DNA from: Hymenobacter siberiensis
GTDB lineage: Bacteria; Bacteroidota; Bacteroidia; Cytophagales; Hymenobacteraceae
Assembly (NCBI RefSeq): GCF_018967865.2
Contig: NZ_JAHLZY020000001.1
Coordinates: forward strand, 2,790,001-2,854,000
Reading direction: 5' to 3'
Length of the DNA stretch: 64,000 nucleotides
A model generated the notes under the pieces. It saw only the letters and a list, made by a program, of their open reading frames with translations, was not told the DNA's origin and did no database searches. Both the position numbers and the translations under genes were made by a program. Shown piece after piece: positions 1 to 64,000 of this stretch; position 1 is the stretch's first letter, and each line of letters begins with the position of its first letter.

Positions 1-396
1 CGGCTGCACGTCGGGCGTGATGCCGTCGGGCAGGTCCACCTCGCGCAGCAGGTTGTTCACCTGCGGGCGGGCAAAGGCGTCGTCCACGCCATCGTCAAAA
101 ATCACCTTCACCACCGACAGGCCAAAGAGCGTGGTGCTGCGTACCGAGGCCTTTTTCTGCACCGGGTTCAGGGCGATTTCGATGGGCACGGTTACGAACT
201 TTTCCATCTCCTCGGCCGAGCGGCCGGGCCACTGCGTGATGATGGTGATTTCGGTGTTGGTCACGTCCGGAAACGCCTCAATGGGCGTGTTCCGATAGCT
301 CACTACGCCCATCACCACCACCACCAGCGTCATGAGGAAGATGAAGCCCTTGTTTTTAAGCGAAAAGGCGATAATGCCTTGGATGAACTTATTCAT
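1..396 (-). CDS. RND efflux pump inner-membrane permease (CusA/CzcA type), N-terminal part
   Basis: Only the first 132 codons lie in the window; the gene runs off the left edge. The start is the ATG whose complement is at 394-396. The protein opens with MNKFIQGIIAFSLKNKG and one hydrophobic segment (about residues 15-33). The conserved periplasmic stretch follows (FPDVTNTEITIITQ, then WPGRSAEEMEKFVTVPIE), which is characteristic of heavy-metal RND pumps. Members of this family are about 1,000-1,050 residue proton-driven trimers that expel cations or drugs through a TolC channel. It is the last gene of a minus-strand set ordered channel, adaptor, pump. The metal-type subfamily is likely, but the substrate cannot be told from this fragment. 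Confidence 0.9.
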   Translation of the reverse strand, partial: MNKFIQGIIAFSLKNKGFIFLMTLVVVVMGVVSYRNTPIEAFPDVTNTEITIITQWPGRSAEEMEKFVTVPIEIALNPVQKKASVRSTTLFGLSVVKVIFDDGVDDAFARPQVNNLLREVDLPDGITPDVQP

Positions 397-400
397 GGTG

Positions 401-551
401 TCATTTAACAATTAACATTTATCATTTAACAACTCATAATCAACCTCTACCACTAACTTTTCTCATCTACTGGAAGCACAAGACGCAGCCAGCCCAGCCT
501 CATAAAGGCTGATTGAAAAATGTTAAATGATAAATGTTAATTGTTAAATGA
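401..551. repeat. Intergenic palindrome, 31-bp perfect arms
   Basis: Arms 401-431 and 521-551 are exact reverse complements built from variations of TCATTTAACAATTAACA, with an unrelated 89-bp spacer. The element fills the whole gap between the adaptor gene and the pump gene although these should be co-transcribed. It does not look like an ordinary terminator because it is AT-rich and lacks a GC stem. Confidence 0.9.
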
Positions 552-552
552 C

Positions 553-1632
553 CTAGTCATTCAGCTCGTCGTACACCAACAGCTGGTCCTTCGCAATCAC
601 CACATCGCCCGCTTTGAGGCCGCTGGTGATGTAGCTGTAGTCGCCCACCGTTTTGCTGATGGTCACGGGACGGGTTTCCACGTGGGTGCGGTCCTTGAAC
701 ACCATCACGAAGTTGCGGTCCTTATCGAAAACGACAGACTTAGCGGGCACGGCCAGGGCCTTCGCCCCTTCCGTATTTACCACCCGCACCTGGGCATACA
801 TTTCGGGCTTGAGCAGGTAGCCGGGGTTGTCGAGGCGCACGCGCACCTTCATCACCTTGCTGTCGGGGTCGAGCACGTTGAATACCTTGTCAATCTTGCC
901 CCGGAAATGCTTATCCGGGTAGCTCAGCGTGGTCACGTCAGCCGAGTAGCCTTCCTTCACCTTCGAGATATCCGACTCAAACACGTTGGCCATAATCCAG
1001 ACATCATCCAGGTCGCTCACCGTGAATAGGTTGCCCACGTTATCGTTGTTAAATTGCTCGTGGTCGGTGGCATTCTTCTCGGTAATGAAGCCCGATATCG
1101 GGGCCCGCAGCTCGTACATGCCGTTCTTGCCGATGCCATACACGCTGAGCTGCTTCACGTTTTTACCCACTGTGCCCCGAGCTTTGGTTACCTCAGCCCG
1201 GGCCAGCACCACATCGCGCTCCGAGTTCAGACCGGCTTTAAACATGTCATCGGCCACAGCCAGGTTTTTGCGGGCGATGTCGAGGTCGGAGCTGGCAGCG
1301 GTGGTCTGGTTTTGCACATCGGCAATCTCGCCCGACTTGATGACGGCCAGCACCTGGCCTTTGGTCACCTTATCGCCGAGCTGCACTTTCAGCTGCTCTA
1401 CCACGCCGCCCACCAGGGGGTAAACTTTCACGGTTTTGTCGCCATCGGTGGCGATTTCGCCGGTCAGCACCAGCTCGTCCTGCACCGGGCGCAGGCGCAC
1501 CGTGTCGAGCACAATCTGCTGCATCATGGTGTCGGACAGGCGGAAGCCCTCCTTCTTCTCTTCTTTAACTTCGGGTTTGGAGCAGCCAACCAGGGTTACG
1601 GCGGTCAGCAATGCCAGAAAGGAGCGGTTCAT
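553..1632 (-). CDS. RND efflux periplasmic adaptor lipoprotein (CusB/CzcB, HlyD family)
   Basis: A 359-residue membrane-fusion protein that would bridge the pump and the TolC-like channel. The N-terminus is a lipoprotein signal with lipobox LVGC (Cys17). It is followed by a barrel-sandwich/biotinyl-lipoyl half (PLVGGVVEQLKVQLGDKV, near residue 72), a helical hairpin with DLDIARKNLAVADDMFKAG, the second lipoyl half (LRAPISGFITEKNA) and the beta-barrel and membrane-proximal domains. The length and domain order fit CusB/CzcB-like adaptors. No N-terminal metal-binding His/Met-rich extension is visible. It lies between the channel gene upstream and the pump gene downstream; both junctions carry palindromic repeats. 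Confidence 0.92.
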   Translation of the reverse strand: MNRSFLALLTAVTLVGCSKPEVKEEKKEGFRLSDTMMQQIVLDTVRLRPVQDELVLTGEIATDGDKTVKVYPLVGGVVEQLKVQLGDKVTKGQVLAVIKSGEIADVQNQTTAASSDLDIARKNLAVADDMFKAGLNSERDVVLARAEVTKARGTVGKNVKQLSVYGIGKNGMYELRAPISGFITEKNATDHEQFNNDNVGNLFTVSDLDDVWIMANVFESDISKVKEGYSADVTTLSYPDKHFRGKIDKVFNVLDPDSKVMKVRVRLDNPGYLLKPEMYAQVRVVNTEGAKALAVPAKSVVFDKDRNFVMVFKDRTHVETRPVTISKTVGDYSYITSGLKAGDVVIAKDQLLVYDELND

Positions 1633-1636
1633 TATA

Positions 1637-1730
1637 GTTAGCTATTAGCCGTCAGCTTTTAGCTGTTAGCTTTTGATGAATGACAGGGTTTGTATTGGCG
1701 TCGGAAGCTAAAAGCTACCAGCTAACAGCT
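1637..1730. repeat. Intergenic imperfect palindrome (AGCTGTTAGC family)
   Basis: Left arm material (AGCTGTTAGCTTTT at 1661-1674, preceded by TTAGCTATTAGCC) pairs imperfectly with AAGCTAAAAGCTACCAGCTA at 1705-1730. The same word family recurs at 40201-40290. It occupies the gap between the TolC-like gene and the adaptor gene. Confidence 0.75.
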
Positions 1731-1738
1731 CAATTAGG

Positions 1739-3046
1739 CTACTCGGCGCGGAACACCGGCTTGCCCACGGCAAAATTCAACTGCTCGAAAGCCCGCACGC
1801 GATTGGCCCGCAAGGTATTCAGCTGCACCAGGTTGTTTTTATAGGACTCGAAAAAGTCCAGATATTCCACCACGCTCAGGATACGCTTGGCGTAGCTCTG
1901 CTCGATGCCCACCATCAGGCGCGCAAAGGGAGCGGTGTCACGGTCGGTGTTCTGAAACAGCTCGTCATTGCGGGCTGCCAGCTGGTAGGCCTGGTGCACC
2001 TCGCTCTGCACCACCAGCTGCTGCTGGTCTACCAGTAGCTGGCTGCCGGCAATCTGCGCTTTGGCCGCCTGAATGTTGCCTTGGTTACGGTTGAAGATGG
2101 GCACCGCGATGCCCAGCGTCAACGCACTGTAGTTGTTGATGTAGGAGCCGGCTTTGTCGTAGGTGTAGCCCACGGCCAGGTCGGGAGTGGCCAGTTTCTG
2201 TTGCAGCTTCAGGTTCAGATTTTGCTGTTGCAGGCTGGCGCGGCGGGCGTTCAAATCGGTGCGGCGCACCAGGGCGGTATCAATCAACTCCTGCTCCGGG
2301 TGGCTGGCCAGGTTCAGCTCGCGGGTCCGGCGCAGGTCTACCAGGGGTACAAACTGGCTGCCGGTCGCGTCGCGCAGCAATACGTGCAAATCGGTTTGGT
2401 CCGAAGCCACGTCATTCAGCAGGCTCTGGCGTTCACTTTGCAGCGTAAACAGGAAGGCCCGCAGACGAATCACCTCTTTCAGCGCAATGTTGCCCTTCTC
2501 AAACTGCGTCTGGTACAGGGATACGGTACGCGTGAGCGAGGTTATTTCCGTGGCGTAGGTCCTCAGGGTCTGCTGCTTAAAGTATACGTCGTAGAACGTG
2601 CTGCGCAGCTGGTAGCGCAGGTTACGCAGCAAATCCTGCAGGTTGTACTGCTCCACTACTGCGTTTTGCTGAGCTACCTGGCCGGCGGCTTTGCGCCGCC
2701 CGGCCAGCGAAAACAGCTGCTGCACCGTCACAATGGCCTCGCTGCCTACCGTGCCTTCGGGCACCGTGGGGCGGCCAATCTTGCGGCGCAGCACGTCCTG
2801 CTCCACGTATAGCGACGGGTTATCAATCAGGCGGGCCTGCACGGCCTGGGCCTGGGCCACCGTCACATTGTATTGCTGGGCCAGTACGGCCAGGTTATTC
2901 TGAGAAAATTGCTGTTCGGCCTGCGGCAGTGCCAGGCGAATGGTATCGGTTGGTGAAGCGTAAATAGCCGTAGCACTTTGGGCGGCGGCGGGCTGAGGGC
3001 CCAGGCACCACGCCCCAAAAAGAACCAAGAAAGGGAAACGGGACAT
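1739..3046 (-). CDS. TolC family outer-membrane channel (CusC/CzcC type)
   Basis: The 435-residue product would be the outer-membrane duct of the tripartite pump. The start at 3046 is preferred over the in-frame ATG at 3109 because it puts a typical signal peptide at the N-terminus (MSRFPFLVLFGAWCLG..., cleavage near AAAQ/SA). The body has the two-fold repeat of long amphipathic helices typical of outer membrane efflux proteins (LPQAEQQFSQNNLAVLAQQ and the later LVDQQQLVVQSEVHQAYQLA) and the beta-barrel segments (TPDLAVGYTYDKAG). It is the first gene of the minus-strand efflux operon, so its upstream region should hold the control signals. Confidence 0.9.
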   Translation of the reverse strand: MSRFPFLVLFGAWCLGPQPAAAQSATAIYASPTDTIRLALPQAEQQFSQNNLAVLAQQYNVTVAQAQAVQARLIDNPSLYVEQDVLRRKIGRPTVPEGTVGSEAIVTVQQLFSLAGRRKAAGQVAQQNAVVEQYNLQDLLRNLRYQLRSTFYDVYFKQQTLRTYATEITSLTRTVSLYQTQFEKGNIALKEVIRLRAFLFTLQSERQSLLNDVASDQTDLHVLLRDATGSQFVPLVDLRRTRELNLASHPEQELIDTALVRRTDLNARRASLQQQNLNLKLQQKLATPDLAVGYTYDKAGSYINNYSALTLGIAVPIFNRNQGNIQAAKAQIAGSQLLVDQQQLVVQSEVHQAYQLAARNDELFQNTDRDTAPFARLMVGIEQSYAKRILSVVEYLDFFESYKNNLVQLNTLRANRVRAFEQLNFAVGKPVFRAE

Positions 3047-3066
3047 AATTGGCGTTGATTTCCTGA

Positions 3067-3110
3067 CAAAGGTGCCGATGCATATATGAGGATAAAATGA
3101 ATGTTTCATT
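3067..3110 (-). promoter_or_regulatory. Possible promoter and operator of the efflux operon
   Basis: On the minus strand CACCTTTG (3067-3074) differs by one base from the TAnnTTTG -7 consensus of Bacteroidota. Just upstream lies a perfect 15-bp palindrome, AATGAA-TGT-TTCATT (3096-3110), at roughly the position where a regulator would overlap the -33 region. This is inference from position and symmetry only. Confidence 0.35.
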
Positions 3111-3160
3111 TACCCCCTGAACGACCTCAAAACCTCGGTGAACGCCCATTTTTAAGGGGG

Positions 3161-3814
3161 TCAATTCTCTGCGTACGATAGCGCAGCTACGATTAGCGGC
3201 GGCCCGGCCCCTCGCCGGCCACCTGCGCCGCCAGCCAATAGCCCTTCACCAGCGGTAGGGAAGTCGCTGACAGCACCGGGGCCAGCAGCTTCGGGCCGCG
3301 GGTTGGCCAGGCCCAGTGCGGCTGTAAGCAGCAACATCCAGGAAATAATCCGCCCCTGTCGGTTTCCAGCCTTGGCCGCGCGGATTTCGCCGTTCAGGCC
3401 CAGCGTGTTAGCCACCGCTCGCAAGTCGAAGGGCAACAGGGTATTCAGCTGGCTTTTAATGCCGATTAAATTTGCCGTCAGGGTGGCAGCCGACAATCAG
3501 TTGTGCTCGGCGTACTGGCCCAGCAGGCCGGGCAGCACCGCTCCCACCAGCATTAGCAGCGTGCTGGCCGTGGTACGCTTCACCTAGGCGTAGTGGCTCA
3601 CCGAAACTGCAATGGTTTGCCAGGAATTGCCGAATAACACCAGCAGCAGCGTTTCACCCTGCATAAGGGCGCTGTTGGCGGCAGTGCCACTGCCCAGGAT
3701 GCCCAGCATCCCGGGCACGCTGCCCAACCCGTACAGCGTTGTTTGATACGCCCGGTTATTGCATTCAAAAATGCAGCTGGGCATCGCAGGTTTGGGCCTG
3801 TCGGGCCATACCAC
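3161..3814 (-). pseudogene. Decayed DUF937 family gene
   Basis: One reading frame on the minus strand encodes GILGSGTAANSALMQGE..., then VKRTTASTLLMLVGAVLPGL, then LSAATLTANLIGIKSQLNTL, a pattern I recognise from DUF937 (YidB-like) proteins of Bacteroidota. The frame carries a TAG (complement at 3584-3586) and a TGA (complement at 3497-3499). The hydrophobic segment SWMLLLTAALGL near the end matches the C-terminal anchor of such proteins. The N-terminus is not recognisable. Two stops in one frame make this a pseudogene rather than two genes. The family assignment is moderate. Confidence 0.6.
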
Positions 3815-3848
3815 CCATCATCCCCTTCTCGCCCTCACCCTTAGCATT

Positions 3849-3993
3849 GAAGCTGTTTAGAAAGTCCCCGAACGGTCATGCAGAGCGCAACGAAGCATCT
3901 TGCTCGCATCCTCAGGCCCGTTCAACGATGCGAGCAAGATGCTGCGCTCTGAATGACCGTTTGAGTACTTTTTGTGACTTTCTAAACAACTCC
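3849..3993. mobile_element. MITE-like element, copy A (145 bp)
   Basis: The ends are inverted: GAAGCTGTTTAGAAAGTC on the left and the complement of GGAGTTGTTTAGAAAGTCAC on the right. Inside is a long palindrome (CGGTCATGCAGAGCGCAACG ... GCGCTCTGAATGACCG) and the segment CCTCAGGCCCGTTCAACGAT. A second copy with the same ends and core lies at 54371-54520. No coding capacity. The terminal inverted repeats and two dispersed copies indicate a non-autonomous transposable element. Confidence 0.7.
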
Positions 3994-4130
3994 TACATAT
4001 GCGACGGAGCTACCCTTTTAACCGACCAATATCAATTACCGCCTGCCGAAAGAAATCAACCTGTTGCTTTCCCTTCCAGTAAACCGCAAATACACCGCCG
4101 TGGGGCCATTCATCCCCCTACCAACTTCCG

Positions 4131-4164
4131 GAAAATGGCCCGGCCACTTGCCGGGCCATTTTCG
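4131..4164 (-). terminator. Rho-independent terminator after the TPR gene
   Basis: A GC-rich hairpin (GAAAATGGCCCGGC paired with GCCGGGCCATTTTC, about 5-nt loop) with A/T tracts on both sides lies just downstream of the minus-strand TPR gene. It could act in both directions. Confidence 0.7.
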
Positions 4165-4169
4165 ATTGG

Positions 4170-4508
4170 TTAGTCATCCTCATAGTCAAGACCGAGGCAG
4201 CTGTTTAGCGCCTGAAGCAGCTCGCTGGCGGCGTGCTGCTGGCCGGCGGCGCGGGCCACTTTCAGGCCGGTGCGGTACACTTTCTCGGCCTCATCTTTTT
4301 TACCAAACTGTTCCAACAACTTGCCGGCGTGGTAGTAAGTCCCCACGTAGTCGGAATGCTCGGTTAATAATTTGTTGTAAAATTCCCAGGCCCGCTCCGG
4401 CTCCTGGGCACGGTATTCGGTTGCCAGGGCATATATAGTGAAGGCATCGGTGGGGTCATCGGCATGGAAAGCCAATAACTGTTGCAAACGCGTGGCGGGA
4501 GTATTCAT
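4170..4508 (-). CDS. Small tetratricopeptide-repeat protein
   Basis: A 112-residue cytoplasmic protein made of about two to three TPR helices: DAFTIYALATEYRAQ, AWEFYNKLLTEHSDYVGTYY and KKDEAEKVYRTGLKVARAAG. The start MNTPATRLQQLL at 4508 is chosen because the in-frame sequence upstream has no protein-like character. No signal peptide or membrane segment. TPRs mediate protein contacts; nothing here reveals the partner. It ends in an acidic tail (LDYEDD) and is followed by its own terminator. It is divergent from etfB. Confidence 0.75.
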   Translation of the reverse strand: MNTPATRLQQLLAFHADDPTDAFTIYALATEYRAQEPERAWEFYNKLLTEHSDYVGTYYHAGKLLEQFGKKDEAEKVYRTGLKVARAAGQQHAASELLQALNSCLGLDYEDD

Positions 4509-4662
4509 TAGGGCAGGAGTTTTGTTTACCTTTGGGGCAAAATTGCGGCTTTTCTGCCGCATATCCCCTGATAAAGATTGGCTGCCGGAAACCGGCAAGC
4601 CAGTGTTGGTTGTTATGCATGCAGCCTTTTAAATTCGATTTCGCCACCCTAATCCCGCTTAG

Positions 4663-5403
4663 ATGAAGTTTCTGGTTTGTATTTCCAACGTGCCCGACAC
4701 GACCACCAAAATCGCCTTCACCCCTGATAACAAGGAGTTCAACAAGGCCGGGGTGCAGTTCGTAATCAACCCCTGGGATGAGTACGCCCTCACCCGCGCC
4801 ATCGAGCTGAAGGAAGCCGCCGGTAGTGGCACTGTCACCGTCCTCAACGTGGGCGAAGCCGACACCGAGCCCAACATCCGCAAGGCCCTGGCCATTGGGG
4901 CTGATGATGCCATCCGGGTGAACGCCGCGCCGCAGGATGCCTACTTCGTGGCCGAGCAAATTGCCGCCATCGCCAAAGAAGGTGCCTACGACGTGATTTT
5001 GATGGGCAAGGAAAGCATCGACTACAACGGCTTCCAGGTGCACGGCATGGTGGGCGAGATGCTCGGCATTCCGACCGTGGCCCCGGCCATGAAGCTGGAC
5101 ATGAGCGGCAACACCGCCACGCTGGAGCGCGAAATTGAAGGCGGCAAGGAAATCGTGACCGTGAACACGCCTTTCGTGGCCTCGTGCCAGCAGCCCATGT
5201 GCGAGCCCCGCATCCCCAACATGCGCGGCATCATGACGGCCCGCACCAAGCCCCTGAAAGTAGTGCCCGCCATTGGCGAGCCCGCCCGCACCACCGTAGC
5301 CGAGTTTGCCTTGCCGCCCAAAAAGCAGGGCGTGAAGCTCATCGATGCTGAGAATGCCGGCGAGCTCATCAAGCTGCTGCGCAACGAAGCGAAAGTCATT
5401 TAA
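4663..5403 (+). CDS. etfB: Electron transfer flavoprotein beta subunit
   Basis: A 246-residue protein of the ETF beta family. It has the family N-terminus (MKFLVCISNVPDTTTKI), NPWDEYALTRAIELKEA, GADDAIRV, and the conserved GKESIDYNGFQVHG segment, where AMP and alpha-subunit contacts lie. With EtfA it takes electrons from acyl-CoA dehydrogenases and passes them to the ETF:quinone oxidoreductase. etfA follows after 105 bp that are almost wholly occupied by a palindrome. In this window ETF may serve fatty-acid and phenylacetate degradation, but it is a general housekeeping factor. Confidence 0.95.
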   Translation: MKFLVCISNVPDTTTKIAFTPDNKEFNKAGVQFVINPWDEYALTRAIELKEAAGSGTVTVLNVGEADTEPNIRKALAIGADDAIRVNAAPQDAYFVAEQIAAIAKEGAYDVILMGKESIDYNGFQVHGMVGEMLGIPTVAPAMKLDMSGNTATLEREIEGGKEIVTVNTPFVASCQQPMCEPRIPNMRGIMTARTKPLKVVPAIGEPARTTVAEFALPPKKQGVKLIDAENAGELIKLLRNEAKVI

Positions 5404-5406
5404 AGG

Positions 5407-5502
5407 GAGTTAAGAGTTAAAAGTTATGAGTTAAGAGTTGGCTATGAGTCAATTCGAGCTCCGACTGGCAACTCTTAACTCATAACTTTTAACTCTTAAC
5501 TC
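5407..5502. repeat. Palindrome between etfB and etfA (GAGTTAAGAGTT family)
   Basis: Arms 5407-5439 and 5470-5502 are perfect 33-bp reverse complements made of GAGTTAAGAGTTAAAAGTTA and its continuation, around a 30-nt spacer. The right arm ends 6 nt before the etfA start. Members of the same family are at 40952-41049 and, inside a coding gene, at 50643-50731. Confidence 0.93.
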
Positions 5503-5508
5503 AAAGAC

Positions 5509-6486
5509 ATGTCAGTATTAGTTGTAGTTGAATGCGCCGACGGCGAAGTAAAAAAGTCGTCGCTCGAAGTAGCCTCTTACGGGGCGCAGGTGGCTGCCCA
5601 GCTGGGCACCACGGCCACGGCCATTGCCGTAGGCCACGCCAATGAAGCCAACCTGGCCAAGCTGGGCGAGCAGGGCATCACGAAAGTGCTGTTCGACGCC
5701 GAGCCCCGCCTCAAGGACTTCGTGAACAACGCCTACACCAAGCTCATTGCCACGGCAGCCGAGCAGGAGCAGGCCAAAATCATCGTGCTGGCCAATTCCA
5801 ACATTGGCGCGGCGGTGGGCTCGCGCCTGTCGGTGCGGCTGAAGGCCAGCCTGGCCACCAACGTGGTAGAGCTGCCAAAAATCGCCGGCGACCAATTCAC
5901 GGTGAAGCGCGGCGCATTCTCGGGCAAGGCGTTTTCGGACGTGGTGCTGAGCGGCGACCGCAAAATCATCGCCGTGAAAAAGAACTCGACCGAGGCCAAG
6001 CACGATGCCGGCAAAACGGCCGAAGTTGTGAGCTTCGCAGCCCAGCTGTCGGACGCTGACTTTGCTGATGCGCCCACGCAGGTTATCATGCAGGACCAGG
6101 CCGGTGGCGTGCTCCTGCCCGAAGCCGCGCTCGTAGTATCGGGCGGCCGGGGCATGAAAGGCCCGGAGAACTGGGGCCTCATTGAGGACCTGGCCAAGGC
6201 ACTGGGCGCGGGCACGGCCTGCTCCAAGCCCGTGTCGGACGTAGACTGGCGCCCTCACCACGAGCACGTGGGCCAGACCGGCATCACCATCTCGCCGAAC
6301 CTGTACATTGCCTGCGGCATTTCGGGGGCCATCCAGCACCTGGCCGGCGTGAATAGCTCGAAGGTGATTGTGGTCATCAACAAAGACCCGGAAGCTCCTT
6401 TCTTTAAGGCGGCCGATTATGGCATCGTGGGCGACGTTTTTGACATATTGCCCAAGCTAACCGCGGCTGTGAAGGCCCTCAACTAA
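5509..6486 (+). CDS. etfA: Electron transfer flavoprotein alpha subunit
   Basis: A 325-residue FAD-binding subunit, partner of EtfB. The N-terminal half resembles the beta subunit fold ([20 protein letters not shown]). The C-terminal half holds the FAD site: [44 protein letters not shown] and the final [19 protein letters not shown]. The length is usual for the family. The ATG follows the right arm of the palindrome by 6 nt. A strong terminator begins 16 nt after the stop, so etfBA is a two-gene unit. Confidence 0.95.
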
Positions 6487-6501
6487 GGTCTACGTGCAGG
6501 C

Positions 6502-6563
6502 ATTGGGGACCCGGTCCGGTGGTTTTCGCAAGAAGGCCGCGGCCCGGGTCCCCAATCTTTTTT
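6502..6563 (+). terminator. Rho-independent terminator of etfBA
   Basis: Stem ATTGGGGACCCGG (6502-6514) pairs with CCGGGTCCCCAAT (6544-6556), followed directly by a run of seven T. The loop is long (about 29 nt) but has its own pairing. Confidence 0.85.
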
Positions 6564-6700
6564 TAGCATTTCTGGTTTCTACGGCAGATTTTGGCCGCAG
6601 ATACCCGGACTTTTCTTTATTTGCACGTACATCCTCTCTACCGGCTTCGGCCCGGCCCTTCCCTCCTTTCCGCTTCCAAGACACCCAGTTCCTTATTCCC

Positions 6701-7333
6701 TTGAAAAAAATCCAGCTTGAAATCCTGGGGCTTTCGTCCAGCCAGTCGCAATCTGGCTCCTTCGCGCTGATTCTGGGCGAGAAGGGCGGCAACCGCCGCT
6801 TGCCCATTATCATTGGCATGTTTGAAGCGCAAAGCATTGCTATTCAGATAGAAAAGATTAGCCCCAATCGCCCTCTTACCCACGACCTGTTCAAATCCTT
6901 TGCCGAGCATGTGCACGTGGTGATTCTGGAGGTGGTGATTTCCGACCTCAAAGAAGGCGTTTTCTATTCGCGCATTGTGTGCTCCGACGGGGCCACGACG
7001 TTCGATATCGACGCCCGGCCTTCCGATGCCATTGCCATTGGCCTGCGCTTCGGCGTGCCTATTTATACCGTGGAAAGCGTGCTGAGCGAAGCCGGCATCA
7101 TCCTTTCTGACCTCGACGAAGCCGAAAGCGAAGCCGAAGAAGATGAGGATGACGAGGACGACGACACCGATACGAACTCGCCCCGCGCCAGTCGCGCCCA
7201 GCCCGAGCCCCGCGACCCCAGTGGCCAGGTTTCGATGGAAGAGTTATCAAAAATGCTGTCTGAAGCCCTCAACCGCGAGGACTACGAAAAGGCCGCCAAA
7301 ATCCGCGACGAGCTGAACAAGCGCAACGGCTAA
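6701..7333 (+). CDS. Bifunctional nuclease (BFN/DUF151) with C-terminal UVR motif
   Basis: The 210-residue product begins at a TTG (6701), giving LKKIQLEILGLSSSQSQSG, which aligns with the usual MKKI... start of Bacteroidota members. An ATG at 6494 is in frame, but it lies before the etfA terminator and encodes no family-like sequence. BFN core motifs: LPIIIGMFEAQSIAI, RPLTHDLF and ARPSDAIAIGLRFGVPIY. A strongly acidic linker (EAEEDEDDEDDDTD) leads to a UVR (UvrB/C-like) helix pair, MEELSKMLSEALNREDYEKA. BFN domains have reported RNase and DNase activity; the UVR motif suggests protein contact. A terminator follows at 7404. Confidence 0.88.
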   Translation: MKKIQLEILGLSSSQSQSGSFALILGEKGGNRRLPIIIGMFEAQSIAIQIEKISPNRPLTHDLFKSFAEHVHVVILEVVISDLKEGVFYSRIVCSDGATTFDIDARPSDAIAIGLRFGVPIYTVESVLSEAGIILSDLDEAESEAEEDEDDEDDDTDTNSPRASRAQPEPRDPSGQVSMEELSKMLSEALNREDYEKAAKIRDELNKRNG

Positions 7334-7403
7334 TACTGCCGATTGAACCGATTTTAGTGAGTTGAACGGGTTCGTTGCAGGTCCGTTCCTTATCAGTGCA
7401 AGC

Positions 7404-7430
7404 GCCACCCCATTTTGGGGTGGTGTTTTT
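7404..7430 (+). terminator. Rho-independent terminator after the BFN gene
   Basis: Hairpin GCCACCCCA / TGGGGTGGT with a short T loop, followed by a TTTTT run, about 70 nt after the stop of the BFN gene. Confidence 0.8.
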
Positions 7431-7445
7431 GCTTACTTCGCAGTT

Positions 7446-7985
7446 ATGAGCCCTACTTCCGATGACCTGCTGCGCTACCCCATTGGCCGGCCGCAGCTGC
7501 CTGCCGGCCCCCTCGCCCCTACCGAGCGTACGGCCCTGATTCAGCAGCTGGCCGAGCTTCCGGGCCGGCTCACGGCCATGGCGCGCCGGGTGGGCGGCGA
7601 AGGCCTGCAACGCCCCTACCGCCCCGGTGGCTGGACCGGCCGCCAGGTAATTCACCACGTGGCCGACTCGCACATGAACTGCTACTTCCGCTACCGCCTG
7701 GCCCTGACGGAGGACAACCCCACCATCCGGCCCTACGACGAAGCGGCCTGGGCCAGGCTGCCCGATGTGGCCGCCACGCCCATTACCGTGTCGCTCACGC
7801 TGCTGGAGGCCCTGCATTCGCGCTGAGTTACGCTCTTGCAGCACCTCACGGAAGTGCAATGGCAGCGCACCTTCTACCACCCCGGCAACCAGCGCGAATC
7901 GACCCTCGACCAGGCCCTGGCCCTGTATGCCTGGCACGGCCAGCACCATCTGGCGCACTTGGAATCACTGATTGCCGCTGATTAA
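7446..7985 (+). pseudogene. YfiT/DinB-like metal-dependent hydrolase, broken by an in-frame TGA
   Basis: The frame from ATG 7446 encodes a YfiT-type (DinB superfamily; bacillithiol S-transferase-like) protein. RPGGWTGRQVIHHVADSHMN supplies the first metal His, and ALYAWHGQHHLAHL near the C-terminus supplies the others. Codon 127 (7824-7826) is TGA, exactly where relatives carry Trp (HSR-W-VTLL). The frame then continues open to TAA at 7983-7985, giving the full family length of about 179 residues. So a single TGG-to-TGA change explains it. The last codons lie inside the left arm of a palindrome that starts at 7963. Nonsense mutation or sequencing error cannot be separated here. Confidence 0.85.
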
Positions 7986-8129
7986 CCGTGATTTCGCTGA
8001 TTATTTTTCAGCTACGGTTTGGTTTGCGCTGAAGATTCCGCTGATTACTATGCAAAAAGGCCGCTCATTGAGCGGCCTTTTTGCATAGTAATCAGCGGAA
8101 TCACGGTTAATCAGCGGCAATCAGTGATT
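7963..8129. repeat. Nested palindrome (ATCAGCG.AATCACGG family)
   Basis: Outer arms 7963-8003 and 8089-8129 are 41 bp long (AATCACTGATTGCCGCTGAT and onward) with a single mismatch. An inner hairpin, CCGCTGATTACTATGCAAAA (8039 on) against its complement ending at 8099, surrounds AGGCCGCTCATTGAGCGGCC. It forms the C-terminal codons of the YfiT-like frame and abuts the stop of the mlaF-like gene. A degenerate relative is at 23074-23209. Confidence 0.9.
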
Positions 8130-8945
8130 TCAGATACCGCCGCCGGACTCACTTTCTTCGGCGAAAGCGGCCATGCCGCCTTCGGTTTCGTCGTCGACGC
8201 GCTTGGCGGCGCGTACGAGGCTACTGCTGAAGATAAATTCGCGCAGCTCGGGGACTTTGGCGTTCAGAATTTCTTCCTTGGTACCGTCCCAAAGTTTTTT
8301 GCCCTGGTGCAGGAAAATGATGTGCTCACCAATCTCAATCACCGAGTTCATATCGTGGGTTACGATGACGGTGGTGATGTCATATTCGTGGGTGATTTCG
8401 TAGATGAGATTGTCGATTTTGGTGCTGGTGGCGGGGTCGAGGCCGGAGTTAGGCTCGTCGCAAAACAGGTAGGTACACTGCGGTGCAATGGCGCGGGCAA
8501 TGCCCACGCGCTTCTTCATGCCGCCCGAAATTTCGGCGGGCATCTTGTTGCCGGCATTTTCCAGGCCCACGCGCTTTAGACAAAACTCGACCCGCTCGCG
8601 CCGCTCTTCGGGCGTCATTTCGGGCGTCAGCATCTGCAGCGGAAACTCTACGTTCTGGGCCACCGTCATCGAGTCGAAAAGCGCCGAACCCTGGAACAGC
8701 ATCCCGATTTTGCGCCGTATTTCCTGGCGGATATCGATTTTACTGTTGGTGTACACCGTGCCATCGAAGGTGATGGAGCCGATATCGGGCTTCATCAGCC
8801 CCACAATGCACTGCAGCAGCACGCTTTTGCCCGTGCCCGAGCCGCCCAGCAGCATGTTGCACTTGCCGGTTTCAAACACGCACGAAATGCCTTTCAGCAC
8901 GGGCGTGCCGTCGAAGGATTTTTCGATGTTGGATACTTCAATCAT
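8130..8945 (-). CDS. MlaF-like ABC transporter ATP-binding protein
   Basis: A 271-residue ABC ATPase with Walker A GGSGTGKS (about residue 34), Q-loop LFQGSALFDS, signature ISGGMKKR, Walker B YLFCDEPNSGLD and switch His in VIVTHDMNS. The combination MKKR plus EPNSGLDP is typical of MlaF/Ttg2A proteins, which drive phospholipid transport between the membranes. The start MIEVSNIEKSF at 8945 is used because the 19 in-frame residues upstream are not family-like. It lies 135 nt after the mlaE-like permease, same strand. No mlaD-type MCE gene is adjacent in the window. Confidence 0.9.
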   Translation of the reverse strand: MIEVSNIEKSFDGTPVLKGISCVFETGKCNMLLGGSGTGKSVLLQCIVGLMKPDIGSITFDGTVYTNSKIDIRQEIRRKIGMLFQGSALFDSMTVAQNVEFPLQMLTPEMTPEERRERVEFCLKRVGLENAGNKMPAEISGGMKKRVGIARAIAPQCTYLFCDEPNSGLDPATSTKIDNLIYEITHEYDITTVIVTHDMNSVIEIGEHIIFLHQGKKLWDGTKEEILNAKVPELREFIFSSSLVRAAKRVDDETEGGMAAFAEESESGGGI

Positions 8946-9080
8946 TTTGAGGGACTTGGGGTCTTGGGGACTTAGAATTTCAGGCAGGTCACAGGACTCC
9001 AAGGCATTTGATACGTTGGCATCATCGGCTGGATTAAATTCCAGCCAATTACTTTAAAACCAATCCCTTAAGACCCTATT

Positions 9081-9812
9081 TTAGAGCAGCAACGCTGCCA
9101 GGGCGAAATCGGCAATGAGGATGGCGATAATGGAATTGGTAACGGCACCGGTGCTGGCCGCGCCTACTTCGAGGGCACCGCCGGTGGTGTAGTAGCCCTT
9201 GAAGGCCGAAATGCCCGATACCAAGAAGGCAAACACCACCGCCTTGATGAGGGCGAAGACGATGTTGTAGGGAATAAAATCGGTCCGAATGCCTTCGATA
9301 TAATCCTGGGCCGTCATCACGCCGGTGAGGGTACCGGCCAGGTAGCCGCCCAAAATGGACAGCAGCATGGCCAGAATAACCAGCAGCGGGAACATAAGAA
9401 GCGCCGCCAGAATACGCGGCAGCACAAGGTAGGAAGTAGAATTGATGCCCATTACCTCCAGCGCCGACACCTGTTCGGTGATGCGCATGGTGCCCAGGCC
9501 GCCGGCAATGCTGCTGCCCACTTTGCCCGCCAGCACGATGCTGGTGATGGTGGGGGCCAGCTCCAGAATAGTCATTTCGCGCACCATATAGCCGATGGTG
9601 GACTGCGGAATGAGCGGATTGGTAAGGTTGTAGGCAATCTGGACGCAGGTAACGGCCCCGATAAAGGCCGACACGATGGACACAATCACAATGGAGTCGA
9701 CCCCGATGAGGATGGCTTCGTCGATGGTGCGATTCCAGAGGACGCTGAACCGCTCCGTGCGCGTGACCATGCCTCGCAGGAAAAGGACAAACGAGCCGAA
9801 AGTTTTAAGCAT
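9081..9812 (-). CDS. MlaE-like permease of a lipid ABC transporter
   Basis: A 243-residue membrane protein with about five to six hydrophobic segments and the MlaE family core: GTMRITEQVSALEVMGIN, the region around LVLPRILAALLMFPLLVIL and a C-terminal SISAFKGYYTTGGALEVG. It should pair with the ATPase gene immediately downstream in transcription. Such systems keep outer-membrane lipid asymmetry and need an MCE (MlaD) subunit, usually encoded next in the operon but not seen here; it may be elsewhere. Confidence 0.92.
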   Translation of the reverse strand: MLKTFGSFVLFLRGMVTRTERFSVLWNRTIDEAILIGVDSIVIVSIVSAFIGAVTCVQIAYNLTNPLIPQSTIGYMVREMTILELAPTITSIVLAGKVGSSIAGGLGTMRITEQVSALEVMGINSTSYLVLPRILAALLMFPLLVILAMLLSILGGYLAGTLTGVMTAQDYIEGIRTDFIPYNIVFALIKAVVFAFLVSGISAFKGYYTTGGALEVGAASTGAVTNSIIAILIADFALAALLL

Positions 9813-9903
9813 GAGAATTTGTTGAGGAATAAAAACCGAAGTTTGGGTGCGGCTGTTGCCGCAGACGAAACTTCAGAGGCTTCGCCACCTTACGTAAAAT
9901 CAG

Positions 9904-10638
9904 ATGAACAAAGCCCAAACGAGCGAAAAATTAATTGTCGTCACCGGCGGCAGCAAAGGTATTGGTCGCGCCGTCGTGGCGCGCTTTCTAAAAGCGGGCT
10001 TTCCGGTGGCTACCTGCGCCCGCTCGGCCACCGACCTGGCCGCGCTTACAACCGAGCTGCATGCCGATGTTCCCGGGGCCGTGCTCCACACCCTGCCCGC
10101 CGACCTCAGCCAGCAGGCCGACTGCGCCCACTTCGCGGAATTTGTGCTGGCGCTGGGCCTGCCCGTTGACGTGCTGGTGAACAACGCCGGCGCCTTTATT
10201 CCCGGCCGCCTCCAGGACGAGCCCGCCGATGGCTCGCAGCTGCGCCAGATGCTGGCCGTGAATTTATTGAGCGCCTACGACGTGACGCTGCCGCTGCTAC
10301 CGGGCCTTATTGCGCGGGGCCAGGGGCACATTTTCACCATCTGCTCCACGGCCAGCATCACGGCTTACCCCAATGGCGGCTCCTACGGCATTGCCAAGCA
10401 CGCGCTGCTGGGCTTCACCAAAAACCTGCGCGAGGAGCTAAAAACCAGCGGTGTGCGCGTCACGGCCGTGCTGCCCGGCCCCACGCTCACGGCCAGCTGG
10501 GCCGGCGTAGAGCTGCCCGCCGAGCGGTTTGTGCAGGCCGATGATGTAGCCGAGGCGCTGTTTTCGGCCTACTCCCTGTCGCTCCACGCCGTGGTGGAAG
10601 AGCTGCTGATTCGGCCGCAGCTGGGCGATTTGGGCTAA
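9904..10638 (+). CDS. Short-chain dehydrogenase/reductase (SDR)
   Basis: A 244-residue classical SDR. The cofactor motif TGGSKGIG is at residues 14-21, NNAG follows (VDVLVNNAGAF), and the catalytic set is a Ser in ICSTASITAY with YGIAK (Tyr/Lys). The final GPTLTASW region is typical. The nucleotide-binding site without an acidic residue after strand 2 (ATCARSATDL) suggests NADP(H). The substrate is unknown. It is divergent from mlaE, with 91 nt between the starts, and a hairpin follows its stop. Confidence 0.85.
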   Translation: MNKAQTSEKLIVVTGGSKGIGRAVVARFLKAGFPVATCARSATDLAALTTELHADVPGAVLHTLPADLSQQADCAHFAEFVLALGLPVDVLVNNAGAFIPGRLQDEPADGSQLRQMLAVNLLSAYDVTLPLLPGLIARGQGHIFTICSTASITAYPNGGSYGIAKHALLGFTKNLREELKTSGVRVTAVLPGPTLTASWAGVELPAERFVQADDVAEALFSAYSLSLHAVVEELLIRPQLGDLG

Positions 10639-10655
10639 GAGGCCATCCTATATTG

Positions 10656-10687
10656 GTGGGCTACCGGCGAAAATCCGGCAGCCCGCC
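10656..10687. terminator. Hairpin between convergent genes
   Basis: GGTGGGCTACCGG pairs with CCGGCAGCCCGCC (one mismatch) around CGAAAAT. It has no clear T run, so termination is only suggested by its place between convergent stops. Confidence 0.4.
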
Positions 10688-10713
10688 CATCCGATAGGCG
10701 CTGCGCCACGGGC

Positions 10714-11511
10714 CTACTCGGCTTTCTTGCTGCCTTTGCCGGTTATTTTAATATCCGTGAACGTGGGGGCTCCGCCGTAGAAAAGGGTGCCATTGCCGGC
10801 CACGGTGCCGCCCAGGGCGTCGCTGACTCGCACATGAGCATCGGCGTCGCTGTCGCGGGTCATATTGAAATAGCACCGTTTCAGGCTTAGGCTTTGGGCA
10901 AATAGTCGGCCCAAGCCCCCCAGGGTAAAGTTCATCTCATCGGCAGCGCCCTGCACCTTGATATCGCCCAGCTCATACAAATCGAGGAACAGCATTTTGG
11001 CTTTCACGTTGAGGTCGTAATCTCCGGCGCCCACTAAGTGAAAAAAAATGGTGTCCTGCGCGAACTGGCCCACGGTGCTGGCATTGCCCTGGCCACGCAA
11101 AAACACGTTAAGAATGCGCGGCAGGTGCAGCGTTACTTCGCGGGGCGTATCGTAGCTGCGCGCCCAGTTGCAGGTGCTGGTATTATTGATTTCCAGCGCG
11201 TTGCCTTTGCGGGTGAGCACGATGTCGCTGATGAGGTTTTCGCCGGCGCGCACCTCGGCGTAGGTCTGGGTATCCTGCACGATGCGCAGGTCCACGTTGT
11301 CGAAGGCCGTGACGGTGACCAGGCCGGCATCTACCTCGCGGCGCTGGGTGACGATGGTGCCCGTACTTTTCAGGCAATCGGTGCCGTGGCCCGGGCCACA
11401 GGTGCTCAAACCAGCCATTAGCGCGACGCCGAATCCGAGGCGGCCCAGCCGGCGCAGTATCCCAAACCCTCCCAGGCCGCTAACTTGCGGCCGCAAACTC
11501 GTTTTGCGCAT
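10714..11511 (-). CDS. DUF2807 (head GIN domain) lipoprotein
   Basis: A 265-residue exported protein. A hydrophobic stretch is followed by the lipobox-like LSTC (Cys near residue 38). The rest is a repetitive beta-rich domain: VTAFDNVDLRIVQDTQTYAE, VTLHLPRILNVFLRGQGNAS, LNVKAKMLFLDLYELGDIKV. This matches the putative auto-transporter adhesin head GIN (DUF2807) domain common in Bacteroidota. Its molecular function is not established. It is divergent from the SDR gene at 11538, leaving only 26 nt between the starts, so the two must share a very compact promoter region. Confidence 0.8.
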   Translation of the reverse strand: MRKTSLRPQVSGLGGFGILRRLGRLGFGVALMAGLSTCGPGHGTDCLKSTGTIVTQRREVDAGLVTVTAFDNVDLRIVQDTQTYAEVRAGENLISDIVLTRKGNALEINNTSTCNWARSYDTPREVTLHLPRILNVFLRGQGNASTVGQFAQDTIFFHLVGAGDYDLNVKAKMLFLDLYELGDIKVQGAADEMNFTLGGLGRLFAQSLSLKRCYFNMTRDSDADAHVRVSDALGGTVAGNGTLFYGGAPTFTDIKITGKGSKKAE

Positions 11512-11537
11512 AATCCCCTTACTTTTCCCAAAGATAA

Positions 11538-12230
11538 ATGGACCTCAGCGGTAAAGTTGCCATCGTGACCGGCGCAAGCAAAGGAATCGGCCTCGCCACC
11601 GTGCAAGCCCTGTTGGCCCGCGGCGCGGCCGTGGCCGGCTGGGCCCGCTCGGCTCCCGACCATTTCACGCACGACCGATTCCAGTTTTTCGAGTGTGATG
11701 TGCAGGACGAGCACTCCATCACCGAAGCCTTCACCAACACCCAGCGCGAGCTGGGGCCGGAAATTCATGTTCTGGTAAATAATGCCGGCCTGGGCATCAT
11801 GGGCGACGTGGACGGTTTCCGGACCGAAGACTGGAAAACGATGTTCGATACTAACGTGCTGGGCACTTTCCTGTGCACCCGCGCCGTGCTGCCCCAAATG
11901 AAGCAGCAGCAACAGGGCCACGTTGTGAATGTGGCCTCGCTGGCCGGTACGGCGGGCTCGGCCGGCATGTCGGGCTACTGCGCCACGAAGTTTGCGGTTC
12001 GGGGCTTTTCCGATTCGCTGTTCAAGGAAGTGCGGCCGGATGGTATCCGCGTGACCTGCGTAATGCCCGGCTCGGTAGAAACTAACTTCAACGGCAAAGA
12101 GCCCGGCCTCACGCCCGACCCGCACAAGATGCAACCGGAGGATATTGCCGCCGCCATTGTGCACGCGGTTGAAGCGCCGGACACGACGATGATTTCGGAG
12201 ATTCAGCTGCGGCCGGCTAACGTGAAGTAA
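11538..12230 (+). CDS. Short-chain dehydrogenase/reductase (SDR)
   Basis: A 230-residue classical SDR related to 3-ketoacyl-ACP reductase. It has the cofactor motif TGASKGIG, VLVNNAGLGIMGD, a catalytic Ser in NVASLAGTAGSAG and YCATK, and the C-terminal PGSVETNF loop. GWARS after strand 2 suggests NADPH. The substrate is not predictable. The last codons (ANVK-stop) are part of a 30-bp sequence that is repeated 67 bp downstream at 12282-12311, next to a palindromic element. Confidence 0.87.
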   Translation: MDLSGKVAIVTGASKGIGLATVQALLARGAAVAGWARSAPDHFTHDRFQFFECDVQDEHSITEAFTNTQRELGPEIHVLVNNAGLGIMGDVDGFRTEDWKTMFDTNVLGTFLCTRAVLPQMKQQQQGHVVNVASLAGTAGSAGMSGYCATKFAVRGFSDSLFKEVRPDGIRVTCVMPGSVETNFNGKEPGLTPDPHKMQPEDIAAAIVHAVEAPDTTMISEIQLRPANVK

Positions 12231-12311
12231 GTTGAACGTCATGCCCATCCCTCAGCACCTGTTTGCCTGCCACAAGTGCGAGGCTAACGTGAAGTAAGTT
12301 GAACGTCATGC
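12215..12311 (+). repeat. 30-bp direct repeat copying the end of the SDR gene
   Basis: GGCTAACGTGAAGTAAGTTG and the following GAACGTCATGC occur at 12215-12244 and again at 12282-12311. The first copy contains the stop of the SDR gene; the second runs into the left arm of the palindrome at 12301. Confidence 0.92.
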
Positions 12312-12394
12312 AGAGCGCAGCGAAGCATCTTTACCTCAATACTAATTAATTACTTGTGCGGTAAAGATGCTTCGCTGCGCTCTGCATGACGTTC
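12301..12394. repeat. Palindrome, GTCATGC...GAAGCATC family
   Basis: Arms 12301-12335 and 12360-12394 are perfect 35-bp reverse complements starting GAACGTCATGCAGAGCGCAG. The loop (TCAATACTAATTAATTACTT) is nearly identical to that of the next copy at 13357. Confidence 0.95.
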
Positions 12395-12418
12395 TCTCCC
12401 CCAACCAAGCACTATCAC

Positions 12419-13327
12419 ATGGTAGAAATCGAGCACCTGACCAAAACCTACGGCACCCAAAACGCCGTGGACAACATCAGCTTCACGGCGGGCAAGGGTG
12501 AAATTGTGGGCTTCCTCGGGCCGAATGGCGCGGGCAAAAGCACCACCATGAAAATTGCCACCGGCTACCTCCCGCCCACCGCCGGCACGGTGCGGGTGGC
12601 TGGCTACGATGTGCTGGTTGACAGCCTGGAAGTGCGCCGGCACGTGGGCTACCTGCCCGAGCACAACCCGCTCTACCTGGATATGTACGTCCACGAGTAC
12701 CTCGAATTCATTGGCTCGGTGCACGGCCTGCGCGGTTCTGGCCTGCGCACCCGCGTGGCCGAGCTAGTTCGCCGCGTGGGCCTGAGCCGCGAACAGAACA
12801 AGCAAATCGGCGCGCTCAGCAAGGGCTACCGGCAGCGGGTGGGCCTCGCCCAGGCCCTCATTCACAACCCCGACGTGCTCATTCTCGACGAGCCCACCAC
12901 CGGCCTCGACCCTAACCAGATTCTGGAAATCCGCCAGCTCATCCGCGAAGTGGGCGAGGATAAAACCGTCATTTTCAGCACCCACATTCTGCCCGAAGTC
13001 ACAGCCCTGTGCTCCCGCGTGCTCATCATCAGTCGGGGCAAGCTGGTGGCCGACAGCCCGGTAGCTGAGCTAGCCGCCCGTGCCGCTGGCGAAACCGTGG
13101 TGCGTGCCGAGTTCGAAGGCCTGGTTGATACTACTAAGCTGGCCCAGCTCCCCGGCGTGCGCCACGTAGAGGCCGCGCCCGATGGCGCCGTCCTGCTCCG
13201 CACCGCACCGGGCGTGGACGTACGCGCCGCCGTGTCACGCCTGGCCGGGCAGGAAGGCTGGATTCTGCTGGGGCTGCGGCAGGAGCAGCAGAGCCTGGAG
13301 GAGGTGTTTGGAGAATTGACGAAGTAA
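12419..13327 (+). CDS. gldA: Gliding motility ABC transporter ATP-binding protein GldA
   Basis: A 302-residue ABC ATPase with Walker A GPNGAGKST (about residue 36), signature LSKGYRQR, Walker B VLILDEPTTGLDPNQ and the switch His in STHILPEV. The sequence MVEIEHLTKTYGTQNAVDNI is typical of GldA. gldF and gldG follow, which settles the identity. GldA/F/G form an ABC-2 type transporter linked to gliding motility in Bacteroidota. The start at 12419 is preferred to an in-frame ATG at 12386 inside the palindrome arm. A palindrome separates it from gldF. Confidence 0.93.
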   Translation: MVEIEHLTKTYGTQNAVDNISFTAGKGEIVGFLGPNGAGKSTTMKIATGYLPPTAGTVRVAGYDVLVDSLEVRRHVGYLPEHNPLYLDMYVHEYLEFIGSVHGLRGSGLRTRVAELVRRVGLSREQNKQIGALSKGYRQRVGLAQALIHNPDVLILDEPTTGLDPNQILEIRQLIREVGEDKTVIFSTHILPEVTALCSRVLIISRGKLVADSPVAELAARAAGETVVRAEFEGLVDTTKLAQLPGVRHVEAAPDGAVLLRTAPGVDVRAAVSRLAGQEGWILLGLRQEQQSLEEVFGELTK

Positions 13328-13356
13328 GAACGAGAAACAGAACGGCTACCAGGAAA

Positions 13357-13443
13357 GTCATGCTGAGCTTCTCGAAGCATCTCTACCTCAATACTAATTA
13401 ATTACTCTCGCTGTAGAGATGCTTCGGCTGCGCTCAGCATGAC
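13357..13443. repeat. Palindrome between gldA and gldF, GTCATGC...GAAGCATC family
   Basis: Arms 13357-13386 and 13413-13443 pair with a few mismatches (GTCATGCTGAGCTTCTCGAA against the complement of TTCGGCTGCGCTCAGCATGAC). The loop shares CTCAATACTAATTAATTACT with the copy at 12301, so one may have given rise to the other. Confidence 0.9.
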
Positions 13444-13458
13444 GTTCAGAATACCAGA

Positions 13459-14184
13459 ATGCTCACCATCCTCCAAAAAGAATTCAACGCCTTCCTGAAC
13501 TCCCCCGTGGCCTACGTGGTGCTGGGGGTTTTCCTGATTGCGACAGGCCTGTTCGTCTGGGTTTTCCCCGATAGCAGCGTCCTCGACTACGGCTACGCCG
13601 ACCTGCAAACGCTCTTCAATCTGGCCCCGTGGATATTCCTGTTCCTGATTCCGGCCATCACCATGCGCACGTTTGCGGAAGAGAAAAAGGCCGGTACCAT
13701 TGAGCTGCTGCTGACCCGCCCGCTCACGGACGGGCAGATAATCGGAGGCAAGTATTTGGCCTGCCTGCTGCTGGCGCTGCTGGCGCTGGTGCCCACGCTG
13801 CTCTACTACTACTCGGTGTACAAGCTGGGCAGCCCTGAGGGCAATATTGATTCGGCGGCCACGGTCGGTTCCTATTTAGGCTTGGCGTTGCTGGCGGCGG
13901 TATTCGCAGCCATTGGCATTCTGGCCTCGGCGCTCACGCGTGACCAGATTATTGCTTTTTTAGTGGCTGTAGTAGGCTGTTTTCTGATTTATTCGGGGTT
14001 CGATTCTTTGGCCTCGGTGCTGCAGGGCAGCGCGGCCTATTACGTGAGTCAGCTGGGAATTGCGGCGCACTACCGCGACCTCAGCAAAGGGCTGATTGAC
14101 TCGCGGGATTTGGTCTATTTTTTCAGCGTAGTTGCGGTGGCTTTACAGGCGACACGACTGGCTTTACGGAGTCGTAACTGGTAA
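13459..14184 (+). CDS. gldF: Gliding motility ABC transporter permease GldF
   Basis: A 241-residue ABC-2 type permease with about six membrane segments. MLTILQKEFNAFLNSPVAYV is the usual GldF start, and TMRTFAEEKKAGTIELLLTR is the conserved cytoplasmic loop. The partner ATPase is GldA. The stop overlaps the gldG start in TAATG (14182-14186), so F and G are translationally coupled. Confidence 0.93.
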   Translation: MLTILQKEFNAFLNSPVAYVVLGVFLIATGLFVWVFPDSSVLDYGYADLQTLFNLAPWIFLFLIPAITMRTFAEEKKAGTIELLLTRPLTDGQIIGGKYLACLLLALLALVPTLLYYYSVYKLGSPEGNIDSAATVGSYLGLALLAAVFAAIGILASALTRDQIIAFLVAVVGCFLIYSGFDSLASVLQGSAAYYVSQLGIAAHYRDLSKGLIDSRDLVYFFSVVAVALQATRLALRSRNW

Positions 14185-15917
14185 TGGAAAATACGTTGAC
14201 TACTTCCCCGACTCCGGTTCCTACCCCGTCCTCCCGCAAGCAGCGCGATTTGCTCACTTTTGCCGCCATCATTGGCGGGCTCTTGCTTTTTAATTTCGTG
14301 GCCCAGCGCTTCTTTTTTCGGCTCGATTTGACGGAAGAAAAACGCTACACTATGTCGCCGGCCACCAAAACGCTGCTGCGCGACCTCAAGCAGCCGGTCA
14401 CCGTCACGGTGTACCTCACCGGCGATTTCCCGCCCGCTTTCCGCCGCCTGGAGCAGGGCGTGCGCGAAACCCTGACCGAATTCCAGGTCTACGGCGGGGC
14501 CAACCTGAACTACATTTTCATCGACCCCAGCGCCGGTAGCACCGAAGCCGCCCGCAACGCCTTCTACCAAACCCTTTTCAAAAAGGGCCTGAAACCCACC
14601 AACCTCGGGGCCACCGAAAACGGCAAGCGGGTCGAGAAAATCATTTTTCCCTACGCCGTGGTGAGTGTGGGCGGGCACGATAAAAGCGTGCTGCTGCTGC
14701 GCGGCAACCAGGCCGCCCCGGCCGAGGTGCGCCTCAACCAAAGCATTGAAGGGCTGGAATACGAGCTGGCCAGCACCATCCGCACGCTGGTACCGGCGCT
14801 GCGCAAGCGCATCGGCGTGGTGGAAGGCCACGGCGAGCTCACCAACGTGCAGGCCGGCGACATCCTCGGCACCTGGCAGCAGCAGTACGACGTGTTCCGC
14901 GTCACGCTGAGCAAGGTGAAGGACCTGAGCGCGCTCGATGCCATCGTGGTGGCCCAGCCCAAAACGCCTTATTCCGAGGACGATAAATTCAAGCTCGACC
15001 AGTTCATCACCCAGGGCGGCCGGGCCATGTTCTTCGTCGATGCCCTGCGTGTGGACCTCGACAGCGTGGCCCGCAACGGTGTCGCATTAGCTACCCCCTA
15101 CGACCTCAATCTCGACGACCTGTTTTTTAAATATGGCCTGCGCCTCAACCAGAACCTGCTCCTCGACCTGAACAGCGGCCAGATTCCACTCGTGACCGGC
15201 ATGGACGGCAATAAGCCCAAAATCGAGCCCATGCCCTGGCAGCTCTACCCGCTCATCAACAAGTTCAGCCCCCACCCCATCACCCGCAACCTCGACGCGG
15301 TGTACCTGAAATTCGTGGGTAACCTCGACACGGTGCAGGCCCGTGGCATCCGCAAAACCGCCCTGATGAGCACCTCGCGCTACACCCGCGTGCTGCCCGC
15401 CCCGGTGCCCATCAACTTCAACGACGCCCGCCTCGAACCCAATCCCAAGCTCTACCAGAAGGGTTTCCAGCCGGTGGCCTACCTGCTCGAAGGCCAGTTC
15501 ACCTCGCTCTTCGCCAACCGCGCCCGGCCCGGCACCCTCCAGTTCCAGCCCGAAAAACCGGCCAACGCCCGGTCCAGCAAAGTCCTGGTTATCTCCGATG
15601 GCGACATCATCCGCTCCGACATCGACCCCAAAACCGGCAACCCCTACCGCCTGGGCTTCGACCGCCTCGCCAACACCGAATTCGCCAACCGCGAGCTGGT
15701 CCTGAACGCTACCGATTACCTGCTCGACGACACCGGCCTCATCGCCGTACGCGGCAAGCAAATCACCCTCCGCCCCCTCGACAAAGTGAAGCTGGCCGAG
15801 CAACGCCGCCGCTGGCAGCTGCTGAACCTCGGCGCGCCGCTGGTGCTATTGGGGTTGTTTGGGGCCGTACGGGCGTGGCGACGCAAGCGGCGCTATGCGG
15901 GGTTTACAAATTTATGA
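14184..15917 (+). CDS. gldG: Gliding motility-associated transporter component GldG
   Basis: A 577-residue protein with one N-terminal membrane segment (LLTFAAIIGGLLLFNFVAQ), a large periplasmic region starting DLTEEKRYTMSPAT (DUF4350/GldG family), and a C-terminal anchor (LGAPLVLLGLFGAVRAW) ending in a basic tail. It is thought to act as the extracytoplasmic part of the GldAFG transporter. Its last 278 nt recur in diverged form (about 91% identical by eye) at 18341-18615, downstream of a foreign-looking segment. Confidence 0.93.
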   Translation: MENTLTTSPTPVPTPSSRKQRDLLTFAAIIGGLLLFNFVAQRFFFRLDLTEEKRYTMSPATKTLLRDLKQPVTVTVYLTGDFPPAFRRLEQGVRETLTEFQVYGGANLNYIFIDPSAGSTEAARNAFYQTLFKKGLKPTNLGATENGKRVEKIIFPYAVVSVGGHDKSVLLLRGNQAAPAEVRLNQSIEGLEYELASTIRTLVPALRKRIGVVEGHGELTNVQAGDILGTWQQQYDVFRVTLSKVKDLSALDAIVVAQPKTPYSEDDKFKLDQFITQGGRAMFFVDALRVDLDSVARNGVALATPYDLNLDDLFFKYGLRLNQNLLLDLNSGQIPLVTGMDGNKPKIEPMPWQLYPLINKFSPHPITRNLDAVYLKFVGNLDTVQARGIRKTALMSTSRYTRVLPAPVPINFNDARLEPNPKLYQKGFQPVAYLLEGQFTSLFANRARPGTLQFQPEKPANARSSKVLVISDGDIIRSDIDPKTGNPYRLGFDRLANTEFANRELVLNATDYLLDDTGLIAVRGKQITLRPLDKVKLAEQRRRWQLLNLGAPLVLLGLFGAVRAWRRKRRYAGFTNL

Positions 15918-15923
15918 CATTAG

Positions 15924-16172
15924 TTGAGCACCCAAATCCCAACTCAGTTACCGAAAAGTACGGAAGCGTTATTTGGAGAGATTCTGGGCCAAGCATTTAT
16001 AGCCCTGTTTTTTGTTGCCGTCGGATTCGGGTATTTGTACTTGCGCTTCCGTAACCGGGTAAGAGTGAAAGATGTGCTGGCAAAGAAGCATGAAAACAGC
16101 TATGCAAATGCTGGTATGGCTGTTGCGCTCAACAGTGTAGCAATCATTGGAATAGCGCTAGTGTTTTTTTGA
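15924..16172 (+). CDS. Small two-segment membrane protein, copy 1
   Basis: An 82-residue protein starting at TTG 15924, 6 nt after gldG. It has two hydrophobic segments: FIALFFVAVGFGYLYL and the C-terminal VALNSVAIIGIALVFF. Between them is a basic stretch (RFRNRVRVKDVLAKKHENSY). A clear paralogue (shared VGFGYLxLRxRN, LAKxxENSYANAG) follows the second, partial gldG copy at 18661. I do not recognise the family. The place right after gldG in both copies suggests the gldG/small-protein pair is ancestral. Confidence 0.7.
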   Translation: MSTQIPTQLPKSTEALFGEILGQAFIALFFVAVGFGYLYLRFRNRVRVKDVLAKKHENSYANAGMAVALNSVAIIGIALVFF

Positions 16173-16229
16173 TGATTATGCCACTGCTCCATTGGCTGAA
16201 CGGCTACTGGACGGGGCACTGAACCACCC

Positions 16230-16930
16230 ACAATCACATCATGCGCTAGGTGAATAGCACGCCGTGCGGGTTGGCGCAGGTCTGGCGGCTTATCAAATCG
16301 TTGATTCGCCAGTCCGAGGCCCGACGCGGGACCGAGGACTGCGCAGTCCTCATCATCGATAATTCGGTATTGGGAAAGGTGCATACGAATTTCAACAAGC
16401 TGATTTGTTAGCACTTGCACCACTGACAGCAGTACTATATCAAGGAACTGCGCTTCGTCAGCCTACTCTACCAGGCGGGGGCGTAAGCCACGCCCATCGC
16501 CGTCGAGTTGGTGCGCCGTGGTAGAGAATATGACCCTGATACGGCCGCGTCTATTTGCGCCGATTAAGAGGCGGTCTACGAAACCAGGCAAGTCTTTACA
16601 AACCAAGACGGCAGCCGGGGTATCCTATATCTGGTCAGCAGCGAAACCGACTTAGCCCACACTTAACTCACCACGATTAACCAAAAATGGTGGAAAGCAA
16701 AGGAATACCACAAGTCACTCAAACAGAACGCCTCGATGGGCAAATCGCCCATTGAAATTCTGACAACGCAGGCTACTCATTCCTATGCCGCTGTGCTGGC
16801 CCCCACACGAAACTCGAAGTATTCAAACTCAAATGTGTGGTATCAGGCATTTTCGTCTCAAAGCTCAACTGACCGCTGTCGGCTTAGAAACCATATACCA
16901 TCAATTCCGCCAACTCACTGCGTGACATAA
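16230..16930 (+). pseudogene. Decayed IS701-like transposase
   Basis: The stretch between the small membrane gene and the dehydrogenase has no intact gene but holds transposase fragments in shifting frames. These are LIIDNSVLGKVHTNFNKL (around the first catalytic Asp), ELRFVSLLYQAGA and IAVELVRRGREYDPDT, then RQVFTNQDGSRGILYLVSSE, and finally AKEYHKSLKQNASMGKSP with the last catalytic Glu. The order and motifs match IS701-type DDE transposases, but a middle part is missing and several stops interrupt it. No terminal repeats were found. It is the scar of an old insertion. Confidence 0.72.
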
Positions 16931-17013
16931 GCTACTAGTACGCCAAAAAAAGATAACTCTTTGTTCAACATGGACGTTACCATGGAGATTAAGTCCACTT
17001 TAATCCCGGAATC

Positions 17014-18171
17014 ATGAAAGCTATTGTCTATTACGGCCCCTTGGATGTGAGAGTATCCGACAAGCCCGACCCTAAAATTGAGCAACCCACCGACGTATTA
17101 GTCCAGGTTACCACCACCAATATTTGCGGCTCCGACCTGCACATGTACGAAGGCCGTACCAACATGGAAACCGGCCGAATTTTTGGCCACGAGAACCTGG
17201 GACGGGTCATTGAGGTCGGTAAGTCGGTAGTACATGTTAAAGTGGGTGATATGGTGTGTATGCCTTTTAATATTGGCTGTGGCCATTGCAAAAATTGCGA
17301 GCGCAAACTCACCGCTTTTTGCCTGACGATGAACCCCGGTTTTGCCGGTGCGGCCTATGGCTTTGCCGGCATGGGGCCGTATGAAGGCGGGCAGGCAGAA
17401 TACCTGCGCGTTCCGTACGGTGATTTTAATTGCCAGATATTACCGGAGGATGCCAGCGAGAAGGAAAACGATTACGCCATGCTTTCCGACATCTTCCCGA
17501 CGGGCTACCACGCCACGGAACTGGCGGGGGTGAAACCGGGCGAATCGGTGGTTATTTACGGCGCTGGGCCGGTCGGACTCATGGCCACGCTGTCTGCCCG
17601 CATAAAAGGAGCCGACAAAATTATGGTCGTGGACAGCCACCCCGACCGATTAAAACTGGCCAAGGAATTGGGCGGCATACCCATTGATTTTACGAAGGGC
17701 TCCGCTGTTGACCAAGTACTGGACTTAACAGACGGGCAGGGTGCTGACCGGGGCTGCGAATGCGTGGGCTACCAATGTTGCAACAAACACGGCAAAGAAC
17801 AATCGAACGTAACGATGAACGAGCTGGTCCAGGCAGTGAAAGCGACCGGCTCGATTGGCGTAGTGGGGGTTTTTGTGACGGAAGACCCGAAGTCCAAAGA
17901 GGAACTGCAGAAAAAAGGCCACATGGACTTCGACTTCGGCAGCTTCTGGATGAAGGGGCAAAGCATCGCAACGGGCCAAGCCAATGTAAAATCATACAAC
18001 CGGGAGCTTTGCGCGCTGATTTCTTCCGGTAAAGCCAAGCCTGCCGCCATCGTTTCCCACGAGCTCTCCCTGGATGAGGCCCCCGATGCGTACAAGCACT
18101 TTAATACCCGCGATGACGGATGGACCAAAGTGGTACTGAAACCCGGCAAAACGAGCCGCAAAAAGAATTAA
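17014..18171 (+). CDS. Zinc-dependent alcohol dehydrogenase, glutathione-independent formaldehyde dehydrogenase-like
   Basis: A 385-residue medium-chain dehydrogenase. Catalytic zinc ligands lie in NICGSDLHMYEGR (Cys38) and GHENLGRV. The structural zinc lobe is the four-Cys pattern CGHCKNCERKLTAFC. The nucleotide site is VVIYGAGPVGLMAT, with Asp in VVDSHPDRL indicating NAD+. The insert GYQCCNKHGKEQSN and the overall length fit the glutathione-independent formaldehyde dehydrogenase (FdhA-like) group, so oxidation of formaldehyde or small alcohols is likely. It is lower in GC than its neighbours and sits between a dead transposase and a duplicated gldG end, which suggests acquisition from outside. 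Confidence 0.87.
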   Translation: MKAIVYYGPLDVRVSDKPDPKIEQPTDVLVQVTTTNICGSDLHMYEGRTNMETGRIFGHENLGRVIEVGKSVVHVKVGDMVCMPFNIGCGHCKNCERKLTAFCLTMNPGFAGAAYGFAGMGPYEGGQAEYLRVPYGDFNCQILPEDASEKENDYAMLSDIFPTGYHATELAGVKPGESVVIYGAGPVGLMATLSARIKGADKIMVVDSHPDRLKLAKELGGIPIDFTKGSAVDQVLDLTDGQGADRGCECVGYQCCNKHGKEQSNVTMNELVQAVKATGSIGVVGVFVTEDPKSKEELQKKGHMDFDFGSFWMKGQSIATGQANVKSYNRELCALISSGKAKPAAIVSHELSLDEAPDAYKHFNTRDDGWTKVVLKPGKTSRKKN

Positions 18172-18192
18172 GCACAAGGCAGGAAACAAAAG

Positions 18193-18266
18193 CCAAGCCT
18201 TAATTAAAATAACGGCCAGTGGAAGGATAGCTCCTTCCACTGGCCGTTATTTTAATTAAGGCTTGG
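18193..18266 (+). terminator. Near-perfect 35-bp hairpin after the dehydrogenase gene
   Basis: CCAAGCCTTAATTAAAATAA (18193 on) pairs over 35 bp with 18232-18266 around a 4-nt loop, TAGC. The size exceeds an ordinary terminator, so it may be another palindromic element, but it lies directly after the dehydrogenase stop. Confidence 0.75.
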
Positions 18267-18340
18267 CCCAACACGAACCAGTAACGTGTTGACCTTAATA
18301 CCGCAACCGCACCAGTTCTTGCCCGATGGGCCACGTTTCG

Positions 18341-18615
18341 ACCCCTACCGCCTGGACTTCGACCACCTCGCCAACACTGAATCCGCCAACCGCGAGCTGG
18401 TCCTGAACGCCACCGACTACCTGCTCGACGACACCGGCCTCATCTCCGTGCGCGGCAAGCAAATCACCCTACGCCCGCTGGACAAAGTGAAGCTGGCCGA
18501 GCAGCGCCGCCGCTGGCAGCTACTGGACCTAGGCGCGCCGCTGGTGCTGCTGGGGCTATTCGGGGCCGTGCGGGCCTGGCGGCGCAAGCGGCGCTATGCG
18601 GGGTTTGCGAGTTGA
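18341..18615 (+). pseudogene. Second, partial copy of the gldG 3' end
   Basis: From ACCCCTACCGCCTGGACTTC onward the DNA parallels 15640-15917 in gldG. I count about 23 differences over about 258 aligned bases, mostly at third positions. The encoded C-terminus (HLANTESANRELVLNATDY to RRKRRYAGF) keeps the frame and stop. The rest of gldG is absent, so it cannot be a working gene. The divergence level argues for an incoming related sequence or an old duplication rather than a recent one. Confidence 0.88.
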
Positions 18616-18831
18616 TTAAATATCTTTGGTTTATCTCTTCGCAAAACCAAGTAAAAGCTATTGGAAGACTTATTTGCTGGCATCTTTGAGCAAATGTTTA
18701 CCTATTTGCTGCTGCTTCCGGTTGGCTTTGGGTATTTGTGGCTGCGGTACCGCAATAAATTGCGCGTGAAAGAGACGCTTGCCAAAGAATATGAGAACAG
18801 CTACGCCAATGCGGGCAGTGTTGTATTACTC

Positions 18832-20033
18832 TACTCTACCCTACTATTTTTCAGGTACAAAAACGGGGCAGCCCGACCTTTGGGGTTACGACACCACCAA
18901 AAACCCGTTCTGCCCCGTGAAGCAACACTTCGCCGCTAAAATTACGACGCTTTTGCAGCAGGCCCCGTTTGTGGGCCACTTGTCCCGCCAAAAGTTTGTG
19001 GGCCAGTTTATTCTTGGCCTGATAAAGAGCCGCAACGTGCAATTCGGCGAGGTGGCCCAGCACCTCAATGACGCGGCCAAGCCCGCCTCGAACGAAACGC
19101 GCATTCAGGACTTTTTCCGCGAAGTAGACCTCAATTACGTACTGGTGGCCAGGATTTTACTGAGTTTGTTGCCTGCGCAGGGCAAGCTGCGCTTATGCCT
19201 CGACCGCACGGAGTGGGACTTCGGCCAGTGCCAAGTGAACATCCTGCTCGTCACCGTCGGCACGGGCGAGGTCCACGTGCCCCTTTATTGGCACCTGCTC
19301 GACAACCGCAGCGGCAACTCCAACGCCGCCGACCGCATCGCGGTGCTCGAAAAGTGCCTGGCCTTGCTGGGCAAAGACCGCATCGGCCTGGTCGTGGGCG
19401 ACCGGGAATTTGTCGGCCATGCGTGGTTCAAGTGGCTCAAAGACAATGGGCTTAATTTTGTCATGCGCCTGCCCAAGCACCACTGCCTGACCCACGCCGA
19501 CGGCCGGCGGCAGGCCGTGGCCGACCTGGGCCTGGTGCCGGGGCAGGTGCGCCGCTTCGCCCACGTGCAGGTCGACGGAGTCTGGGGGCAGGTCTGGGTC
19601 AAGGCCGTGGCGGCGGACGCGTTTGTCTTCCTGTTTGCCACGGCCGGTCTGAACCACCTCGAGCAACTCTATGCCAAGCGCTGGACGATTGAGCAATGCT
19701 TTCAAAATCTGAAAGGGCGGGGCTTTAACCTGGAAGCCACCCACTTGCGCTGTTTCCAAAAGCTGCGCAAGCTCGTGGCCCTGGTCAGCCTGGCCTACGC
19801 GTTTTGTCTGGGCGTGGGCGCGGCCGCCCACGGCGGCCGCCAGCCCATTGCCCGCAAAAACCACGGCTACCGGGCCGCCAGCCTGAGCCGCCACGGCCTC
19901 AATCTGCTCCGCCAACTCGCCCGCCCGCTGACCCTGCCCGAGGACCCATTGGCCCGCTTGGTTGAAACGCTACTGAACTGGATTACGAGGCAACTTGCTA
20001 AAAATCAATTACTAAAAATAGTAGGGTAGAGTA
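18832..20033 (+). mobile_element. IS4-family insertion sequence, copy 1 (1,202 bp)
   Basis: The ends are inverted repeats, TACTCTACCCTACTATTTTT on the left and its complement on the right. It is flanked by the 9-bp target duplication GTATTACTC (18823-18831 and 20034-20042). It carries one transposase gene. Copy 2 has the same length, the same 370-residue transposase, and lies 14 bp away. Confidence 0.95.
18917..20029 (+). CDS. IS4-family transposase (copy 1)
   Basis: A 370-residue DDE transposase starting at GTG 18917 (no in-frame ATG exists within the IS upstream of it). Catalytic positions: first Asp in CLDRTEWDFGQ, second Asp in VVGDREFVG, Glu in the IS4 signature YAKRWTIEQCFQNLK (Y-x2-R-x3-E-x6-K). 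It is intact. An open frame continues upstream into the interrupted host gene, but that fusion is incidental. It moves the element by cut and paste, making 9-bp target duplications. Confidence 0.93.
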   Translation: MKQHFAAKITTLLQQAPFVGHLSRQKFVGQFILGLIKSRNVQFGEVAQHLNDAAKPASNETRIQDFFREVDLNYVLVARILLSLLPAQGKLRLCLDRTEWDFGQCQVNILLVTVGTGEVHVPLYWHLLDNRSGNSNAADRIAVLEKCLALLGKDRIGLVVGDREFVGHAWFKWLKDNGLNFVMRLPKHHCLTHADGRRQAVADLGLVPGQVRRFAHVQVDGVWGQVWVKAVAADAFVFLFATAGLNHLEQLYAKRWTIEQCFQNLKGRGFNLEATHLRCFQKLRKLVALVSLAYAFCLGVGAAAHGGRQPIARKNHGYRAASLSRHGLNLLRQLARPLTLPEDPLARLVETLLNWITRQLAKNQLLKIVG

Positions 20034-20047
20034 GTATTACTCAACAC

Positions 20048-21249
20048 TACTCTACCCTACTATTTTTCAGGTACAAAAACGGGGCAGCCCGACCTTTGGG
20101 GTTACGACACCACCAAAAACCCGTTCTGCCCCGTGAAGCAACACTTCGCCGCTAAAATTACGACGCTTTTGCAGCAGGCCCCGTTTGTGGGCCACTTGTC
20201 CCGCCAAAAGTTTGTGGGCCAGTTTATTCTTGGCCTGATAAAGAGCCGCAACGTGCAATTCGGCGAGGTGGCCCAGCACCTCAATGACGCGGCCAAGCCC
20301 GCCTCGAACGAAACGCGCATTCAGGACTTTTTCCGCGAAGTAGACCTCAATTACGTACTGGTGGCCAGGATTTTACTGAGTTTGTTGCCTGCGCAGGGCA
20401 AGCTGCGCTTATGCCTCGACCGCACGGAGTGGGACTTCGGCCAGTGCCAAGTGAACATCCTGCTCGTCACCGTCGGCACGGGCGAGGTCCACGTGCCCCT
20501 TTATTGGCACCTGCTCGACAACCGCAGCGGCAACTCCAACGCCGCCGACCGCATCGCGGTGCTCGAAAAGTGCCTGGCCTTGCTGGGCAAAGACCGCATC
20601 GGCCTGGTCGTGGGCGACCGGGAATTTGTCGGCCATGCGTGGTTCAAGTGGCTCAAAGACAATGGGCTTAATTTTGTCATGCGCCTGCCCAAGCACCACT
20701 GCCTGACCCACGCCGACGGCCGGCGGCAGGCCGTGGCCGACCTGGGCCTGGTGCCGGGGCAGGTGCGCCGCTTCGCCCACGTGCAGGTCGACGGAGTCTG
20801 GGGGCAGGTCTGGGTCAAGGCCGTGGCGGCGGACGCGTTTGTCTTCCTGTTTGCCACGGCCGGTCTGAACCACCTCGAGCAACTCTATGCCAAGCGCTGG
20901 ACGATTGAGCAATGCTTTCAAAATCTGAAAGGGCGGGGCTTTAACCTGGAAGCCACCCACTTGCGCTGTTTCCAAAAGCTGCGCAAGCTCGTGGCCCTGG
21001 TCAGCCTGGCCTACGCGTTTTGTCTGGGCGTGGGCGCGGCCGCCCACGGCGGCCGCCAGCCCATTGCCCGCAAAAACCACGGCTACCGGGCCGCCAGCCT
21101 GAGCCGCCACGGCCTCAATCTGCTCCGCCAACTCGCCCGCCCGCTGACCCTGCCCGAGGACCCATTGGCCCGCTTGGTTGAAACGCTACTGAACTGGATT
21201 ACGAGGCAACTTGCTAAAAATCAATTACTAAAAATAGTAGGGTAGAGTA
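20048..21249 (+). mobile_element. IS4-family insertion sequence, copy 2 (1,202 bp)
   Basis: Same ends, length and orientation as copy 1. It is flanked by its own 9-bp target duplication, ACTCAACAC (20039-20047 and 21250-21258), which overlaps the right target duplication of copy 1. Copy 2 therefore inserted after copy 1, into the edge of its duplicated target, or in the reverse order. Confidence 0.95.
20133..21245 (+). CDS. IS4-family transposase (copy 2)
   Basis: Identical in protein sequence to copy 1 (370 residues, GTG start at 20133), with the same DDE residues and YxxR-E-K signature. Identity of the two copies indicates recent transposition. It is presumably active. Confidence 0.93.
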   Translation: MKQHFAAKITTLLQQAPFVGHLSRQKFVGQFILGLIKSRNVQFGEVAQHLNDAAKPASNETRIQDFFREVDLNYVLVARILLSLLPAQGKLRLCLDRTEWDFGQCQVNILLVTVGTGEVHVPLYWHLLDNRSGNSNAADRIAVLEKCLALLGKDRIGLVVGDREFVGHAWFKWLKDNGLNFVMRLPKHHCLTHADGRRQAVADLGLVPGQVRRFAHVQVDGVWGQVWVKAVAADAFVFLFATAGLNHLEQLYAKRWTIEQCFQNLKGRGFNLEATHLRCFQKLRKLVALVSLAYAFCLGVGAAAHGGRQPIARKNHGYRAASLSRHGLNLLRQLARPLTLPEDPLARLVETLLNWITRQLAKNQLLKIVG

Positions 21250-21339
21250 ACTCAACACCATAGCCGCACTACTAGCTTTGGCAGTAGGCAGTTTGGTAAT
21301 TCTCGCAATCGTGGTGCAGATACGAGAGTGGCTGAAAAG

Positions 21340-21629
21340 CTAAAGCTCCTCTAATAGCTGGGCACTGTGGAATATCCGCGCAATCTCCACTTTATCGATT
21401 CGCTCCAGTCGATAAATAATCCGATAATTACCTGACCGTACTTCCCGCAATTGCGTGTTTTCAAATTCAGGCACCATCCTGCCGCTTTGGGGGAAATCAG
21501 CCAGCATTCGGGTACGGGCAATAACTGGTCCATCAGCTTCTCCGCGAATCTTGGAGAGGCTGGGGTGAAGTATTCCCGCAGCCGCTGCAAATCGTCAATG
21601 GCCGCGTTAGCCCAGACTACTTGCGCCAT
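21340..21629 (-). pseudogene. ParE/RelE-type toxin, frameshifted
   Basis: From ATG 21629 the frame encodes MAQVVWANAAIDDLQRLREY, a ParE/RelE start, up to LMDQL. The rest of the family sequence is in another frame: IARTRMLADFPQSGRM, REVRSGNYRIIYRLERIDK and IARIFHSAQLLEEL, ending at 21340-21342. A single missing base near 21521-21525 explains the break. The start overlaps the end of the antitoxin gene, as usual for such pairs. The 3' end overlaps the stop of the interrupted small membrane gene by a few bases. Confidence 0.85.
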
Positions 21630-21796
21630 GATTTCACCAGCTGCTCTACCTCTTCCTGCGTTTTCGATTCGCCCCGGTCAAGCTGCGCCAAGCCTTCTTC
21701 GACCTTTTCAATAAAAATCAGCCGCTCGACTAACGCATCCAAATCAAAGTTTTGAGGCAACGAGCTAATGGCTTGGTTTACGGTTTCGCGGGTCAT
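21617..21796 (-). CDS. Antitoxin of a ParDE/RelBE-like pair
   Basis: A 59-residue protein, MTRETVNQAISSLPQNFDLD, continuing with ALVERLIFIEKVEEGLAQLD and ending EEVEQLVKSWRK. This layout (short helix, then LxERLxFIEKVEEGLxxxxxG) is common in the antitoxin partners of ParE-type toxins in Bacteroidota. Its last codons overlap the toxin start. With the toxin frameshifted, the antitoxin would have no local target. Confidence 0.8.
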   Translation of the reverse strand: MTRETVNQAISSLPQNFDLDALVERLIFIEKVEEGLAQLDRGESKTQEEVEQLVKSWRK

Positions 21797-21907
21797 AGCA
21801 GATTACGTTAAGGCTGTTAAATATACGGCCTGTCCTCAAAGAAACGGCATTGCCGGAATAGCCGTTCACAAATACCGGCCGCCCTTCCAAAGCCCAACCC
21901 CACCCCG

Positions 21908-21915
21908 TATCTTTG
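21908..21915 (+). promoter_or_regulatory. -7 element of the dnaN promoter
   Basis: TATCTTTG matches the Bacteroidota -7 consensus TAnnTTTG exactly, 32 nt before the dnaN start. No convincing -33 TTG at the usual distance. Confidence 0.6.
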
Positions 21916-21947
21916 CCCTCCCTTATTCCTAGCCCTAGCCTCGCACC

Positions 21948-23072
21948 ATGAAATTCATTGTATCCTCCTCCGCGCTGCTCAAGCAGCTGCAAAGCATAAA
22001 CGGCGTGGTTACGAACAACCCCGTGGTGCCCATCCTGGAGAATTTTCTCTTTGAGATTGAGGCCGGCAAGCTCACCATCACGGCTTCCGACCTGGAGACG
22101 AGCATGATTACCGAGCTGCCCGTGGAGGCCCGCGACACCGGCCGCATCGCCGCGCCCGCCCGCATCCTGCTCGACACCCTCAAGAACCTGCCCGACCAGC
22201 CCGTCACCTTCACGCTGGACGAGGAAACCTACACCATCGAAATCAGCTCGGCCAATGGCCGCTACAAGTTAGCCGGCGAGAATGCCGCCGATTTCCCCCG
22301 CGTGCCGGTGGTGAAAGGCTCTTCGCCGATTGAGATGCCGTCGTCGTCGCTGGCCCGGGCCATCAACAAAACTATCTTCGCGGTGAGCACCGACGAGCTG
22401 CGCCCGGCCATGACCGGTATTCTAGTGCAGCTGGCCGACTCGCAGGTGACCTTCGTGGCCACCGACGGGCACCGCCTGCTGCGCTACCGCCGCCAGGACG
22501 TGGGTGCCGGCCAGACCGCCAACCTCATCATCCCGCGCAAAGCCTTCAACCTGCTGAAAGGCACGCTGCCCTCGGAGGCCACGCCGGTGAAGATGGAGTT
22601 CAATCAGAGCAACGCCTTCTTCTCCTTCAACCAGATGCGCCTCGTGTGCCGCCTGATTGACGAACGGTACCCGGACTACGAAAACGTGATTCCGGTGAGC
22701 AACCCCAACAAACTCATCATCAACCGCGCCGAGTTGCTAAGTTCGGTGAGTCGCATCAGCATCTATTCCAATAAGACTACCCACCAAGTGCGCCTGCGAC
22801 TGGCTGGCTCCGAGCTGGTAGTTTCGGCCGAAGACCTCGATTTCAGCAACGAAGCCAAGGAAACACTGGCTTGCCAGTACGACGGCGAGGACATGGAAAT
22901 TGGCTTCAACGCCCGTTTCTTAAAGGAAATGCTCTCGAACATCGACTCCGAGGAAATCACCCTGGAGCTGAGCACGCCCAACCGCGCCGGCCTCCTCATG
23001 CCCACCACCCCCGACGACAACGAAAGCATCCTGATGCTGGTGATGCCGGTGATGCTTAATAACTACGTCTAA
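21948..23072 (+). CDS. dnaN: DNA polymerase III beta sliding clamp
   Basis: A 374-residue clamp subunit. The N-terminal MKFIVSSSALLKQLQSINGV, DLETSMITELPVEA and FVATDGHRLLRYRR are standard DnaN motifs, and the C-terminus ends SILMLVMPVMLNNYV with the MPxR-like clamp region. It forms the ring that holds polymerase on DNA. The start is unambiguous, with a -7 element upstream. gldC follows in the same direction after a degenerate palindrome. dnaA is not adjacent, so this is not an origin arrangement of the Escherichia type. Confidence 0.97.
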   Translation: MKFIVSSSALLKQLQSINGVVTNNPVVPILENFLFEIEAGKLTITASDLETSMITELPVEARDTGRIAAPARILLDTLKNLPDQPVTFTLDEETYTIEISSANGRYKLAGENAADFPRVPVVKGSSPIEMPSSSLARAINKTIFAVSTDELRPAMTGILVQLADSQVTFVATDGHRLLRYRRQDVGAGQTANLIIPRKAFNLLKGTLPSEATPVKMEFNQSNAFFSFNQMRLVCRLIDERYPDYENVIPVSNPNKLIINRAELLSSVSRISIYSNKTTHQVRLRLAGSELVVSAEDLDFSNEAKETLACQYDGEDMEIGFNARFLKEMLSNIDSEEITLELSTPNRAGLLMPTTPDDNESILMLVMPVMLNNYV

Positions 23073-23073
23073 A

Positions 23074-23209
23074 TCGCTGATTTTCGCTGATTAGCTGTGA
23101 TTTCGCTAATTGAGGTTGGCGCGGTTCAGCCCATTGCTCTTTTTGCATAAGGCCCGATTCACAAAAGATAAATCAGCGAAATCACGGTTAATCAATTTAA
23201 AAATCAGTG
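23074..23209. repeat. Degenerate palindrome (ATCAGCG.AATCACGG family)
   Basis: ATCGCTGATTTTCGCTGATT at the left and AATCAGCGAAATCACGGTTA with AAAATCAGTGAT at the right pair imperfectly. Words are shared with the element at 7963-8129, including a TTTTTGCATA fragment in the centre. The right arm runs up to the gldC start codon. Confidence 0.75.
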
Positions 23210-23554
23210 ATGAAAAAATCAGAAATCCGCTTTAGCATCGCCCTCGACGACAACAAGGTTCCCGAGGCGATTAGCTGGACGGCTACCGATGCGGGGCCGG
23301 ATATCCACTTCGCCAAAGCCATCAACATTGCGCTGTGGGACCGGGAGCAGGCCGGCACCATGAAAATCGACCTCTGGACCAAGGACATGCCCGTGGACGA
23401 GATGAAGCGCTTCGTGGTCGATAACATCGGCTCAATGGCCGAAAACATTGTGACGGCTACCGATGACAAGGAAATGGCCAACAAAATGCGTGCACTCTGC
23501 AAGGAGCTGTCCGAATACCTCGACAAGCAGGAACAAACCCAGGAGCGCCTGTAG
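23210..23554 (+). CDS. gldC: Gliding motility protein GldC
   Basis: A 114-residue soluble protein, MKKSEIRFSIALDDNKVPEA, then ISWTATDAGPDIHFAKAINI and DLWTKDMPVDEMKRFVVDN, matching the GldC family over its full length. GldC is a small Bacteroidota protein assigned to gliding-associated functions; its molecular role is unclear. The ATG at 23210 is used (GTG at 23207 also possible). It lies far from gldAFG but in the same window. Confidence 0.92.
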   Translation: MKKSEIRFSIALDDNKVPEAISWTATDAGPDIHFAKAINIALWDREQAGTMKIDLWTKDMPVDEMKRFVVDNIGSMAENIVTATDDKEMANKMRALCKELSEYLDKQEQTQERL

Positions 23555-23593
23555 CACATGCTTTAGCTTGTGCACTCGTTGGATTGAACCATC

Positions 23594-23807
23594 AAAAAGC
23601 CCCGCCGGAAATATCCGACTTGTCCTTACCCAAATCTTTTCCCGACTTCTCCGAGGTAACGCCAAGGCCCCTTTTTGCTGGCTGAATCCGCTTGAAAAGC
23701 GGCAAACCTGATAGGCAACCGCGCAAAAACGCCCTTCCAGCCACATGGCCGGAAGGGCGTTTGAGTTTTGGGTAAGGACAAGCCGGAAATATCCGACGGG
23801 GCTTTTT
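23594..23807. repeat. Long inverted repeat with inner hairpin, between gldC and a secreted protein gene
   Basis: AAAAAGCCCCGCCGGAAATA (23594-23632 arm) pairs with the arm 23769-23807 over about 39 bp with a few mismatches. The middle holds a second hairpin, CGCCCTTCCAGCCACATGGC to CGGAAGGGCG (23731-23760). It lies between converging genes, so it may double as a terminator. A lone GCACATGCTTTAGCTTGTGC hairpin follows gldC at about 23555. Confidence 0.85.
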
Positions 23808-23842
23808 ACATTCAGGGCGCAAGCGAAAGTATGCGCTACAAG

Positions 23843-24382
23843 TTACCGGGCGTTGCGGCCCAGGTTACCGGCGGGGCGGTTGGTGGGCTTGGTGCTGGTT
23901 GGGGCGATAGAAGCGTCATTGGCGCGGGCCGGCAACGGGTTCTGCACCGAATTGGTGAGGAGGATGGTGGACGACTGACTGGCGAAATCGCGGTCAGTCT
24001 TATTATACACGCCACGGGTACCGAAGTAGCTGCTGTACTGGTCGTTGCTGAGGAAAGCCTGGAACTCCTTGTCCCGCTCTTTACACACGCCATTGCACTG
24101 CTCGTCAATCAGCTTCTGATTGCCGGCGTTTCGGCGCTCGATGACCGCCATTTTGGAGACTTTGTCGGCATTCACGGCCCGGAGCTTGGTGGCCTGATAG
24201 TTATTCAGGTGCAGGTCGCGCACCATCTGCTCACTCAGGCGGTCGGCACGGGCCTGCACGGAGTTGAGGCGGGGGCTGGGCTGGGTTTTGTCCTGCACGG
24301 CAACGGTGCTGTTCGGTCCCTGCTGGGCGGTAGCAGAACCGACCAGGAGCGCCAGAAAGAGAGAGGCAAAAGCAGTTTTCAT
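23843..24382 (-). CDS. Secreted hypothetical protein with Spy/CpxP-like helices
   Basis: A 179-residue product from ATG 24382 (chosen for the signal peptide MKTAFASLFLALLVGSATAQ). The mature part contains RLSEQMVRDLHLNNYQATKL and FQAFLSNDQYSSYF, helical segments resembling the LTxxQ region of periplasmic Spy/CpxP-type proteins. It ends in a low-complexity tail rich in Asn, Pro and Arg. The function is unknown; a periplasmic stress or chaperone role is only a guess from the helix pattern. Confidence 0.7.
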   Translation of the reverse strand: MKTAFASLFLALLVGSATAQQGPNSTVAVQDKTQPSPRLNSVQARADRLSEQMVRDLHLNNYQATKLRAVNADKVSKMAVIERRNAGNQKLIDEQCNGVCKERDKEFQAFLSNDQYSSYFGTRGVYNKTDRDFASQSSTILLTNSVQNPLPARANDASIAPTSTKPTNRPAGNLGRNAR

Positions 24383-24520
24383 TGTCATCGTCGTAGGGGT
24401 TTCAGTTGCACACTTACGCAAGGACCGGGCCAGCCATGGACAGCGCGGTCACCGAATTCAACGCAAAAAGGCGCAGCACGGTTCGGATTTACCGTCCCTA
24501 CATTACCTTAATGCTATGTC

Positions 24521-25060
24521 TTACCACTTATTTTTCCACATCATCGACTCCACCGGCTTGTCGGTTTTATTGTTGTATTTGGCGCTCTGCTTGTGGTTGT
24601 AGAGGGTATCGACGTTGCCCTGCACGGTGAAGTAAATCAGCTGGCCGATGGGCATGTTCCGGTACACCCGCACGGGCATCGACACGCTGATTTCCAGCGT
24701 CCAATGATTGCAGAAGCCCACGTCGCCCTTGCCGGCGGTGGCGTGGATATCAATACCGAGGCGGCCCACGCTGCTCTTGCCTTCGAGAAAGGGCACGGTG
24801 GCGTGGGTTTCGGTGTATTCCTGCGTCACGCCCAGGTAGAGGCGGCCGGGCTGGAGCACGTAGCCTTCAGCTTCGGGGATTTCAAAGGTGTCGATTTCGT
24901 TGTGCTTGCGGGCGTCGAGCACCTCATCGCGGTAGGTGGCGAGGTACTTGCCCAGGTGCACATCGTAGGAGTTGGTGCCCAGGCAGCTGCGGTCGTAGGG
25001 CTGGATGACGATGGTGCCTTTTTCGATTTCCGCGAGAATTTGCTGGTCGGTAAGAATCAT
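24521..25060 (-). CDS. dcd: dCTP deaminase
   Basis: A 179-residue trimeric deaminase that converts dCTP to dUTP for thymidylate synthesis. Key segments: MILTDQQILAEIEKGTI, RSCLGTNSYDVHLG, LEGKSSVGRLGI with the nucleotide-binding Ser/Arg, HATAGKGDVGF and the catalytic Glu in WTLEISV. The C-terminal YNNKTDKPVESMMWK is typical of Bacteroidota forms. Length is usual. It is followed by a secreted protein gene and preceded by a palindrome. Confidence 0.95.
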   Translation of the reverse strand: MILTDQQILAEIEKGTIVIQPYDRSCLGTNSYDVHLGKYLATYRDEVLDARKHNEIDTFEIPEAEGYVLQPGRLYLGVTQEYTETHATVPFLEGKSSVGRLGIDIHATAGKGDVGFCNHWTLEISVSMPVRVYRNMPIGQLIYFTVQGNVDTLYNHKQSAKYNNKTDKPVESMMWKNKW

Positions 25061-25096
25061 TGAATGGGGTATTTTTAGGAATGCATAACGTCATAA

Positions 25097-25201
25097 GGCC
25101 GTCATGTAGCGCGTAGCGAAGCATCTTTACCGCGCAACGCAATTCAATCAAATGGTTTACTACAGAGGTAAAGATGCTTCGCTGCGCGCTGCATGACGGC
25201 C
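25097..25201. repeat. Palindrome, GTCATGC...GAAGCATC family
   Basis: Arms 25097-25131 and 25167-25201 (GGCCGTCATGTAGCGCGTAG and onward) are 35 bp with two mismatches. The loop contains CAACGCAATTCAATCAAATG, clearly related to the loops of the copies at 38142 and 60401. Confidence 0.92.
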
Positions 25202-25212
25202 AGTTTATTTAA

Positions 25213-26115
25213 TTAGTCGTCGTCGTGCCGGTAAGGTTCGGCGGGCTGGCCCTCGGCTTCCTCGTCGTCATCGTCTTCGTACCGGTCTTCGCGCAGGCCG
25301 GGGCGGCGGGTGGGCCGCAGGCGACTGGCCAGACTGCGGGGCTCGGGTTCGGGCTCCGGGTCGGCTGAGAGGTTATTGATGCGCCGGCTCAGGGTGGGCA
25401 ACACATTGGCAATGAGGTGGAAGAGCATGCCGGCACTGGCCAGGCTCAGCAACAGGGTGAAGTAGTCGAGCCAGTCGTGGTGCGGAGCCGGGCCGGCCGG
25501 CACCACGGAGGCGCTGGTGAGCGGGGCCTCGTCGGACACGGTGGCGGGGGCGGTTTCCGGCCCCGCGCCGTCGGCGTCGTTGGTGGTGAGAGGGGCCGTT
25601 ACGGGCGCTTCGGGCTGGGCGTAGCTGTCGGCGGTGGGCACGGCGGGGCCGGCAGCCGCGCCGGAGTCGTTGAACTGGGCACTGGCCTGCTGAATGAGGC
25701 GCTGCTCGGCACGGATGAGCGACACCCGCTCATCGCGCGGCAGGTTGTGGATGAAGAACTCGAAGTTCTTGTCCAGCAATACCGATTTCAGCTGCTTATC
25801 GAACTCCGCCAGCGTGAGCGGGCCGTTGCCGAAACGGTTTTTATACCGCTCAGCAATGCCGTTATAGTTCAAAAACAGCTGCTTAAGCCCCGAATTACTG
25901 CCAAAGCCATCGAAGGCGCGACGGGCGGCAGCGTTGCGCAGCGTGAGCGGAAACTTGCCCCGGGTGAACGACTTATCATACACCGTTTCCATGGTGCGGA
26001 AATTCAGCTCGTCGATGGTTTTATCGAAGAGGCGCTTGTTGGCCTGGGCGGGCGTTTCGGCATGGGCAAATGCCGCAAAAAACAAAAACAGGCTTAGCAG
26101 ACGGAATTTTAGCAT
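25213..26115 (-). CDS. Exported hypothetical protein with one C-terminal membrane segment
   Basis: A 300-residue product. Signal peptide MLKFRLLSLFLFFAAFAHAE. An alpha-helical domain follows (FDKTIDELNFRTMETVYDKS, FDKQLKSVLLDKNFEFFIHN), then a Pro/Ala/Thr-rich linker. A membrane segment comes near residue 215-240 (YFTLLLSLASAGMLFHLIAN), and the highly charged tail is rich in Asp, Glu and Arg (DRYEDDDDEEAEGQ). I do not recognise a family. The pattern suggests a periplasmic domain anchored in the inner membrane with a cytoplasmic acidic tail. Confidence 0.75.
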   Translation of the reverse strand: MLKFRLLSLFLFFAAFAHAETPAQANKRLFDKTIDELNFRTMETVYDKSFTRGKFPLTLRNAAARRAFDGFGSNSGLKQLFLNYNGIAERYKNRFGNGPLTLAEFDKQLKSVLLDKNFEFFIHNLPRDERVSLIRAEQRLIQQASAQFNDSGAAAGPAVPTADSYAQPEAPVTAPLTTNDADGAGPETAPATVSDEAPLTSASVVPAGPAPHHDWLDYFTLLLSLASAGMLFHLIANVLPTLSRRINNLSADPEPEPEPRSLASRLRPTRRPGLREDRYEDDDDEEAEGQPAEPYRHDDD

Positions 26116-26143
26116 CGGGCAAAGGTCGCAGATTTAACGTGCG

Positions 26144-27442
26144 TTACAAGCTATGCGCCTCTATCAACGACTCGCGGCAGGCAGCCAGGTATTTCTCCAC
26201 CAGCTCGTCGGTGATGGCCGTAGACACGAACAAGGCCTCGAACTGCGAGGGCGCGAGGTAGATGCCCCGGTTCAGCATGGCGTGGAAATAGCGGCCGAAA
26301 GCGGCGGTATCGCACTTTTTGGCATCGTCGAGGTTGTTGACCGGTTCCGAAGTGAAAAACAGGCTGAACATGGAGCCCACGCGGTTCACGGTGTAGTTCA
26401 GGCCAAGGTCGGCGGCAATTTGGCGGGTGCCGTCGGCGAGGCGGGTACTGCTGGATTCGAGCGCCGTGTAGAGCTCGGGGTGCTCGTGCAGGTAGCGCAA
26501 CTGGGCCATGCCGGCGGCGGTGGCCATGGGGTTGCCCGAAAGCGTGCCGGCCTGGTACACTTTGCCGGCCGGAGCCACGCAGTTCATAATGTCTTCGCGG
26601 CCGCCGTAAGCGCCCACGGGCAGGCCGCCGCCGATGATTTTACCCAGCGTCACCATGTCGGCCGTGATGCCGTAGAGCTGCTGCGCACCGCCCGGCGCAA
26701 GGCGGAAACCGGTCATCACCTCATCAAAAATGAGCACGATGTCGTGATGGTTGCACAACGCACGCAGGCCGGCCAGGAAGCCTTGGGCGGGAATTACCAG
26801 GCCCATATTGCCCACCACGGGCTCCAGGATGAGGGCTGCCACCTGGTTGGGGTTGGCAGCAATGAGGGCCGCCACGGCGGGCAGGTCGTTGTAGGGCGCG
26901 GTGAGGGTATCCTGGGCCACGCCCCGGGTCACGCCGGCCGAGTCGGGCTCGCCGGCGGTGAGGGCGCCGCTGCCGGCGGCAATCAGAAAAGCATCGCCGT
27001 GGCCGTGGTAGCAGCCTTCAAACTTGATGATTTTGTCGCGGCCGGTATAACCCCGGGCGGCGCGGATGGCCGACATGCAGGCCTCAGTGCCGGAGTTTAC
27101 CAAACGCACCTTCTCAACGCCGGGCACCATTTCCCGAATCAATTCGGCCATTTCCACTTCGCGGTGCGTGGGTGCGCCGAAGCTGAGCGAGTTGGGCAGG
27201 GCGGCGCGCACGGCATCGAGCACCACATCGGGCGCGTGGCCAAGAATCATGGGCCCCCAGGAGTTAATGAAATCGACGTAGCGGTTACCGTCCACGTCGG
27301 TGAGCCAGGCCCCGTGGGCACTCTGCATGAACACGGGCGAGCCGCCCACCGAGCGGAAAGCGCGCACCGGCGAGTTTACGCCGCCGGGAATAAGGGTTTT
27401 GGCCCGTTCGAAAAGGGTAGCGGAAGTGGTGAGATTGAGCAT
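26144..27442 (-). CDS. hemL: Glutamate-1-semialdehyde 2,1-aminomutase
   Basis: A 432-residue PLP enzyme of the class III aminotransferase fold that makes 5-aminolevulinate in the C5 haem pathway. Motifs: LIPGGVNSPVRAFRSVGG, the LVNSGTEACMSAIRAARG loop, FDEVMTGFR, the Schiff-base Lys in TLGKIIGGGLPVGAYGG, and YQAGTLSGNPMATAAG. All are characteristic of HemL. Length is usual. It ends 29 nt before the exported-protein gene, same strand. A palindrome lies upstream. Confidence 0.96.
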   Translation of the reverse strand: MLNLTTSATLFERAKTLIPGGVNSPVRAFRSVGGSPVFMQSAHGAWLTDVDGNRYVDFINSWGPMILGHAPDVVLDAVRAALPNSLSFGAPTHREVEMAELIREMVPGVEKVRLVNSGTEACMSAIRAARGYTGRDKIIKFEGCYHGHGDAFLIAAGSGALTAGEPDSAGVTRGVAQDTLTAPYNDLPAVAALIAANPNQVAALILEPVVGNMGLVIPAQGFLAGLRALCNHHDIVLIFDEVMTGFRLAPGGAQQLYGITADMVTLGKIIGGGLPVGAYGGREDIMNCVAPAGKVYQAGTLSGNPMATAAGMAQLRYLHEHPELYTALESSSTRLADGTRQIAADLGLNYTVNRVGSMFSLFFTSEPVNNLDDAKKCDTAAFGRYFHAMLNRGIYLAPSQFEALFVSTAITDELVEKYLAACRESLIEAHSL

Positions 27443-27470
27443 GTAATGTAATTTGGTTGAGTCGGTTCAG

Positions 27471-27570
27471 AACGTCATGCTGAGCGCAGTCGAAGCATCT
27501 CGCTCGCATCGTTGTCACGATTTATTTACTACTGCACGCGAGATGCTTCGACTGCGCTCAGCATAACTTT
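27471..27570. repeat. Palindrome, GTCATGC...GAAGCATC family
   Basis: Arms 27471-27503 and 27538-27570 (AACGTCATGCTGAGCGCAGT...) pair over 33 bp with two mismatches, including CATAAC in place of CATGAC in the right arm. Confidence 0.92.
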
Positions 27571-27589
27571 TTATCAATTACAAATTGGT

Positions 27590-29407
27590 TTAGCGCATCA
27601 CCTGGTACTCCAGGCCGGTGAGCTTGACGATGGGCACCACCTGGTTGTCGTGGGCACCGCCGGAGTAGCTTTCGCCCTCGAAAATGGCACCCGTAGCGGG
27701 CGGAGCAGTTGATAGACTGGTTTGAAAGTCGGACCCATACTGAGACAGGACGTTGCCAAAATACATTAACAACTGAAAGCCCTGGTTGGCGAAAACCGAC
27801 GGTGGCAGGTGCTGGCGCTGCAAGTACAGCTGCCGGAACCGGCGGTAGCCCAGCCCCTGCTCATCGTAGTATTTGGGCTGAATGAAGTAGGTGGTGGGGC
27901 CATTGAGCTGGCTCACGTCGAGGCGCGGATTATCGAGCCAGGAACCGGGGGCCAGCAGGCCGGGGCGCGTGGCGGCGGGCTGTTGCTGCACAAGCCGCAG
28001 GGCGTAGGGCCCGATGCGGCGGTTGTCGGACACGACCACAACGTGGCTGGCGGCGGCCAGCTCCGGCCCGGCAAAGGCGGCCGCGAGGCTCTCGTCCATA
28101 TCGGGATTGAAGCGGCGCAGGGCGCTGATTTTGCCGCCCTGCGCCTCAAACGTAGCCTTGTAGGCGGTGGCAAAGTCGGCGTCGTCCTTGCTGTCTTCGT
28201 ACAGCACCAGCCCGGGCTTGCCGGCCCCGAAAGCGTTGAGGGCGAACTGGGCCGCCACCCGTCCCTGCGTGGCCGAGCTGGGCGAAAACAGGTAGTGCCA
28301 GGGATTATCGAGCACCAAATCACCGTCCTGCGACAGCGGGTTTACACAGATAATCTGGTGCTCCTGGGCGTAGCGACTCAGCAGCTTGGCACCCGACTTG
28401 TACACCGGGCCGATGAGCATGTCCATACCGGCCAGCTCGGGCAGGGCCAGGGTTTGCTTCAGGGTGAGGGTGTCGGCCCCGGTGTCGTAGGCGAAGAGCT
28501 GGATGGGGCGGCCGGCCCGCTGGAGGCTGTCCTGGGCCAGGCGCAGGCCGGCGTAGAGGTCGATTACAAACTGGTTTTTGCGCACGGTCTGCCAGCTGGG
28601 GTCACTCAGCTCGAAGGGCAGCAGCACGGCCACGTTGTAGCTGGTTTTCTTCACCGAAACCGGCCGGGGGCGCGGCGTGTAGCGGGTGCGATCGAGGCTG
28701 AATTTGGCAATCAGCTCGTCGAGCTGCGGGCGGTCGGCATCGGTGTAGGCCCCGCCGGCGATGAGGTGGTCGGCGTAGGCGCGGGCCAGGGTGGCATCGT
28801 CGGGGTAGCGGCGCAGGTTGCGCTGCCAGGTGTTGCGCTCCTTGATGCGGGGCAGGTAGGTGCCCTTCATGGCCTCGCGCTCGGGGCCCAGCTTATCGGC
28901 CGGGAGCTGGGCCAGGGCTTTAAGGGCAGTGTCGAAATCCTCCTGCTCAAACGAAACCTGGCCTTGCAAAAACAGCGCATCGGGCAGGTTGGGGTAGGTT
29001 GGGTACTCGGTGCGGAGCAGGTTGAGGAGCTGCTCGGCCTCGGGCCACTGCTTGAGGCGGGCGTTGGCCACGGCGGCCAGGTAAGCCGCATCGGCGGCGC
29101 GGGCGAAGCGGGCGGTGGGCTGGGCCAGCGGTTCCAGCTGCGTGAGGGCGGCAGCGTAGTTGCCCTGGTCGAGCTGGATTTTGCCGCTGCGGTAGCGCAC
29201 GTTGGCTTCGGCCGGGGGCACGGCGGTGGGCTTGGGTTTGGCGGCCTGCGGCTTAGCGGGCTGCGGCTTGACAGGCTGCGGCTTAGCGGGCGGCGGGCTG
29301 GCGGCGGGTTGGGGCCGGGCCGGCGTTTGGGCCAGCGCGGGGCTGGTGAGCAGCAGGCCGGCTGCCAGCCACCGGAGCGGCCGCCGCAGCAAAGGAATGA
29401 ACTTCAT
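27590..29407 (-). CDS. Exported TPR plus periplasmic-binding-fold protein (LpoA/Leu-Ile-Val-binding-like)
   Basis: A 605-residue product starting at ATG 29407, which gives the signal peptide MKFIPLLRRPLRWLAAGLLL. A Pro/Lys/Ala repeat region follows (KPQPVKPQPAKPQAAKPK), then TPR-like helices (YAAALTQLEPLAQPTARFAR, DALFLQGQVSFEQEDFDTAL), then a type I periplasmic-binding domain (YNVAVLLPFELSD, DMLIGPVYKSGAKLL, KPGLVLYEDSKDDADFATAY). This architecture, a TPR head with a periplasmic-binding fold, is that of LpoA-type activators of penicillin-binding proteins and of Bacteroidota substrate-binding-like proteins. A role in cell-wall synthesis is inferred only. Confidence 0.8.
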   Translation of the reverse strand: MKFIPLLRRPLRWLAAGLLLTSPALAQTPARPQPAASPPPAKPQPVKPQPAKPQAAKPKPTAVPPAEANVRYRSGKIQLDQGNYAAALTQLEPLAQPTARFARAADAAYLAAVANARLKQWPEAEQLLNLLRTEYPTYPNLPDALFLQGQVSFEQEDFDTALKALAQLPADKLGPEREAMKGTYLPRIKERNTWQRNLRRYPDDATLARAYADHLIAGGAYTDADRPQLDELIAKFSLDRTRYTPRPRPVSVKKTSYNVAVLLPFELSDPSWQTVRKNQFVIDLYAGLRLAQDSLQRAGRPIQLFAYDTGADTLTLKQTLALPELAGMDMLIGPVYKSGAKLLSRYAQEHQIICVNPLSQDGDLVLDNPWHYLFSPSSATQGRVAAQFALNAFGAGKPGLVLYEDSKDDADFATAYKATFEAQGGKISALRRFNPDMDESLAAAFAGPELAAASHVVVVSDNRRIGPYALRLVQQQPAATRPGLLAPGSWLDNPRLDVSQLNGPTTYFIQPKYYDEQGLGYRRFRQLYLQRQHLPPSVFANQGFQLLMYFGNVLSQYGSDFQTSLSTAPPATGAIFEGESYSGGAHDNQVVPIVKLTGLEYQVMR

Positions 29408-29556
29408 TGAACCAGAAAACACGCTTGCCCCTGTGGTAAGCCGTGCAAAATTAGCCATAAATGCCGGGGGCGGGCACGCAGCCCGCCGGGCCATGCGTTG
29501 TCGTTCGGGCCGGAACTAGCGTAACATTGGGGCTATGCTGCACGGCGCTTCGGCCG

Positions 29557-29564
29557 TAACTTTA
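29557..29564 (+). promoter_or_regulatory. -7-like element 5 nt before the DUF1361 start
   Basis: TAACTTTA differs from TAnnTTTG at the last base and is followed by ACCTT and the ATG at 29570. The spacing implies a transcript starting at or next to the start codon. Confidence 0.4.
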
Positions 29565-29569
29565 ACCTT

Positions 29570-30250
29570 ATGCAAGCAACCACCCTCTCCAGCCAGCCCT
29601 TCACCCGCGCCCGGCTCACGCTGGTATTTGTGCTGGCCGCTTCCGTGACCCTGAGCATTCTGCTGGTGGCCGGCCGCGTGCTGATGACGGGCCGGCTCAC
29701 CTTCCTGTTCCTCATCTGGAATCTATTTCTGGCCGTCATTCCCTTCGCAATCAGCACCATGCTTAGCACGGCCAAGGGGCCGCTAAAAGCCCGCATTCTG
29801 CTCCCGGTGGGCGCGGCGTGGCTGCTGTTTTTTCCCAACGCGCCCTATATTCTCACCGATTTATTCCACCTCGACACCCGCCCCGGCGTGCCGCTCTGGT
29901 ACGACCTCGCCCTCATTCTAAGCTGCGCCTGGAACGGCCTGATGCTGGCCTACGCCTCCCTCTCCGACATGCAGCGGCTGGTGCAGCAACGCCTGGGCTT
30001 TGGGGTAGGCTGGGCGTTTGCCACGGTGGCGCTGCTGCTCAGCAGCTTCGGCATCTACCTGGGCCGCTACCTGCGCTTCAATTCCTGGGATATTCTCACC
30101 AACCCGCTCACGCTGTTTTTCGATATTGTGAACCGGATTTTGCACCCGTTCTCCTTTCCCGGAACGTGGGGCGTGACGCTGGTTTTTGGGGTGTTTTTGC
30201 TGATGGGCTACGGCACGGTGCGGTTGCTGGGGAGGACGCATGAGCAGTAA
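29570..30250 (+). CDS. DUF1361 membrane protein
   Basis: A 226-residue integral membrane protein with about six hydrophobic segments. The family signature is present: FLIWNLFLAVIPFAIS, the AAWLLFFPNAPYILTDLFHL block, then LSSFGIYLGRYLRFNSWDI. DUF1361 proteins have no known function. It is divergent from the exported TPR gene. Downstream lies a GC-rich inverted repeat. Confidence 0.88.
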   Translation: MQATTLSSQPFTRARLTLVFVLAASVTLSILLVAGRVLMTGRLTFLFLIWNLFLAVIPFAISTMLSTAKGPLKARILLPVGAAWLLFFPNAPYILTDLFHLDTRPGVPLWYDLALILSCAWNGLMLAYASLSDMQRLVQQRLGFGVGWAFATVALLLSSFGIYLGRYLRFNSWDILTNPLTLFFDIVNRILHPFSFPGTWGVTLVFGVFLLMGYGTVRLLGRTHEQ

Positions 30251-30260
30251 ACTGAGCGGT

Positions 30261-30349
30261 GTAGGGGCGGGGCCTGTCGTCGCCTGTCATTGGGGGGGCA
30301 CAGCAACGCTTCCGTTCAACGACCGGGCGGGGGCAAGCCCCGCCCCTAC
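30261..30349. repeat. GC-rich inverted repeat after the DUF1361 gene
   Basis: GTAGGGGCGGGGC (30261-30273) and GCCCCGCCCCTAC (30337-30349) are exact complements around a 63-nt spacer that has its own partial pairing. It lies between converging genes. Confidence 0.8.
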
Positions 30350-30378
30350 TGCAACCAGTCGCGAAATACCTTTTGAAT

Positions 30379-30801
30379 TTATTCTTTCGAGCCCAGGATG
30401 CGCAAGGTTTTATCGTCCTGATTCCCGCCATAAAACTTATCCAGCACCTGCTGAGAAACCGAACTACTGCTCACCGACGCAAACAGTGTCATCGAAGACT
30501 TCAGCTTCAGGTCATCGGGACTGCCGAAAATGTCGTGGGCATCACTGGAAGCCAGCCTGAGCAGTGCCTGGCAGATTTCCCGCAGCCGGGCACCCAAAAC
30601 GGGATGAGCCAGGTAATATTTTGCCGCCTGCGCATCGGCTAACGCGTAGAACCTGGCTGTTTCACTGAGGCCCAGGCCCTGGATTTGGGGGAAGATGAAC
30701 CACATCCAATGGCTGCGCTTGCGGCCGTTTTTGATTTCGGATAATGCGGTTTGGTATTCCCCGACTTGTGCTTCCTCGAATCTATTAAGCTCGTTTTTCA
30801 T
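30379..30801 (-). CDS. DUF1810 family protein
   Basis: A 140-residue cytoplasmic protein. RFEEAQVGEYQTALSEIKNG, then KRSHWMWFIFPQIQGLG and ARFYALADAQAAKYYLAHPV are the conserved core of DUF1810, and the IFGSPDDLKLKSSMTLFA segment completes it. The family is about 140 residues, so it is full length. No established biochemical role. Confidence 0.9.
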   Translation of the reverse strand: MKNELNRFEEAQVGEYQTALSEIKNGRKRSHWMWFIFPQIQGLGLSETARFYALADAQAAKYYLAHPVLGARLREICQALLRLASSDAHDIFGSPDDLKLKSSMTLFASVSSSSVSQQVLDKFYGGNQDDKTLRILGSKE

Positions 30802-30840
30802 GGAATTTGGGCATCAATATGGCTGGATGCTTTTGCGGTT

Positions 30841-31317
30841 TCAACCAATACGGGTTATTCCACTACGAATGCACTTAAAGCTCAATCCATTTGGTTTTAA
30901 TAGTAATTCAGCATCGATGAAACCATCCGCCGCCCGAATCTTGGATATTTCAACAAGGAGCATTCCGTCAGCTCGAACAGTTATTTTCTCAAATCTAATA
31001 ACAGCTTCGGGAAGCCCAAAACTGTATTTACTGAACCTACGCGCTATTATCAGCAACGAATCCAGATTGGTTTCGCTGGCTTCACTTCTTGTTAGCATAA
31101 ACTGTTTTACCCCTTCCCTATTCAGGTTTTTCACTAGTTTGAAATCGACTAAATAATTTCCTGAGTTAAGCCCACTATCTAGACGCAACGTGGAATCGAC
31201 GCAAATTCGAATCAGGTTGCGGGCCATTAATGCTGAGTTCATAAATGAAGGATTTTCACGAACCGGCTCGCAGGAGAATAGTAGAAACATCGTGCAGAGA
31301 CCTATTATCTTATTCAT
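30841..31317 (-). CDS. Hypothetical lipoprotein of low GC content
   Basis: A 158-residue product with lipoprotein signal MNKIIGLCTMFLLFSC (Cys16). The mature part has no motif I recognise (NLIRICVDSTLRLDSGLNSG, DLKLVKNLN-like stretches, ADGFIDAELLLKPNG). Codon use is clearly more AT-rich than that of the flanking genes, which suggests recent acquisition. Its neighbours give no functional hint. Confidence 0.65.
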   Translation of the reverse strand: MNKIIGLCTMFLLFSCEPVRENPSFMNSALMARNLIRICVDSTLRLDSGLNSGNYLVDFKLVKNLNREGVKQFMLTRSEASETNLDSLLIIARRFSKYSFGLPEAVIRFEKITVRADGMLLVEISKIRAADGFIDAELLLKPNGLSFKCIRSGITRIG

Positions 31318-31511
31318 CCCTTAAATTTTAACATGCGATTGTATTTGCAAGGTACTTGAGCAGCGAACTGGATTTCGTAACAGGTCCAATAATACTTGAG
31401 CTTAAACTCAAACGCTGGCAATTCATCGGCTTCTCAATATCCCGCAGTCCCTCGCCGCGCCGTAGCTTCGTCCCAAGGGCGCGGCGCTACTTCCGCCCCA
31501 CGGAACCCCGC

Positions 31512-34500
31512 ATGAAAACACGTTTCCTTTTTGGCCTCCTGGCCCTACTACCCGGCCTAGCCTTGGCCCAACGCCACAAGCCCAAGCCTACGCCCGCCAA
31601 AGCAGCCGGCCCCTACTTCCAGCAGGAGGTTAACTACTCCATCGACGTGGTGCTCGATGACAAGACCAACTTCCTCACCGGGCGCGAGGACCTGGCTTAC
31701 ACCAACCATTCGCCGCAGGCCCTCACCTTCATCTGGTTTCACCTGTGGCCCAACGCTTATAAGGACAATTCGACGGCTTTTGCGAAGCAGCAATTGCGCA
31801 GCGGCAAGCGCCGGTTTCAGTTTGCCAAACCGACCGGCCGGGGATTCATCGATGGCCTCAACTTCAAGGTAAACGGCCAGCCGGCGAAGCTGGAATTCGA
31901 CCCCAAAAACGCGGATATTGCCAAGCTGGTGCTGCCGCAGCCGCTGGCGGCGGGGGCCACGGCCAGCATCAGTACGCCATTTCGGGTGAAGATTCCGGCG
32001 TCTTTTTCGCGGTTTGGGCACGTGGGGCAGAGCTACCAGATTACGCAGTGGTACCCCAAGCCGGCCGTGCTGGACCGGCGCGGATGGCACCCCATCCCCT
32101 ACCTCGACCAAGGCGAGTTCTACTCCGAATTCGGCTCGTTCGACGTCACCATTACCCTGCCCACCAACTACACCGTGGGCGCCACCGGCGAGCTGCAAAA
32201 CCCCGACGAACGCGCCCGCATGGATGCCCTGGCCGCCACCGCCGCCGGCAAGAAAACCGCCGAGGATTTCGGCACCGACCTGAAATTCCCGGCCTCCGAT
32301 GCCACCACCAAAACCCTGCGCTACAAGCAGGACCGGGTGCACGACTTCGCCTGGTTTGCCGATAAGCGCTTCAACGTGCTGAAAAGCGGCGTGACCCTGC
32401 CCTCGGGCCGCATGGTTACGTCGTGGGTACTCTTCACCAATAAAGAGGCTCCGAAGTGGATAAAGGGCCTGCAGGACGTGAACGACGCCCTCACCTACTA
32501 CTCGCGCTGGGTGGGCGAGTACCCCTACTCGGCCGCTACCGCCGTGGATGGCGCGCTGAGCGCGGGCTCCGGCATGGAATACCCGATGGTGACCGTGACC
32601 CAGCCCGAGGCCATCGTGCACGAGGTGGGCCACAACTGGTTCTACGGCATCCTGGGCTCGAACGAGCGGGATTTCCCGTGGATGGACGAAGGCGTGAACA
32701 CCTACGTGGAGCAGCGTGTGAGTGCGCTCGACACCGTGCCGGCCAAAGGGTTTCACGGATTCGATAAGCTGCCGCAGGGCCTGAAGCGCACCTTTGGCCT
32801 GGAGAACCTGCCGGCCTCCGCCTTCGACCAGGTGCCCTACCAGGCCATGGCCAGCCGGGGACTCGACCAGCCGGTGCAGGGCCCCACTTCGGCCGATTAC
32901 ACGATGCTGAACTACGGCATCATCGTGTATCAGAAAATGGGCTCGCTGCTGAAATACCTGGCCGGCTACCTGGGCCAGGCCAGGTTCGACGCGGCCATGC
33001 ACCTCTACTACGAGCGGTGGCAGTTCAAACACCCCTACCCCGAGGATATGCAGGCCGTGTTTGAGGAAAGCACGGGCCAGAAGCTGGGCTGGTTTTTCCA
33101 GGGTATGATGACCAATACGCAGCATTACGACGCCGATTTGCAGACCCTGGCCAGCTTCAACGATGTGGTGAAGGTGCTGGTGCGCACCGATTCGCCCACG
33201 CCCTGGGCCGTGCCGGTATCGTCGGTCGATGCCAGCGGCCGGATGCTCGAAACCCTCTGGACGCCGCCCTTCGGCAACACCGACCCCACCGCCGACGAGG
33301 AAGCTACCAGCCAGCTCAATTTCAAACGCCCCAACGTGGCCGCCCTCGTGGTCGATGCCAACTACGTCACGCCCGAGCTCAACCGCCGCAACGACCGCCT
33401 CACCGTGGCCGACCATCCTTCCGGCTTCACACCCATCCGCCTGCGCCCGCTGGCCAGCGTGGAGCGCTGGGACAAGGCCACCATCAGCTGGCTGCCGGTA
33501 CTGGGGGCCAATACTTCCGATAAATTCATGCTCGGCGCGGCGTTCTACAACAGCCCGCTGGTAACCAAGCGCCTGCAATACCTGGCCATGCCCATGTACA
33601 GCTTCAGCCGAAACGAGCTGAACGGCATCGGCCGCATCCAGCTGAATGTGCTGCCCCAGCACTTCTCGCGGCAGGCCACCATTGCCTTCGGCGTGCAGCG
33701 CTTCGAGCGCTACGTTAAGTATGAGCCCAGCGTGAGCCTCGTTTGGCCCCACGCGCCGGGCGTTGGCCCGCAACAGCGCCTCACGCTGGCCAACACCATC
33801 GTGGCCGATGAAGACCGCAACCGCACCGGCGTGTTCCAAGCCATAGACTACCACATAGCCCAGGCCAACGCCCTGCAAGGCTGGAGCGCCGCCGTAGACC
33901 TCAACCGCATGATTGCCAGCAACGCCGACGATGCCAACAACCGCCAGGCCGTGCTGCTCCGCGCCAGCGCCAGCTACTTCCACTTTTACTCGCCCAAAAA
34001 GAAGGTGCAGATGCGCCTGTTCGGCGGCCGCTTTTTGCAGCAGCCCAACAACCCCGAGTTCGTGCTCGGCCTGAGCGGCAGCCCCGACTACCGCCGCCAA
34101 ACCGCCTTCCTCGACCGCCAGCAGATTTCGCACAGCGTCACGGCCCAGCTCCACCAGACCGATGACCGCGACGGTGCCTTCAAAGGATTCCTCCCGGTGG
34201 CCGATACCAAATGGCTCAGCACCCTCAATATTCAGGCAGATTTGCCGGTGACCAACCTGGCCGTTTTTGCCGATTTCGGGGCCAGCCATGACCGGTTCTT
34301 CACCAGCGAATCGACCTCCCGCCCCGCCCAGCGCCTCTATTACGATGCCGGCCTGGTAGTGCCCGTGCTGCGCGATATCCTCAGCTTCTACCTGCCCGTG
34401 GCCGGCTCACAATACGCTAACGGCCTGCCCGCCAGCCGCCAGGATTTTACCGACCGCATCCGCTTCGTGCTGAACCTGAACACGCTGAATCCCTTCCGAC

Positions 34501-34526
34501 AGCTTGATGAGCAGCTGGCGCGGTAG
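31512..34526 (+). CDS. M1-family metallopeptidase, secreted
   Basis: A 1,004-residue exported aminopeptidase-like protein. The start at ATG 31512 gives signal peptide MKTRFLFGLLALLPGLALAQ; the frame is open upstream but without protein-like sequence. The zinc site is HEVGH (about residue 370) with the distal Glu in WMDEGVNTY, and the exopeptidase-type motif is GSGMEYPMV. The N-terminal beta domain (VNYSIDVVLDDKTNFLTGRE) precedes it. The last about 350 residues form a beta-rich region, which may be a barrel or a surface domain. It would act outside the cytoplasm on peptides. The catalytic residues are all present. Confidence 0.9.
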   Translation: MKTRFLFGLLALLPGLALAQRHKPKPTPAKAAGPYFQQEVNYSIDVVLDDKTNFLTGREDLAYTNHSPQALTFIWFHLWPNAYKDNSTAFAKQQLRSGKRRFQFAKPTGRGFIDGLNFKVNGQPAKLEFDPKNADIAKLVLPQPLAAGATASISTPFRVKIPASFSRFGHVGQSYQITQWYPKPAVLDRRGWHPIPYLDQGEFYSEFGSFDVTITLPTNYTVGATGELQNPDERARMDALAATAAGKKTAEDFGTDLKFPASDATTKTLRYKQDRVHDFAWFADKRFNVLKSGVTLPSGRMVTSWVLFTNKEAPKWIKGLQDVNDALTYYSRWVGEYPYSAATAVDGALSAGSGMEYPMVTVTQPEAIVHEVGHNWFYGILGSNERDFPWMDEGVNTYVEQRVSALDTVPAKGFHGFDKLPQGLKRTFGLENLPASAFDQVPYQAMASRGLDQPVQGPTSADYTMLNYGIIVYQKMGSLLKYLAGYLGQARFDAAMHLYYERWQFKHPYPEDMQAVFEESTGQKLGWFFQGMMTNTQHYDADLQTLASFNDVVKVLVRTDSPTPWAVPVSSVDASGRMLETLWTPPFGNTDPTADEEATSQLNFKRPNVAALVVDANYVTPELNRRNDRLTVADHPSGFTPIRLRPLASVERWDKATISWLPVLGANTSDKFMLGAAFYNSPLVTKRLQYLAMPMYSFSRNELNGIGRIQLNVLPQHFSRQATIAFGVQRFERYVKYEPSVSLVWPHAPGVGPQQRLTLANTIVADEDRNRTGVFQAIDYHIAQANALQGWSAAVDLNRMIASNADDANNRQAVLLRASASYFHFYSPKKKVQMRLFGGRFLQQPNNPEFVLGLSGSPDYRRQTAFLDRQQISHSVTAQLHQTDDRDGAFKGFLPVADTKWLSTLNIQADLPVTNLAVFADFGASHDRFFTSESTSRPAQRLYYDAGLVVPVLRDILSFYLPVAGSQYANGLPASRQDFTDRIRFVLNLNTLNPFRQLDEQLAR

Positions 34527-34561
34527 CAACCCTTGCCCAAACTGATTCCCCTTTCTACTAC

Positions 34562-35761
34562 ATGCTGCTTTCTTCTACCTTTCGGCTAGCCAGGCACCTG
34601 CACTGGTGCCTGCTACTGCTATGCGCCGCGCTCCAGGCTACTCCTGCCCGGGCTCAAAATGTGCCCGTCAAGCAGTGGGATGTTACCCTCGGCGGAACCG
34701 GCGACGACCACCTTTTCATCCTGCGGCCCACGCCTGATGGCGGCTATATTATGGGGGGCATCACCACGTCGGGGCTCTCTGGCGATAAAACCGAGCCCAG
34801 CCGGGGCCTACGGGATTACTGGGTGGTAAAAATCGACGCTCAGGGCACAAAGCAATGGGACAAAACGTTCGGCGGCAGCTCCTATGATGAGCTGTATGAC
34901 ATCGTGCCCACCCGCGACGGCGGCTATCTGCTGGGCGGCTCCTCCTCCTCGGGGATTTCGGGCGATAAGTCTGAGCCCAGCAAAGGCTATGACGACTATT
35001 GGGTGATAAAAATTGATGCACTGGGCACCAAGCAGTGGGACCGTACCATTGGGGGTGTTACCACCGATTATTTATACAACGTACTCCAAACTGCCGATGG
35101 CGGCTACCTGCTGGGCGGCAACTCCTACTCGGGCGTGGGAGCCGATAAAACCGGGCCCAGCCGTGGAGGGGGCGATTTTTGGGTAGTAAAGCTCAATGCG
35201 CAGGGGCAAAAGGTATGGGACAAAACCTACGGCGGCAGCGGCAGTGATTACAACGGCTTTAAAAATATGTCGCTGACCCAAGATGGCGGCTTCCTGATTG
35301 GTGGCTTCAGCGACTCGGGGGTTTCGGGCGAAAAGACGCAGCCGTGCTGGGGCGGGTCGGATGGCGATTATTGGGTACTCAAGCTCGACTCGCTGGGCAC
35401 CCAACAGTGGGACCGCACGGTGGGCGGCACCTTATCCGAACGCCTTGCCACCGTTAGCCAGACCGCCGATGGCGGGTATTTGCTGGCGGGGTCGTCGGCG
35501 TCGGGCATCTCCGGCAATAAGACCGAACCTAATCGCGGGCCGCTAAACCCCACGGGCTACACCGGTTTCGACTATTGGGTGGTGAAGCTCGATGCCGCCG
35601 GAGTCCAGCAATGGGACCGCACCTTTGGCACCTCCAGTGGCGAATACCTGGCCGATGCCAAGCAAACCATCGACGGCGGGTACATTCTGGCTGGTGGCGC
35701 TATCTCGGGTACGGGCGGCGACAAAACGGCCCCCGGCCATGGCCTGGAAGATGGCTGGCTG
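34562..35761 (+). pseudogene. Secreted repeat protein, 3' end cut off by an IS
   Basis: A signal peptide (ending ATPARAQ, about residue 31) is followed by six tandem repeats of about 60-70 residues. Each has the pattern W-D-x-T-x-GG, TxDGGYLLGGxSxSG, SGDKTEPxxG, then DYWVVKIDxxGTKQ. Repeats of this kind form beta-propeller-like delivery-recorder proteins of Bacteroidota that usually end in a type IX secretion sorting domain. Here the frame is interrupted at 35762 by IS copy 3, which supplies a few extra residues and a stop at 35797. The C-terminal part and any sorting signal are missing, and no continuation is seen beyond the IS. Confidence 0.85.
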
Positions 35762-36963
35762 TACCCTACCCTACTATTTTTAGTAATTGATTTTTAGCAA
35801 GTTGCCTCGTAATCCAGTTCAGTAGCGTTTCAACCAAGCGGGCCAATGGGTCCTCGGGCAGGGTCAGCGGGCGGGCGAGTTGGCGGAGCAGATTGAGGCC
35901 GTGGCGGCTCAGGCTGGCGGCCCGGTAGCCGTGGTTTTTGCGGGCAATGGGCTGGCGGCCGCCGTGGGCGGCCGCGCCCACGCCCAGACAAAACGCGTAG
36001 GCCAGGCTGACCAGGGCCACGAGCTTGCGCAGCTTTTGGAAACAGCGCAAGTGGGTGGCTTCCAGGTTAAAGCCCCGCCCTTTCAGATTTTGAAAGCATT
36101 GCTCAATCGTCCAGCGCTTGGCATAGAGTTGCTCGAGGTGGTTCAGGCCGGCCGTGGCAAACAGGAAGACAAACGCGTCCGCCGCCACGGCCTCGACCCA
36201 GACCTGCCCCCAAACCCCGTCGACCTGCACGTGAGCGAAGCGGCGCACCTGCCCCGGCACCAGGCCCAGGTCGGCCACGGCCTGCCGCCGGCCGTCGGCG
36301 TGGGTCAGGCAGTGGTGCTTGGGCAGGCGCATGACAAAATTAAGCCCGTTGTCTTTGAGCCACTTGAACCACGCATGGCCGACAAATTCCCGGTCGCCCA
36401 CGACCAGGCCGATGCGGTCTTTGCCCAGCAAGGCCACGCATTTTTCGAGCACGGCGATGCGGTCGGCGGCGTTGGAGTTGCCGCTGCGGTTGTCGAGCAG
36501 GTGCCAATAAAGGGGCACGTGGACCTCGCCCGTGCCGACGGTGACGAGCAGGATGTTCACCTGGCACTGGCCGAAGTCCCACTCCGTGCGGTCGAGGCAT
36601 AAGCGCAGCTTGCCTTGCGCAGGCAACAAACTCAGTAAAAGCTTGGCCACCAGTACGTAATTGAGGTCTACTTCGCGGAAAAAGTCCTGAATGCGCGTTT
36701 CGTTCGAGGCGGGCTTGGCCGCGTCATTGAGGTGCTGGGCCACCTCGCCGAATTGCACGTTGCGGCTCTTTATCAGGCCAAGAATGAACTGGCCCACAAA
36801 CTTTTGGCGGGACAAGTGGCCCACAAACGGGGCCTGTTGCAAAAGCGTCGTAATTTTAGCAGCGAAGTGTTGCTTCACGGGGCAGAACGGGTTTTTGGTG
36901 GTGTCGTAACCCCAAAGGTCGGGCTGCCCCGTTTTTGTACCTGAAAAATAGTAGGGTAGAGTA
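35762..36963 (-). mobile_element. IS4-family insertion sequence, copy 3 (1,202 bp)
   Basis: Same length and ends as the copies at 18832 and 20048, but inverted, with one changed base in the left end (TACCCTACCCTAC). The flanks (TGGCTGGCTG and CCTCACCCCC) share no 9-bp duplication. Either a deletion or recombination removed one flank, or the inserted region has been rearranged since. Confidence 0.93.
35766..36878 (-). CDS. IS4-family transposase (copy 3)
   Basis: A 370-residue DDE transposase, intact. It differs from copies 1 and 2 at about four residues (VAKLLLSLL for VARILLSLL, KCVALLG for KCLALLG, VWVEAVAAD for VWVKAVAAD). Catalytic residues are unchanged. The GTG start corresponds to that of the other copies. 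The small divergence indicates an older or separately derived copy. Confidence 0.92.
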   Translation of the reverse strand: MKQHFAAKITTLLQQAPFVGHLSRQKFVGQFILGLIKSRNVQFGEVAQHLNDAAKPASNETRIQDFFREVDLNYVLVAKLLLSLLPAQGKLRLCLDRTEWDFGQCQVNILLVTVGTGEVHVPLYWHLLDNRSGNSNAADRIAVLEKCVALLGKDRIGLVVGDREFVGHAWFKWLKDNGLNFVMRLPKHHCLTHADGRRQAVADLGLVPGQVRRFAHVQVDGVWGQVWVEAVAADAFVFLFATAGLNHLEQLYAKRWTIEQCFQNLKGRGFNLEATHLRCFQKLRKLVALVSLAYAFCLGVGAAAHGGRQPIARKNHGYRAASLSRHGLNLLRQLARPLTLPEDPLARLVETLLNWITRQLAKNQLLKIVG

Positions 36964-37384
36964 CCTCACCCCCTAACCCCCTCTCCAAAAAAGAGGGGGC
37001 ACCGGTTATGCTCGTTTCTCTATTTTAGGACTTACGCACTTCAAAAGCTATGTAACCTGAAAATCAACGACTTGCATTCAAGACGTATATTTGTTATATT
37101 GCTGTTTTTCAGTTGGTTAGTGTTTCAACTGCGTAAGTCCTATATTTGTTATTAATGTTAATGCGGGAAAAATGCTCATATGCACAAACAGACGATTTGC
37201 AACAATGCGTCTTGGGATGCTTTTCGGCCACTGCTGAATCTCGCGCATCAATCTAACGCATTATTCCGCACAAGCTTTATTATCTAACCCGTTTAACATT
37301 CTCATTTTCTGAAATTCGATTGAAAACAGTACCCTCCCCGAACCGGTGCCCCCTCTTTTTTGGAGAGGGGGTCAGGGGGTGAGG
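36964..37384. repeat. 421-bp region bounded by 42-bp inverted repeats
   Basis: Arms 36964-37005 and 37343-37384 (CCTCACCCCCTAACCCCCTC and onward) pair over 42 bp with one mismatch, and each arm contains its own CCCCCTCT..AAAAAAGAGGGGG stem. The left arm touches the end of IS copy 3; the right arm encodes the last codons and stop of the amidotransferase gene. The AT-rich interior has no gene and holds a smaller inverted-repeat element. Confidence 0.9.
37027..37141. mobile_element. Small MITE-like element (115 bp)
   Basis: Perfect 12-bp terminal inverted repeats, AGGACTTACGCA (37027-37038) and TGCGTAAGTCCT (37130-37141), flank an AT-rich, non-coding centre. GGACTTACGCA-type ends are seen in many bacterial IS and MITE families. 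No clear target duplication. It lies inside the larger inverted repeat. Confidence 0.55.
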
Positions 37385-38112
37385 TTGCCGTTGAACGAAG
37401 CTATTTCACTTTCATGCAGCGCCACCAGATTCTCCAGCAGCGTCTCCAGTAGCTTACGCCCCTTCCACACCGATTTCATTTTGGCGCGAATCTGCGCTGC
37501 CGTCTGCACGAACTCCTGTTCCTCGGCGTGCTCGTGGCCTTCAAACGCCATCAGTTTCTCCACCATCGGCACCGTCATTTCGGGGTGAAACTGTAGGCCA
37601 ATGACGCCATCGCCCCACACAAAGCCCTGCGTAGCCGTCGCCGCCGACATGCCTACCCGAATAGCCCCCGGCGGCACCGTAAACGTATCGACATGCCAGT
37701 GCAGCACGGCCGCTTTCTCGGGCCAGCCGCGCAGCAACGGGTGCTCCAAGGATTTCGCCGAAAACCGCACCGCCCAGAAACCGACTTCCGGTGCATGGTT
37801 GGGCCGCACCTCCCCGCCCAGCGCCTCGGCTACTAGCTGCGCGCCCAGGCAAATGGCAAGTGTAATCTTACCCGCCCGCAGCGCTTCGCGGATAAAGGCC
37901 TTTTCCGCCCGCATCCAAGGCAGGTTTTCCTCGTCGTGCACGCTCATGGCTCCACCCAGAATCAGCAGGCCATCGAAGTCAGCCAAGGCCGGAAATTCCG
38001 GATTTGGCTCGAATAGCTTGGTGTAGGTAAGCGTATGGCCGTGCGCCGCCAGCCAGTCGGCCGCGTGGCCGGGGCCTTCATCGGGCAGGTGTTGCAGGCA
38101 GTGGAAGCGCAT
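37372..38112 (-). CDS. Class I glutamine amidotransferase family protein
   Basis: A 246-residue protein with a complete GATase catalytic set: nucleophile Cys in AICLGAQLVAEALGG (about residue 87), His in LQFHPEMT, and the following Glu. GLLILGGAMSVHDEEN and WPWMRAEK-like segments match the GuaA-like stand-alone amidotransferases (GMP synthase-like glutaminase group). The substrate is unknown. Its C-terminal codons (GNLTP-stop) come from the right arm of the palindrome at 37343-37384. It is upstream of nothing obvious and separated from guaA by another palindrome. Confidence 0.87.
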   Translation of the reverse strand: MRFHCLQHLPDEGPGHAADWLAAHGHTLTYTKLFEPNPEFPALADFDGLLILGGAMSVHDEENLPWMRAEKAFIREALRAGKITLAICLGAQLVAEALGGEVRPNHAPEVGFWAVRFSAKSLEHPLLRGWPEKAAVLHWHVDTFTVPPGAIRVGMSAATATQGFVWGDGVIGLQFHPEMTVPMVEKLMAFEGHEHAEEQEFVQTAAQIRAKMKSVWKGRKLLETLLENLVALHESEIASFNGNLTP

Positions 38113-38141
38113 GGTTACGGTAAATTAGAAATGTAAAAAAG

Positions 38142-38246
38142 AACGTCATGCTGAGCGTAGCCGAAGCATCTCGCGTGTGGTAGTAAACCCTTTCGATTGG
38201 ATTACCATGGCACGCGAGATGCTTCGGCTACGCTCAGCATGACGTT
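38142..38246. repeat. Palindrome, GTCATGC...GAAGCATC family
   Basis: Arms 38142-38177 and 38211-38246 (AACGTCATGCTGAGCGTAGC...) pair perfectly over 36 bp. The loop TGGTAGTAAACCCTTTCGAT resembles the loops at 25132 and 60429 read in the other direction. Confidence 0.94.
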
Positions 38247-38271
38247 TTATTATTCATCGAGCAATTATGCT

Positions 38272-39807
38272 CTACTCCCACTCGATAGTAGCCGGTGGCT
38301 TGCTCGAAATATCATAAACCACGCGGTTAATCCCCCGCACCTGATTGATAATCTTGTTGCTCACCTCCGCCAGGAAATCATAGGGCAAATGTGCCCAGTC
38401 GGCGGTCATGCCGTCCACACTGGTTACGGCGCGCAGGGCTACCACCCGCTCGTAGGTGCGCTCGTCGCCCATCACGCCCACGCTTTGCACGGGCAGCAGC
38501 ATCGCGCCCGCCTGCCACACGTGCTCGTAGAGGCCGTGCTGTTTCAGGAGGTTGATGAACACGCCGTCGGCGCGTTGGAGCAGGTCCACTTTCTCGGGCG
38601 TAACATCGCCGAGAATGCGGATGCCCAGGCCGGGACCGGGGAAGGGGTGGCGGTTGAGAATATCGGCGGGCAGTTCCAGGGCAGCGCCTACTTCGCGCAC
38701 CTCATCCTTGAAGAGCATGCGCAGCGGCTCCACAATTTTGAGGTTCATCTTCTCCGGCAGGCCGCCCACGTTGTGGTGGCTCTTGATGGTAACAGACGAA
38801 CCGTGCACCGACACCGACTCAATTACATCGGGATAAATAGTACCCTGGGCCAGCCAGCGGGCCCCTTCCACCTTCTGCGCCTCGCGGTCGAATACCTCAA
38901 TGAAGGTGCGGCCAATGGCCTTGCGCTTGCCCTCGGGGTCGCTGATGCCGGCCAGGGCGGCGTAGAATTCGGGGGCGGCGTTCACGCCGGTCACGTTCAG
39001 GCCGAGGCCTTCGTAAGCTTTGAGCACCGTGGCAAACTCGTCCTGCCGCAGCAGGCCATTATCCACGAAAATGCCGTGCAGGCGCGGGCCGATGGCGCGG
39101 TGCAGCAGCAGGGCCGCCACGCTACTGTCCACGCCGCCGGAGAGGCCGAGAATCACCTGGTCGTCGGGGCCAATGGTGTTGCGCAGGGCCTCCACAGCCG
39201 AGTCCACGAAGTGGTCGGGCGTCCAGCTCTGGGCGCACTGGCAGATGTTCACCACGAAGTTGTGCAGCAACTGCTTGCCCTCGGTAGAGTGCGTCACCTC
39301 GGGGTGAAACTGGATGCCATAGGTTTCCTGGCCTTCAATTTTGAAGGCGGCCACCGCCACTTCCGGCGTGCTGGCAATGATGTCGTAGCCCATCGGCAGG
39401 CGCTGAATGGTGTCGCCGTGCGACATCCAGACCTGCGACTCAAGATGCATCTCAGCCAGCAGCGGCGAAGCCAGGTTCAGCGAGGATAGCCGGGCACGGC
39501 CGTATTCGCGGATGGTGGCCGGCGTAACCTCGCCCCCCCCCTGCTGGGCCAGCAGCTGCGCGCCGTAGCACACGCCCAGCACCGGCACCCGGCCCAGCAG
39601 GTGGGTCAGGTCGGGGTTGGGAGCATCCGCGTCGCGCACCGAGCAGGGCGAGCCGGAAAGAATAACGCCCCGAATATCGTCGCTGAGAACGAGTTTCGAG
39701 GCGTGGGTATAAGGGTGAATTTCGCAGAAAACGTGTAATTCGCGAATGCGCCGGGCTATCAATTGCGTGTACTGCGAGCCGAAATCAAGGATGATAAGTC
39801 GTTCCAT
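38272..39807 (-). CDS. guaA: GMP synthase (glutamine-hydrolysing)
   Basis: A 511-residue two-domain enzyme converting XMP to GMP. The N-terminal amidotransferase has nucleophile Cys in [15 protein letters not shown] (about residue 79) and FHPEVTHS. The ATP-pyrophosphatase domain has the P-loop [14 protein letters not shown] (about residue 224), and the dimerisation domain has [12 protein letters not shown] and the C-terminal KPPATIEWE. All are diagnostic. A perfect -7 element ends 4 nt before the ATG, and a palindrome overlaps the region just upstream. Confidence 0.97.
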
Positions 39808-39811
39808 GGTG

Positions 39812-39819
39812 CAAAGCTA
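39812..39819 (-). promoter_or_regulatory. -7 element next to the guaA start codon
   Basis: On the minus strand TAGCTTTG matches TAnnTTTG exactly and is followed by CACC and the ATG at 39807. A start site 5-6 nt after this element, as suggested by the SRP RNA gene, would make a leaderless or nearly leaderless guaA message. Confidence 0.6.
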
Positions 39820-40003
39820 ACCACGGATTAGCACGGATTTAAGCGGATTCCACGGATTTCAGGGACGGCATGGGCAGAAGGGACTTGTCCGTGAAAATTT
39901 GCTGGCTGCTCAGTGCAATCATAATCAACCACCTATCCTCCAATTAACAATGGCCTACCCACAAAATGCGTGAAATCCGCTTAAATCCGTGCTAATCCGT
40001 GGT
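39820..40003. repeat. Palindrome between guaA and the SRP RNA gene
   Basis: Perfect 30-bp arms, ACCACGGATTAGCACGGATT and onward (39820-39849) and 39974-40003, around a 124-nt spacer. One arm abuts the guaA -7 element and the other ends 8 nt before the -7 element of the SRP RNA gene, so both promoters' upstream regions lie in the arms. Confidence 0.93.
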
Positions 40004-40011
40004 CTGTGCAT

Positions 40012-40019
40012 TACCTTTG
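40012..40019 (+). promoter_or_regulatory. -7 element of the SRP RNA gene
   Basis: TACCTTTG matches the Bacteroidota -7 consensus and ends 5 nt before the first paired base of the SRP RNA. Confidence 0.7.
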
Positions 40020-40024
40020 CATCG

Positions 40025-40113
40025 GCAAGTCAGAACGACCAGCTCCCGCTGAACTCCCCCAGGACCGGAAGGTAGCAAGGGTAAGTGGTTGTAGCGGTGC
40101 GATTTTGGCTTGC
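40025..40113 (+). ncRNA. ffs: Signal recognition particle RNA (small 4.5S type)
   Basis: The universal SRP core is visible: CCCAGGACCGGAAGGTAGCA (asymmetric and symmetric loops that bind Ffh), capped by the GGAA tetraloop. Outer strands close as a long hairpin (GCAAGTCAG at 40025 with TTTTGGCTTGC ending at 40113). A run of eight T follows and serves as terminator. At about 90 nt this is the minimal bacterial form without an Alu domain. It guides membrane and secreted proteins to SecYEG with Ffh and FtsY. Confidence 0.93.
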
Positions 40114-40176
40114 TTTTTTTTGCCCTTTCCGGTCGGCCCCGATGCTGCTTCATTCCGCTTTTAGCGTGTAAATGAG

Positions 40177-40184
40177 TAGCTTTG
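40177..40184 (+). promoter_or_regulatory. -7 element upstream of the transaldolase-like gene
   Basis: TAGCTTTG matches TAnnTTTG. It lies 108 nt before the start codon, so the palindrome at 40201-40290 would be the 5' untranslated region of the message. Confidence 0.5.
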
Positions 40185-40200
40185 GGGCCGATTCTTTTTT

Positions 40201-40290
40201 ATTAGCTGTTAGCTGATAGCCGTTAGCTGTCAGTTACTTTTCTGGTGGCCTTTTCGGCTAACAGCTAATAGCTAACTGCTAATAGCTAAC
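40201..40290 (+). repeat. Palindrome in the leader of the transaldolase-like gene (AGCTGTTAGC family)
   Basis: Arms 40201-40230 (ATTAGCTGTTAGCTGATAGC...) and 40261-40290 pair imperfectly over 30 bp. The right arm ends 2 nt before the start codon. Same word family as 1637-1730. As a transcript hairpin it would cover the ribosome-binding region. Confidence 0.85.
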
Positions 40291-40292
40291 AA

Positions 40293-40949
40293 ATGAAATT
40301 CTTCATCGACACCGCCAATCTGGCCGAAATCCGCGAAGCCGTGGAGCTGGGCGTCCTCGACGGCGTGACCACCAATCCTTCGCTAATGGCCAAGGAAGGC
40401 ATCCGCGGCATCGACAACGTGATGGCCCACTACCGCCAGATTTGCGAGCTGGTAGACGGCGACGTGTCGGCCGAAGTCATTTCCACCGACTTCGACGGCA
40501 TGGTGCGCGAGGGCGAGGAGCTGGCCGAGCTCCACCCCAATATTGTGGTGAAAGTGCCGATGATTAAGGACGGTGTGAAAGCCATCAAATACTTCGCCGA
40601 CAAAGGCATCAAAACCAACTGCACCCTTATTTTCACCGCCGGCCAGGCCCTGCTGGCCGCTAAAGCGGGCGCCACCTACGTCTCCCCTTTCGTGGGCCGC
40701 CTGGATGATATCGGCCACGACGGCTTGCAGCTGGTAGAGCAGATTGTGCAGATTTTCAGCAACTATGGCTACCCTACGGAAGTGCTGGCCGCCTCGGTGC
40801 GCCACGTACCGCACCTCATTCAGTGTGCCGAAATTGGGGCTGATGTGGTGACCTGCCCGCTCAACGTTATTATGGCGCTGCTAAACCACCCCCTTACCGA
40901 CAAGGGCCTGGCCACGTTCCTGGCCGACCACAAACGCGTTAATTCGTAA
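40293..40949 (+). CDS. Fructose-6-phosphate aldolase / TalC-type transaldolase
   Basis: A 218-residue protein of the short transaldolase group ([35 protein letters not shown] segment, [19 protein letters not shown] with the Schiff-base Lys, [30 protein letters not shown]). Proteins of this length act either as fructose-6-phosphate aldolase or as transaldolase in the pentose phosphate pathway; in Bacteroidota the latter is the usual annotation. Sequence alone does not decide. Confidence 0.93.
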
Positions 40950-40951
40950 TT

Positions 40952-41049
40952 GAGTTATGAGTTGAATGTCAGGAGTTATGAGTTCGTTGTCAGCTTGCTA
41001 ATGCGCTCATAATCCCAACTCATAACTCCTAACTTTTAACTCATAACTC
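40952..41049. repeat. Palindrome (GAGTTATGAGTT family)
   Basis: Arms 40952-40984 and 41017-41049 (GAGTTATGAGTTGAATGTCA... and AACTCATAACTCCTAACTTT...) pair over 33 bp with a few mismatches. Related to 5407-5502 and 50643-50731. The right arm ends 12 nt before the next start codon. Confidence 0.88.
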
Positions 41050-41061
41050 ATAACTCGAAGA

Positions 41062-41265
41062 ATGTACATCATCAAAGTAAAAGGCAAGGCTAAAATTCCC
41101 GACTATATCCAGCTGCGGGATGAGGCCTTTGTGCTCATTGCCTATTTCCGAGCCGACCGGCCGCTGAAAGACCTGCACCGTTACGGCCTCGAAGGCAAGG
41201 AAACAGAGCTGGCGGCGGTGATTTCAGGACTGGAATTCGGCAAATTGCGGCCATTGAATTTGTAA
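41062..41265 (+). CDS. Small protein of unknown function
   Basis: A 67-residue soluble protein, MYIIKVKGKAKIPDYIQLRD, then FVLIAYFRADRPLKDLHRYG and ISGLEFGKLRPLNL. It has a regular mix of strand-like and helix-like segments. It ends 4 nt before the FtsE-like ATPase gene and so is probably co-transcribed and perhaps coupled to it. I do not recognise the family. Confidence 0.7.
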   Translation: MYIIKVKGKAKIPDYIQLRDEAFVLIAYFRADRPLKDLHRYGLEGKETELAAVISGLEFGKLRPLNL

Positions 41266-41269
41266 CGGT

Positions 41270-41953
41270 ATGACCGAAAACGTTATTGAGCTGCACGATG
41301 CCACGATAATGCAGGAGCAGCAGGCCGTGTTGCAGGGCGTGAGCTTTGCGCTGGAGAAAGGCGCATTTGCCTACCTCGTGGGCCGCACCGGCGCGGGCAA
41401 ATCGTCGCTGCTGAAAACCCTGTATGCCGACCTGCCGCTGCAAAGCGGCATGGGCACCGTGGCGGGGTTTTCGCTGCCCAGGCTGCCGGCCAGCAAGGTG
41501 CCTTATCTGCGCCGCAAGCTGGGCATCGTATTTCAGGATTTCCAACTGCTGAGCGACCGCACGGTGGCCGAAAACCTGATGTTCGTGCTCAACGCGACGG
41601 GCTGGAAAGGCAAGTCGCAGAAGCAACAGCGCATTTCCGACGTGCTGGTGCGCGTGGGCCTGAGCAGCGCGGCCAACCGCATGCCGCACCGCCTTTCGGG
41701 TGGCGAGCAGCAGCGCGTGGTTATTGCCCGCGCCATGCTCAACGAGCCGGTTTTACTGCTGGCCGATGAGCCCACCGGCAACCTCGACCCAGACGTTTCG
41801 GCCAGCATCATGCAGCTGTTTGGCGAAATAAATAACGCGGGCACATCTATTTTGATGGCGACGCACAATTTTCAGTTAATTGAGCAATATCCGCACCGCG
41901 TACTGACGTGTAAGGACGGCGAATTACTGGATTCAGCCCGCCGTTTTAGCTGA
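41270..41953 (+). CDS. FtsE-like ABC transporter ATP-binding protein
   Basis: A 227-residue ABC ATPase. Walker A GRTGAGKSS, Q-loop IVFQDFQLLSDRTVAENL, signature LSGGEQQR, Walker B VLLLADEPTGNLDP and switch His in MATHNFQLI. The RRKLGIVFQDFQLL pattern and short length are typical of FtsE, which with FtsX controls cell-wall hydrolases during division. An ftsX-type gene is not next to it here, which is common in Bacteroidota. Start ATG at 41270, immediately after the small upstream gene. Confidence 0.88.
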   Translation: MTENVIELHDATIMQEQQAVLQGVSFALEKGAFAYLVGRTGAGKSSLLKTLYADLPLQSGMGTVAGFSLPRLPASKVPYLRRKLGIVFQDFQLLSDRTVAENLMFVLNATGWKGKSQKQQRISDVLVRVGLSSAANRMPHRLSGGEQQRVVIARAMLNEPVLLLADEPTGNLDPDVSASIMQLFGEINNAGTSILMATHNFQLIEQYPHRVLTCKDGELLDSARRFS

Positions 41954-41987
41954 TAAACTTCATATATCAGGCCGCAATATTTCCGAA

Positions 41988-42884
41988 ATGGCAGTAGCCG
42001 GTTTATCCGTTTTAATTCCGGTTTATAATTGCGCCGTTGGGGAGTTAATTCATTCGTTGCTCGCGCAGGTTTCCGACTGGCCCGGCGCGGTGGAAATCCG
42101 GCTGCTGGACGATTTCTCCACTGATGCCTACCGCCAGTCGAACCGGCCGTTGAACGATTTGCCCGGCGTACACTACCGCGAATTGCCGCGCAACGTGGGC
42201 CGCGCCAAAATCCGAAATCAGCTGGCAACCGCCGCGCAACACGAGTGGCTGCTGCTGCTGGACAACGACAGCCTGCTACCCGACCCGAAATTTCTAGCCC
42301 GCTACGCCGCCGCCCGGCACCAGGCGGCGGTGCTCATTGGCGGCACCTGCTATGAGGCTGCTCCGCCCGCCGAGGCCGCCTTGTACTTGCGCTGGCTTTA
42401 TGGCCAGGCCCGCGAAGCTCGGCCGGCCGCCGTGCGCCAAGCGGCCCCTTACGGGCAGTTAACCATCAATAATATGCTGATTCGAGCGGATATTTTCCAT
42501 CGGTTTCCGCTCGATGAGCGCCTGACCGGCTATGGCCACGAGGACACCAAATTCGGCGAAGTGCTGGCCGCAACGCAAGTGCCCGTGCTGCATCTCGATA
42601 ATCCGGTGATTCATGCCGGGCTGGAGCCAGCGGCCATTTTCCTGCAAAAAAGCGAGCAGGCAGTGTGCAACCTGGCGCGGGTGTACCGCGAAGACGGCCT
42701 GGGAACTGATTCGCGGCTGCTGCAAACGGCGCTGCGGCTGCGCCGGCTGGGGCTGGCGCCGGCGGCGCGCGTGGCACTGCGGGCAGTGGCACCCGCCTTG
42801 CGGCGGCAGCTCCTCTCCGCCACGCCCGGCCTGCGGCATTTCGATTTACTGAAGCTGCACTGGCTATTGCAGCAGCTGGCGTAA
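41988..42884 (+). CDS. Family 2 glycosyltransferase
   Basis: A 298-residue GT-A glycosyltransferase. SVLIPVYNC begins the nucleotide-binding fold, LLDDFSTDAYRQSN follows, and LLLLDNDSLLPDPKF carries the DxD-like metal site. A second acidic motif (GYGHEDTKFGEVLAA) matches the ED catalytic region of GT2 enzymes. It has no transmembrane segments. The sugar and acceptor are unknown; envelope polysaccharide synthesis is likely. It lies 34 nt after the FtsE-like gene. Confidence 0.9.
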   Translation: MAVAGLSVLIPVYNCAVGELIHSLLAQVSDWPGAVEIRLLDDFSTDAYRQSNRPLNDLPGVHYRELPRNVGRAKIRNQLATAAQHEWLLLLDNDSLLPDPKFLARYAAARHQAAVLIGGTCYEAAPPAEAALYLRWLYGQAREARPAAVRQAAPYGQLTINNMLIRADIFHRFPLDERLTGYGHEDTKFGEVLAATQVPVLHLDNPVIHAGLEPAAIFLQKSEQAVCNLARVYREDGLGTDSRLLQTALRLRRLGLAPAARVALRAVAPALRRQLLSATPGLRHFDLLKLHWLLQQLA

Positions 42885-42912
42885 CGCCAAGCAGTGGCCG
42901 GCAGTGGCACAA

Positions 42913-42950
42913 AAAAACCGGCTTTCGGCACGAGGCCAAAAACCGGTTTT
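42913..42950. terminator. Bidirectional terminator
   Basis: AAAAAAACCGG pairs with CCGGTTTT, with A tracts before and T tract after, between the convergent glycosyltransferase and lipoprotein genes. Confidence 0.75.
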
Positions 42951-42972
42951 GCTATTCGTTACGGATAACGGA

Positions 42973-43869
42973 TTACTTCTTATCGTCTTTGCCGTCAAAT
43001 ACGTCTTTCACGGCGCCGCCTACTTTTTTACCGGCTTTGGCAGCACCCTGGCCGATGTCTTTGCCTACTTCGGCTGCCCCGTGGCCCACGTCCTTACCGG
43101 CTTGCTTCACATCAGAAGCGGTATTGCTGATGGCCTGGCCGGCGCGGCTACGCTCATCGGCAGTTTCGTCGCTCACTTCGTCGGCTTTGCCGGCTACGGC
43201 ATCAGCCCCCTGGTTAGCGCGAATTTTCGTTTTATCCCAGGATTTGAAGGCAGAATATTTCAGCTTTTCCTTTTGAATCTCGGCCAGGTCATTCACAGAA
43301 ATGTTGCCTTTCACCTTGTCGTAGGCCTCATCCATTGCCCGCCATTCGGCGTTGATGTTGCGCCAGTCGTTGATGTCGTATTTCTCCTGGTTGCTCTTCA
43401 CGTTCTGCACGAATTTTTCATAAGTAGTGCGAGCGTTGGCAGCCGTTAGCTGGGCGGCGGGGCTGGTGGGCTTGTAGTACTGGCCCATGTCGCCCACCTT
43501 CATACGATTGTCCCAGGCGCTGGTGCGCTGGTCCAGGGCCGTGGTGTAGCGGGTGTTGAGCTTATCAATTTCCTGCCGGCGGTTGTCGTCGTATTTGTCG
43601 ACATTTTTGTCGGTAGCAGCTTTTTTGGTGTCGTAATCGGCCTTCATCTCGGTGGTTTCCCGGTCGTAGTCGGCCTGCATTTCGTCGCCCACAGCATCTG
43701 CTTTGGCCTCCGTATTATCTACGAAGGTGGCCATGTCGTTGTAGGCCTGGTCGCTTTCGGCCGAAACTTCTTGCTTATCGGCTTGCGAACAGCCGGTATT
43801 GGCTACCGCCACGCCACCCATCAGCAAGACAAAGCCCAGGGTACGGAGGAAAGATTGGTTGTTGTTCAT
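42973..43869 (-). CDS. Lipoprotein with helical and glycine/alanine-rich C-terminal region
   Basis: A 298-residue product from ATG 43869, chosen because it gives the lipoprotein signal MNNNQSFLRTLGFVLLMG ending ANTGC. The mature part is strongly helical and charged (TFVDNTEAKADAVGDEMQAD, KKAATDKNVDKYDDNRRQE). It ends in repeats of the YtxH/LEA-like type (AISNTASDVKQAGKDVGHGA, VGKDIGQGAAKAGKKVGGAV). Such tails occur in stress-related proteins; no function can be given. Confidence 0.77.
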   Translation of the reverse strand: MNNNQSFLRTLGFVLLMGGVAVANTGCSQADKQEVSAESDQAYNDMATFVDNTEAKADAVGDEMQADYDRETTEMKADYDTKKAATDKNVDKYDDNRRQEIDKLNTRYTTALDQRTSAWDNRMKVGDMGQYYKPTSPAAQLTAANARTTYEKFVQNVKSNQEKYDINDWRNINAEWRAMDEAYDKVKGNISVNDLAEIQKEKLKYSAFKSWDKTKIRANQGADAVAGKADEVSDETADERSRAGQAISNTASDVKQAGKDVGHGAAEVGKDIGQGAAKAGKKVGGAVKDVFDGKDDKK

Positions 43870-44200
43870 AGCAAATTGCGTTGGTGAAGAATCAGCGCGA
43901 CGGCATTCAACTGGCTGCCGCCTGGGGTAGCTTAACGCAAGCATCCGGCCACAGGTTATCCCTGAATAGTATTGTCCAGCAATTCATTACCGATTTTCAG
44001 CATATGCTAAATGCCGCAAAACCCTGGCAAAGACGGCACAAAACCGATTTTACCCTCACCTGAAATTCATTTTATAATTGTCCTTTATTTGCTCTCGCCC
44101 GGTGGTCGTCGGCTCATCGGTTTTCATCGGCTTGCCTGTAAATTATGCTGCCCGGAAGTCGTCGCCGGTTTGCTGAACCCGGCCGCCCCGAACCGGCTTC

Positions 44201-44208
44201 TATCTTTG
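44201..44208 (+). promoter_or_regulatory. -7 element of the aminotransferase gene
   Basis: TATCTTTG matches TAnnTTTG, 26 nt before the GTG start. The rest of the 364-nt gap 43870-44233 holds no other recognisable feature. Confidence 0.6.
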
Positions 44209-44233
44209 GGGCCGCTCCTGCTCCTTATTATCC

Positions 44234-45385
44234 GTGTCCATACTCCCGGCCCCGCCCTCCCCCATTCAATTGCTCGATTTGGCTGCTGAGCACGCGGCGC
44301 TGCAACCATCACTCAGCGAGGCAGTTGCGGAGGTAATGACTTCGGCGGCCTTCATTCAGGGGCCGGCCGTGGGGCAGTTCGCAGCCGAGCTGGGCGAATA
44401 CCTGGGCGGCGCGCACATCACCCCCTGCGCCAACGGCACCGACGCCCTCACCCTGGCCCTCATGAGCCTGCGCCTGCCGGCCGGAGCCGAAATCATCATC
44501 CCCGCCTTCACCTACGTGGCCACGCTGGAAGCCGCCGCCCTGCTGGGCCTGAAGCCAGTGCTGGTTGATGCACTCCCCGACACGTTCAACATCGACCCGG
44601 CCGCCGTGGATGCAGCCCTTACGCCGCGTACCGGCGCCATCGTAGCCGTGCATTTGTTTGGGCAATGTGCCGATTTGGAAGCACTACGGGCAATTTCTAC
44701 CCGCCACGGCATTCCGCTAATTGAGGATAACGCCCAGGCGCTGGGCGCCTCATTCACCTTTGCAAATGGCGAAACAGCCTACGCCGGCACCGTAGGCGAA
44801 GTGGGCACCACGTCGTTTTTTCCCTCCAAAAACCTCGGCTGCCTCGGCGATGGCGGCGCGCTGATAACGCACGACGCGGCCCGTGCAGCCCTGCTCCACC
44901 AGCTGGCCAACCACGGCCAGAGCCGCAAATACCACCACCAGCACATCGGCCTCAACTCCCGCCTCGATACCCTGCAAGCCGCCCTGCTGCGGGTGAAGCT
45001 GCGGCAACTGCCCGCCAACACGGCAGCCCGCCAAACCGTGGCCGCCCGCTACGATGCCGCGCTGGCCACTGTGCCCGGCATAAACATTCCGGCCCGCGAT
45101 GCGCGCAGCAGCCACGTTTTTCATCAGTACACCATTCAGGTAGCGGAAACCGGCCGGCGCGATGAGCTGCAAAACCACCTGCACCGCTGCGGCGTGCCCA
45201 CCATGATTTACTACCCGCTGCCGGTGCACGCGCAGCCGGCCTATGCCTACCTGGGCTACCAGGCGGGGCAGTTTCCGGTGGCCGAACGGCTGTGCGGGGC
45301 AGTGTTGTCGCTGCCCATTCATCCGCTGCTGACGGCGGAACAGGTGGATTATGTGGTGCAATATGTCGGCGAGTTCTTCAAGTAA
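44234..45385 (+). CDS. DegT/DnrJ/EryC1/StrS sugar aminotransferase
   Basis: A 383-residue PLP enzyme. GTG start at 44234 after a matching -7 element. Motifs: IQLLDLAAEHAALQPSLSEA, GTDALTLALMSLRL, PAFTYVATLEAAALLGLKPV, EDNAQALGA and the PLP Lys in TSFFPSKNLGCLGDGGAL. These enzymes add amino groups to UDP- or dTDP-ketosugars. Together with the oxidoreductase gene downstream it resembles a WlbC/WlbA-type pair that makes UDP-GlcNAc(3N)A-like sugars, but this is inference. Confidence 0.9.
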   Translation: MSILPAPPSPIQLLDLAAEHAALQPSLSEAVAEVMTSAAFIQGPAVGQFAAELGEYLGGAHITPCANGTDALTLALMSLRLPAGAEIIIPAFTYVATLEAAALLGLKPVLVDALPDTFNIDPAAVDAALTPRTGAIVAVHLFGQCADLEALRAISTRHGIPLIEDNAQALGASFTFANGETAYAGTVGEVGTTSFFPSKNLGCLGDGGALITHDAARAALLHQLANHGQSRKYHHQHIGLNSRLDTLQAALLRVKLRQLPANTAARQTVAARYDAALATVPGINIPARDARSSHVFHQYTIQVAETGRRDELQNHLHRCGVPTMIYYPLPVHAQPAYAYLGYQAGQFPVAERLCGAVLSLPIHPLLTAEQVDYVVQYVGEFFK

Positions 45386-45393
45386 TAATTATT

Positions 45394-45487
45394 TCGCACA
45401 GCGGCTTGAAAGAGGGAAAGAAGGTCCACCGAGTGTTTTCCCTCTTGCTTTGCTGACCTCCTTTCCCTCTTTCAAACCGCTGTGCGA
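45394..45487. repeat. Palindrome between the sugar-nucleotide genes
   Basis: Arms 45394-45426 (TCGCACAGCGGCTTGAAAGA...) and 45455-45487 pair over 33 bp with few mismatches. It ends 12 nt before the ATG of the oxidoreductase gene. No other copy is in the window. Confidence 0.88.
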
Positions 45488-45499
45488 GCATTTTCTACC

Positions 45500-46528
45500 A
45501 TGCAAATTTCTACGTCGCCTTCCGTTCGTTTCGCCATCTGCGGCGTGGGCCACATTGGTCGCCGCCATGCCGCGCTGGTTTCGCGCCACGAGGGTGCCGT
45601 GCTGGCGGCCCTGATTGACACACGCGCCGACCTCCAACCCGGCCTCGCAGCTGAGTTTCCGGGCGTACCGTTCTTCGCATCGCTCGAAGCATACCTGCAA
45701 ACCGGGCCGGCGGCCGACGTCCTCACCGTAGCCACGCCCAACGGCCTGCACGCCCCGCAGGCGGTGGCCGGCCTGCGCCACGGCCTGCACGTCGTCATCG
45801 AAAAGCCCATTGCGCTGCATAAGGCCGATGCCGAAACCATCGTGCACACGGCGCTGCAAACCGGGCGACTGGTATTTGGGGTGATGCAGAACCGCTACTC
45901 GCCCCCGGCCGCCTGGCTGAAACAGGTGTACGACGAGGGCCGGCTGGGCCAGGTGTTTCTGGTGCAGCTGAACTGCTTCTGGAACCGCGATGCCCGTTAC
46001 TATAAGGCCGACGGCTGGAAGGGCACCCAGGCGCTCGACGGCGGCACATTATTCACCCAGTTCAGTCATTTTGTCGATTTGCTGTATTGGGTGTTTGGCG
46101 ACATCACCAATATTTCGGCCCGATTCCGGGATTTCACCCACGCCGGTCTTACGGAATTTGAGGACAGCGGCCTCGTGACCTTCGACCTGTTGCGCGGCGG
46201 AAGCGGCACCCTCAGCTATAGCACCGCCGTGTGGGACCGCAACCTCGAAAGCTCCCTCACCGTGGTGGCCGAGCGCGGCAGCCTGCGCATCGCGGGCCAG
46301 TACATGGACAAGGTGGAGTACTGCCACCTCGAAAAATACGAGATGCCCCCGCTGCCCCCCACCAACGCCGCCAACGACTACGGCCCCTTCCAGGGCTCGG
46401 CCGCCAACCATGTGCAGGTCATCGAAAACGTGGTGGATACCGTGCAGCGCCGCAGCTTCGCCACGACCAATGCGCTGGAAGGGCTGAAAGTGGTGGAGAT
46501 AATTGAGCGGATTTACGCGTTGCGGTAG
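45500..46528 (+). CDS. Gfo/Idh/MocA family oxidoreductase (sugar-nucleotide type)
   Basis: A 342-residue NAD(P)-dependent sugar dehydrogenase. The Rossmann motif CGVGHIGRRHA and the catalytic EKPIAL are present, followed by NRYSPPAAWLKQVYDEGRLG and a C-terminal beta-sheet domain (GGTLFTQFSHFVDLLYWVFG). Start ATG 45500 is preferred to 45482, which lies in the palindrome arm. Together with the aminotransferase before it, it could oxidise a UDP-hexosaminuronate (WlbA-like); I give the broad family name with confidence and the substrate only as a guess. Confidence 0.88.
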   Translation: MQISTSPSVRFAICGVGHIGRRHAALVSRHEGAVLAALIDTRADLQPGLAAEFPGVPFFASLEAYLQTGPAADVLTVATPNGLHAPQAVAGLRHGLHVVIEKPIALHKADAETIVHTALQTGRLVFGVMQNRYSPPAAWLKQVYDEGRLGQVFLVQLNCFWNRDARYYKADGWKGTQALDGGTLFTQFSHFVDLLYWVFGDITNISARFRDFTHAGLTEFEDSGLVTFDLLRGGSGTLSYSTAVWDRNLESSLTVVAERGSLRIAGQYMDKVEYCHLEKYEMPPLPPTNAANDYGPFQGSAANHVQVIENVVDTVQRRSFATTNALEGLKVVEIIERIYALR

Positions 46529-46537
46529 TAGCTAACC

Positions 46538-46669
46538 GGGTGTAATTCAAAACTACGCGCTGCCACCGCCAAGCAGAAGTTCGGACTGGTGTCATCGGCC
46601 CTTAGTGGAGCCCAGAGGCAAGGGCCGATGACTCATGAAAAGGGCAGCGCGTAGTTTTGAATTACACCC
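46538..46669. repeat. Nested palindrome with 27-bp arms
   Basis: Perfect outer arms 46538-46564 and 46643-46669 (GGGTGTAATTCAAAACTACG...) enclose an inner pair, GTCATCGGCCCTT (46591-46603) and AAGGGCCGATGAC (46620-46632). It begins 10 nt after the oxidoreductase stop, and its right edge supplies the stop codon of the truncated ATPase gene. Confidence 0.93.
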
Positions 46670-46859
46670 CATTCACTCGCTGCACAAAATTCGTCTTCCC
46701 CGACCCATTTGCCCCGATAATAATATTCAGTCCCGGCTTGAATTCCAACTTTGCATCCCGAACAGAGCGAAAATCCTTGATGTGGGCGCGCTGCAAATAA
46801 TAGGGCTGCTCCGAAACGGCAGGGACTTCGGGGGTGGGAGCTTTGGTTTTCTTCGCCAT
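46662..46859 (-). pseudogene. N-terminal fragment of an AAA/RecF-like ATPase
   Basis: MAKKTKAPTPEVP, then the ATPase start YLQRAHIKDFRSVRDAKLEF and Walker A GANGSGKTNFVQ, then RVNGV-stop after 65 residues. Such ATPases are normally several hundred residues, and none of the later motifs is present on either strand nearby. The stop codon lies in the palindrome at 46643-46669, so the gene looks truncated at, or by, that element. The start is the ATG whose complement ends at 46859. Confidence 0.7.
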
Positions 46860-46981
46860 AGGAGTAAGGGAATTCGGAGAGGAAACAAATATAGGGACCG
46901 CCGGGGCGGGCATGGCCCCGCCAAAAAGCGCCGGCACCTCCCGGCCCCGGCGCTACTTAGGTAGCAAAAGTTTCAACTCAG

Positions 46982-47926
46982 CTACTTCTTCGCATCCGCG
47001 TAGTTCTTGATGGCGTAGGCGACTCCGATGGTGAGGCCCTGCGAATACTGCACGCCGTGGTCCTGGTCGTAGTCGTAGAGGGCGATGCCGTTGAGGGCGA
47101 CGTTTACGTACTTGCCCACTTTGGCGGTGAGGCTGACGTCGAGACGGTGGTCGATTTCCTGAAAGTTGAGGTGTTCGTAGTTGGCGAAGAGGACGTAGCG
47201 GGCCTTTAGGTTGACGTTGGGGCTGATGTTCTTGTCGAATTCGGCCAGCACCTGCGCGGCTAGTACCTCGAAGCGGGTGCTGTGGCCGGGATTGACGCCA
47301 TAGGGCTTATCGCCGAGGGCCGCCGTGAAGCGCTCGACCCGGTTTACCACCGTGAGGCGCGGGGCGAAGGGCGAGAGGCGCAGGTGGAAATAAGTAGCGG
47401 GGTGGTATTCAAACCCATAGGCGGCCGTAATGAAGGCTGGCGCAAAGGAATCGGAGGTGAGCTGGGCGCGGTCGTTGCCGGCGGCATCGGTATCGTATTT
47501 ATAGCCGGGGGCAAATTGCGAGAGCAGGTTCAGCGATAGGAACATATCCCAGCGCTCGGTAAGGGCACGGCCGTATTTGGTATCGAGGTAGAGGCGGTCC
47601 TGGCCCTTGCGGTAGCCCAGGCCCCGGGTTTGGGAAAAAGCGAAGAGGAAATCGGCTTCGTTATCAAAGCTGTGCAGGCCGCTTTTGCGGTTGGCCCTGG
47701 CATTGAAGGAAGCGTTGAAGCCAATGGTATTGACGCCGCCGCCGCGCCAGTTGGTGCTAAGCAGAGCTTCGTTGAGGCCAAGCCCGGTTTTGATGGATTT
47801 GTGCCAGAGCGGGTCGGGTGTGGCCGGCGGGGCGGGGTCGGGGATAACGGCGGGCGTGGTCTGCGCCAGAGCGGGAGCGGCGGCCAGGGCCAGGGCAGCT
47901 AATACGAGGTAGAAACGTTGTTTCAT
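46982..47926 (-). CDS. DUF3078 family outer-membrane-type protein
   Basis: A 314-residue product from ATG 47926 (start chosen for the signal peptide MKQRFYLVLAALALAAAPAL). The DUF3078 pattern is seen: LWHKSIKTGLGLNEALLSTN, NWRGGGVNTIGFNASFNARA, then alternating strands such as YRKGQDRLYLDTKYGRALTE to the end VGVAYAIKNYADAKK-like. The all-beta character suggests an outer-membrane barrel. No function is known for the family. Confidence 0.87.
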   Translation of the reverse strand: MKQRFYLVLAALALAAAPALAQTTPAVIPDPAPPATPDPLWHKSIKTGLGLNEALLSTNWRGGGVNTIGFNASFNARANRKSGLHSFDNEADFLFAFSQTRGLGYRKGQDRLYLDTKYGRALTERWDMFLSLNLLSQFAPGYKYDTDAAGNDRAQLTSDSFAPAFITAAYGFEYHPATYFHLRLSPFAPRLTVVNRVERFTAALGDKPYGVNPGHSTRFEVLAAQVLAEFDKNISPNVNLKARYVLFANYEHLNFQEIDHRLDVSLTAKVGKYVNVALNGIALYDYDQDHGVQYSQGLTIGVAYAIKNYADAKK

Positions 47927-48106
47927 GACAAGGCAACGATGGTTTGAGACGGCAAATAACGGCGCTACGGCAGGCTCACGCGCGAGCAAACCGCAAGCTC
48001 AACATTACTCAAAATCCGCTATTTGTCTATCTTCCTGATATGAAATCAAGCAGCCATCGTACCATGTATATCGGAGATTCAATGTTTCACCCTTTAGCTG
48101 AAGCGC

Positions 48107-48566
48107 ATGAGTTTGTACCAACTTGTTTATCAGAGCCAGTCACTGGTGCCCTTTGAAACCCCGGAGCTTACCGCGCTGCTCACCCAGTGCCGCCTCAAAA
48201 ACCAGCGCGAAGGCATCACCGGACTCCTGCTGTACACGCCCGATGGGCGGTTTCTGCAAGTGCTGGAGGGCACGCCCGCAGCCGTGCGGCAACTCTACTA
48301 CCAGTGCATTGCGGTCGACCCACGCCATTTCAGCTGCCGCGTGCTGAGTGAAGGCCCCCTGCCAGCACCGCGACTTTGGCGAGTGGCGCATGGGCTTCCG
48401 CGTGGCGCAGCCACAGCACTTGCGCACGCTGCTGGGCTACGTAGCCCCCGACTCGCCCGCCCTGTTGGGACCCCGGCCACACACCCGCCCCGAGATGCTG
48501 GCCCTGCTGCACGATTTTGTGGCGCAGTGCCAGGCAGCACCCTGGCAGGAACACCCCCTCATATAG
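48107..48566 (+). pseudogene. BLUF-domain blue-light sensor, frameshifted
   Basis: The frame from ATG 48107 encodes a BLUF domain with the flavin-site residues of the family: Tyr8 (LVYQS), Asn32 (CRLKNQREGITGLLLY) and Gln51 (FLQVLEG). After LSEGP the reading shifts. The rest of the domain, CQHRDFGEWRMGFR (with the Trp and Met of the W-x-M motif) and the C-terminal helices to DFVAQCQAAPWQEHPLI, is in the next frame and ends at 48566. Removing one C from the run of five at 48355-48359 restores a 152-residue BLUF protein. It could be a true mutation or a homopolymer error. Confidence 0.85.
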
Positions 48567-48610
48567 CCCGGCCGGCTACCGGCCGGCGTTTGTGCTACTC
48601 GCCGGGCTGG

Positions 48611-48618
48611 TATCTTTA
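48611..48618 (+). promoter_or_regulatory. -7-like element 5 nt before the AddB-like gene
   Basis: TATCTTTA differs from TAnnTTTG at the last base and is followed by CCCCA and the ATG at 48624. The spacing predicts a leaderless message, as for guaA. Confidence 0.45.
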
Positions 48619-48623
48619 CCCCA

Positions 48624-51600
48624 ATGCCTGCCCTGCCCGCCCCCTACCCCACTGCTGCCCCCGCCACGCCGGGCGCAGCCCCGATTTCCTTCCTGGCCAA
48701 CACCGCCCGCGAGCTGCTGGACCGCTACGGCTCCGGCCCGCTCGATGAGCTGTCCGATATTGTGGTGATAGTGCCTACGCGCCGCGCCGTGGTGTATTTG
48801 AAGAACGAGCTGGCGCTGGCGCTGCCCGGCGGCGCGCCGCTGTGGGCACCGCGCGTGGCCGCCATGGAAGACTACATGGTGGAGCTGGCCGGCATACAGG
48901 TAGAAGAGCCCATTGCCCTGCAATTACTGCTCTACGACATTCTGAAGGGCATCGACACCGGTCTTGATTTCGACAAATTTGTGGGCTGGGCGAGTATGCT
49001 GCTCAGCGACTTTTCCAACCTCGACCAAAACCTGGCAGACACCCACAAGGTGTTCGAATACCTGAGCGAAGCCAAGGCCCTGGAGCGCTGGGACCTGACC
49101 GCGCTGCCGCCCAAAAGCCAGGCCGCCGCGCACTCCTTTAGCTTCTGGGACCAGCTGGAGCGGGTGTATCACGAGCTGCAGCGCCGCATGAAGGCCAACC
49201 ACCTCGCCTACCCCGGCCTGGCCTACCGCCTGGCCGTGGAAAAGCTGGAAAAGATGCTGAAAGACCCGGCGCAGGCTGCGCCGGCCCGCCACGTTTTTGT
49301 GGGGCTGGGGAATTTGTCGAGGTCCGAGGAAAAGCTGATTCGCCTGCTGCTGAACGCCGGCCGGGCCGAAGTGCACTTCGACGCCGACCCGTTTTACCTC
49401 GAAGCTGGCTCGCCCAACCGCGCCGGCCAGCACCTGCGCCGCTACTTCGAGCAGTGGAAACTGCCGCTCGATAATTTTGGCGGCGGCGTGGAGTGGCTGC
49501 GCGGCCAGCCCCACCACATTCGCTACCTGGGCGTGGCCAACCCCAGCATGCAGGGCAAGCTGGCCGGCCAGCTCCTGGCCGAAGCCCGCCAGCGCTACCC
49601 CGACGCCACCGTGGCCGTGGTGCTGCCCGACGAAACCCTGCTCCTGCCCGTGCTCCACGGCCTGCCGCCCAACGAGGTGCCCGACTACAACGTGACCATG
49701 GGCCTGAGCTTCCAGGCCACGCCGCTGTTCAACCTGGTCGATTTGCTGTTTGAAGTCCACCTCACTGGCATCCGCGAGGGCAGCCAGGAAACCGGCTATG
49801 GCGTACCGCGCTACCACCATCTGGCCGTCAGCAAGCTACTGAGCCATCCCTTCCTGCGCCGCTACCAGCACTGGCAGGACCAGCAGGCCGACCAGCCCCA
49901 GTACCACGGTATTCTCGACCAAGTGTGCCGCGAAATTGTGCGCCTGAACGCGGTTTTGTTGCCCGCCGAAGAGCTGCTGAAGCTCGGCGCGCACCATCCG
50001 CTCATCGAGGCCCTGTTCAAAACCTGGGACAACTGCGACGACATTATCGCGGCCTGCTACGCCGTTATCGACCTGCTGCGCCAGGTGTACTCGGCCGAAA
50101 TAGCGGATACGGACCGCGAAACCGGACTCGGGGCCGAATACCTGTACCTGTTCTACACCCTCGTCAAGCAGCTCGATTCGGCCTTCGACTGCCGCGAGCA
50201 GCGCCTGTCGGTGCGCTCGTTCCGCCGCTTCCTGTATGAGCAGATGGGCCGCACCCGCCTGCCCTTCTCCGGCGAGCCGCTGGCCGACGTGCAGGTGATG
50301 GGCCTGCTCGAAACCCGCGCCCTCGATTTCGACCACCTCATCATCCTCAGCTGCAACGAGGGCGTGCTGCCGGCCCCCAAGCGCCAGCAGTCGCTGTTTC
50401 CCTACGACGTTCTCACGGCCGCCGACCTCCCCACTTATGCCGATGCGGAGGCCATCACGGCCTACAATTTCTGGCGCCTGCTGCAACGCGCCCAACGGGT
50501 CGATTTAGTACACGTGCTGCCCGGGGCCGAAGGCATGAAAAGCGGCGAGCGCAGCCGGTTCTTACTGCAGCTGCAGAATGACTTACTGCCCCAAAACCCG
50601 CAGCTGGTGCTGGAAGATTTAACCGTTTCGGTTCCCTCAACGGAGTTAAGAGTTAGGAGTGAAAAGTTAGGAGTTAAAGCAGCAGCAGCTATTGATTCAA
50701 CTCCTAACTCTTCACTCCTAACTCTTAGCTCACTCCAAGGCGACCTCGTCCTCGAAAAAGACCCCGAGATGCTGGCCGCCCTGCGTGGCGTGCTCGAACG
50801 CAACATCTCGCCCTCCCGCCTCAACGATTTCCTGGCCTGCTCGCTCCGCTTCTACTTCTCGAAAGTGGCCCGCTTCCACGAAAACGATGCCGTGGAAGAA
50901 ACCCTCGAAGCCAGCAGCTTCGGCACCATGATGCACGAGGCGCTGGAAAATCTGATGCGACCCTTCGAGCAAGATGCCCGTTCGATTACGGCCGAGGATA
51001 TTCCCGCGCTTATCAAGCAGGCCCCGGCCGAGGTGCAACGCGCCCTGCGCCAGGAAGAAAGCGAGAAGCACGCCCGCGCCGACGAAGGCCTCAACCACGT
51101 GTACGGCCAGGTAGCCACCCGCCTGGTGGTGCGCCTGCTGGAAAGCCTCACCGAGCAGCCCGGTATGCTGCCGTTGCGCCTTTTTGGGCTTGAAAAGGAA
51201 CTGGCCGCCACCATTTTTGTCGATGTGCCGGGCCAGGCCGAGCCGCTGGCGGTGCGCCTGTTCGGTTACGCCGACCGCGTGGATGAGCTACCCGACGGCC
51301 GCCTGCGGGTAGTGGACTACAAGTCGGGGCTCGTGAAAAAGAGCGACCTGCAGCTGCGCGGCTACCGCGACAAGCTCACCGCCGCCGAAGCCACCGACCG
51401 CCTCCTGCACGAGCCCAGCACTAGCGCCGACAAGGTGCGCCAGCTCTGGCTCTACCGCCTCATGCTGGCCCACACCGTGAAACGCGAAACGGCCGAAACG
51501 GCTATTCTCTCGCTCCGGAACATCGACGAAGGCCTGCTCTCCGCCGACCTCAGCTTCCTCACCGAAGGCGGCGAAGACTTCGTAGCCGTTTCCGAAGACT

Positions 51601-51710
51601 TGGTGCGCAAAATCGTCCTCCGCATCCTCGACCCCACCGAACCCATCCGCAAAACCGACGACTTCACAAAGTGCGAATACTGCCCCTATAAAGGCATCTG
51701 TGCGAGGTGA
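48624..51710 (+). CDS. AddB-like Fe-S nuclease (PD-(D/E)XK)
   Basis: A 1,028-residue double-strand-break repair nuclease-type protein. The N-terminal part has the inactivated helicase-like start (FLANTARELLDRYG, IVVIVPTRRAVVYLKNE). The C-terminal nuclease has VDYKSG (about residue 898) preceded by GYADRVDELPDGRL. Four Cys are placed as in AddB iron-sulfur nucleases: one in NDFLACSLRFYF (about 739) and three in CEYCPYKGIC (1017, 1020, 1026). With an AddA-type helicase it would process DNA ends for recombination. Residues 674-703 are encoded by a palindromic repeat inserted in frame. AddA is not seen in the window. Confidence 0.9.
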   Translation: MPALPAPYPTAAPATPGAAPISFLANTARELLDRYGSGPLDELSDIVVIVPTRRAVVYLKNELALALPGGAPLWAPRVAAMEDYMVELAGIQVEEPIALQLLLYDILKGIDTGLDFDKFVGWASMLLSDFSNLDQNLADTHKVFEYLSEAKALERWDLTALPPKSQAAAHSFSFWDQLERVYHELQRRMKANHLAYPGLAYRLAVEKLEKMLKDPAQAAPARHVFVGLGNLSRSEEKLIRLLLNAGRAEVHFDADPFYLEAGSPNRAGQHLRRYFEQWKLPLDNFGGGVEWLRGQPHHIRYLGVANPSMQGKLAGQLLAEARQRYPDATVAVVLPDETLLLPVLHGLPPNEVPDYNVTMGLSFQATPLFNLVDLLFEVHLTGIREGSQETGYGVPRYHHLAVSKLLSHPFLRRYQHWQDQQADQPQYHGILDQVCREIVRLNAVLLPAEELLKLGAHHPLIEALFKTWDNCDDIIAACYAVIDLLRQVYSAEIADTDRETGLGAEYLYLFYTLVKQLDSAFDCREQRLSVRSFRRFLYEQMGRTRLPFSGEPLADVQVMGLLETRALDFDHLIILSCNEGVLPAPKRQQSLFPYDVLTAADLPTYADAEAITAYNFWRLLQRAQRVDLVHVLPGAEGMKSGERSRFLLQLQNDLLPQNPQLVLEDLTVSVPSTELRVRSEKLGVKAAAAIDSTPNSSLLTLSSLQGDLVLEKDPEMLAALRGVLERNISPSRLNDFLACSLRFYFSKVARFHENDAVEETLEASSFGTMMHEALENLMRPFEQDARSITAEDIPALIKQAPAEVQRALRQEESEKHARADEGLNHVYGQVATRLVVRLLESLTEQPGMLPLRLFGLEKELAATIFVDVPGQAEPLAVRLFGYADRVDELPDGRLRVVDYKSGLVKKSDLQLRGYRDKLTAAEATDRLLHEPSTSADKVRQLWLYRLMLAHTVKRETAETAILSLRNIDEGLLSADLSFLTEGGEDFVAVSEDLVRKIVLRILDPTEPIRKTDDFTKCEYCPYKGICAR
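50643..50731 (+). repeat. Palindrome inserted in frame inside the AddB-like gene
   Basis: Arms 50643-50675 (GAGTTAAGAGTTAGGAGTGA...) and 50699-50731 pair over 33 bp with two mismatches, around a 23-nt spacer containing GCAGCAGCAGCT. It belongs to the same family as the intergenic elements at 5407 and 40952. It is read as ELRVRSEKLGVK, AAAAIDSTP and NSSLLTLSS without a stop, and the flanking protein stays in frame. Confidence 0.95.
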
Positions 51711-51810
51711 TTGTGGCACAGCGCAGATACTTTCTCAAGGTTCACCATTTTACCGAAGCAGGTTTGGGGCAGTCTGATTATCACAAGAAATACCAGTTCA
51801 GCTTCCTTAT

Positions 51811-52834
51811 ATGAAGTACCTGTTGGGGTTAATTTGCTTCTTTTTTTGCCTATCTGCTTCGGCGCAGCGGCCCCCGTTCACCGTTCACCGTTCATTCCAT
51901 TTCGCTGCCTAAAGAGCTGGAATTTTATGATAATCAGTTTTCCGGGCTGGCAGTCAGCTCCAGTAAGCTGTTTCTACTCTCGGAAAGCCGGCTGCAGGAC
52001 CGTGCGGAGGCCAAGCTCTATACCCTGAAGCTGGCAGACCTGGACCGCAAGCTGCTCGATACCGCGTACGTTTTGCCTTACCAGAAGCTCCCGCTTAACC
52101 AGCTCCCGGCGCTGCGCACCAAAATACTGGTCGCAGGGCAGCAGTACGAAGGACTGGAAGCCATGCTCATCGACGGAAATGACATCTATTTTTCAGTCGA
52201 AACCGCCACCCCTTCCACCAATTGCTATCTGCTAAAAGGGAGCCTGACTGCGAGCGCCGTGGTGATGGATACCACCTTCCTCACCCCGCTGGCCAAGCCA
52301 TTGACCGCCGATGGCCAGCATATTTACAACGCCGGATTTGAGGCGATGGCGCAGGCAAAAAAGCAGCTGGTTGCGTTCTTCGAATTCAACTCCTTTCCCG
52401 GCCAGAACTACGCCTACGCACTTTCCAAGCGCCCTGCCCCTGCCTTGGGTAGCCCGCCCACGCTACCCTTCGCCCCGCTGCCATTCCGCATCACGGACAT
52501 GACGCCTACGGGCAGCAACCACTTCACTGCAATCAACTACTTCTTCAAAGGGGGCGGCGGCGATGCCGTTTACCGCACCCCCGCCAGCGATACCACCAAC
52601 ACGAAACTCATCACCGACCGCAACGGATTCGAAAGCTACTGCCGGCTGGTCGATGTCGTTTTCAAAGACAACCGCTTCACCTGGCAGCTGCTGTGGGAGT
52701 TGCCGGAGCAATACTGGGGCTACAACTGGGAAGGCATCGCGGCCTACAACAACGGCTATTTCATCATCAACGACAAATACACGCCGAGCCGCCCGTACCG
52801 CACCACGCTCCTGTATATACAAGCCACCCGCTGA
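51811..52834 (+). pseudogene. Secreted phytase-esterase/SdiA-regulated-like protein, frameshifted by a 7-bp repeat
   Basis: From ATG 51811 a signal peptide is read (MKYLLGLICFFFCLSASAQ) that ends after 33 residues. The next frame, open from 51833, carries the mature protein: ELEFYDNQFSGLAVSSSKLF, LEAMLIDGNDIYFSVET and NWEGIAAYNNGYFIINDKYT, resembling the esterase-like phytase/SdiA-regulated beta-propeller fold. Three tandem copies of a 7-bp unit at 51875-51895 lie at the junction. Deleting one unit joins the signal peptide to the mature part in frame (QRPPFTVHSISLPKELEF). The gene is off in this state. Confidence 0.8.
51875..51895 (+). repeat. Threefold 7-bp tandem repeat
   Basis: CGTTCAC-CGTTCAC-CGTTCAT at the frameshift junction. 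A change of one unit shifts the frame by one, so slippage here would switch the secreted protein on or off. Confidence 0.9.
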
Positions 52835-53015
52835 TTCCCATTTAATTGGCTACGAAGCTGACCAACAACAGCCGATAAAGCCTTCTTTCCGCTGGGCAAC
52901 CCCGTCAATCCATCCTCTCAGCAGAATGGGTATCTTGCGCGACGCGCTATCCAAAAGGGCCGTAATTCCCCATCAGCGCAGTTTTTCCCACCCGTACCAG
53001 ACAACTACTCATCCA

Positions 53016-53477
53016 ATGTCAACCACCAACATTCCCCCCGCCAAAGACGAATTCATGCAAGCCGCCATCGACGAAGCCCGCCTGGGCCGCTCGCAGGGCG
53101 GTATTCCCATCGGCTCGGTACTCGTGCGTGATGGCAAAATCATCGGCCAGGGCCACAACAAGCGCGTGCAGGAAGACTCCGCCATCAAGCACGGCGAGAT
53201 GGATTGCCTGACGAACGCCGGCCGCCAGCGCAGCTACCGCGACACCGTTATCTACACCACGCTGATGCCCTGCTATATGTGCGCCGGCACCATCGTGCAG
53301 TTCAAAATCCCCAAGGTGATGGTGGGCGAGTCGCGCACCTTCGGCGAGTCCCGCGCCTTCCTCGAAAGCCACGGCGTGGAGGTGGTCGATATGGACATGC
53401 AAGAGTGCGTGGACATGATGAATGAGTTCATCGAAGCCGAACCCGCCCTCTGGAACGAGGATATTATGGAAGAATAA
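53016..53477 (+). CDS. Cytosine/nucleoside deaminase
   Basis: A 153-residue zinc deaminase of the CDA superfamily, close to the yeast-type cytosine deaminase form. Zinc ligands and catalytic Glu are in KHGEMDCL and MPCYMCAG, and the fold segments GGIPIGSVLVRDGKIIGQGH and KVMVGESRTFGESRAFLESH are in place. The start ATG 53016 is used; the in-frame sequence before it has no protein character. The substrate could be cytosine or a nucleoside. A hairpin terminator follows. Confidence 0.9.
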   Translation: MSTTNIPPAKDEFMQAAIDEARLGRSQGGIPIGSVLVRDGKIIGQGHNKRVQEDSAIKHGEMDCLTNAGRQRSYRDTVIYTTLMPCYMCAGTIVQFKIPKVMVGESRTFGESRAFLESHGVEVVDMDMQECVDMMNEFIEAEPALWNEDIMEE

Positions 53478-53498
53478 ACCTCTATGCATTAACCCGGT

Positions 53499-53538
53499 AC
53501 GTCATGCCTCGGCTACGCTCGGCATGACGTGCTTTTTT
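53499..53538 (+). terminator. Terminator-like short palindrome
   Basis: ACGTCATGCC (53499-53508) pairs with GGCATGACGT (53521-53530), then GC and a run of six T. The arms are words of the GTCATGC family, so it may be a shortened member that acts as a terminator. Confidence 0.75.
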
Positions 53539-53551
53539 ATCTGCTATGCCC

Positions 53552-54313
53552 CTACTTCCGCAGCACCCGCCGCGTAAAATCCGACAGTACCAGCGTGCCG
53601 CTGATGCCGGCCCGCTCCGTGAGCAGGGTTTCCCAATGCTCGGTACCCTGCCAGAATACCTGCTTCATTGCCCGCAAAGCGTCCGGCGCATAAGCCGCCA
53701 GTTTACCAGCAAAAGCAGTTACCGCAGCATCCAGCGCGGCGATATCTTCCACCACTTCGGCATATAGGCCCTTTTCCTTCGCCCAGGCGGCGGGACGGAA
53801 TTCGCCCGCATCCAGCGCCAGCTGCTGGAAGGCGGCGGTGCCAATCTTGCGCTCCACGGCCGGGCCCACCACGAAGGGGCCGATGCCCACGGCCAACTCA
53901 CTCAGCTTCACGGCGGCGTGCTGGGTAGCGAAGCAATAATCGGTAGCGGCGGCCACGCCCACACCACCACCCACGGCCTTGCCCTGCACCCGGCCGATGA
54001 TGATTTTAGGCGCAGTGCGGCAAGCATTAATTACCCGGGCAAAGCCGGAGAAAAATTCCAGGCCCTGCTCCTTGGTTTCGATGGTCAGCAGCTCATCAAA
54101 GCTGGCCCCGGCGCAGAAAGTGCGCTCGCCTTCGCTTTTTAAGACAATGACCTTTGTGGCTTCATCCTGCCCGGCGTGGGTGATGGCCTGGGCCAAATTA
54201 TTGAGCACGCGGCTGGGCAGGGAGTTGTGCGAAGGATGGAAAAACGTGATGGTGGTGATGCCGGCGGCATCGGTTGCGGCCGCGACGTGGCCAGCAGTGA
54301 GGGTGTTGCTCAT
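53552..54313 (-). CDS. Enoyl-CoA hydratase/isomerase family protein
   Basis: A 253-residue crotonase-fold protein. The oxyanion-hole segments are TFCAGASFDELL and GKAVGGGVGVAAATDYCFAT, followed by LSELAVGIGPFVVGPAVERK. It is the last gene of the minus-strand phenylacetate cluster, so a PaaF/PaaG-like hydratase step is probable, but its Glu pair differs from the classical enoyl-CoA hydratase and I do not assign the exact reaction. A MITE-like element separates it from paaZ. Confidence 0.83.
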   Translation of the reverse strand: MSNTLTAGHVAAATDAAGITTITFFHPSHNSLPSRVLNNLAQAITHAGQDEATKVIVLKSEGERTFCAGASFDELLTIETKEQGLEFFSGFARVINACRTAPKIIIGRVQGKAVGGGVGVAAATDYCFATQHAAVKLSELAVGIGPFVVGPAVERKIGTAAFQQLALDAGEFRPAAWAKEKGLYAEVVEDIAALDAAVTAFAGKLAAYAPDALRAMKQVFWQGTEHWETLLTERAGISGTLVLSDFTRRVLRK

Positions 54314-54370
54314 GGGTGGGTGGGGCTTATTTTAGAAAAATAGAACGGTCATGCTTCGGCGGCGCTCAGC

Positions 54371-54520
54371 GAAGCTGTTTAGAAAGTCCCCGAACGGTCA
54401 TGCAGCGCGCAGCGAAGCATGACCGTCGCATCCTCAGGCCCGTTCAACGATGCAAGCAAGATGCTTCGCTGCGCGCTGCATGACCGGTTGAGTACCTTTT
54501 GTGACTTTCTAAACAACTCC
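54371..54520. mobile_element. MITE-like element, copy B (150 bp)
   Basis: Ends GAAGCTGTTTAGAAAGTC and the complement of GGAGTTGTTTAGAAAGTCAC, with the same core as copy A at 3849-3993. Its surroundings show it inserted into a GTCATGC-family palindrome (GAACGGTCATGCTTCGGCGG on the left, AGCATGACCGTT on the right), which gives the order of events. Confidence 0.75.
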
Positions 54521-54549
54521 AGCATGACCGTTTACTGTTGACGTTCAAA

Positions 54550-56613
54550 TTATTCCTGATTCTTTTTCTTCACCATCGTCAGAATGGTAGCCACGGCCAC
54601 GGTTTCGCTGGTTTCATCCGTCACCGTCACCAGCCAGCGCACAATGCCTTTGGCGATGTCGGCTTCGTCGCGCTTTTCCTGGCCCACTTTCTCCTTCACC
54701 GTCAACTTCACGCCGATGGTGGTGCCGGGGTACACCGGCTTGGTGAAGCGGCATTCGTCCAGGCCGTAGTTCAGCAGCACTGGGCCTTTGCGCGGGTCCA
54801 CGAACATACCGGCCGCTTTCGAAAGCACATAGTAGCCGTGGGCCACGCGGCCGGTGAAGAGCGTGCCCTCCAGCGAAGTAGCATCGACGTGGGCGTAAAA
54901 ATTATCGCCTGAAATTCCCGCAAAGGCGCTGATGTCAGCCTCCGTCACGGTATGGTTGTGGGTGGTGTAGGTTTCGCCGATTTCCAGCTCCTCGAAGTAC
55001 TTCTGAAACGGGTGCTTGTCGTACTCCACCTGCTTCGCACCGGTCTGATACACCTGCGTGATGGCCGTAATCATGCTGGGCGAACCTTGCAGAGCCACGC
55101 GCTGCATGAAGTGCTCCACGCCCCGGATGCCGCCCATCTCCTGCCCGCCGCCGGCCCGGCCGGGCCCGCCGTGGATGAGCTGCGGCAGCGGCGAGCCGTG
55201 GCCCGTGCTTTCCTTCGCCATCTCGCCGTTGATGACCAGAATACGGCCGTGGTGCGTGGCCGCGCCGAGCACGAAATCCTGGGCCACTTGCGGGTCGTTG
55301 GTAGCCAGCGAGCACACCAGCGAGCCTTTGCCCATGTTGGCCAGCGTCACGGCCTCCTCCACGTCGTGGTAAGGCATCAGCGTCACCACCGGACCGAAGG
55401 CTTCAATTTCGTGGCTGTCGAGGTGCTTGAAGGGCTGCTCATTCAGCAGCACGATGGGCGAGGTGAAGGCGCCCTTGGCGAAGTCGGCGCCCCGGTCCTT
55501 GCCCAGCAATACCAGCTCATCGAGGCTGCCGTACACGATGGGCGTGTTCCGAGCCAGGTGCCGCACCCGCTCGCGAAACGTTTCAGCCTGTTCGCGGCCA
55601 GCCAGCGCGCCCATGCGCACGCCATCGGCCTGCGGGTGGCCCACCGTGGTTTGGGCCAGCAGCTTGCCGAGGGCAATCTGCACGTCTTCCAGCATATTTG
55701 CGGGCACAATGGCACGGCGGATAGCGGTGCATTTCTGCCCGCACTTGGCCGTCATTTCCTTGCGGATTTCCTTCACGAACAGGTCGAATTCCGGCGTGCC
55801 GGGCCGCGCATCCGGCCCCAGCACGGCGGCGTTCAGCGAGTCGGCCTCCATCGTAAACGGCACAGCTTCTTCGATGATGCGCGGGTGAGCACGCAGCTTG
55901 CGGCCGGTGGCGGCCGAGCCGGTGAAGGTCACCACATCCTGATACGTAACGTGGTCGAGCAGGCCCTGGCCCGAGCCCACCACCAGCTGCAGCACACCCT
56001 CGGGCAAAATGCCGGAAGCAATGATTTCGCGTACCACGGCCTCCGTGAGGTAGGCGGCGGGCACGGCGGGCTTCACCACGGCGGGCATGCCGGCCAGCAG
56101 GTTCACCGCAATTTTCTCCAGCATGCCCCAGATGGGAAAGTTGTAGGCGTTGATATGCACGGCCACGCCCTCACGCGGCACCATCAGGTGCTGGGCCATG
56201 AAGGTGCCGCCCTTGCTCAGGCTCACCGGCTCGCCCTCCACATAAAACGGCTTGTCCGGAAACTTACGGCGCAGCGAGGCATTGGCAAATAGGTTACCGA
56301 TGCCGCCCTCAATGTCAATCCACGAATCGGCCCGCGTGGCCCCGCTCCGGTAGCTCAATTCGTAGAACTGCTCCTTCTTGCTATCCAGGTGGAAGGCCAG
56401 CGCCTTCAGCATCCGGCCCCGCTCGTGGAAGGTCATTTTGCGTAGCTTGGGGTTGCCCACGCGGCGGCCGTAGTCGAGAATCTGGGCAAAGTCGAAGCCT
56501 TCGGTATTAGCCAGGGCGATGACTTCGCCGGTGCTGGCATCGAGCAACTCCTGGGGCGAGCTGCCGCCAGTGGTCCAGCGGCCGAGGGTGTAGTTTTCGA
56601 GGGTGGGAGTCAT
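54550..56613 (-). CDS. paaZ: Bifunctional oxepin-CoA hydrolase / semialdehyde dehydrogenase
   Basis: A 687-residue fusion. The N-terminal 520 residues form an aldehyde dehydrogenase domain (GEPVSLSKGGTFMAQHLMVP, VTFTGSAATGRKLRAH, the catalytic Cys in AKCGQKCTAIRRAIV). The C-terminal region is a MaoC-type hot-dog hydratase (TVTEADISAFAGISGDNFYA, GRVAHGYYVLSKAAGMFVDP). This is the PaaZ architecture: ring cleavage of oxepin-CoA and oxidation of the aldehyde formed in the phenylacetate pathway. The order paaH-paaZ and neighbouring genes confirm it. Confidence 0.95.
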   Translation of the reverse strand: MTPTLENYTLGRWTTGGSSPQELLDASTGEVIALANTEGFDFAQILDYGRRVGNPKLRKMTFHERGRMLKALAFHLDSKKEQFYELSYRSGATRADSWIDIEGGIGNLFANASLRRKFPDKPFYVEGEPVSLSKGGTFMAQHLMVPREGVAVHINAYNFPIWGMLEKIAVNLLAGMPAVVKPAVPAAYLTEAVVREIIASGILPEGVLQLVVGSGQGLLDHVTYQDVVTFTGSAATGRKLRAHPRIIEEAVPFTMEADSLNAAVLGPDARPGTPEFDLFVKEIRKEMTAKCGQKCTAIRRAIVPANMLEDVQIALGKLLAQTTVGHPQADGVRMGALAGREQAETFRERVRHLARNTPIVYGSLDELVLLGKDRGADFAKGAFTSPIVLLNEQPFKHLDSHEIEAFGPVVTLMPYHDVEEAVTLANMGKGSLVCSLATNDPQVAQDFVLGAATHHGRILVINGEMAKESTGHGSPLPQLIHGGPGRAGGGQEMGGIRGVEHFMQRVALQGSPSMITAITQVYQTGAKQVEYDKHPFQKYFEELEIGETYTTHNHTVTEADISAFAGISGDNFYAHVDATSLEGTLFTGRVAHGYYVLSKAAGMFVDPRKGPVLLNYGLDECRFTKPVYPGTTIGVKLTVKEKVGQEKRDEADIAKGIVRWLVTVTDETSETVAVATILTMVKKKNQE

Positions 56614-56625
56614 AGCAGGTTGACT

Positions 56626-56692
56626 TGTAGCGCATGCTTTAGCTTGCGCCGGTAAGGGAGGTTGAGATGAACAAGCTAAAGCGTGTTCTACA
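56626..56692. repeat. Palindrome between paaH and paaZ
   Basis: TGTAGCGCATGCTTTAGCTT (56626-56646) and its near complement at 56672-56692. The paaH stop codon lies in the right arm. A half copy (GCACATGCTTTAGCTTGTGC) is seen after gldC near 23555. Confidence 0.85.
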
Positions 56693-57845
56693 GGAATAAC
56701 TTGCCCTCGCGCACCTTGCGGCGCAGCAGTGGGCTGGCGCGATACCGGTCTTCGTGGTACTCGGCGTAGAGGTCGTCGAGCGTGGCCAGCACGGTGGCGG
56801 GGCCCAGCTCGTCGGCCCAGGCCAGCAGGCCTTTGGGGTAGTTCACGCCACGGGTCATGGCCAGCTCCAGGTCGGCGACCGAGGCCACGTTCAGGGCCAG
56901 CGCATCCACGGCTTCGTTGATGAGCATGGCCACGATACGACTTACAATCCGGCGGCCCAGGATTTCGTCGCGGGTGGGCTCGGGAGCTACCACATCGGCG
57001 GCATAATTGTAAAAGCCCCGACCCGATTTCCGGCCGTAGTAGCCGGCCTCAAACAACCGCTTTTGCGAGAAAGAAGGCTTGAAGCGTGGGTCGTAGAAAA
57101 AGGCAGCGAAGACGGATTCCGTCACCCGGTAGTTCACATCGTGGCCGATAAAATCCATCAGGGCAAACGGGCCCATGCGGAAACCGCCCAGCTCGGTCAT
57201 GGCCCAGTCGATGGTCGCGAGGTCGGCAATGCCTTCTTCCATGATGCGAATGGCCTCACCGTAGAACGGCCGCGCCACGCGGTTCACGATGAAGCCCGGT
57301 GTGTCCTGCGTGAGCACCGGCAGCTTGTTCCAGCTGGCCACCAGGGCCTTCATTTCCTCGGCCAGGCCCGCCCGCGTCTGCAGGGCCGGTATCACTTCCA
57401 CCAGCTGCATTATCGGGGCCGGATTGAAGAAGTGGATGCCCACAAACCGCTCCGGCCGCTCACAGGCCGCTGCAATCGACGTGAGCGACAGCGACGACGT
57501 ATTGCTGGCCAGCACGCAATCGGCCGAAACCACACCTTCGAGCTTGCGAAAAAGCTGCTGCTTCACCCCCAAGTCCTCCACAATGGCTTCAATGACCAGT
57601 TCGCAGTCCGCAAAATCCTGCATGTCGGCAGTGGCGTGCAGACGGCTGCCCGCTGCTTCGGCCACTTCGCTCGTCAGCTTGCCTTTCGCGGCCAGCTTCC
57701 GCAGGCTATTCTGAATGCCGGAAACGGCCCGTTCCAGCGCACCGGCGTGCTGGTCGAGCAGCCGCACCGTGTGCCCGGCCGTGGCCACTACCTGCGCAAT
57801 GCCCGCGCCCATGGCCCCGCAACCGATGATTCCGATGGTTCTCAT
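56688..57845 (-). CDS. paaH: 3-hydroxyacyl-CoA dehydrogenase
   Basis: A 385-residue NAD-dependent enzyme. Rossmann motif GIIGCGAMGAGIAQ, the catalytic His in VGIHFFNPAPIMQLVEVI, ASNTSSLSLTSIAA, and a second C-terminal domain (GPFALMDFIGHDVNYRV, then NYPKGLLAWADELG). The position between paaG and paaZ supports PaaH of the phenylacetate route. The start overlaps the paaG stop by 4 nt, so the genes are coupled. Confidence 0.92.
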   Translation of the reverse strand: MRTIGIIGCGAMGAGIAQVVATAGHTVRLLDQHAGALERAVSGIQNSLRKLAAKGKLTSEVAEAAGSRLHATADMQDFADCELVIEAIVEDLGVKQQLFRKLEGVVSADCVLASNTSSLSLTSIAAACERPERFVGIHFFNPAPIMQLVEVIPALQTRAGLAEEMKALVASWNKLPVLTQDTPGFIVNRVARPFYGEAIRIMEEGIADLATIDWAMTELGGFRMGPFALMDFIGHDVNYRVTESVFAAFFYDPRFKPSFSQKRLFEAGYYGRKSGRGFYNYAADVVAPEPTRDEILGRRIVSRIVAMLINEAVDALALNVASVADLELAMTRGVNYPKGLLAWADELGPATVLATLDDLYAEYHEDRYRASPLLRRKVREGKLFL

Positions 57846-58627
57846 TGGCCGGTGAAAGTTGGTTGGCGTTTTTCGATGAAAGCGGCAACGCCCTCGCGGT
57901 AGTCGGTGGTGTTACCGGCGCGAAGCTGGTAGTCGCCCTCGGCGCGCAGCTGCTGGGCCACGTCGTTGGCGAAGGTGCTGTTCAGCAGCTGCTTGGTGTA
58001 GGCCAGGCCTTTGGTGGGCATGGCGGCCAGCTTGCGCACCAACGCAGCCACATCCTGCTCGAAGGTTTCATCGGCAAATGCCTTGTAAATCATGCCCATC
58101 TGCACGGCTTCGGCGGCGCTCACTTTGTCGCCGGTCATCATCAGGGCGCTGGCCCGCTGCATGCCGATAAGGCGCGGCAGAAAGTATGTCCCGCCGCTGT
58201 CCGGAATCAGCCCAATCTTGCTGAACGCCTGAATAAAAGAGGCTGACTCCTTGGCCACTACGATATCGCAGGCCAGGGCAATGTTGGCCCCCGCCCCGGC
58301 GGCCACGCCGTTCACGGCCGCTATCACGGGCTTGTCGAGCTCCCGAATCAACATGATGATGGGGTTGTAGTGCTGCTCCACAATGTCGGCCACTTCCGGA
58401 CTGTCCGGCCCAGTGATTTCGGCCAAATCCTGGCCCGCGCAAAAAGCCCGCCCGGTACCGGTAATGAGCACGGCCCGCACCGAGGCATCGGCCTGGCAGT
58501 CGCGCAAATGCTGCTGAAACGCCAGCGCCAGCGGCTTATTCACGCTATTAAAAACCTCGGGCCGGTTGAGGCGAATGGTGGCGATGCCGTTGTCCAGCGA
58601 AAAAATCAGGGGGTCGTTTTCAGGCAT
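57842..58627 (-). CDS. paaG: Enoyl-CoA hydratase/isomerase, PaaG type
   Basis: A 261-residue crotonase. TGTGRAFCAGQDLAEI and GVAAGAGANIALACDIVVA form the oxyanion hole, and IGLIPDSGGTYFLPRLIGM is typical of PaaG/PaaF-like isomerases. It probably turns the ring-1,2-epoxide of phenylacetyl-CoA into oxepin-CoA. It overlaps paaH by 4 nt. It is the best candidate for paaG; the other crotonase gene lies at 53552. Confidence 0.88.
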   Translation of the reverse strand: MPENDPLIFSLDNGIATIRLNRPEVFNSVNKPLALAFQQHLRDCQADASVRAVLITGTGRAFCAGQDLAEITGPDSPEVADIVEQHYNPIIMLIRELDKPVIAAVNGVAAGAGANIALACDIVVAKESASFIQAFSKIGLIPDSGGTYFLPRLIGMQRASALMMTGDKVSAAEAVQMGMIYKAFADETFEQDVAALVRKLAAMPTKGLAYTKQLLNSTFANDVAQQLRAEGDYQLRAGNTTDYREGVAAFIEKRQPTFTGQ

Positions 58628-58659
58628 AATTAAGGAAGTGGAAAGCAGGAATAAATGCC

Positions 58660-58759
58660 TGTCATCCCGAGCTTGCGAAAGGCCTTATCACGTTCGCATC
58701 AGTGGGATTGCGGCAAACTGTTCTTCCGCAATAAGGTCCTTCGCAAGCTCAGGATGACA
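58660..58759. repeat. Palindrome between paaD and paaG
   Basis: TGTCATCCCGAGCTTGCGAA (58660-58687) pairs with 58732-58759 over 28 bp with two mismatches. The wording resembles a widespread class of repeats in environmental bacteria (GTCATCC.GAGC..GCGAA). Confidence 0.85.
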
Positions 58760-58774
58760 GATTTGAACATTGAA

Positions 58775-59284
58775 TCAACTATGACATTTGAAGTAATCGA
58801 ATGGCTCGCGGCAGTCGTCGCACTGGTACAGCGCTTTGCAGGCCGTGGAGCCAAACTGGCTGACCAGATGCGTGTGCTCCGACTTGCAGAGCGGGCAGCG
58901 TACGGCCGTTTCTTTCCCAAATAAATTGAGGACGTGGCCACTGGCTGTCCCGTCAATCGGCGGGGCGATGCCGTAGGCTTCCAGCTTCTCGCGGCCGGCT
59001 TTAGTCATCCAATCAGTAGTCCAGGCCGGGCTTAGCTGATTGTTGATAGTCAGCTTGGTATAACCTTCCGCCATCAGCCGCAGCCGGATATCGGTGGCAA
59101 TGGTATTCATGGCCGGGCAGCCCGAATACGTGGGCGTAATGCTCACCGTAATCTGCTCGCCCTCCACGCGCACGGCCCGCACAATGCCCAGGTCCAGAAT
59201 GCTGAGCACGGGAACTTCAGGGTCGGTCACTTCTTCCAGCAGCTGCCAGATGTGGGCTTCGGCGGGAGGCGCGGGCGCTACCAT
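58775..59284 (-). CDS. paaD: Phenylacetyl-CoA epoxidase subunit PaaD
   Basis: A 169-residue protein starting at ATG 59284, overlapping the end of paaC by 7 nt. MIP18/DUF59-type domain: EVTDPEVPVLSILDLGIVRA and TPTYSGCPAMNTIATDIRL. The C-terminal zinc-ribbon Cys set is CPLC...C...CDDC (CPLCKSEHT, CKALYQCDDC). PaaD is needed to mature the iron centre of the epoxidase. The in-frame sequence before the ATG overlaps paaC and is not used. Confidence 0.9.
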   Translation of the reverse strand: MVAPAPPAEAHIWQLLEEVTDPEVPVLSILDLGIVRAVRVEGEQITVSITPTYSGCPAMNTIATDIRLRLMAEGYTKLTINNQLSPAWTTDWMTKAGREKLEAYGIAPPIDGTASGHVLNLFGKETAVRCPLCKSEHTHLVSQFGSTACKALYQCDDCREPFDYFKCHS

Positions 59285-60093
59285 GTCAGACCGGGAAACG
59301 TGCGCTGCATGTATTGCAGCTCGGTCAGAATATAGCCCAGATGCTCGGTGTGGCGGCCGTCCTTGCCGCCAGTCAGCATGAAAATCTGCTGCGGAATGGC
59401 AAGCGTGGCTTCCGTCAGCACGCGCTCGGCGTGGGCCGTCATGCTGGCCTGAATATCCTCGTATTCCGGAATCAGGCCCATGGCTTGCAGCGATTTTTCC
59501 AGCGCCGTGGGCGTCGTCAGCTCGCCCGAGAAGCGCCACAGCTCCGTAATGGATTTCTCCACGCGGCGGCGGCTTTCCGCCGTGCCGTCGCCCAGCCGGA
59601 TTATCCACTCTGAGCTCCACTTGAGGTGGTAAGTGGCTTCCTTCAAGGACTTTTCGGCGATGGCAGCTAGCCGCTCATCGGCATTAGTGAGCAGCTGCTT
59701 GAGAAAGTGGTAGTGGAAGTTATCGAACAGAAACTGCCGCACCACGGTGTCGGCAAAGTCGCCGTTGGGCTGCTCCACCAGCAGCGGGTTGCGGTATTCA
59801 GTGGCGCTGCGCAGGTAGGCGAGGTCGTCTTCGGTGCGCCCCTGCCCTTCCAGCTCGGCGGCGTATTGGTAGAGGCTGCGGGTTTCGCCCAGCAAATCGA
59901 GCGCGATGTTGGCCATGGCCAAATCCTGCTCCAGAATGGGCCCGTGCCCGCACCATTCGCTCAGCCGGTGGCCCAGAATCAGGCTGGTATCGGCGAGCTG
60001 CAACACGAACTGAAACAGCTGCTGCCGCACCGCCGGCGTGTACGTAGCCAGGGCCGGGTTTTCCGTCGAAGCAAATTGCATATCGTACTGCAT
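59278..60093 (-). CDS. paaC: Phenylacetyl-CoA epoxidase structural subunit PaaC
   Basis: A 271-residue ferritin-like helical protein: LILGHRLSEWCGHGPILEQD, NIALDLLGETRSLYQYAAE, KEATYHLKWSSEWIIRLGDG. It lacks a functional di-iron site in the known structure and supports PaaA. It overlaps paaB (stop/start TAATG around 60093) and paaD, which shows a tight operon. Length is usual. Confidence 0.93.
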   Translation of the reverse strand: MQYDMQFASTENPALATYTPAVRQQLFQFVLQLADTSLILGHRLSEWCGHGPILEQDLAMANIALDLLGETRSLYQYAAELEGQGRTEDDLAYLRSATEYRNPLLVEQPNGDFADTVVRQFLFDNFHYHFLKQLLTNADERLAAIAEKSLKEATYHLKWSSEWIIRLGDGTAESRRRVEKSITELWRFSGELTTPTALEKSLQAMGLIPEYEDIQASMTAHAERVLTEATLAIPQQIFMLTGGKDGRHTEHLGYILTELQYMQRTFPGLTW

Positions 60094-60380
60094 TACATGT
60101 GTTTAATGGAATCCGGCACCTGGTAGAAAGTGGGGTGTCGATACACTTTATCATTGGCCGGGTCGAAGAAGGCTTCCGCATCATCCGGGTTGGAGGCGTG
60201 GACGTGCTTCGACTCCACCACCCAAATACTGATGCCTTCCTGCCGACGCGTGTACACGTCGCGGGCATTCTGGATGGCCATCGCGGCGTCGGCCGCGTGC
60301 AGGCTGCCAACGTGCTTGTGGTCAAGCCCCTGCTTGCTGCGGATAAAGACCTCCCACAGAGGCCATTCGGATTGATTCAT
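60093..60380 (-). CDS. paaB: Phenylacetyl-CoA epoxidase subunit PaaB
   Basis: A 95-residue protein, WPLWEVFIRSKQGLDHKHVG, then AAMAIQNARDVYTRRQEG-like and SIWVVESKHVHASNPDD. It matches PaaB over its full length; PaaB bridges the A/C subcomplexes. The stop overlaps the paaC start by one base. Confidence 0.94.
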   Translation of the reverse strand: MNQSEWPLWEVFIRSKQGLDHKHVGSLHAADAAMAIQNARDVYTRRQEGISIWVVESKHVHASNPDDAEAFFDPANDKVYRHPTFYQVPDSIKHM

Positions 60381-60400
60381 CTTTATTACTTAGGAAGTAG

Positions 60401-60504
60401 AACGTCATGCAGAGCGCAGCGAAGCATCTTGCCCGTCACAACTAATCCAAGCGGTTTAATTGCGTTGTGCAGTAACGATGCTTCGCTGCGCTCTGCATGA
60501 CGCT
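60401..60504. repeat. Palindrome between paaA and paaB, GTCATGC...GAAGCATC family
   Basis: Arms 60401-60428 and 60477-60504 pair over 28 bp with a single mismatch (AACGTCATGCAGAGCGCAGC...). The loop includes CGGTTTAATTGCGTTGTGC, the inverted relative of the loop at 25132. It lies inside the epoxidase operon. Confidence 0.93.
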
Positions 60505-60526
60505 CTGAAAATTATTGCTTGTAATG

Positions 60527-61483
60527 CTACGCCGCTACCAACTCTCGCTCAGCGCGCTTGGCCGCGTGCGCCATGGCGGCCTCGCGCACCCAGGCACCTT
60601 CCTCGTGGGCCTTCACGCGGGCCCCGAGGCGGTCGCGGTTGCACAGGCCGTTGCCTTTCACCACCGCCCAGAACTCGTCCCAGTTCACCTCGCCGTAGTC
60701 ATAGGCCTGGCGGACTTCGTTCCACTGCACTTTTTCGTCGGGCACAGTCAGGCCCAGGAATTCGGCCTGGGGCACCATCATATCCACGAATTTCTGGCGC
60801 AGCTCGTCGTTGGTGAAGCGCTTGATGCGCCAGTTCATGCTCTGGGCCGTGTTGGGCGAGTCCTCGTCTTTGGGGCCGAACATCATCAGCGTGGGCCACC
60901 ACCAACGGTTCAGGGCTTCCTGGGCCATGGCTTTCTGCTCGGGTGCGCCTTCGCACAGCGTCTGCATTATCTCGAAGCCCTGGCGCTGGTGGAAGCTTTC
61001 CTCCTTGCACACGCGCACCATGGCCCGGGCATAGGGGCCGTAGGATGTGCGGCACAGCGGTACCTGGTTCAAAATGGCGGCACCGTCTACCAGCCAGCCC
61101 ACGCAGCCCATGTCGGCCCAGCTCAGCGTTGGGTAGTTGAAAATGCTGGAATACTTGGCTTTACCCGAATGCAGGTCGGCCAGCATCTGGTCGCGGGTGG
61201 TGCCCAGCGTTTCGGCCGCGCTGTAGAGGTACAGGCCGTGGCCCGCCTCATCCTGCACCTTGGATAGCAGAATGGACTTGCGCTTGAGCGAAGGGGCCCG
61301 CGTAATCCAGTTGCCCTCGGGCAGCATCCCAACCAACTCCGAATGAGCATGTTGCGAAATCTGCCGAATCAGCGTCTTGCGGTAGGCATCGGGCATCCAG
61401 TCCTTGGGCTCGATGCGCACGTCGGCATCAATGCGGGCCTGGAACTGTTCTTCGGGGGTAAGGTGCTGGGTGGGATTTTCCAT
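60527..61483 (-). CDS. paaA: Phenylacetyl-CoA epoxidase catalytic subunit PaaA
   Basis: A 318-residue di-iron protein. Ligand-bearing helices are seen in [20 protein letters not shown] (E/H) and [20 protein letters not shown] (E/H), and [20 protein letters not shown] and [16 protein letters not shown] are conserved in PaaA. It inserts one oxygen atom into the aromatic ring of phenylacetyl-CoA with electrons from PaaE. It is preceded by a promoter and a candidate TetR operator at 61499-61526. Confidence 0.95.
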
Positions 61484-61498
61484 AGGAAGTCAACAAAT

Positions 61499-61526
61499 AC
61501 TAACAAGCGTTAGTTTCTCAAAAGTA
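61499..61526 (-). promoter_or_regulatory. Promoter and candidate PaaR (TetR) operator of paaA
   Basis: On the minus strand TACTTTTG (61519-61526) matches the -7 consensus TAnnTTTG. Right after it lies ACTAACAAGCGTTAGT (61499-61514), with perfect half-sites ACTAAC and GTTAGT. From memory, the Thermus PaaR site is described as CNAACGNNCGTTNG; this sequence fits at 13 of 14 positions. It would cover the transcription start, as expected for a repressor relieved by phenylacetyl-CoA. The tetR gene is in the same cluster. Confidence 0.7.
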
Positions 61527-61552
61527 GCGAAGAAACCGTTAATATGCGCGGC

Positions 61553-62623
61553 TCATACTTTAACCGAGTTATCACCCAATATGTCCTGCACATACATCAT
61601 TTTAGTGAGTACAATGAGGATGGCCATGATGGGCGTGGCCAAAATCAGCCCAAAAATGCCCGCATAGGAGCCGATAACCAACTGCGCAATAAAGATGAGG
61701 GCGGGCGGCATCGAAATTAAGCTTTTCTGAGCCAGCGGCGTGAGAATATTGCTCTCTACAGCCTGCACGCCCAGGTAGAGCAGCACAATATAAAGAGCTT
61801 CCTGCGGGCCGCCATTAAAGAAAGCCAGCAAAATAGCCGGAACCATAGCCACCAGTGGCCCCAAGTTGGGAATGAAGGTGACGAGGCCGGCAAACAGCGC
61901 CAGCGCGCCCACCAGCGGCATGCCCAGCGCCCACAGCCCCAGGGCGGTGAGCACGCCCACCATCGTCATCGAAAAAAGCTGCCCCAGAAACCATTTAATG
62001 AGCGTTGAGCTCACTTTATCCAGCACTTCGTTGGCCCGGTCGCGGCCGGCTTTGGGCACCAGCATCACGATGCCGGCCCGGTACAGCTTGGGCTGAATGG
62101 CAATGAACAGCGCCAGAAATACCACCACATACACATCAGCCAGCACACCGATAGTAGTCGAAAAGATGCCCGTGGCCCGGCCCAGCCACTCCGAGCCACC
62201 CCCCAGAATCTTCTTGTAGCTCAGGTTTTCCTGCGACAGCCATTCGCCCCAGCGGGTGCCCGCAATGCGCTCCTGAAAGCTGCGATAAGCCTCCGGCAGC
62301 TGCTCGCGCATCTGGCTGGCCTGCTCGCCAATCCGGGCTGAGAACAGCCAGCCCATGGTGCCCAGCAGGCCCAGCACCAGCAATGCTACCACCGCCAGCG
62401 CCAGGCCATTTGGTAGCTTGGTGCGGCGGTGCAGCCACTCGGCGCCGGCCCGCAGCGGCAGCGCAATGAGCAGCGCCGCCAGCACCCGCAGCAATACGGC
62501 GAAGGCCGTGCCCAGCAATCCCGTTATCAGCAGCACCGCCAGGGCAATGCCGACCGTAATGCCCACGCGGCGCACAAAAACATGCTGCGACAATCGGCTA
62601 GCAACGGGCGTAAACTGGTCCAT
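61553..62623 (-). CDS. AI-2E family transporter
   Basis: A 356-residue membrane protein with the layout of the AI-2E (TqsA/YdiK/PerM-like) family: paired N-terminal segments (ITVGIALAVLLITGLLGTAF), a central helical region around SQENLSYKKILGGGSEWLGR, and the C-terminal FIPNLGPLVAMVPAILLAF and NILTPLAQKSLISMPPALIF signatures. The family exports or exchanges small molecules or ions. It sits between paaE and paaA on the same strand, so it may belong to the operon, but a link to phenylacetate is not established. Confidence 0.9.
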   Translation of the reverse strand: MDQFTPVASRLSQHVFVRRVGITVGIALAVLLITGLLGTAFAVLLRVLAALLIALPLRAGAEWLHRRTKLPNGLALAVVALLVLGLLGTMGWLFSARIGEQASQMREQLPEAYRSFQERIAGTRWGEWLSQENLSYKKILGGGSEWLGRATGIFSTTIGVLADVYVVVFLALFIAIQPKLYRAGIVMLVPKAGRDRANEVLDKVSSTLIKWFLGQLFSMTMVGVLTALGLWALGMPLVGALALFAGLVTFIPNLGPLVAMVPAILLAFFNGGPQEALYIVLLYLGVQAVESNILTPLAQKSLISMPPALIFIAQLVIGSYAGIFGLILATPIMAILIVLTKMMYVQDILGDNSVKV

Positions 62624-62647
62624 CCGGCGGCGTTAAAGCGTTGGCAA

Positions 62648-63727
62648 CTACTGGTCGAAGTCCACCGCTACCGTTTCGGTGGTGGGGCGGGCCTGGCAGG
62701 TCAGCACGTAGCCTTTGGCTATTTCTGTATCCGACAGGGAGTAGTTTACGTCCATTTCTACCTTGCCGGCCGTCACGCGGGCGCGGCAGGTGCTGCACAT
62801 GCCGTTTTTGCAGGAATACGGCGCATCCACGCCGGTTTCCAGCAGCGCATCGAGGATGGTATTGCCGTAGTACGACATCTCCAGCACGCGGGTATTGCCG
62901 TCGAGCTGCACCGTTACGCGGCTATGCTTGTCGTCTTCGCCCACGGGCGGCAGCTTGGGCTTGGGCGCCCCGGCGGCCCCGGCATTGGCCGAGCCAAACA
63001 TCTCGAAGTGAATCTTATCCAGCGTCACGCCGGCCTCGGTGAGGGCGGCACGCACGCCGTTTATCATATCCTCCGGCCCGCAGATGAAGCACTCGTCAAC
63101 CTGGCTGGCGGGCACAATCTTGTCCAGAAACTGCGCGGCCTTGGCCTGGTCGATGCGGCCGAACAACAGGTCCGATTCGCCCTGCTCACGGCTCAGCACA
63201 TGGTACACGCTGAGCCGGTTCAGGAACCGGTTTTTCAGCCCTTCGATGCCTTCCTTAAAAATGATGGAATTGCGGCCCCGGTTGCCGTACACCAGCGTAA
63301 CCTGGCTGCCCGACTCAGTGAGCAACACGGTTTTGATGATGCTGAACACCGGCGTAATGCCGCTGCCGGCCGCAAAAAACAGGTAGTTTTTGACCTGCTC
63401 CGGATGTAAAGAAGTGTGAAAGTGGCCGGCGGGCGGCATCACGTCCAGCTCCTCGCCCACGCGCAAGACATCCACGGCCAACGACGAAAACCGCCCCTGC
63501 GGCACCTTCTTGATGGCCACCTGCCACTCGCCTTCCAGCGGGCTGCTGCAAATGGAATACGAGCGCCGCAGCTCCTCGCCATTGTGCTCGCGCCGAAACG
63601 TGAGGTACTGCCCCTGCGTGAACGCAAACGTCTCGCGCAGTTCCGCCGGCATGTCCAACGATACCACTACGCTGTCCGGGGTTTCCCGCTGAATGCGCTT
63701 GATTTTTACTTTATGGAAGCGGCTCAT
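62648..63727 (-). CDS. paaE: Phenylacetyl-CoA epoxidase reductase PaaE
   Basis: A 359-residue reductase. The FAD site RRSYSICSSP and NAD-binding GSGITPVFSIIKT come first. The C-terminal plant-type [2Fe-2S] ferredoxin has CKNGMCSTC and the fourth Cys in LTCQARPT. It passes electrons from NADPH to PaaA. The start ATG 63727 is 2 nt after the stop of the regulator gene, so the two are in one operon. Confidence 0.94.
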   Translation of the reverse strand: MSRFHKVKIKRIQRETPDSVVVSLDMPAELRETFAFTQGQYLTFRREHNGEELRRSYSICSSPLEGEWQVAIKKVPQGRFSSLAVDVLRVGEELDVMPPAGHFHTSLHPEQVKNYLFFAAGSGITPVFSIIKTVLLTESGSQVTLVYGNRGRNSIIFKEGIEGLKNRFLNRLSVYHVLSREQGESDLLFGRIDQAKAAQFLDKIVPASQVDECFICGPEDMINGVRAALTEAGVTLDKIHFEMFGSANAGAAGAPKPKLPPVGEDDKHSRVTVQLDGNTRVLEMSYYGNTILDALLETGVDAPYSCKNGMCSTCRARVTAGKVEMDVNYSLSDTEIAKGYVLTCQARPTTETVAVDFDQ

Positions 63728-63729
63728 TA

Positions 63730-64000
63730 TTAATTTTTTGCCAGGCCATTCAACAGAATGGTCATGATATCATCTTCCAGCTCCTGCGCCGTGACGCCCC
63801 GGCCCGGCCGGTACCATAGCTCCACCCACCGCACCGCCGACAAAATGGTGAACAACGCCACCGAGGCGTTCACGGGCCGAAACTCGCCGGCGGCGATACC
63901 GCTTTCAATCAGCGCCGCGAAGCCCTTCTCGTACTGCTTGCGGGCGTCTTTAAATTGCTCCAGCTTGCCGCTGGTCAGGTATTTCCAGTCGTTGTTGGCC
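63730..64000 (-). CDS. TetR family regulator, C-terminal part (PaaR-like)
   Basis: Only the last 89 codons lie in the window; the gene continues past the right edge. The translation (WKYLTSGKLEQFKDARKQYE, AALIESGIAAGEFRPVNASV, FTILSAVRWVELWYRPGRGV) matches the ligand-binding domain of TetR regulators, and the pattern I(A)AGEF near the middle is typical. Placed directly before paaE and with a palindromic operator candidate before paaA, it is probably the phenylacetyl-CoA-sensing repressor. The DNA-binding domain is not visible. Confidence 0.8.
   Translation of the reverse strand, partial: ANNDWKYLTSGKLEQFKDARKQYEKGFAALIESGIAAGEFRPVNASVALFTILSAVRWVELWYRPGRGVTAQELEDDIMTILLNGLAKN

Follow-up and report, generated by a model that had tools for sequence, protein, structure and literature searches.

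A short palindrome built of 7-bp units lies inside the gene of an AddB-like protein of Hymenobacter siberiensis, and the same protein linker carries palindromes of other sequence families in related species. It is likely that miniature palindromes from several families entered these genomes repeatedly, survived at permissive sites and, in AddB, are read as part of a linker. The element was found in a window of 64,000 nts, which is the whole stretch of DNA analysed here. A preliminary description of the window, made from its letters, had proposed the insertion of a single repeat family into the AddB linker, a picture that is now widened, since palindromes of five families use the site and so does a nuclease gene.

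The AddB-like gene and its palindromic element

The gene, the element and the protein regions around it lie at the following positions of the window:

48624..51710, + strand, AddB-like host gene, 1028 aa
50643..50731, no strand assigned, heptamer palindrome, in-frame residues 674-703 (inverted repeat, frame, RNA fold)
50643..50676, + strand, left arm, units GAGTTAA GAGTTAG GAGTGAA AAGTTAG GAGTTAA
50698..50731, - strand, right arm, units complementary to the left arm
50634..50744, + strand, codons of the low-confidence linker, residues 671-707 (structure model)
50805..51701, + strand, PD-(D/E)XK nuclease domain, residues 728-1026 (PDDEXK_1 match)

As first described, the open reading frame 48624-51710 runs through 50643-50731 without a stop codon; the length of the element, 89 bp, is not divisible by three. 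The palindrome itself was described correctly, but its arms, given as 33 bp, were redefined: the stem core consists of five GAGTTAN heptamers and their complement (about 34 nts), within a full inverted repeat with arms of 44 nts each, 86% complementary and spaced by 1 nt. The heptamer make-up of the arms is new to this analysis. In the left arm, the third unit is the only one whose bases 5-7 form a codon, and there GAA replaces TAA. Folded as RNA, the element reaches -52 kcal/mol (z -10.5), while shuffled sequences average -19 and none of 200 folds as well.

The host protein matches PDDEXK_1 at residues 728-1026. NCBIfam AddB models are among its best matches with scores far below their cut-offs, and since these cut-offs are not reached the protein is named AddB-like. 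Its best fold match is chain B of AddAB (3u4q_B, E 2.6e-27, TM-score 0.44), while a sequence search of the PDB returned no chain at E 0.1; an AddB fold followed by a C-terminal PD-(D/E)XK nuclease is thus what the host protein presents. The structure model, built from 22 sequences, has a mean pLDDT of 76.8, and its longest run below 50 covers residues 671-707. According to this model the element sits in an unstructured linker in which residues 671-707 adopt no confident fold, which supports the earlier suggestion that it is tolerated as a linker. In the cell it would be translated as a linker peptide of about 30 residues.

The AddB linker across Hymenobacter

AddB-like genes were searched for in 59 genomes and matched in 52. 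The nearest empty orthologues (L002, L003 and L006, 88-93% identical) have no hairpin in the linker, in agreement with an insertion, and their linker region is 66 bp shorter than that of the window gene. The clean gap of about 30 residues anticipated at 674-703 did not appear: the residues of these linkers are unalignable, and on balance the lengths differ by 22 residues. Neither a resolved clean empty site nor a target duplication was found in the addB or ileS comparisons. The residues of the element are absent from the two orthologues of other genera that were aligned (L037 and L038).

A linker hairpin scoring at least 13.5 is present in 12 of 36 AddB genes, including that of the window, and in each it outscores every hairpin that the gene has outside the linker; the other 24 remain below 13.5. 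This set leaves out L037, which lacks anchors, and the broken gene of G010, whose AddB-like match (L035, G010:C1:3816886-3819875) falls into five pieces in several frames with one TGA, so that either the gene is broken or the assembly is poor. Five palindrome families, assigned by eye, occupy the linker: GAGTTA in the window gene, GAATGA in L004, GTTGTCA in L024 and L026, CCTCACCC in L005, L017, L027, L029 and L034, and an AGCT type in L022. The L022 hairpin (13.5) lies above the maximum of its own gene (12.5) and below the highest value found in other genes (14.5). L028 was given the AGCT label in the tree by eye only, its score of 10.0 being below the 13.5 found elsewhere in its gene. In L031 and L032, CCTCACCC surrounds a whole in-frame DUF559 gene (Pfam), encoding a Vsr-like endonuclease.

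On an AddB protein tree of 37 rows, calculated with the linker omitted and with seven linker states, at least 12 state changes are needed. Shuffled labels require 12.6 on average and reach so low a number in 68 of 200 cases, showing that the states are not clustered. Of the close sisters L015 and L032, the former has no hairpin and the latter a DUF559 cassette. The mobility proposed in the preliminary description is supported by these changes, together with one in-frame copy that is present in the strain G059 and absent from the genome of the window (G000). The AddB linker hence looks like a landing pad used repeatedly by selfish DNA.

Copies inside other protein genes

A copy was counted as in-gene when its reading frame continued for over 50 residues in each direction. 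By this definition, six of the 35 copies inspected in G000 lie in genes, so that the family is present in other coding frames too. Besides addB, the hosts are methylmalonyl-CoA mutase, HrpB, an alpha/beta hydrolase (its Pfam score being under the cut-off), an E1 alpha-beta fusion and a family 9 glycosyltransferase (Pfam). In all six, bases 5-7 of the codon-forming left-arm unit read GAA where the consensus would give TAA or TAG; this unit is the third alone in five copies and units 1 and 4 in L122, according to the register found. The copy of the E1 fusion occupies the gap separating the alpha and beta domains, and those of the hydrolase and glycosyltransferase lie within a domain.

At the orthologues of the other gene sites in seven near relatives, a hairpin was found in 14 of the 33 cases measured and the other 19 score below 13.5, one further case out of 34 being without anchors. 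The hairpins are of the GAGTTA, GAATGA, GTTGTCA, CAGTTA/CAGTGA and GGGTAAG types. At the six gene sites, addB included, G019 has the GAATGA type throughout and G000 the GAGTTA type throughout.

Copies between genes

Two copies had been described between genes of the window; the first stands as it was, and the second is real but ends at 41056 and not at 41049:

5407..5502, no strand assigned, intergenic copy from stop codon to next start codon, stops in all six frames
40952..41056, no strand assigned, intergenic copy with one right-arm unit more than in G059, stops in all six frames

The family is far from confined to these sites. The 89-bp query gave at least 54 match rows in G000, many places being listed on both strands, and 40 of 64 first-look candidates were scored. 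Many non-genic copies stand close to the upstream stop codon, a few bases away at most, and 3-7 nts ahead of the next start codon; their neighbours include genes that we take, by their sequences, to be etfA, atpG, rpmA and iscU. Of 20 non-genic copies, just one has an open frame, whichever of the frames is read, a count that omits nine of 29 as one-armed, degenerate or interrupted. The Fisher test on open frames is circular because the gene copies were defined by their openness.

Ten intergenic sites were followed in G011, G019 and G022, where 25 of 29 orthologues have a hairpin (score at least 14), one of the 30 regions being cut by a contig end. Among orthologues of spacers that are hairpin-free in G000, the proportion is 5 of 15 (p 0.0007), these controls coming from five of the seven control genes queried. 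Among the ten sites of G000, that at gcvH has itself eroded, to a score of 6.5.

The families differ in abundance between species. The GAGTTA query, with at least 54 match rows in G000, has none in G019 among the matches listed, while the GAATGA query has at least 22 in G000 and at least 86 in G019. Hairpins of other 7-bp units (CATTTAACA-like and AGCTNNN) occur at 400-552 and 1640-1730 of the window, so several heptamer families coexist in one genome. A second abundant palindrome family, GTCATGC...GAAGCATCT, was observed at 12301-12394, 25097-25201, 27471-27570, 38131-38257, 54383-54498 and 60399-60506; it also occupies stop-to-start gaps, and some of its sites have heptamer hairpins in other species.

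Variation between strains

A counterpart region was found in G059, a strain of the same species, for 35 of 36 queried G000 copies. Nearly all of these copies are common to both strains, indicating slow turnover within the species. The 32 copies that were paired (2,733 aligned nts; L096, L107 and one L140 copy are omitted and another L140 copy is without a partner) differ by 15 substitutions and by six indels within 8 nts. Five of these indels measure exactly 7 bp and the sixth, of 1 bp, is at an edge. Across 44,729 nts of flank, 164 substitutions were counted along with five indels, no one of them 7 bp long. The six in-gene copies, few as they are, show no indel between the strains, which is expected if frameshifts are removed. 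It was also observed that three heptamer elements (L096, L107 and L140) hold larger inserts in G000 that are not in G059 (L072, L086 and L089), namely a TAGGACTTACGCA element of 117 bp, a palindrome of 98 bp and, with a direct repeat of 10 bp, an IS-like insert of more than 1 kb. Other elements may thus find a safe haven in heptamer hairpins.

The one in-frame difference concerns the essential gene ileS (G059 L124 versus G000 L139:9486-12866), whose product scores above the cut-off of the isoleucyl-tRNA synthetase model. G059 has an in-frame heptamer hairpin of 87 nts where G000 has 15 nts, a net difference of 24 codons. Among 12 further genomes, the site carries a CCTCACCC palindrome in G025; in G012 it holds an eroded sequence related to the G059 insert, and the other ten are without a hairpin. 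The G012 insert shares its first and last residues with that of G059 and its hairpin scores 6.5, while the short form is common to G000 and G036, the sister of G012. In addition, the neighbourhood of the site differs by 1-2.6% between the strains, compared with 0.4% in the flanks of paired copies. Because the distant G012 shares the allele and the divergence of the surroundings is above average, the insert may be an import and not a new insertion. Judging from these alignments, homologous recombination may have carried both the occupied and the empty allele from one lineage to another. The ileS difference is a presence/absence polymorphism and not proof of a fresh jump.

DUF559 cassettes

DUF559 is present in 51 of 61 Hymenobacter genomes. 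The loci concerned are:

L031 and L032, within AddB
L039-L070, further DUF559 loci
L069 (G000:C1:1550607) and L070, the loci of this genome

An exact inverted repeat of at least 14 bp brackets DUF559 in 27 of 32 fetched loci, against 2 of 88 control loci. By eye, 24 of these 27 repeats are of the CCTCACCC / CCCCTCTCC kind, which occurs bare in other AddB linkers. DUF559 shares one open frame with PurQ-like, MetH and UvrD-type (AddA-like) domains, precedes RecQ in frame and lies within AddB. The G059 counterpart of the RecQ-linked copy contains a TAG. PurQ is a second gene with repeated invasions: several unlike DUF559 proteins were observed at PurQ C-termini, and in L041, L045 and L046, which have a C-terminus joined to DUF559, heptamer-typical peptides such as DNSQLTTDN precede the PurQ domain. 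A DUF559 protein of Caulobacter is described as Vsr-like and linked to DNA damage in the available part of PMC12907096.

DUF559 was considered as the mobiliser of the heptamer families and rejected, its bracketing repeats not being heptamer arms. The gene arrangements would fit an autonomous partner of the palindromes, and cargo is possible. A broader reading, tentative and somewhat more likely wrong than right, is that a set of permissive protein linkers and intercistronic gaps, even in essential genes such as ileS, are landing pads that unrelated palindromes of the genus occupy one after another, and that one of the palindrome families has an autonomous form, with DUF559 between terminal hairpins, which lives as a domain of host proteins (AddB, AddA, PurQ, MetH and perhaps RecQ) and from which the bare palindromes derive as non-autonomous versions. 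Among the open-access papers searched, most subscription papers being outside that scope, none was listed that links DUF559 to palindromes or Vsr-like proteins to mobile elements, or that describes Hymenobacter palindromic repeats of this sort.

Origin and persistence of the palindromes

Under the favoured reading, gene-less miniature palindromes with about five 7-bp units per arm, belonging to several sequence families, would arrive in the genome again and again, one of them having inserted into the unstructured linker of the AddB-like protein, where it would be read as 30 residues. They would persist where harm is small, in stop-to-start gaps, flexible loops and domain linkers, with only stop-free versions surviving in protein genes. 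Such sites being few, the same ones would be emptied and then refilled by unrelated families, so that elements would land in the AddB linker time after time; occupied and empty alleles would then spread through homologous recombination, and arms would gain or lose single heptamers. This scheme presumes a mobilising activity acting in trans, and the hotspot would be made by tolerance and not by target choice.

Concerted evolution, in which each site has one ancient hairpin whose arms are rewritten by gene conversion to the dominant family of the species, is improbable. It would account for the dominance of GAGTTA in G000 and GAATGA in G019 among the matches listed, for the finding of its own type in each of these genomes at all six compared gene sites, and for the etfA, iscU and dinB loops, which look alike across families by eye. 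However, this arm conversion with conserved loops, convincing by eye at these three sites, failed the loop test: the loops of 26 different-family pairs at shared sites are no more alike than unrelated ones (5.08 versus 4.83; permutation p 0.87), whereas same-family pairs average 9.4 against 5.1, with six of eight in the top 4%; the loop trimming used for the 5.08 and 9.4 values was fixed after the permutation test. Because different-family loops are unlike and same-family loops are alike, a change of family at a site brings a new hairpin. Moreover, G000 and G022 have similar loops although G022 is more distant than G011 (AddB identity of 88 versus 93%). As far as sequence comparison goes, the loop pattern favours new insertion over arm conversion.

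Slightly less credible still is an origin without movement, the palindromes forming where they stand, in sequence under weak constraint, through slippage and fold-back copying. The loops do differ among copies, the arm changes are single heptamers and neither a mobiliser nor a target duplication was found, but one unit sequence recurs at dozens of sites in a single genome, the exact hairpin is present in several phyla and sister species hold different families at one site. A selected use, whereby hairpins slow translation between domains or couple neighbours in operons, is the least plausible of these accounts. The very stable stem and sites such as the AddB linker, the E1 alpha/beta gap and many stop-to-start gaps would suit such a role; against it, the linker hairpin score falls below 13.5 in two thirds of the AddB genes, more than half of the relatives' other gene sites (19 of 33) likewise score below it, the hydrolase and glycosyltransferase copies sit inside a domain and the sequence families turn over.

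A RAYT was also rejected as the mobiliser, GAGTTA or GAATGA hairpins being found at none of 13 inspected Y1-transposase loci (16 found). At one such locus, L242, another heptamer-like hairpin was observed some hundred bases away. In the 80 listed loci of other genomes, no neighbouring gene is special to the hairpin among ORFs of at least 100 aa: the 12 largest shared neighbour families comprise response regulators and an ABC ATPase, and otherwise genes whose order is conserved within cyanobacteria. None of the loci examined showed a gene flanked by heptamer arms, the kind of autonomous partner with matching ends that a MITE would have, along with a target-site duplication.

Relation to known repeats

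The resemblance to the Rickettsia palindromic elements (RPE) that had been suggested holds for behaviour but not for membership. RPE, with their kin in Wolbachia and Methanocaldococcus jannaschii, are palindromes of about 100 bp found between genes and in frame within conserved genes, at unstructured places, as described in the available parts of PMC2229807 and PMC2996958. The Hymenobacter element likewise is a stem-loop (-52 kcal/mol) in many copies, slightly shorter at 89 bp than the 105-146 bp quoted in PMC2229807, which also places RPE in RNA genes, and it lies in frame in six of 35 inspected G000 copies and in a seventh, in ileS of G059. In contrast to RPE, the Hymenobacter elements consist of 7-bp tandem units with unrelated loops, form several families per genus and live in a different phylum; Rickettsia is absent from the 80 loci with the exact GAGTTA hairpin that are among the matches listed. 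By analogy, the element works like an RPE while belonging to a different, heptamer-built family.

Cyanobacteria have degenerate heptanucleotide repeats known as STRR. In these, for instance P6b of the Nostoc tRNA-Leu intron, the arms pair and copy number varies, according to the part of PMC3488679 available. The Hymenobacter elements share both features, as degenerate 7-nt tandem units pair as a hairpin and whole units come and go (five of six indels are of 7 bp). They differ by lying inside protein genes too, the cyanobacterial repeats in that source being in an intron or between genes. TAACTGA heptamers of Beggiatoaceae, Cyanobacteria and a few Bacteroidetes also have 7-bp units, often just before start codons, and three groups are shared; the available part of PMC4679880 gives no known mechanism for them and describes direct repeats, with one inverted case, that generally do not form hairpins. 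As short dispersed gene-less palindromes, the elements further resemble REP/RAYT and MITE (PMC3733652 and PMC3116915, in part). Unlike REP, they end in GAGTTA...TAACTC and not in the GTAG-type tag given in PMC3733652, and whereas some RAYT loci have their own GTAGCGCGGACT-type hairpins, GAGTTA or GAATGA hairpins are absent from the 13 Y1-transposase loci inspected.

The exact GAGTTA hairpin was found at 80 or more loci; by record title, the 80 listed comprise 33 in Bacteroidota, 32 in Cyanobacteria, 8 in Hydrogenedentes, 3 in Acidobacteria, 2 in Chloroflexi and 2 in Oscillospiraceae. The cyanobacterial loci, at least 32, are mostly from Nostocales by title, and a presence in heterocystous cyanobacteria is a further feature in common with STRR. 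These loci are contained in L257-L333, with L261 and its kin from Hydrogenedentes. The hairpin lies near what we take to be rbcL in Nostoc and, presumably, ATP synthase genes in four cyanobacteria. No in-frame copy occurs in these loci, a scan from which stop-free copies were excluded because its pattern demands exact TTA units.

Significance

Rickettsia, Wolbachia and an archaeon are the reported hosts of palindromes that code for protein (PMC2996958, in its available part), and the Hymenobacter case extends them to free-living Bacteroidota. From the link to DUF559, a nuclease family whose function is listed as unknown may be suspected of a mobile role. A 7-bp slip would shift the frame of the host, so that copies within genes could serve as switches by mutation. 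The repeated, family-switching reuse of protein sites makes the choice between tolerance and target preference testable, and the elements provide a natural map of linkers in housekeeping proteins that accept 20-30 extra residues, together with a strain pair differing by one ileS insert.
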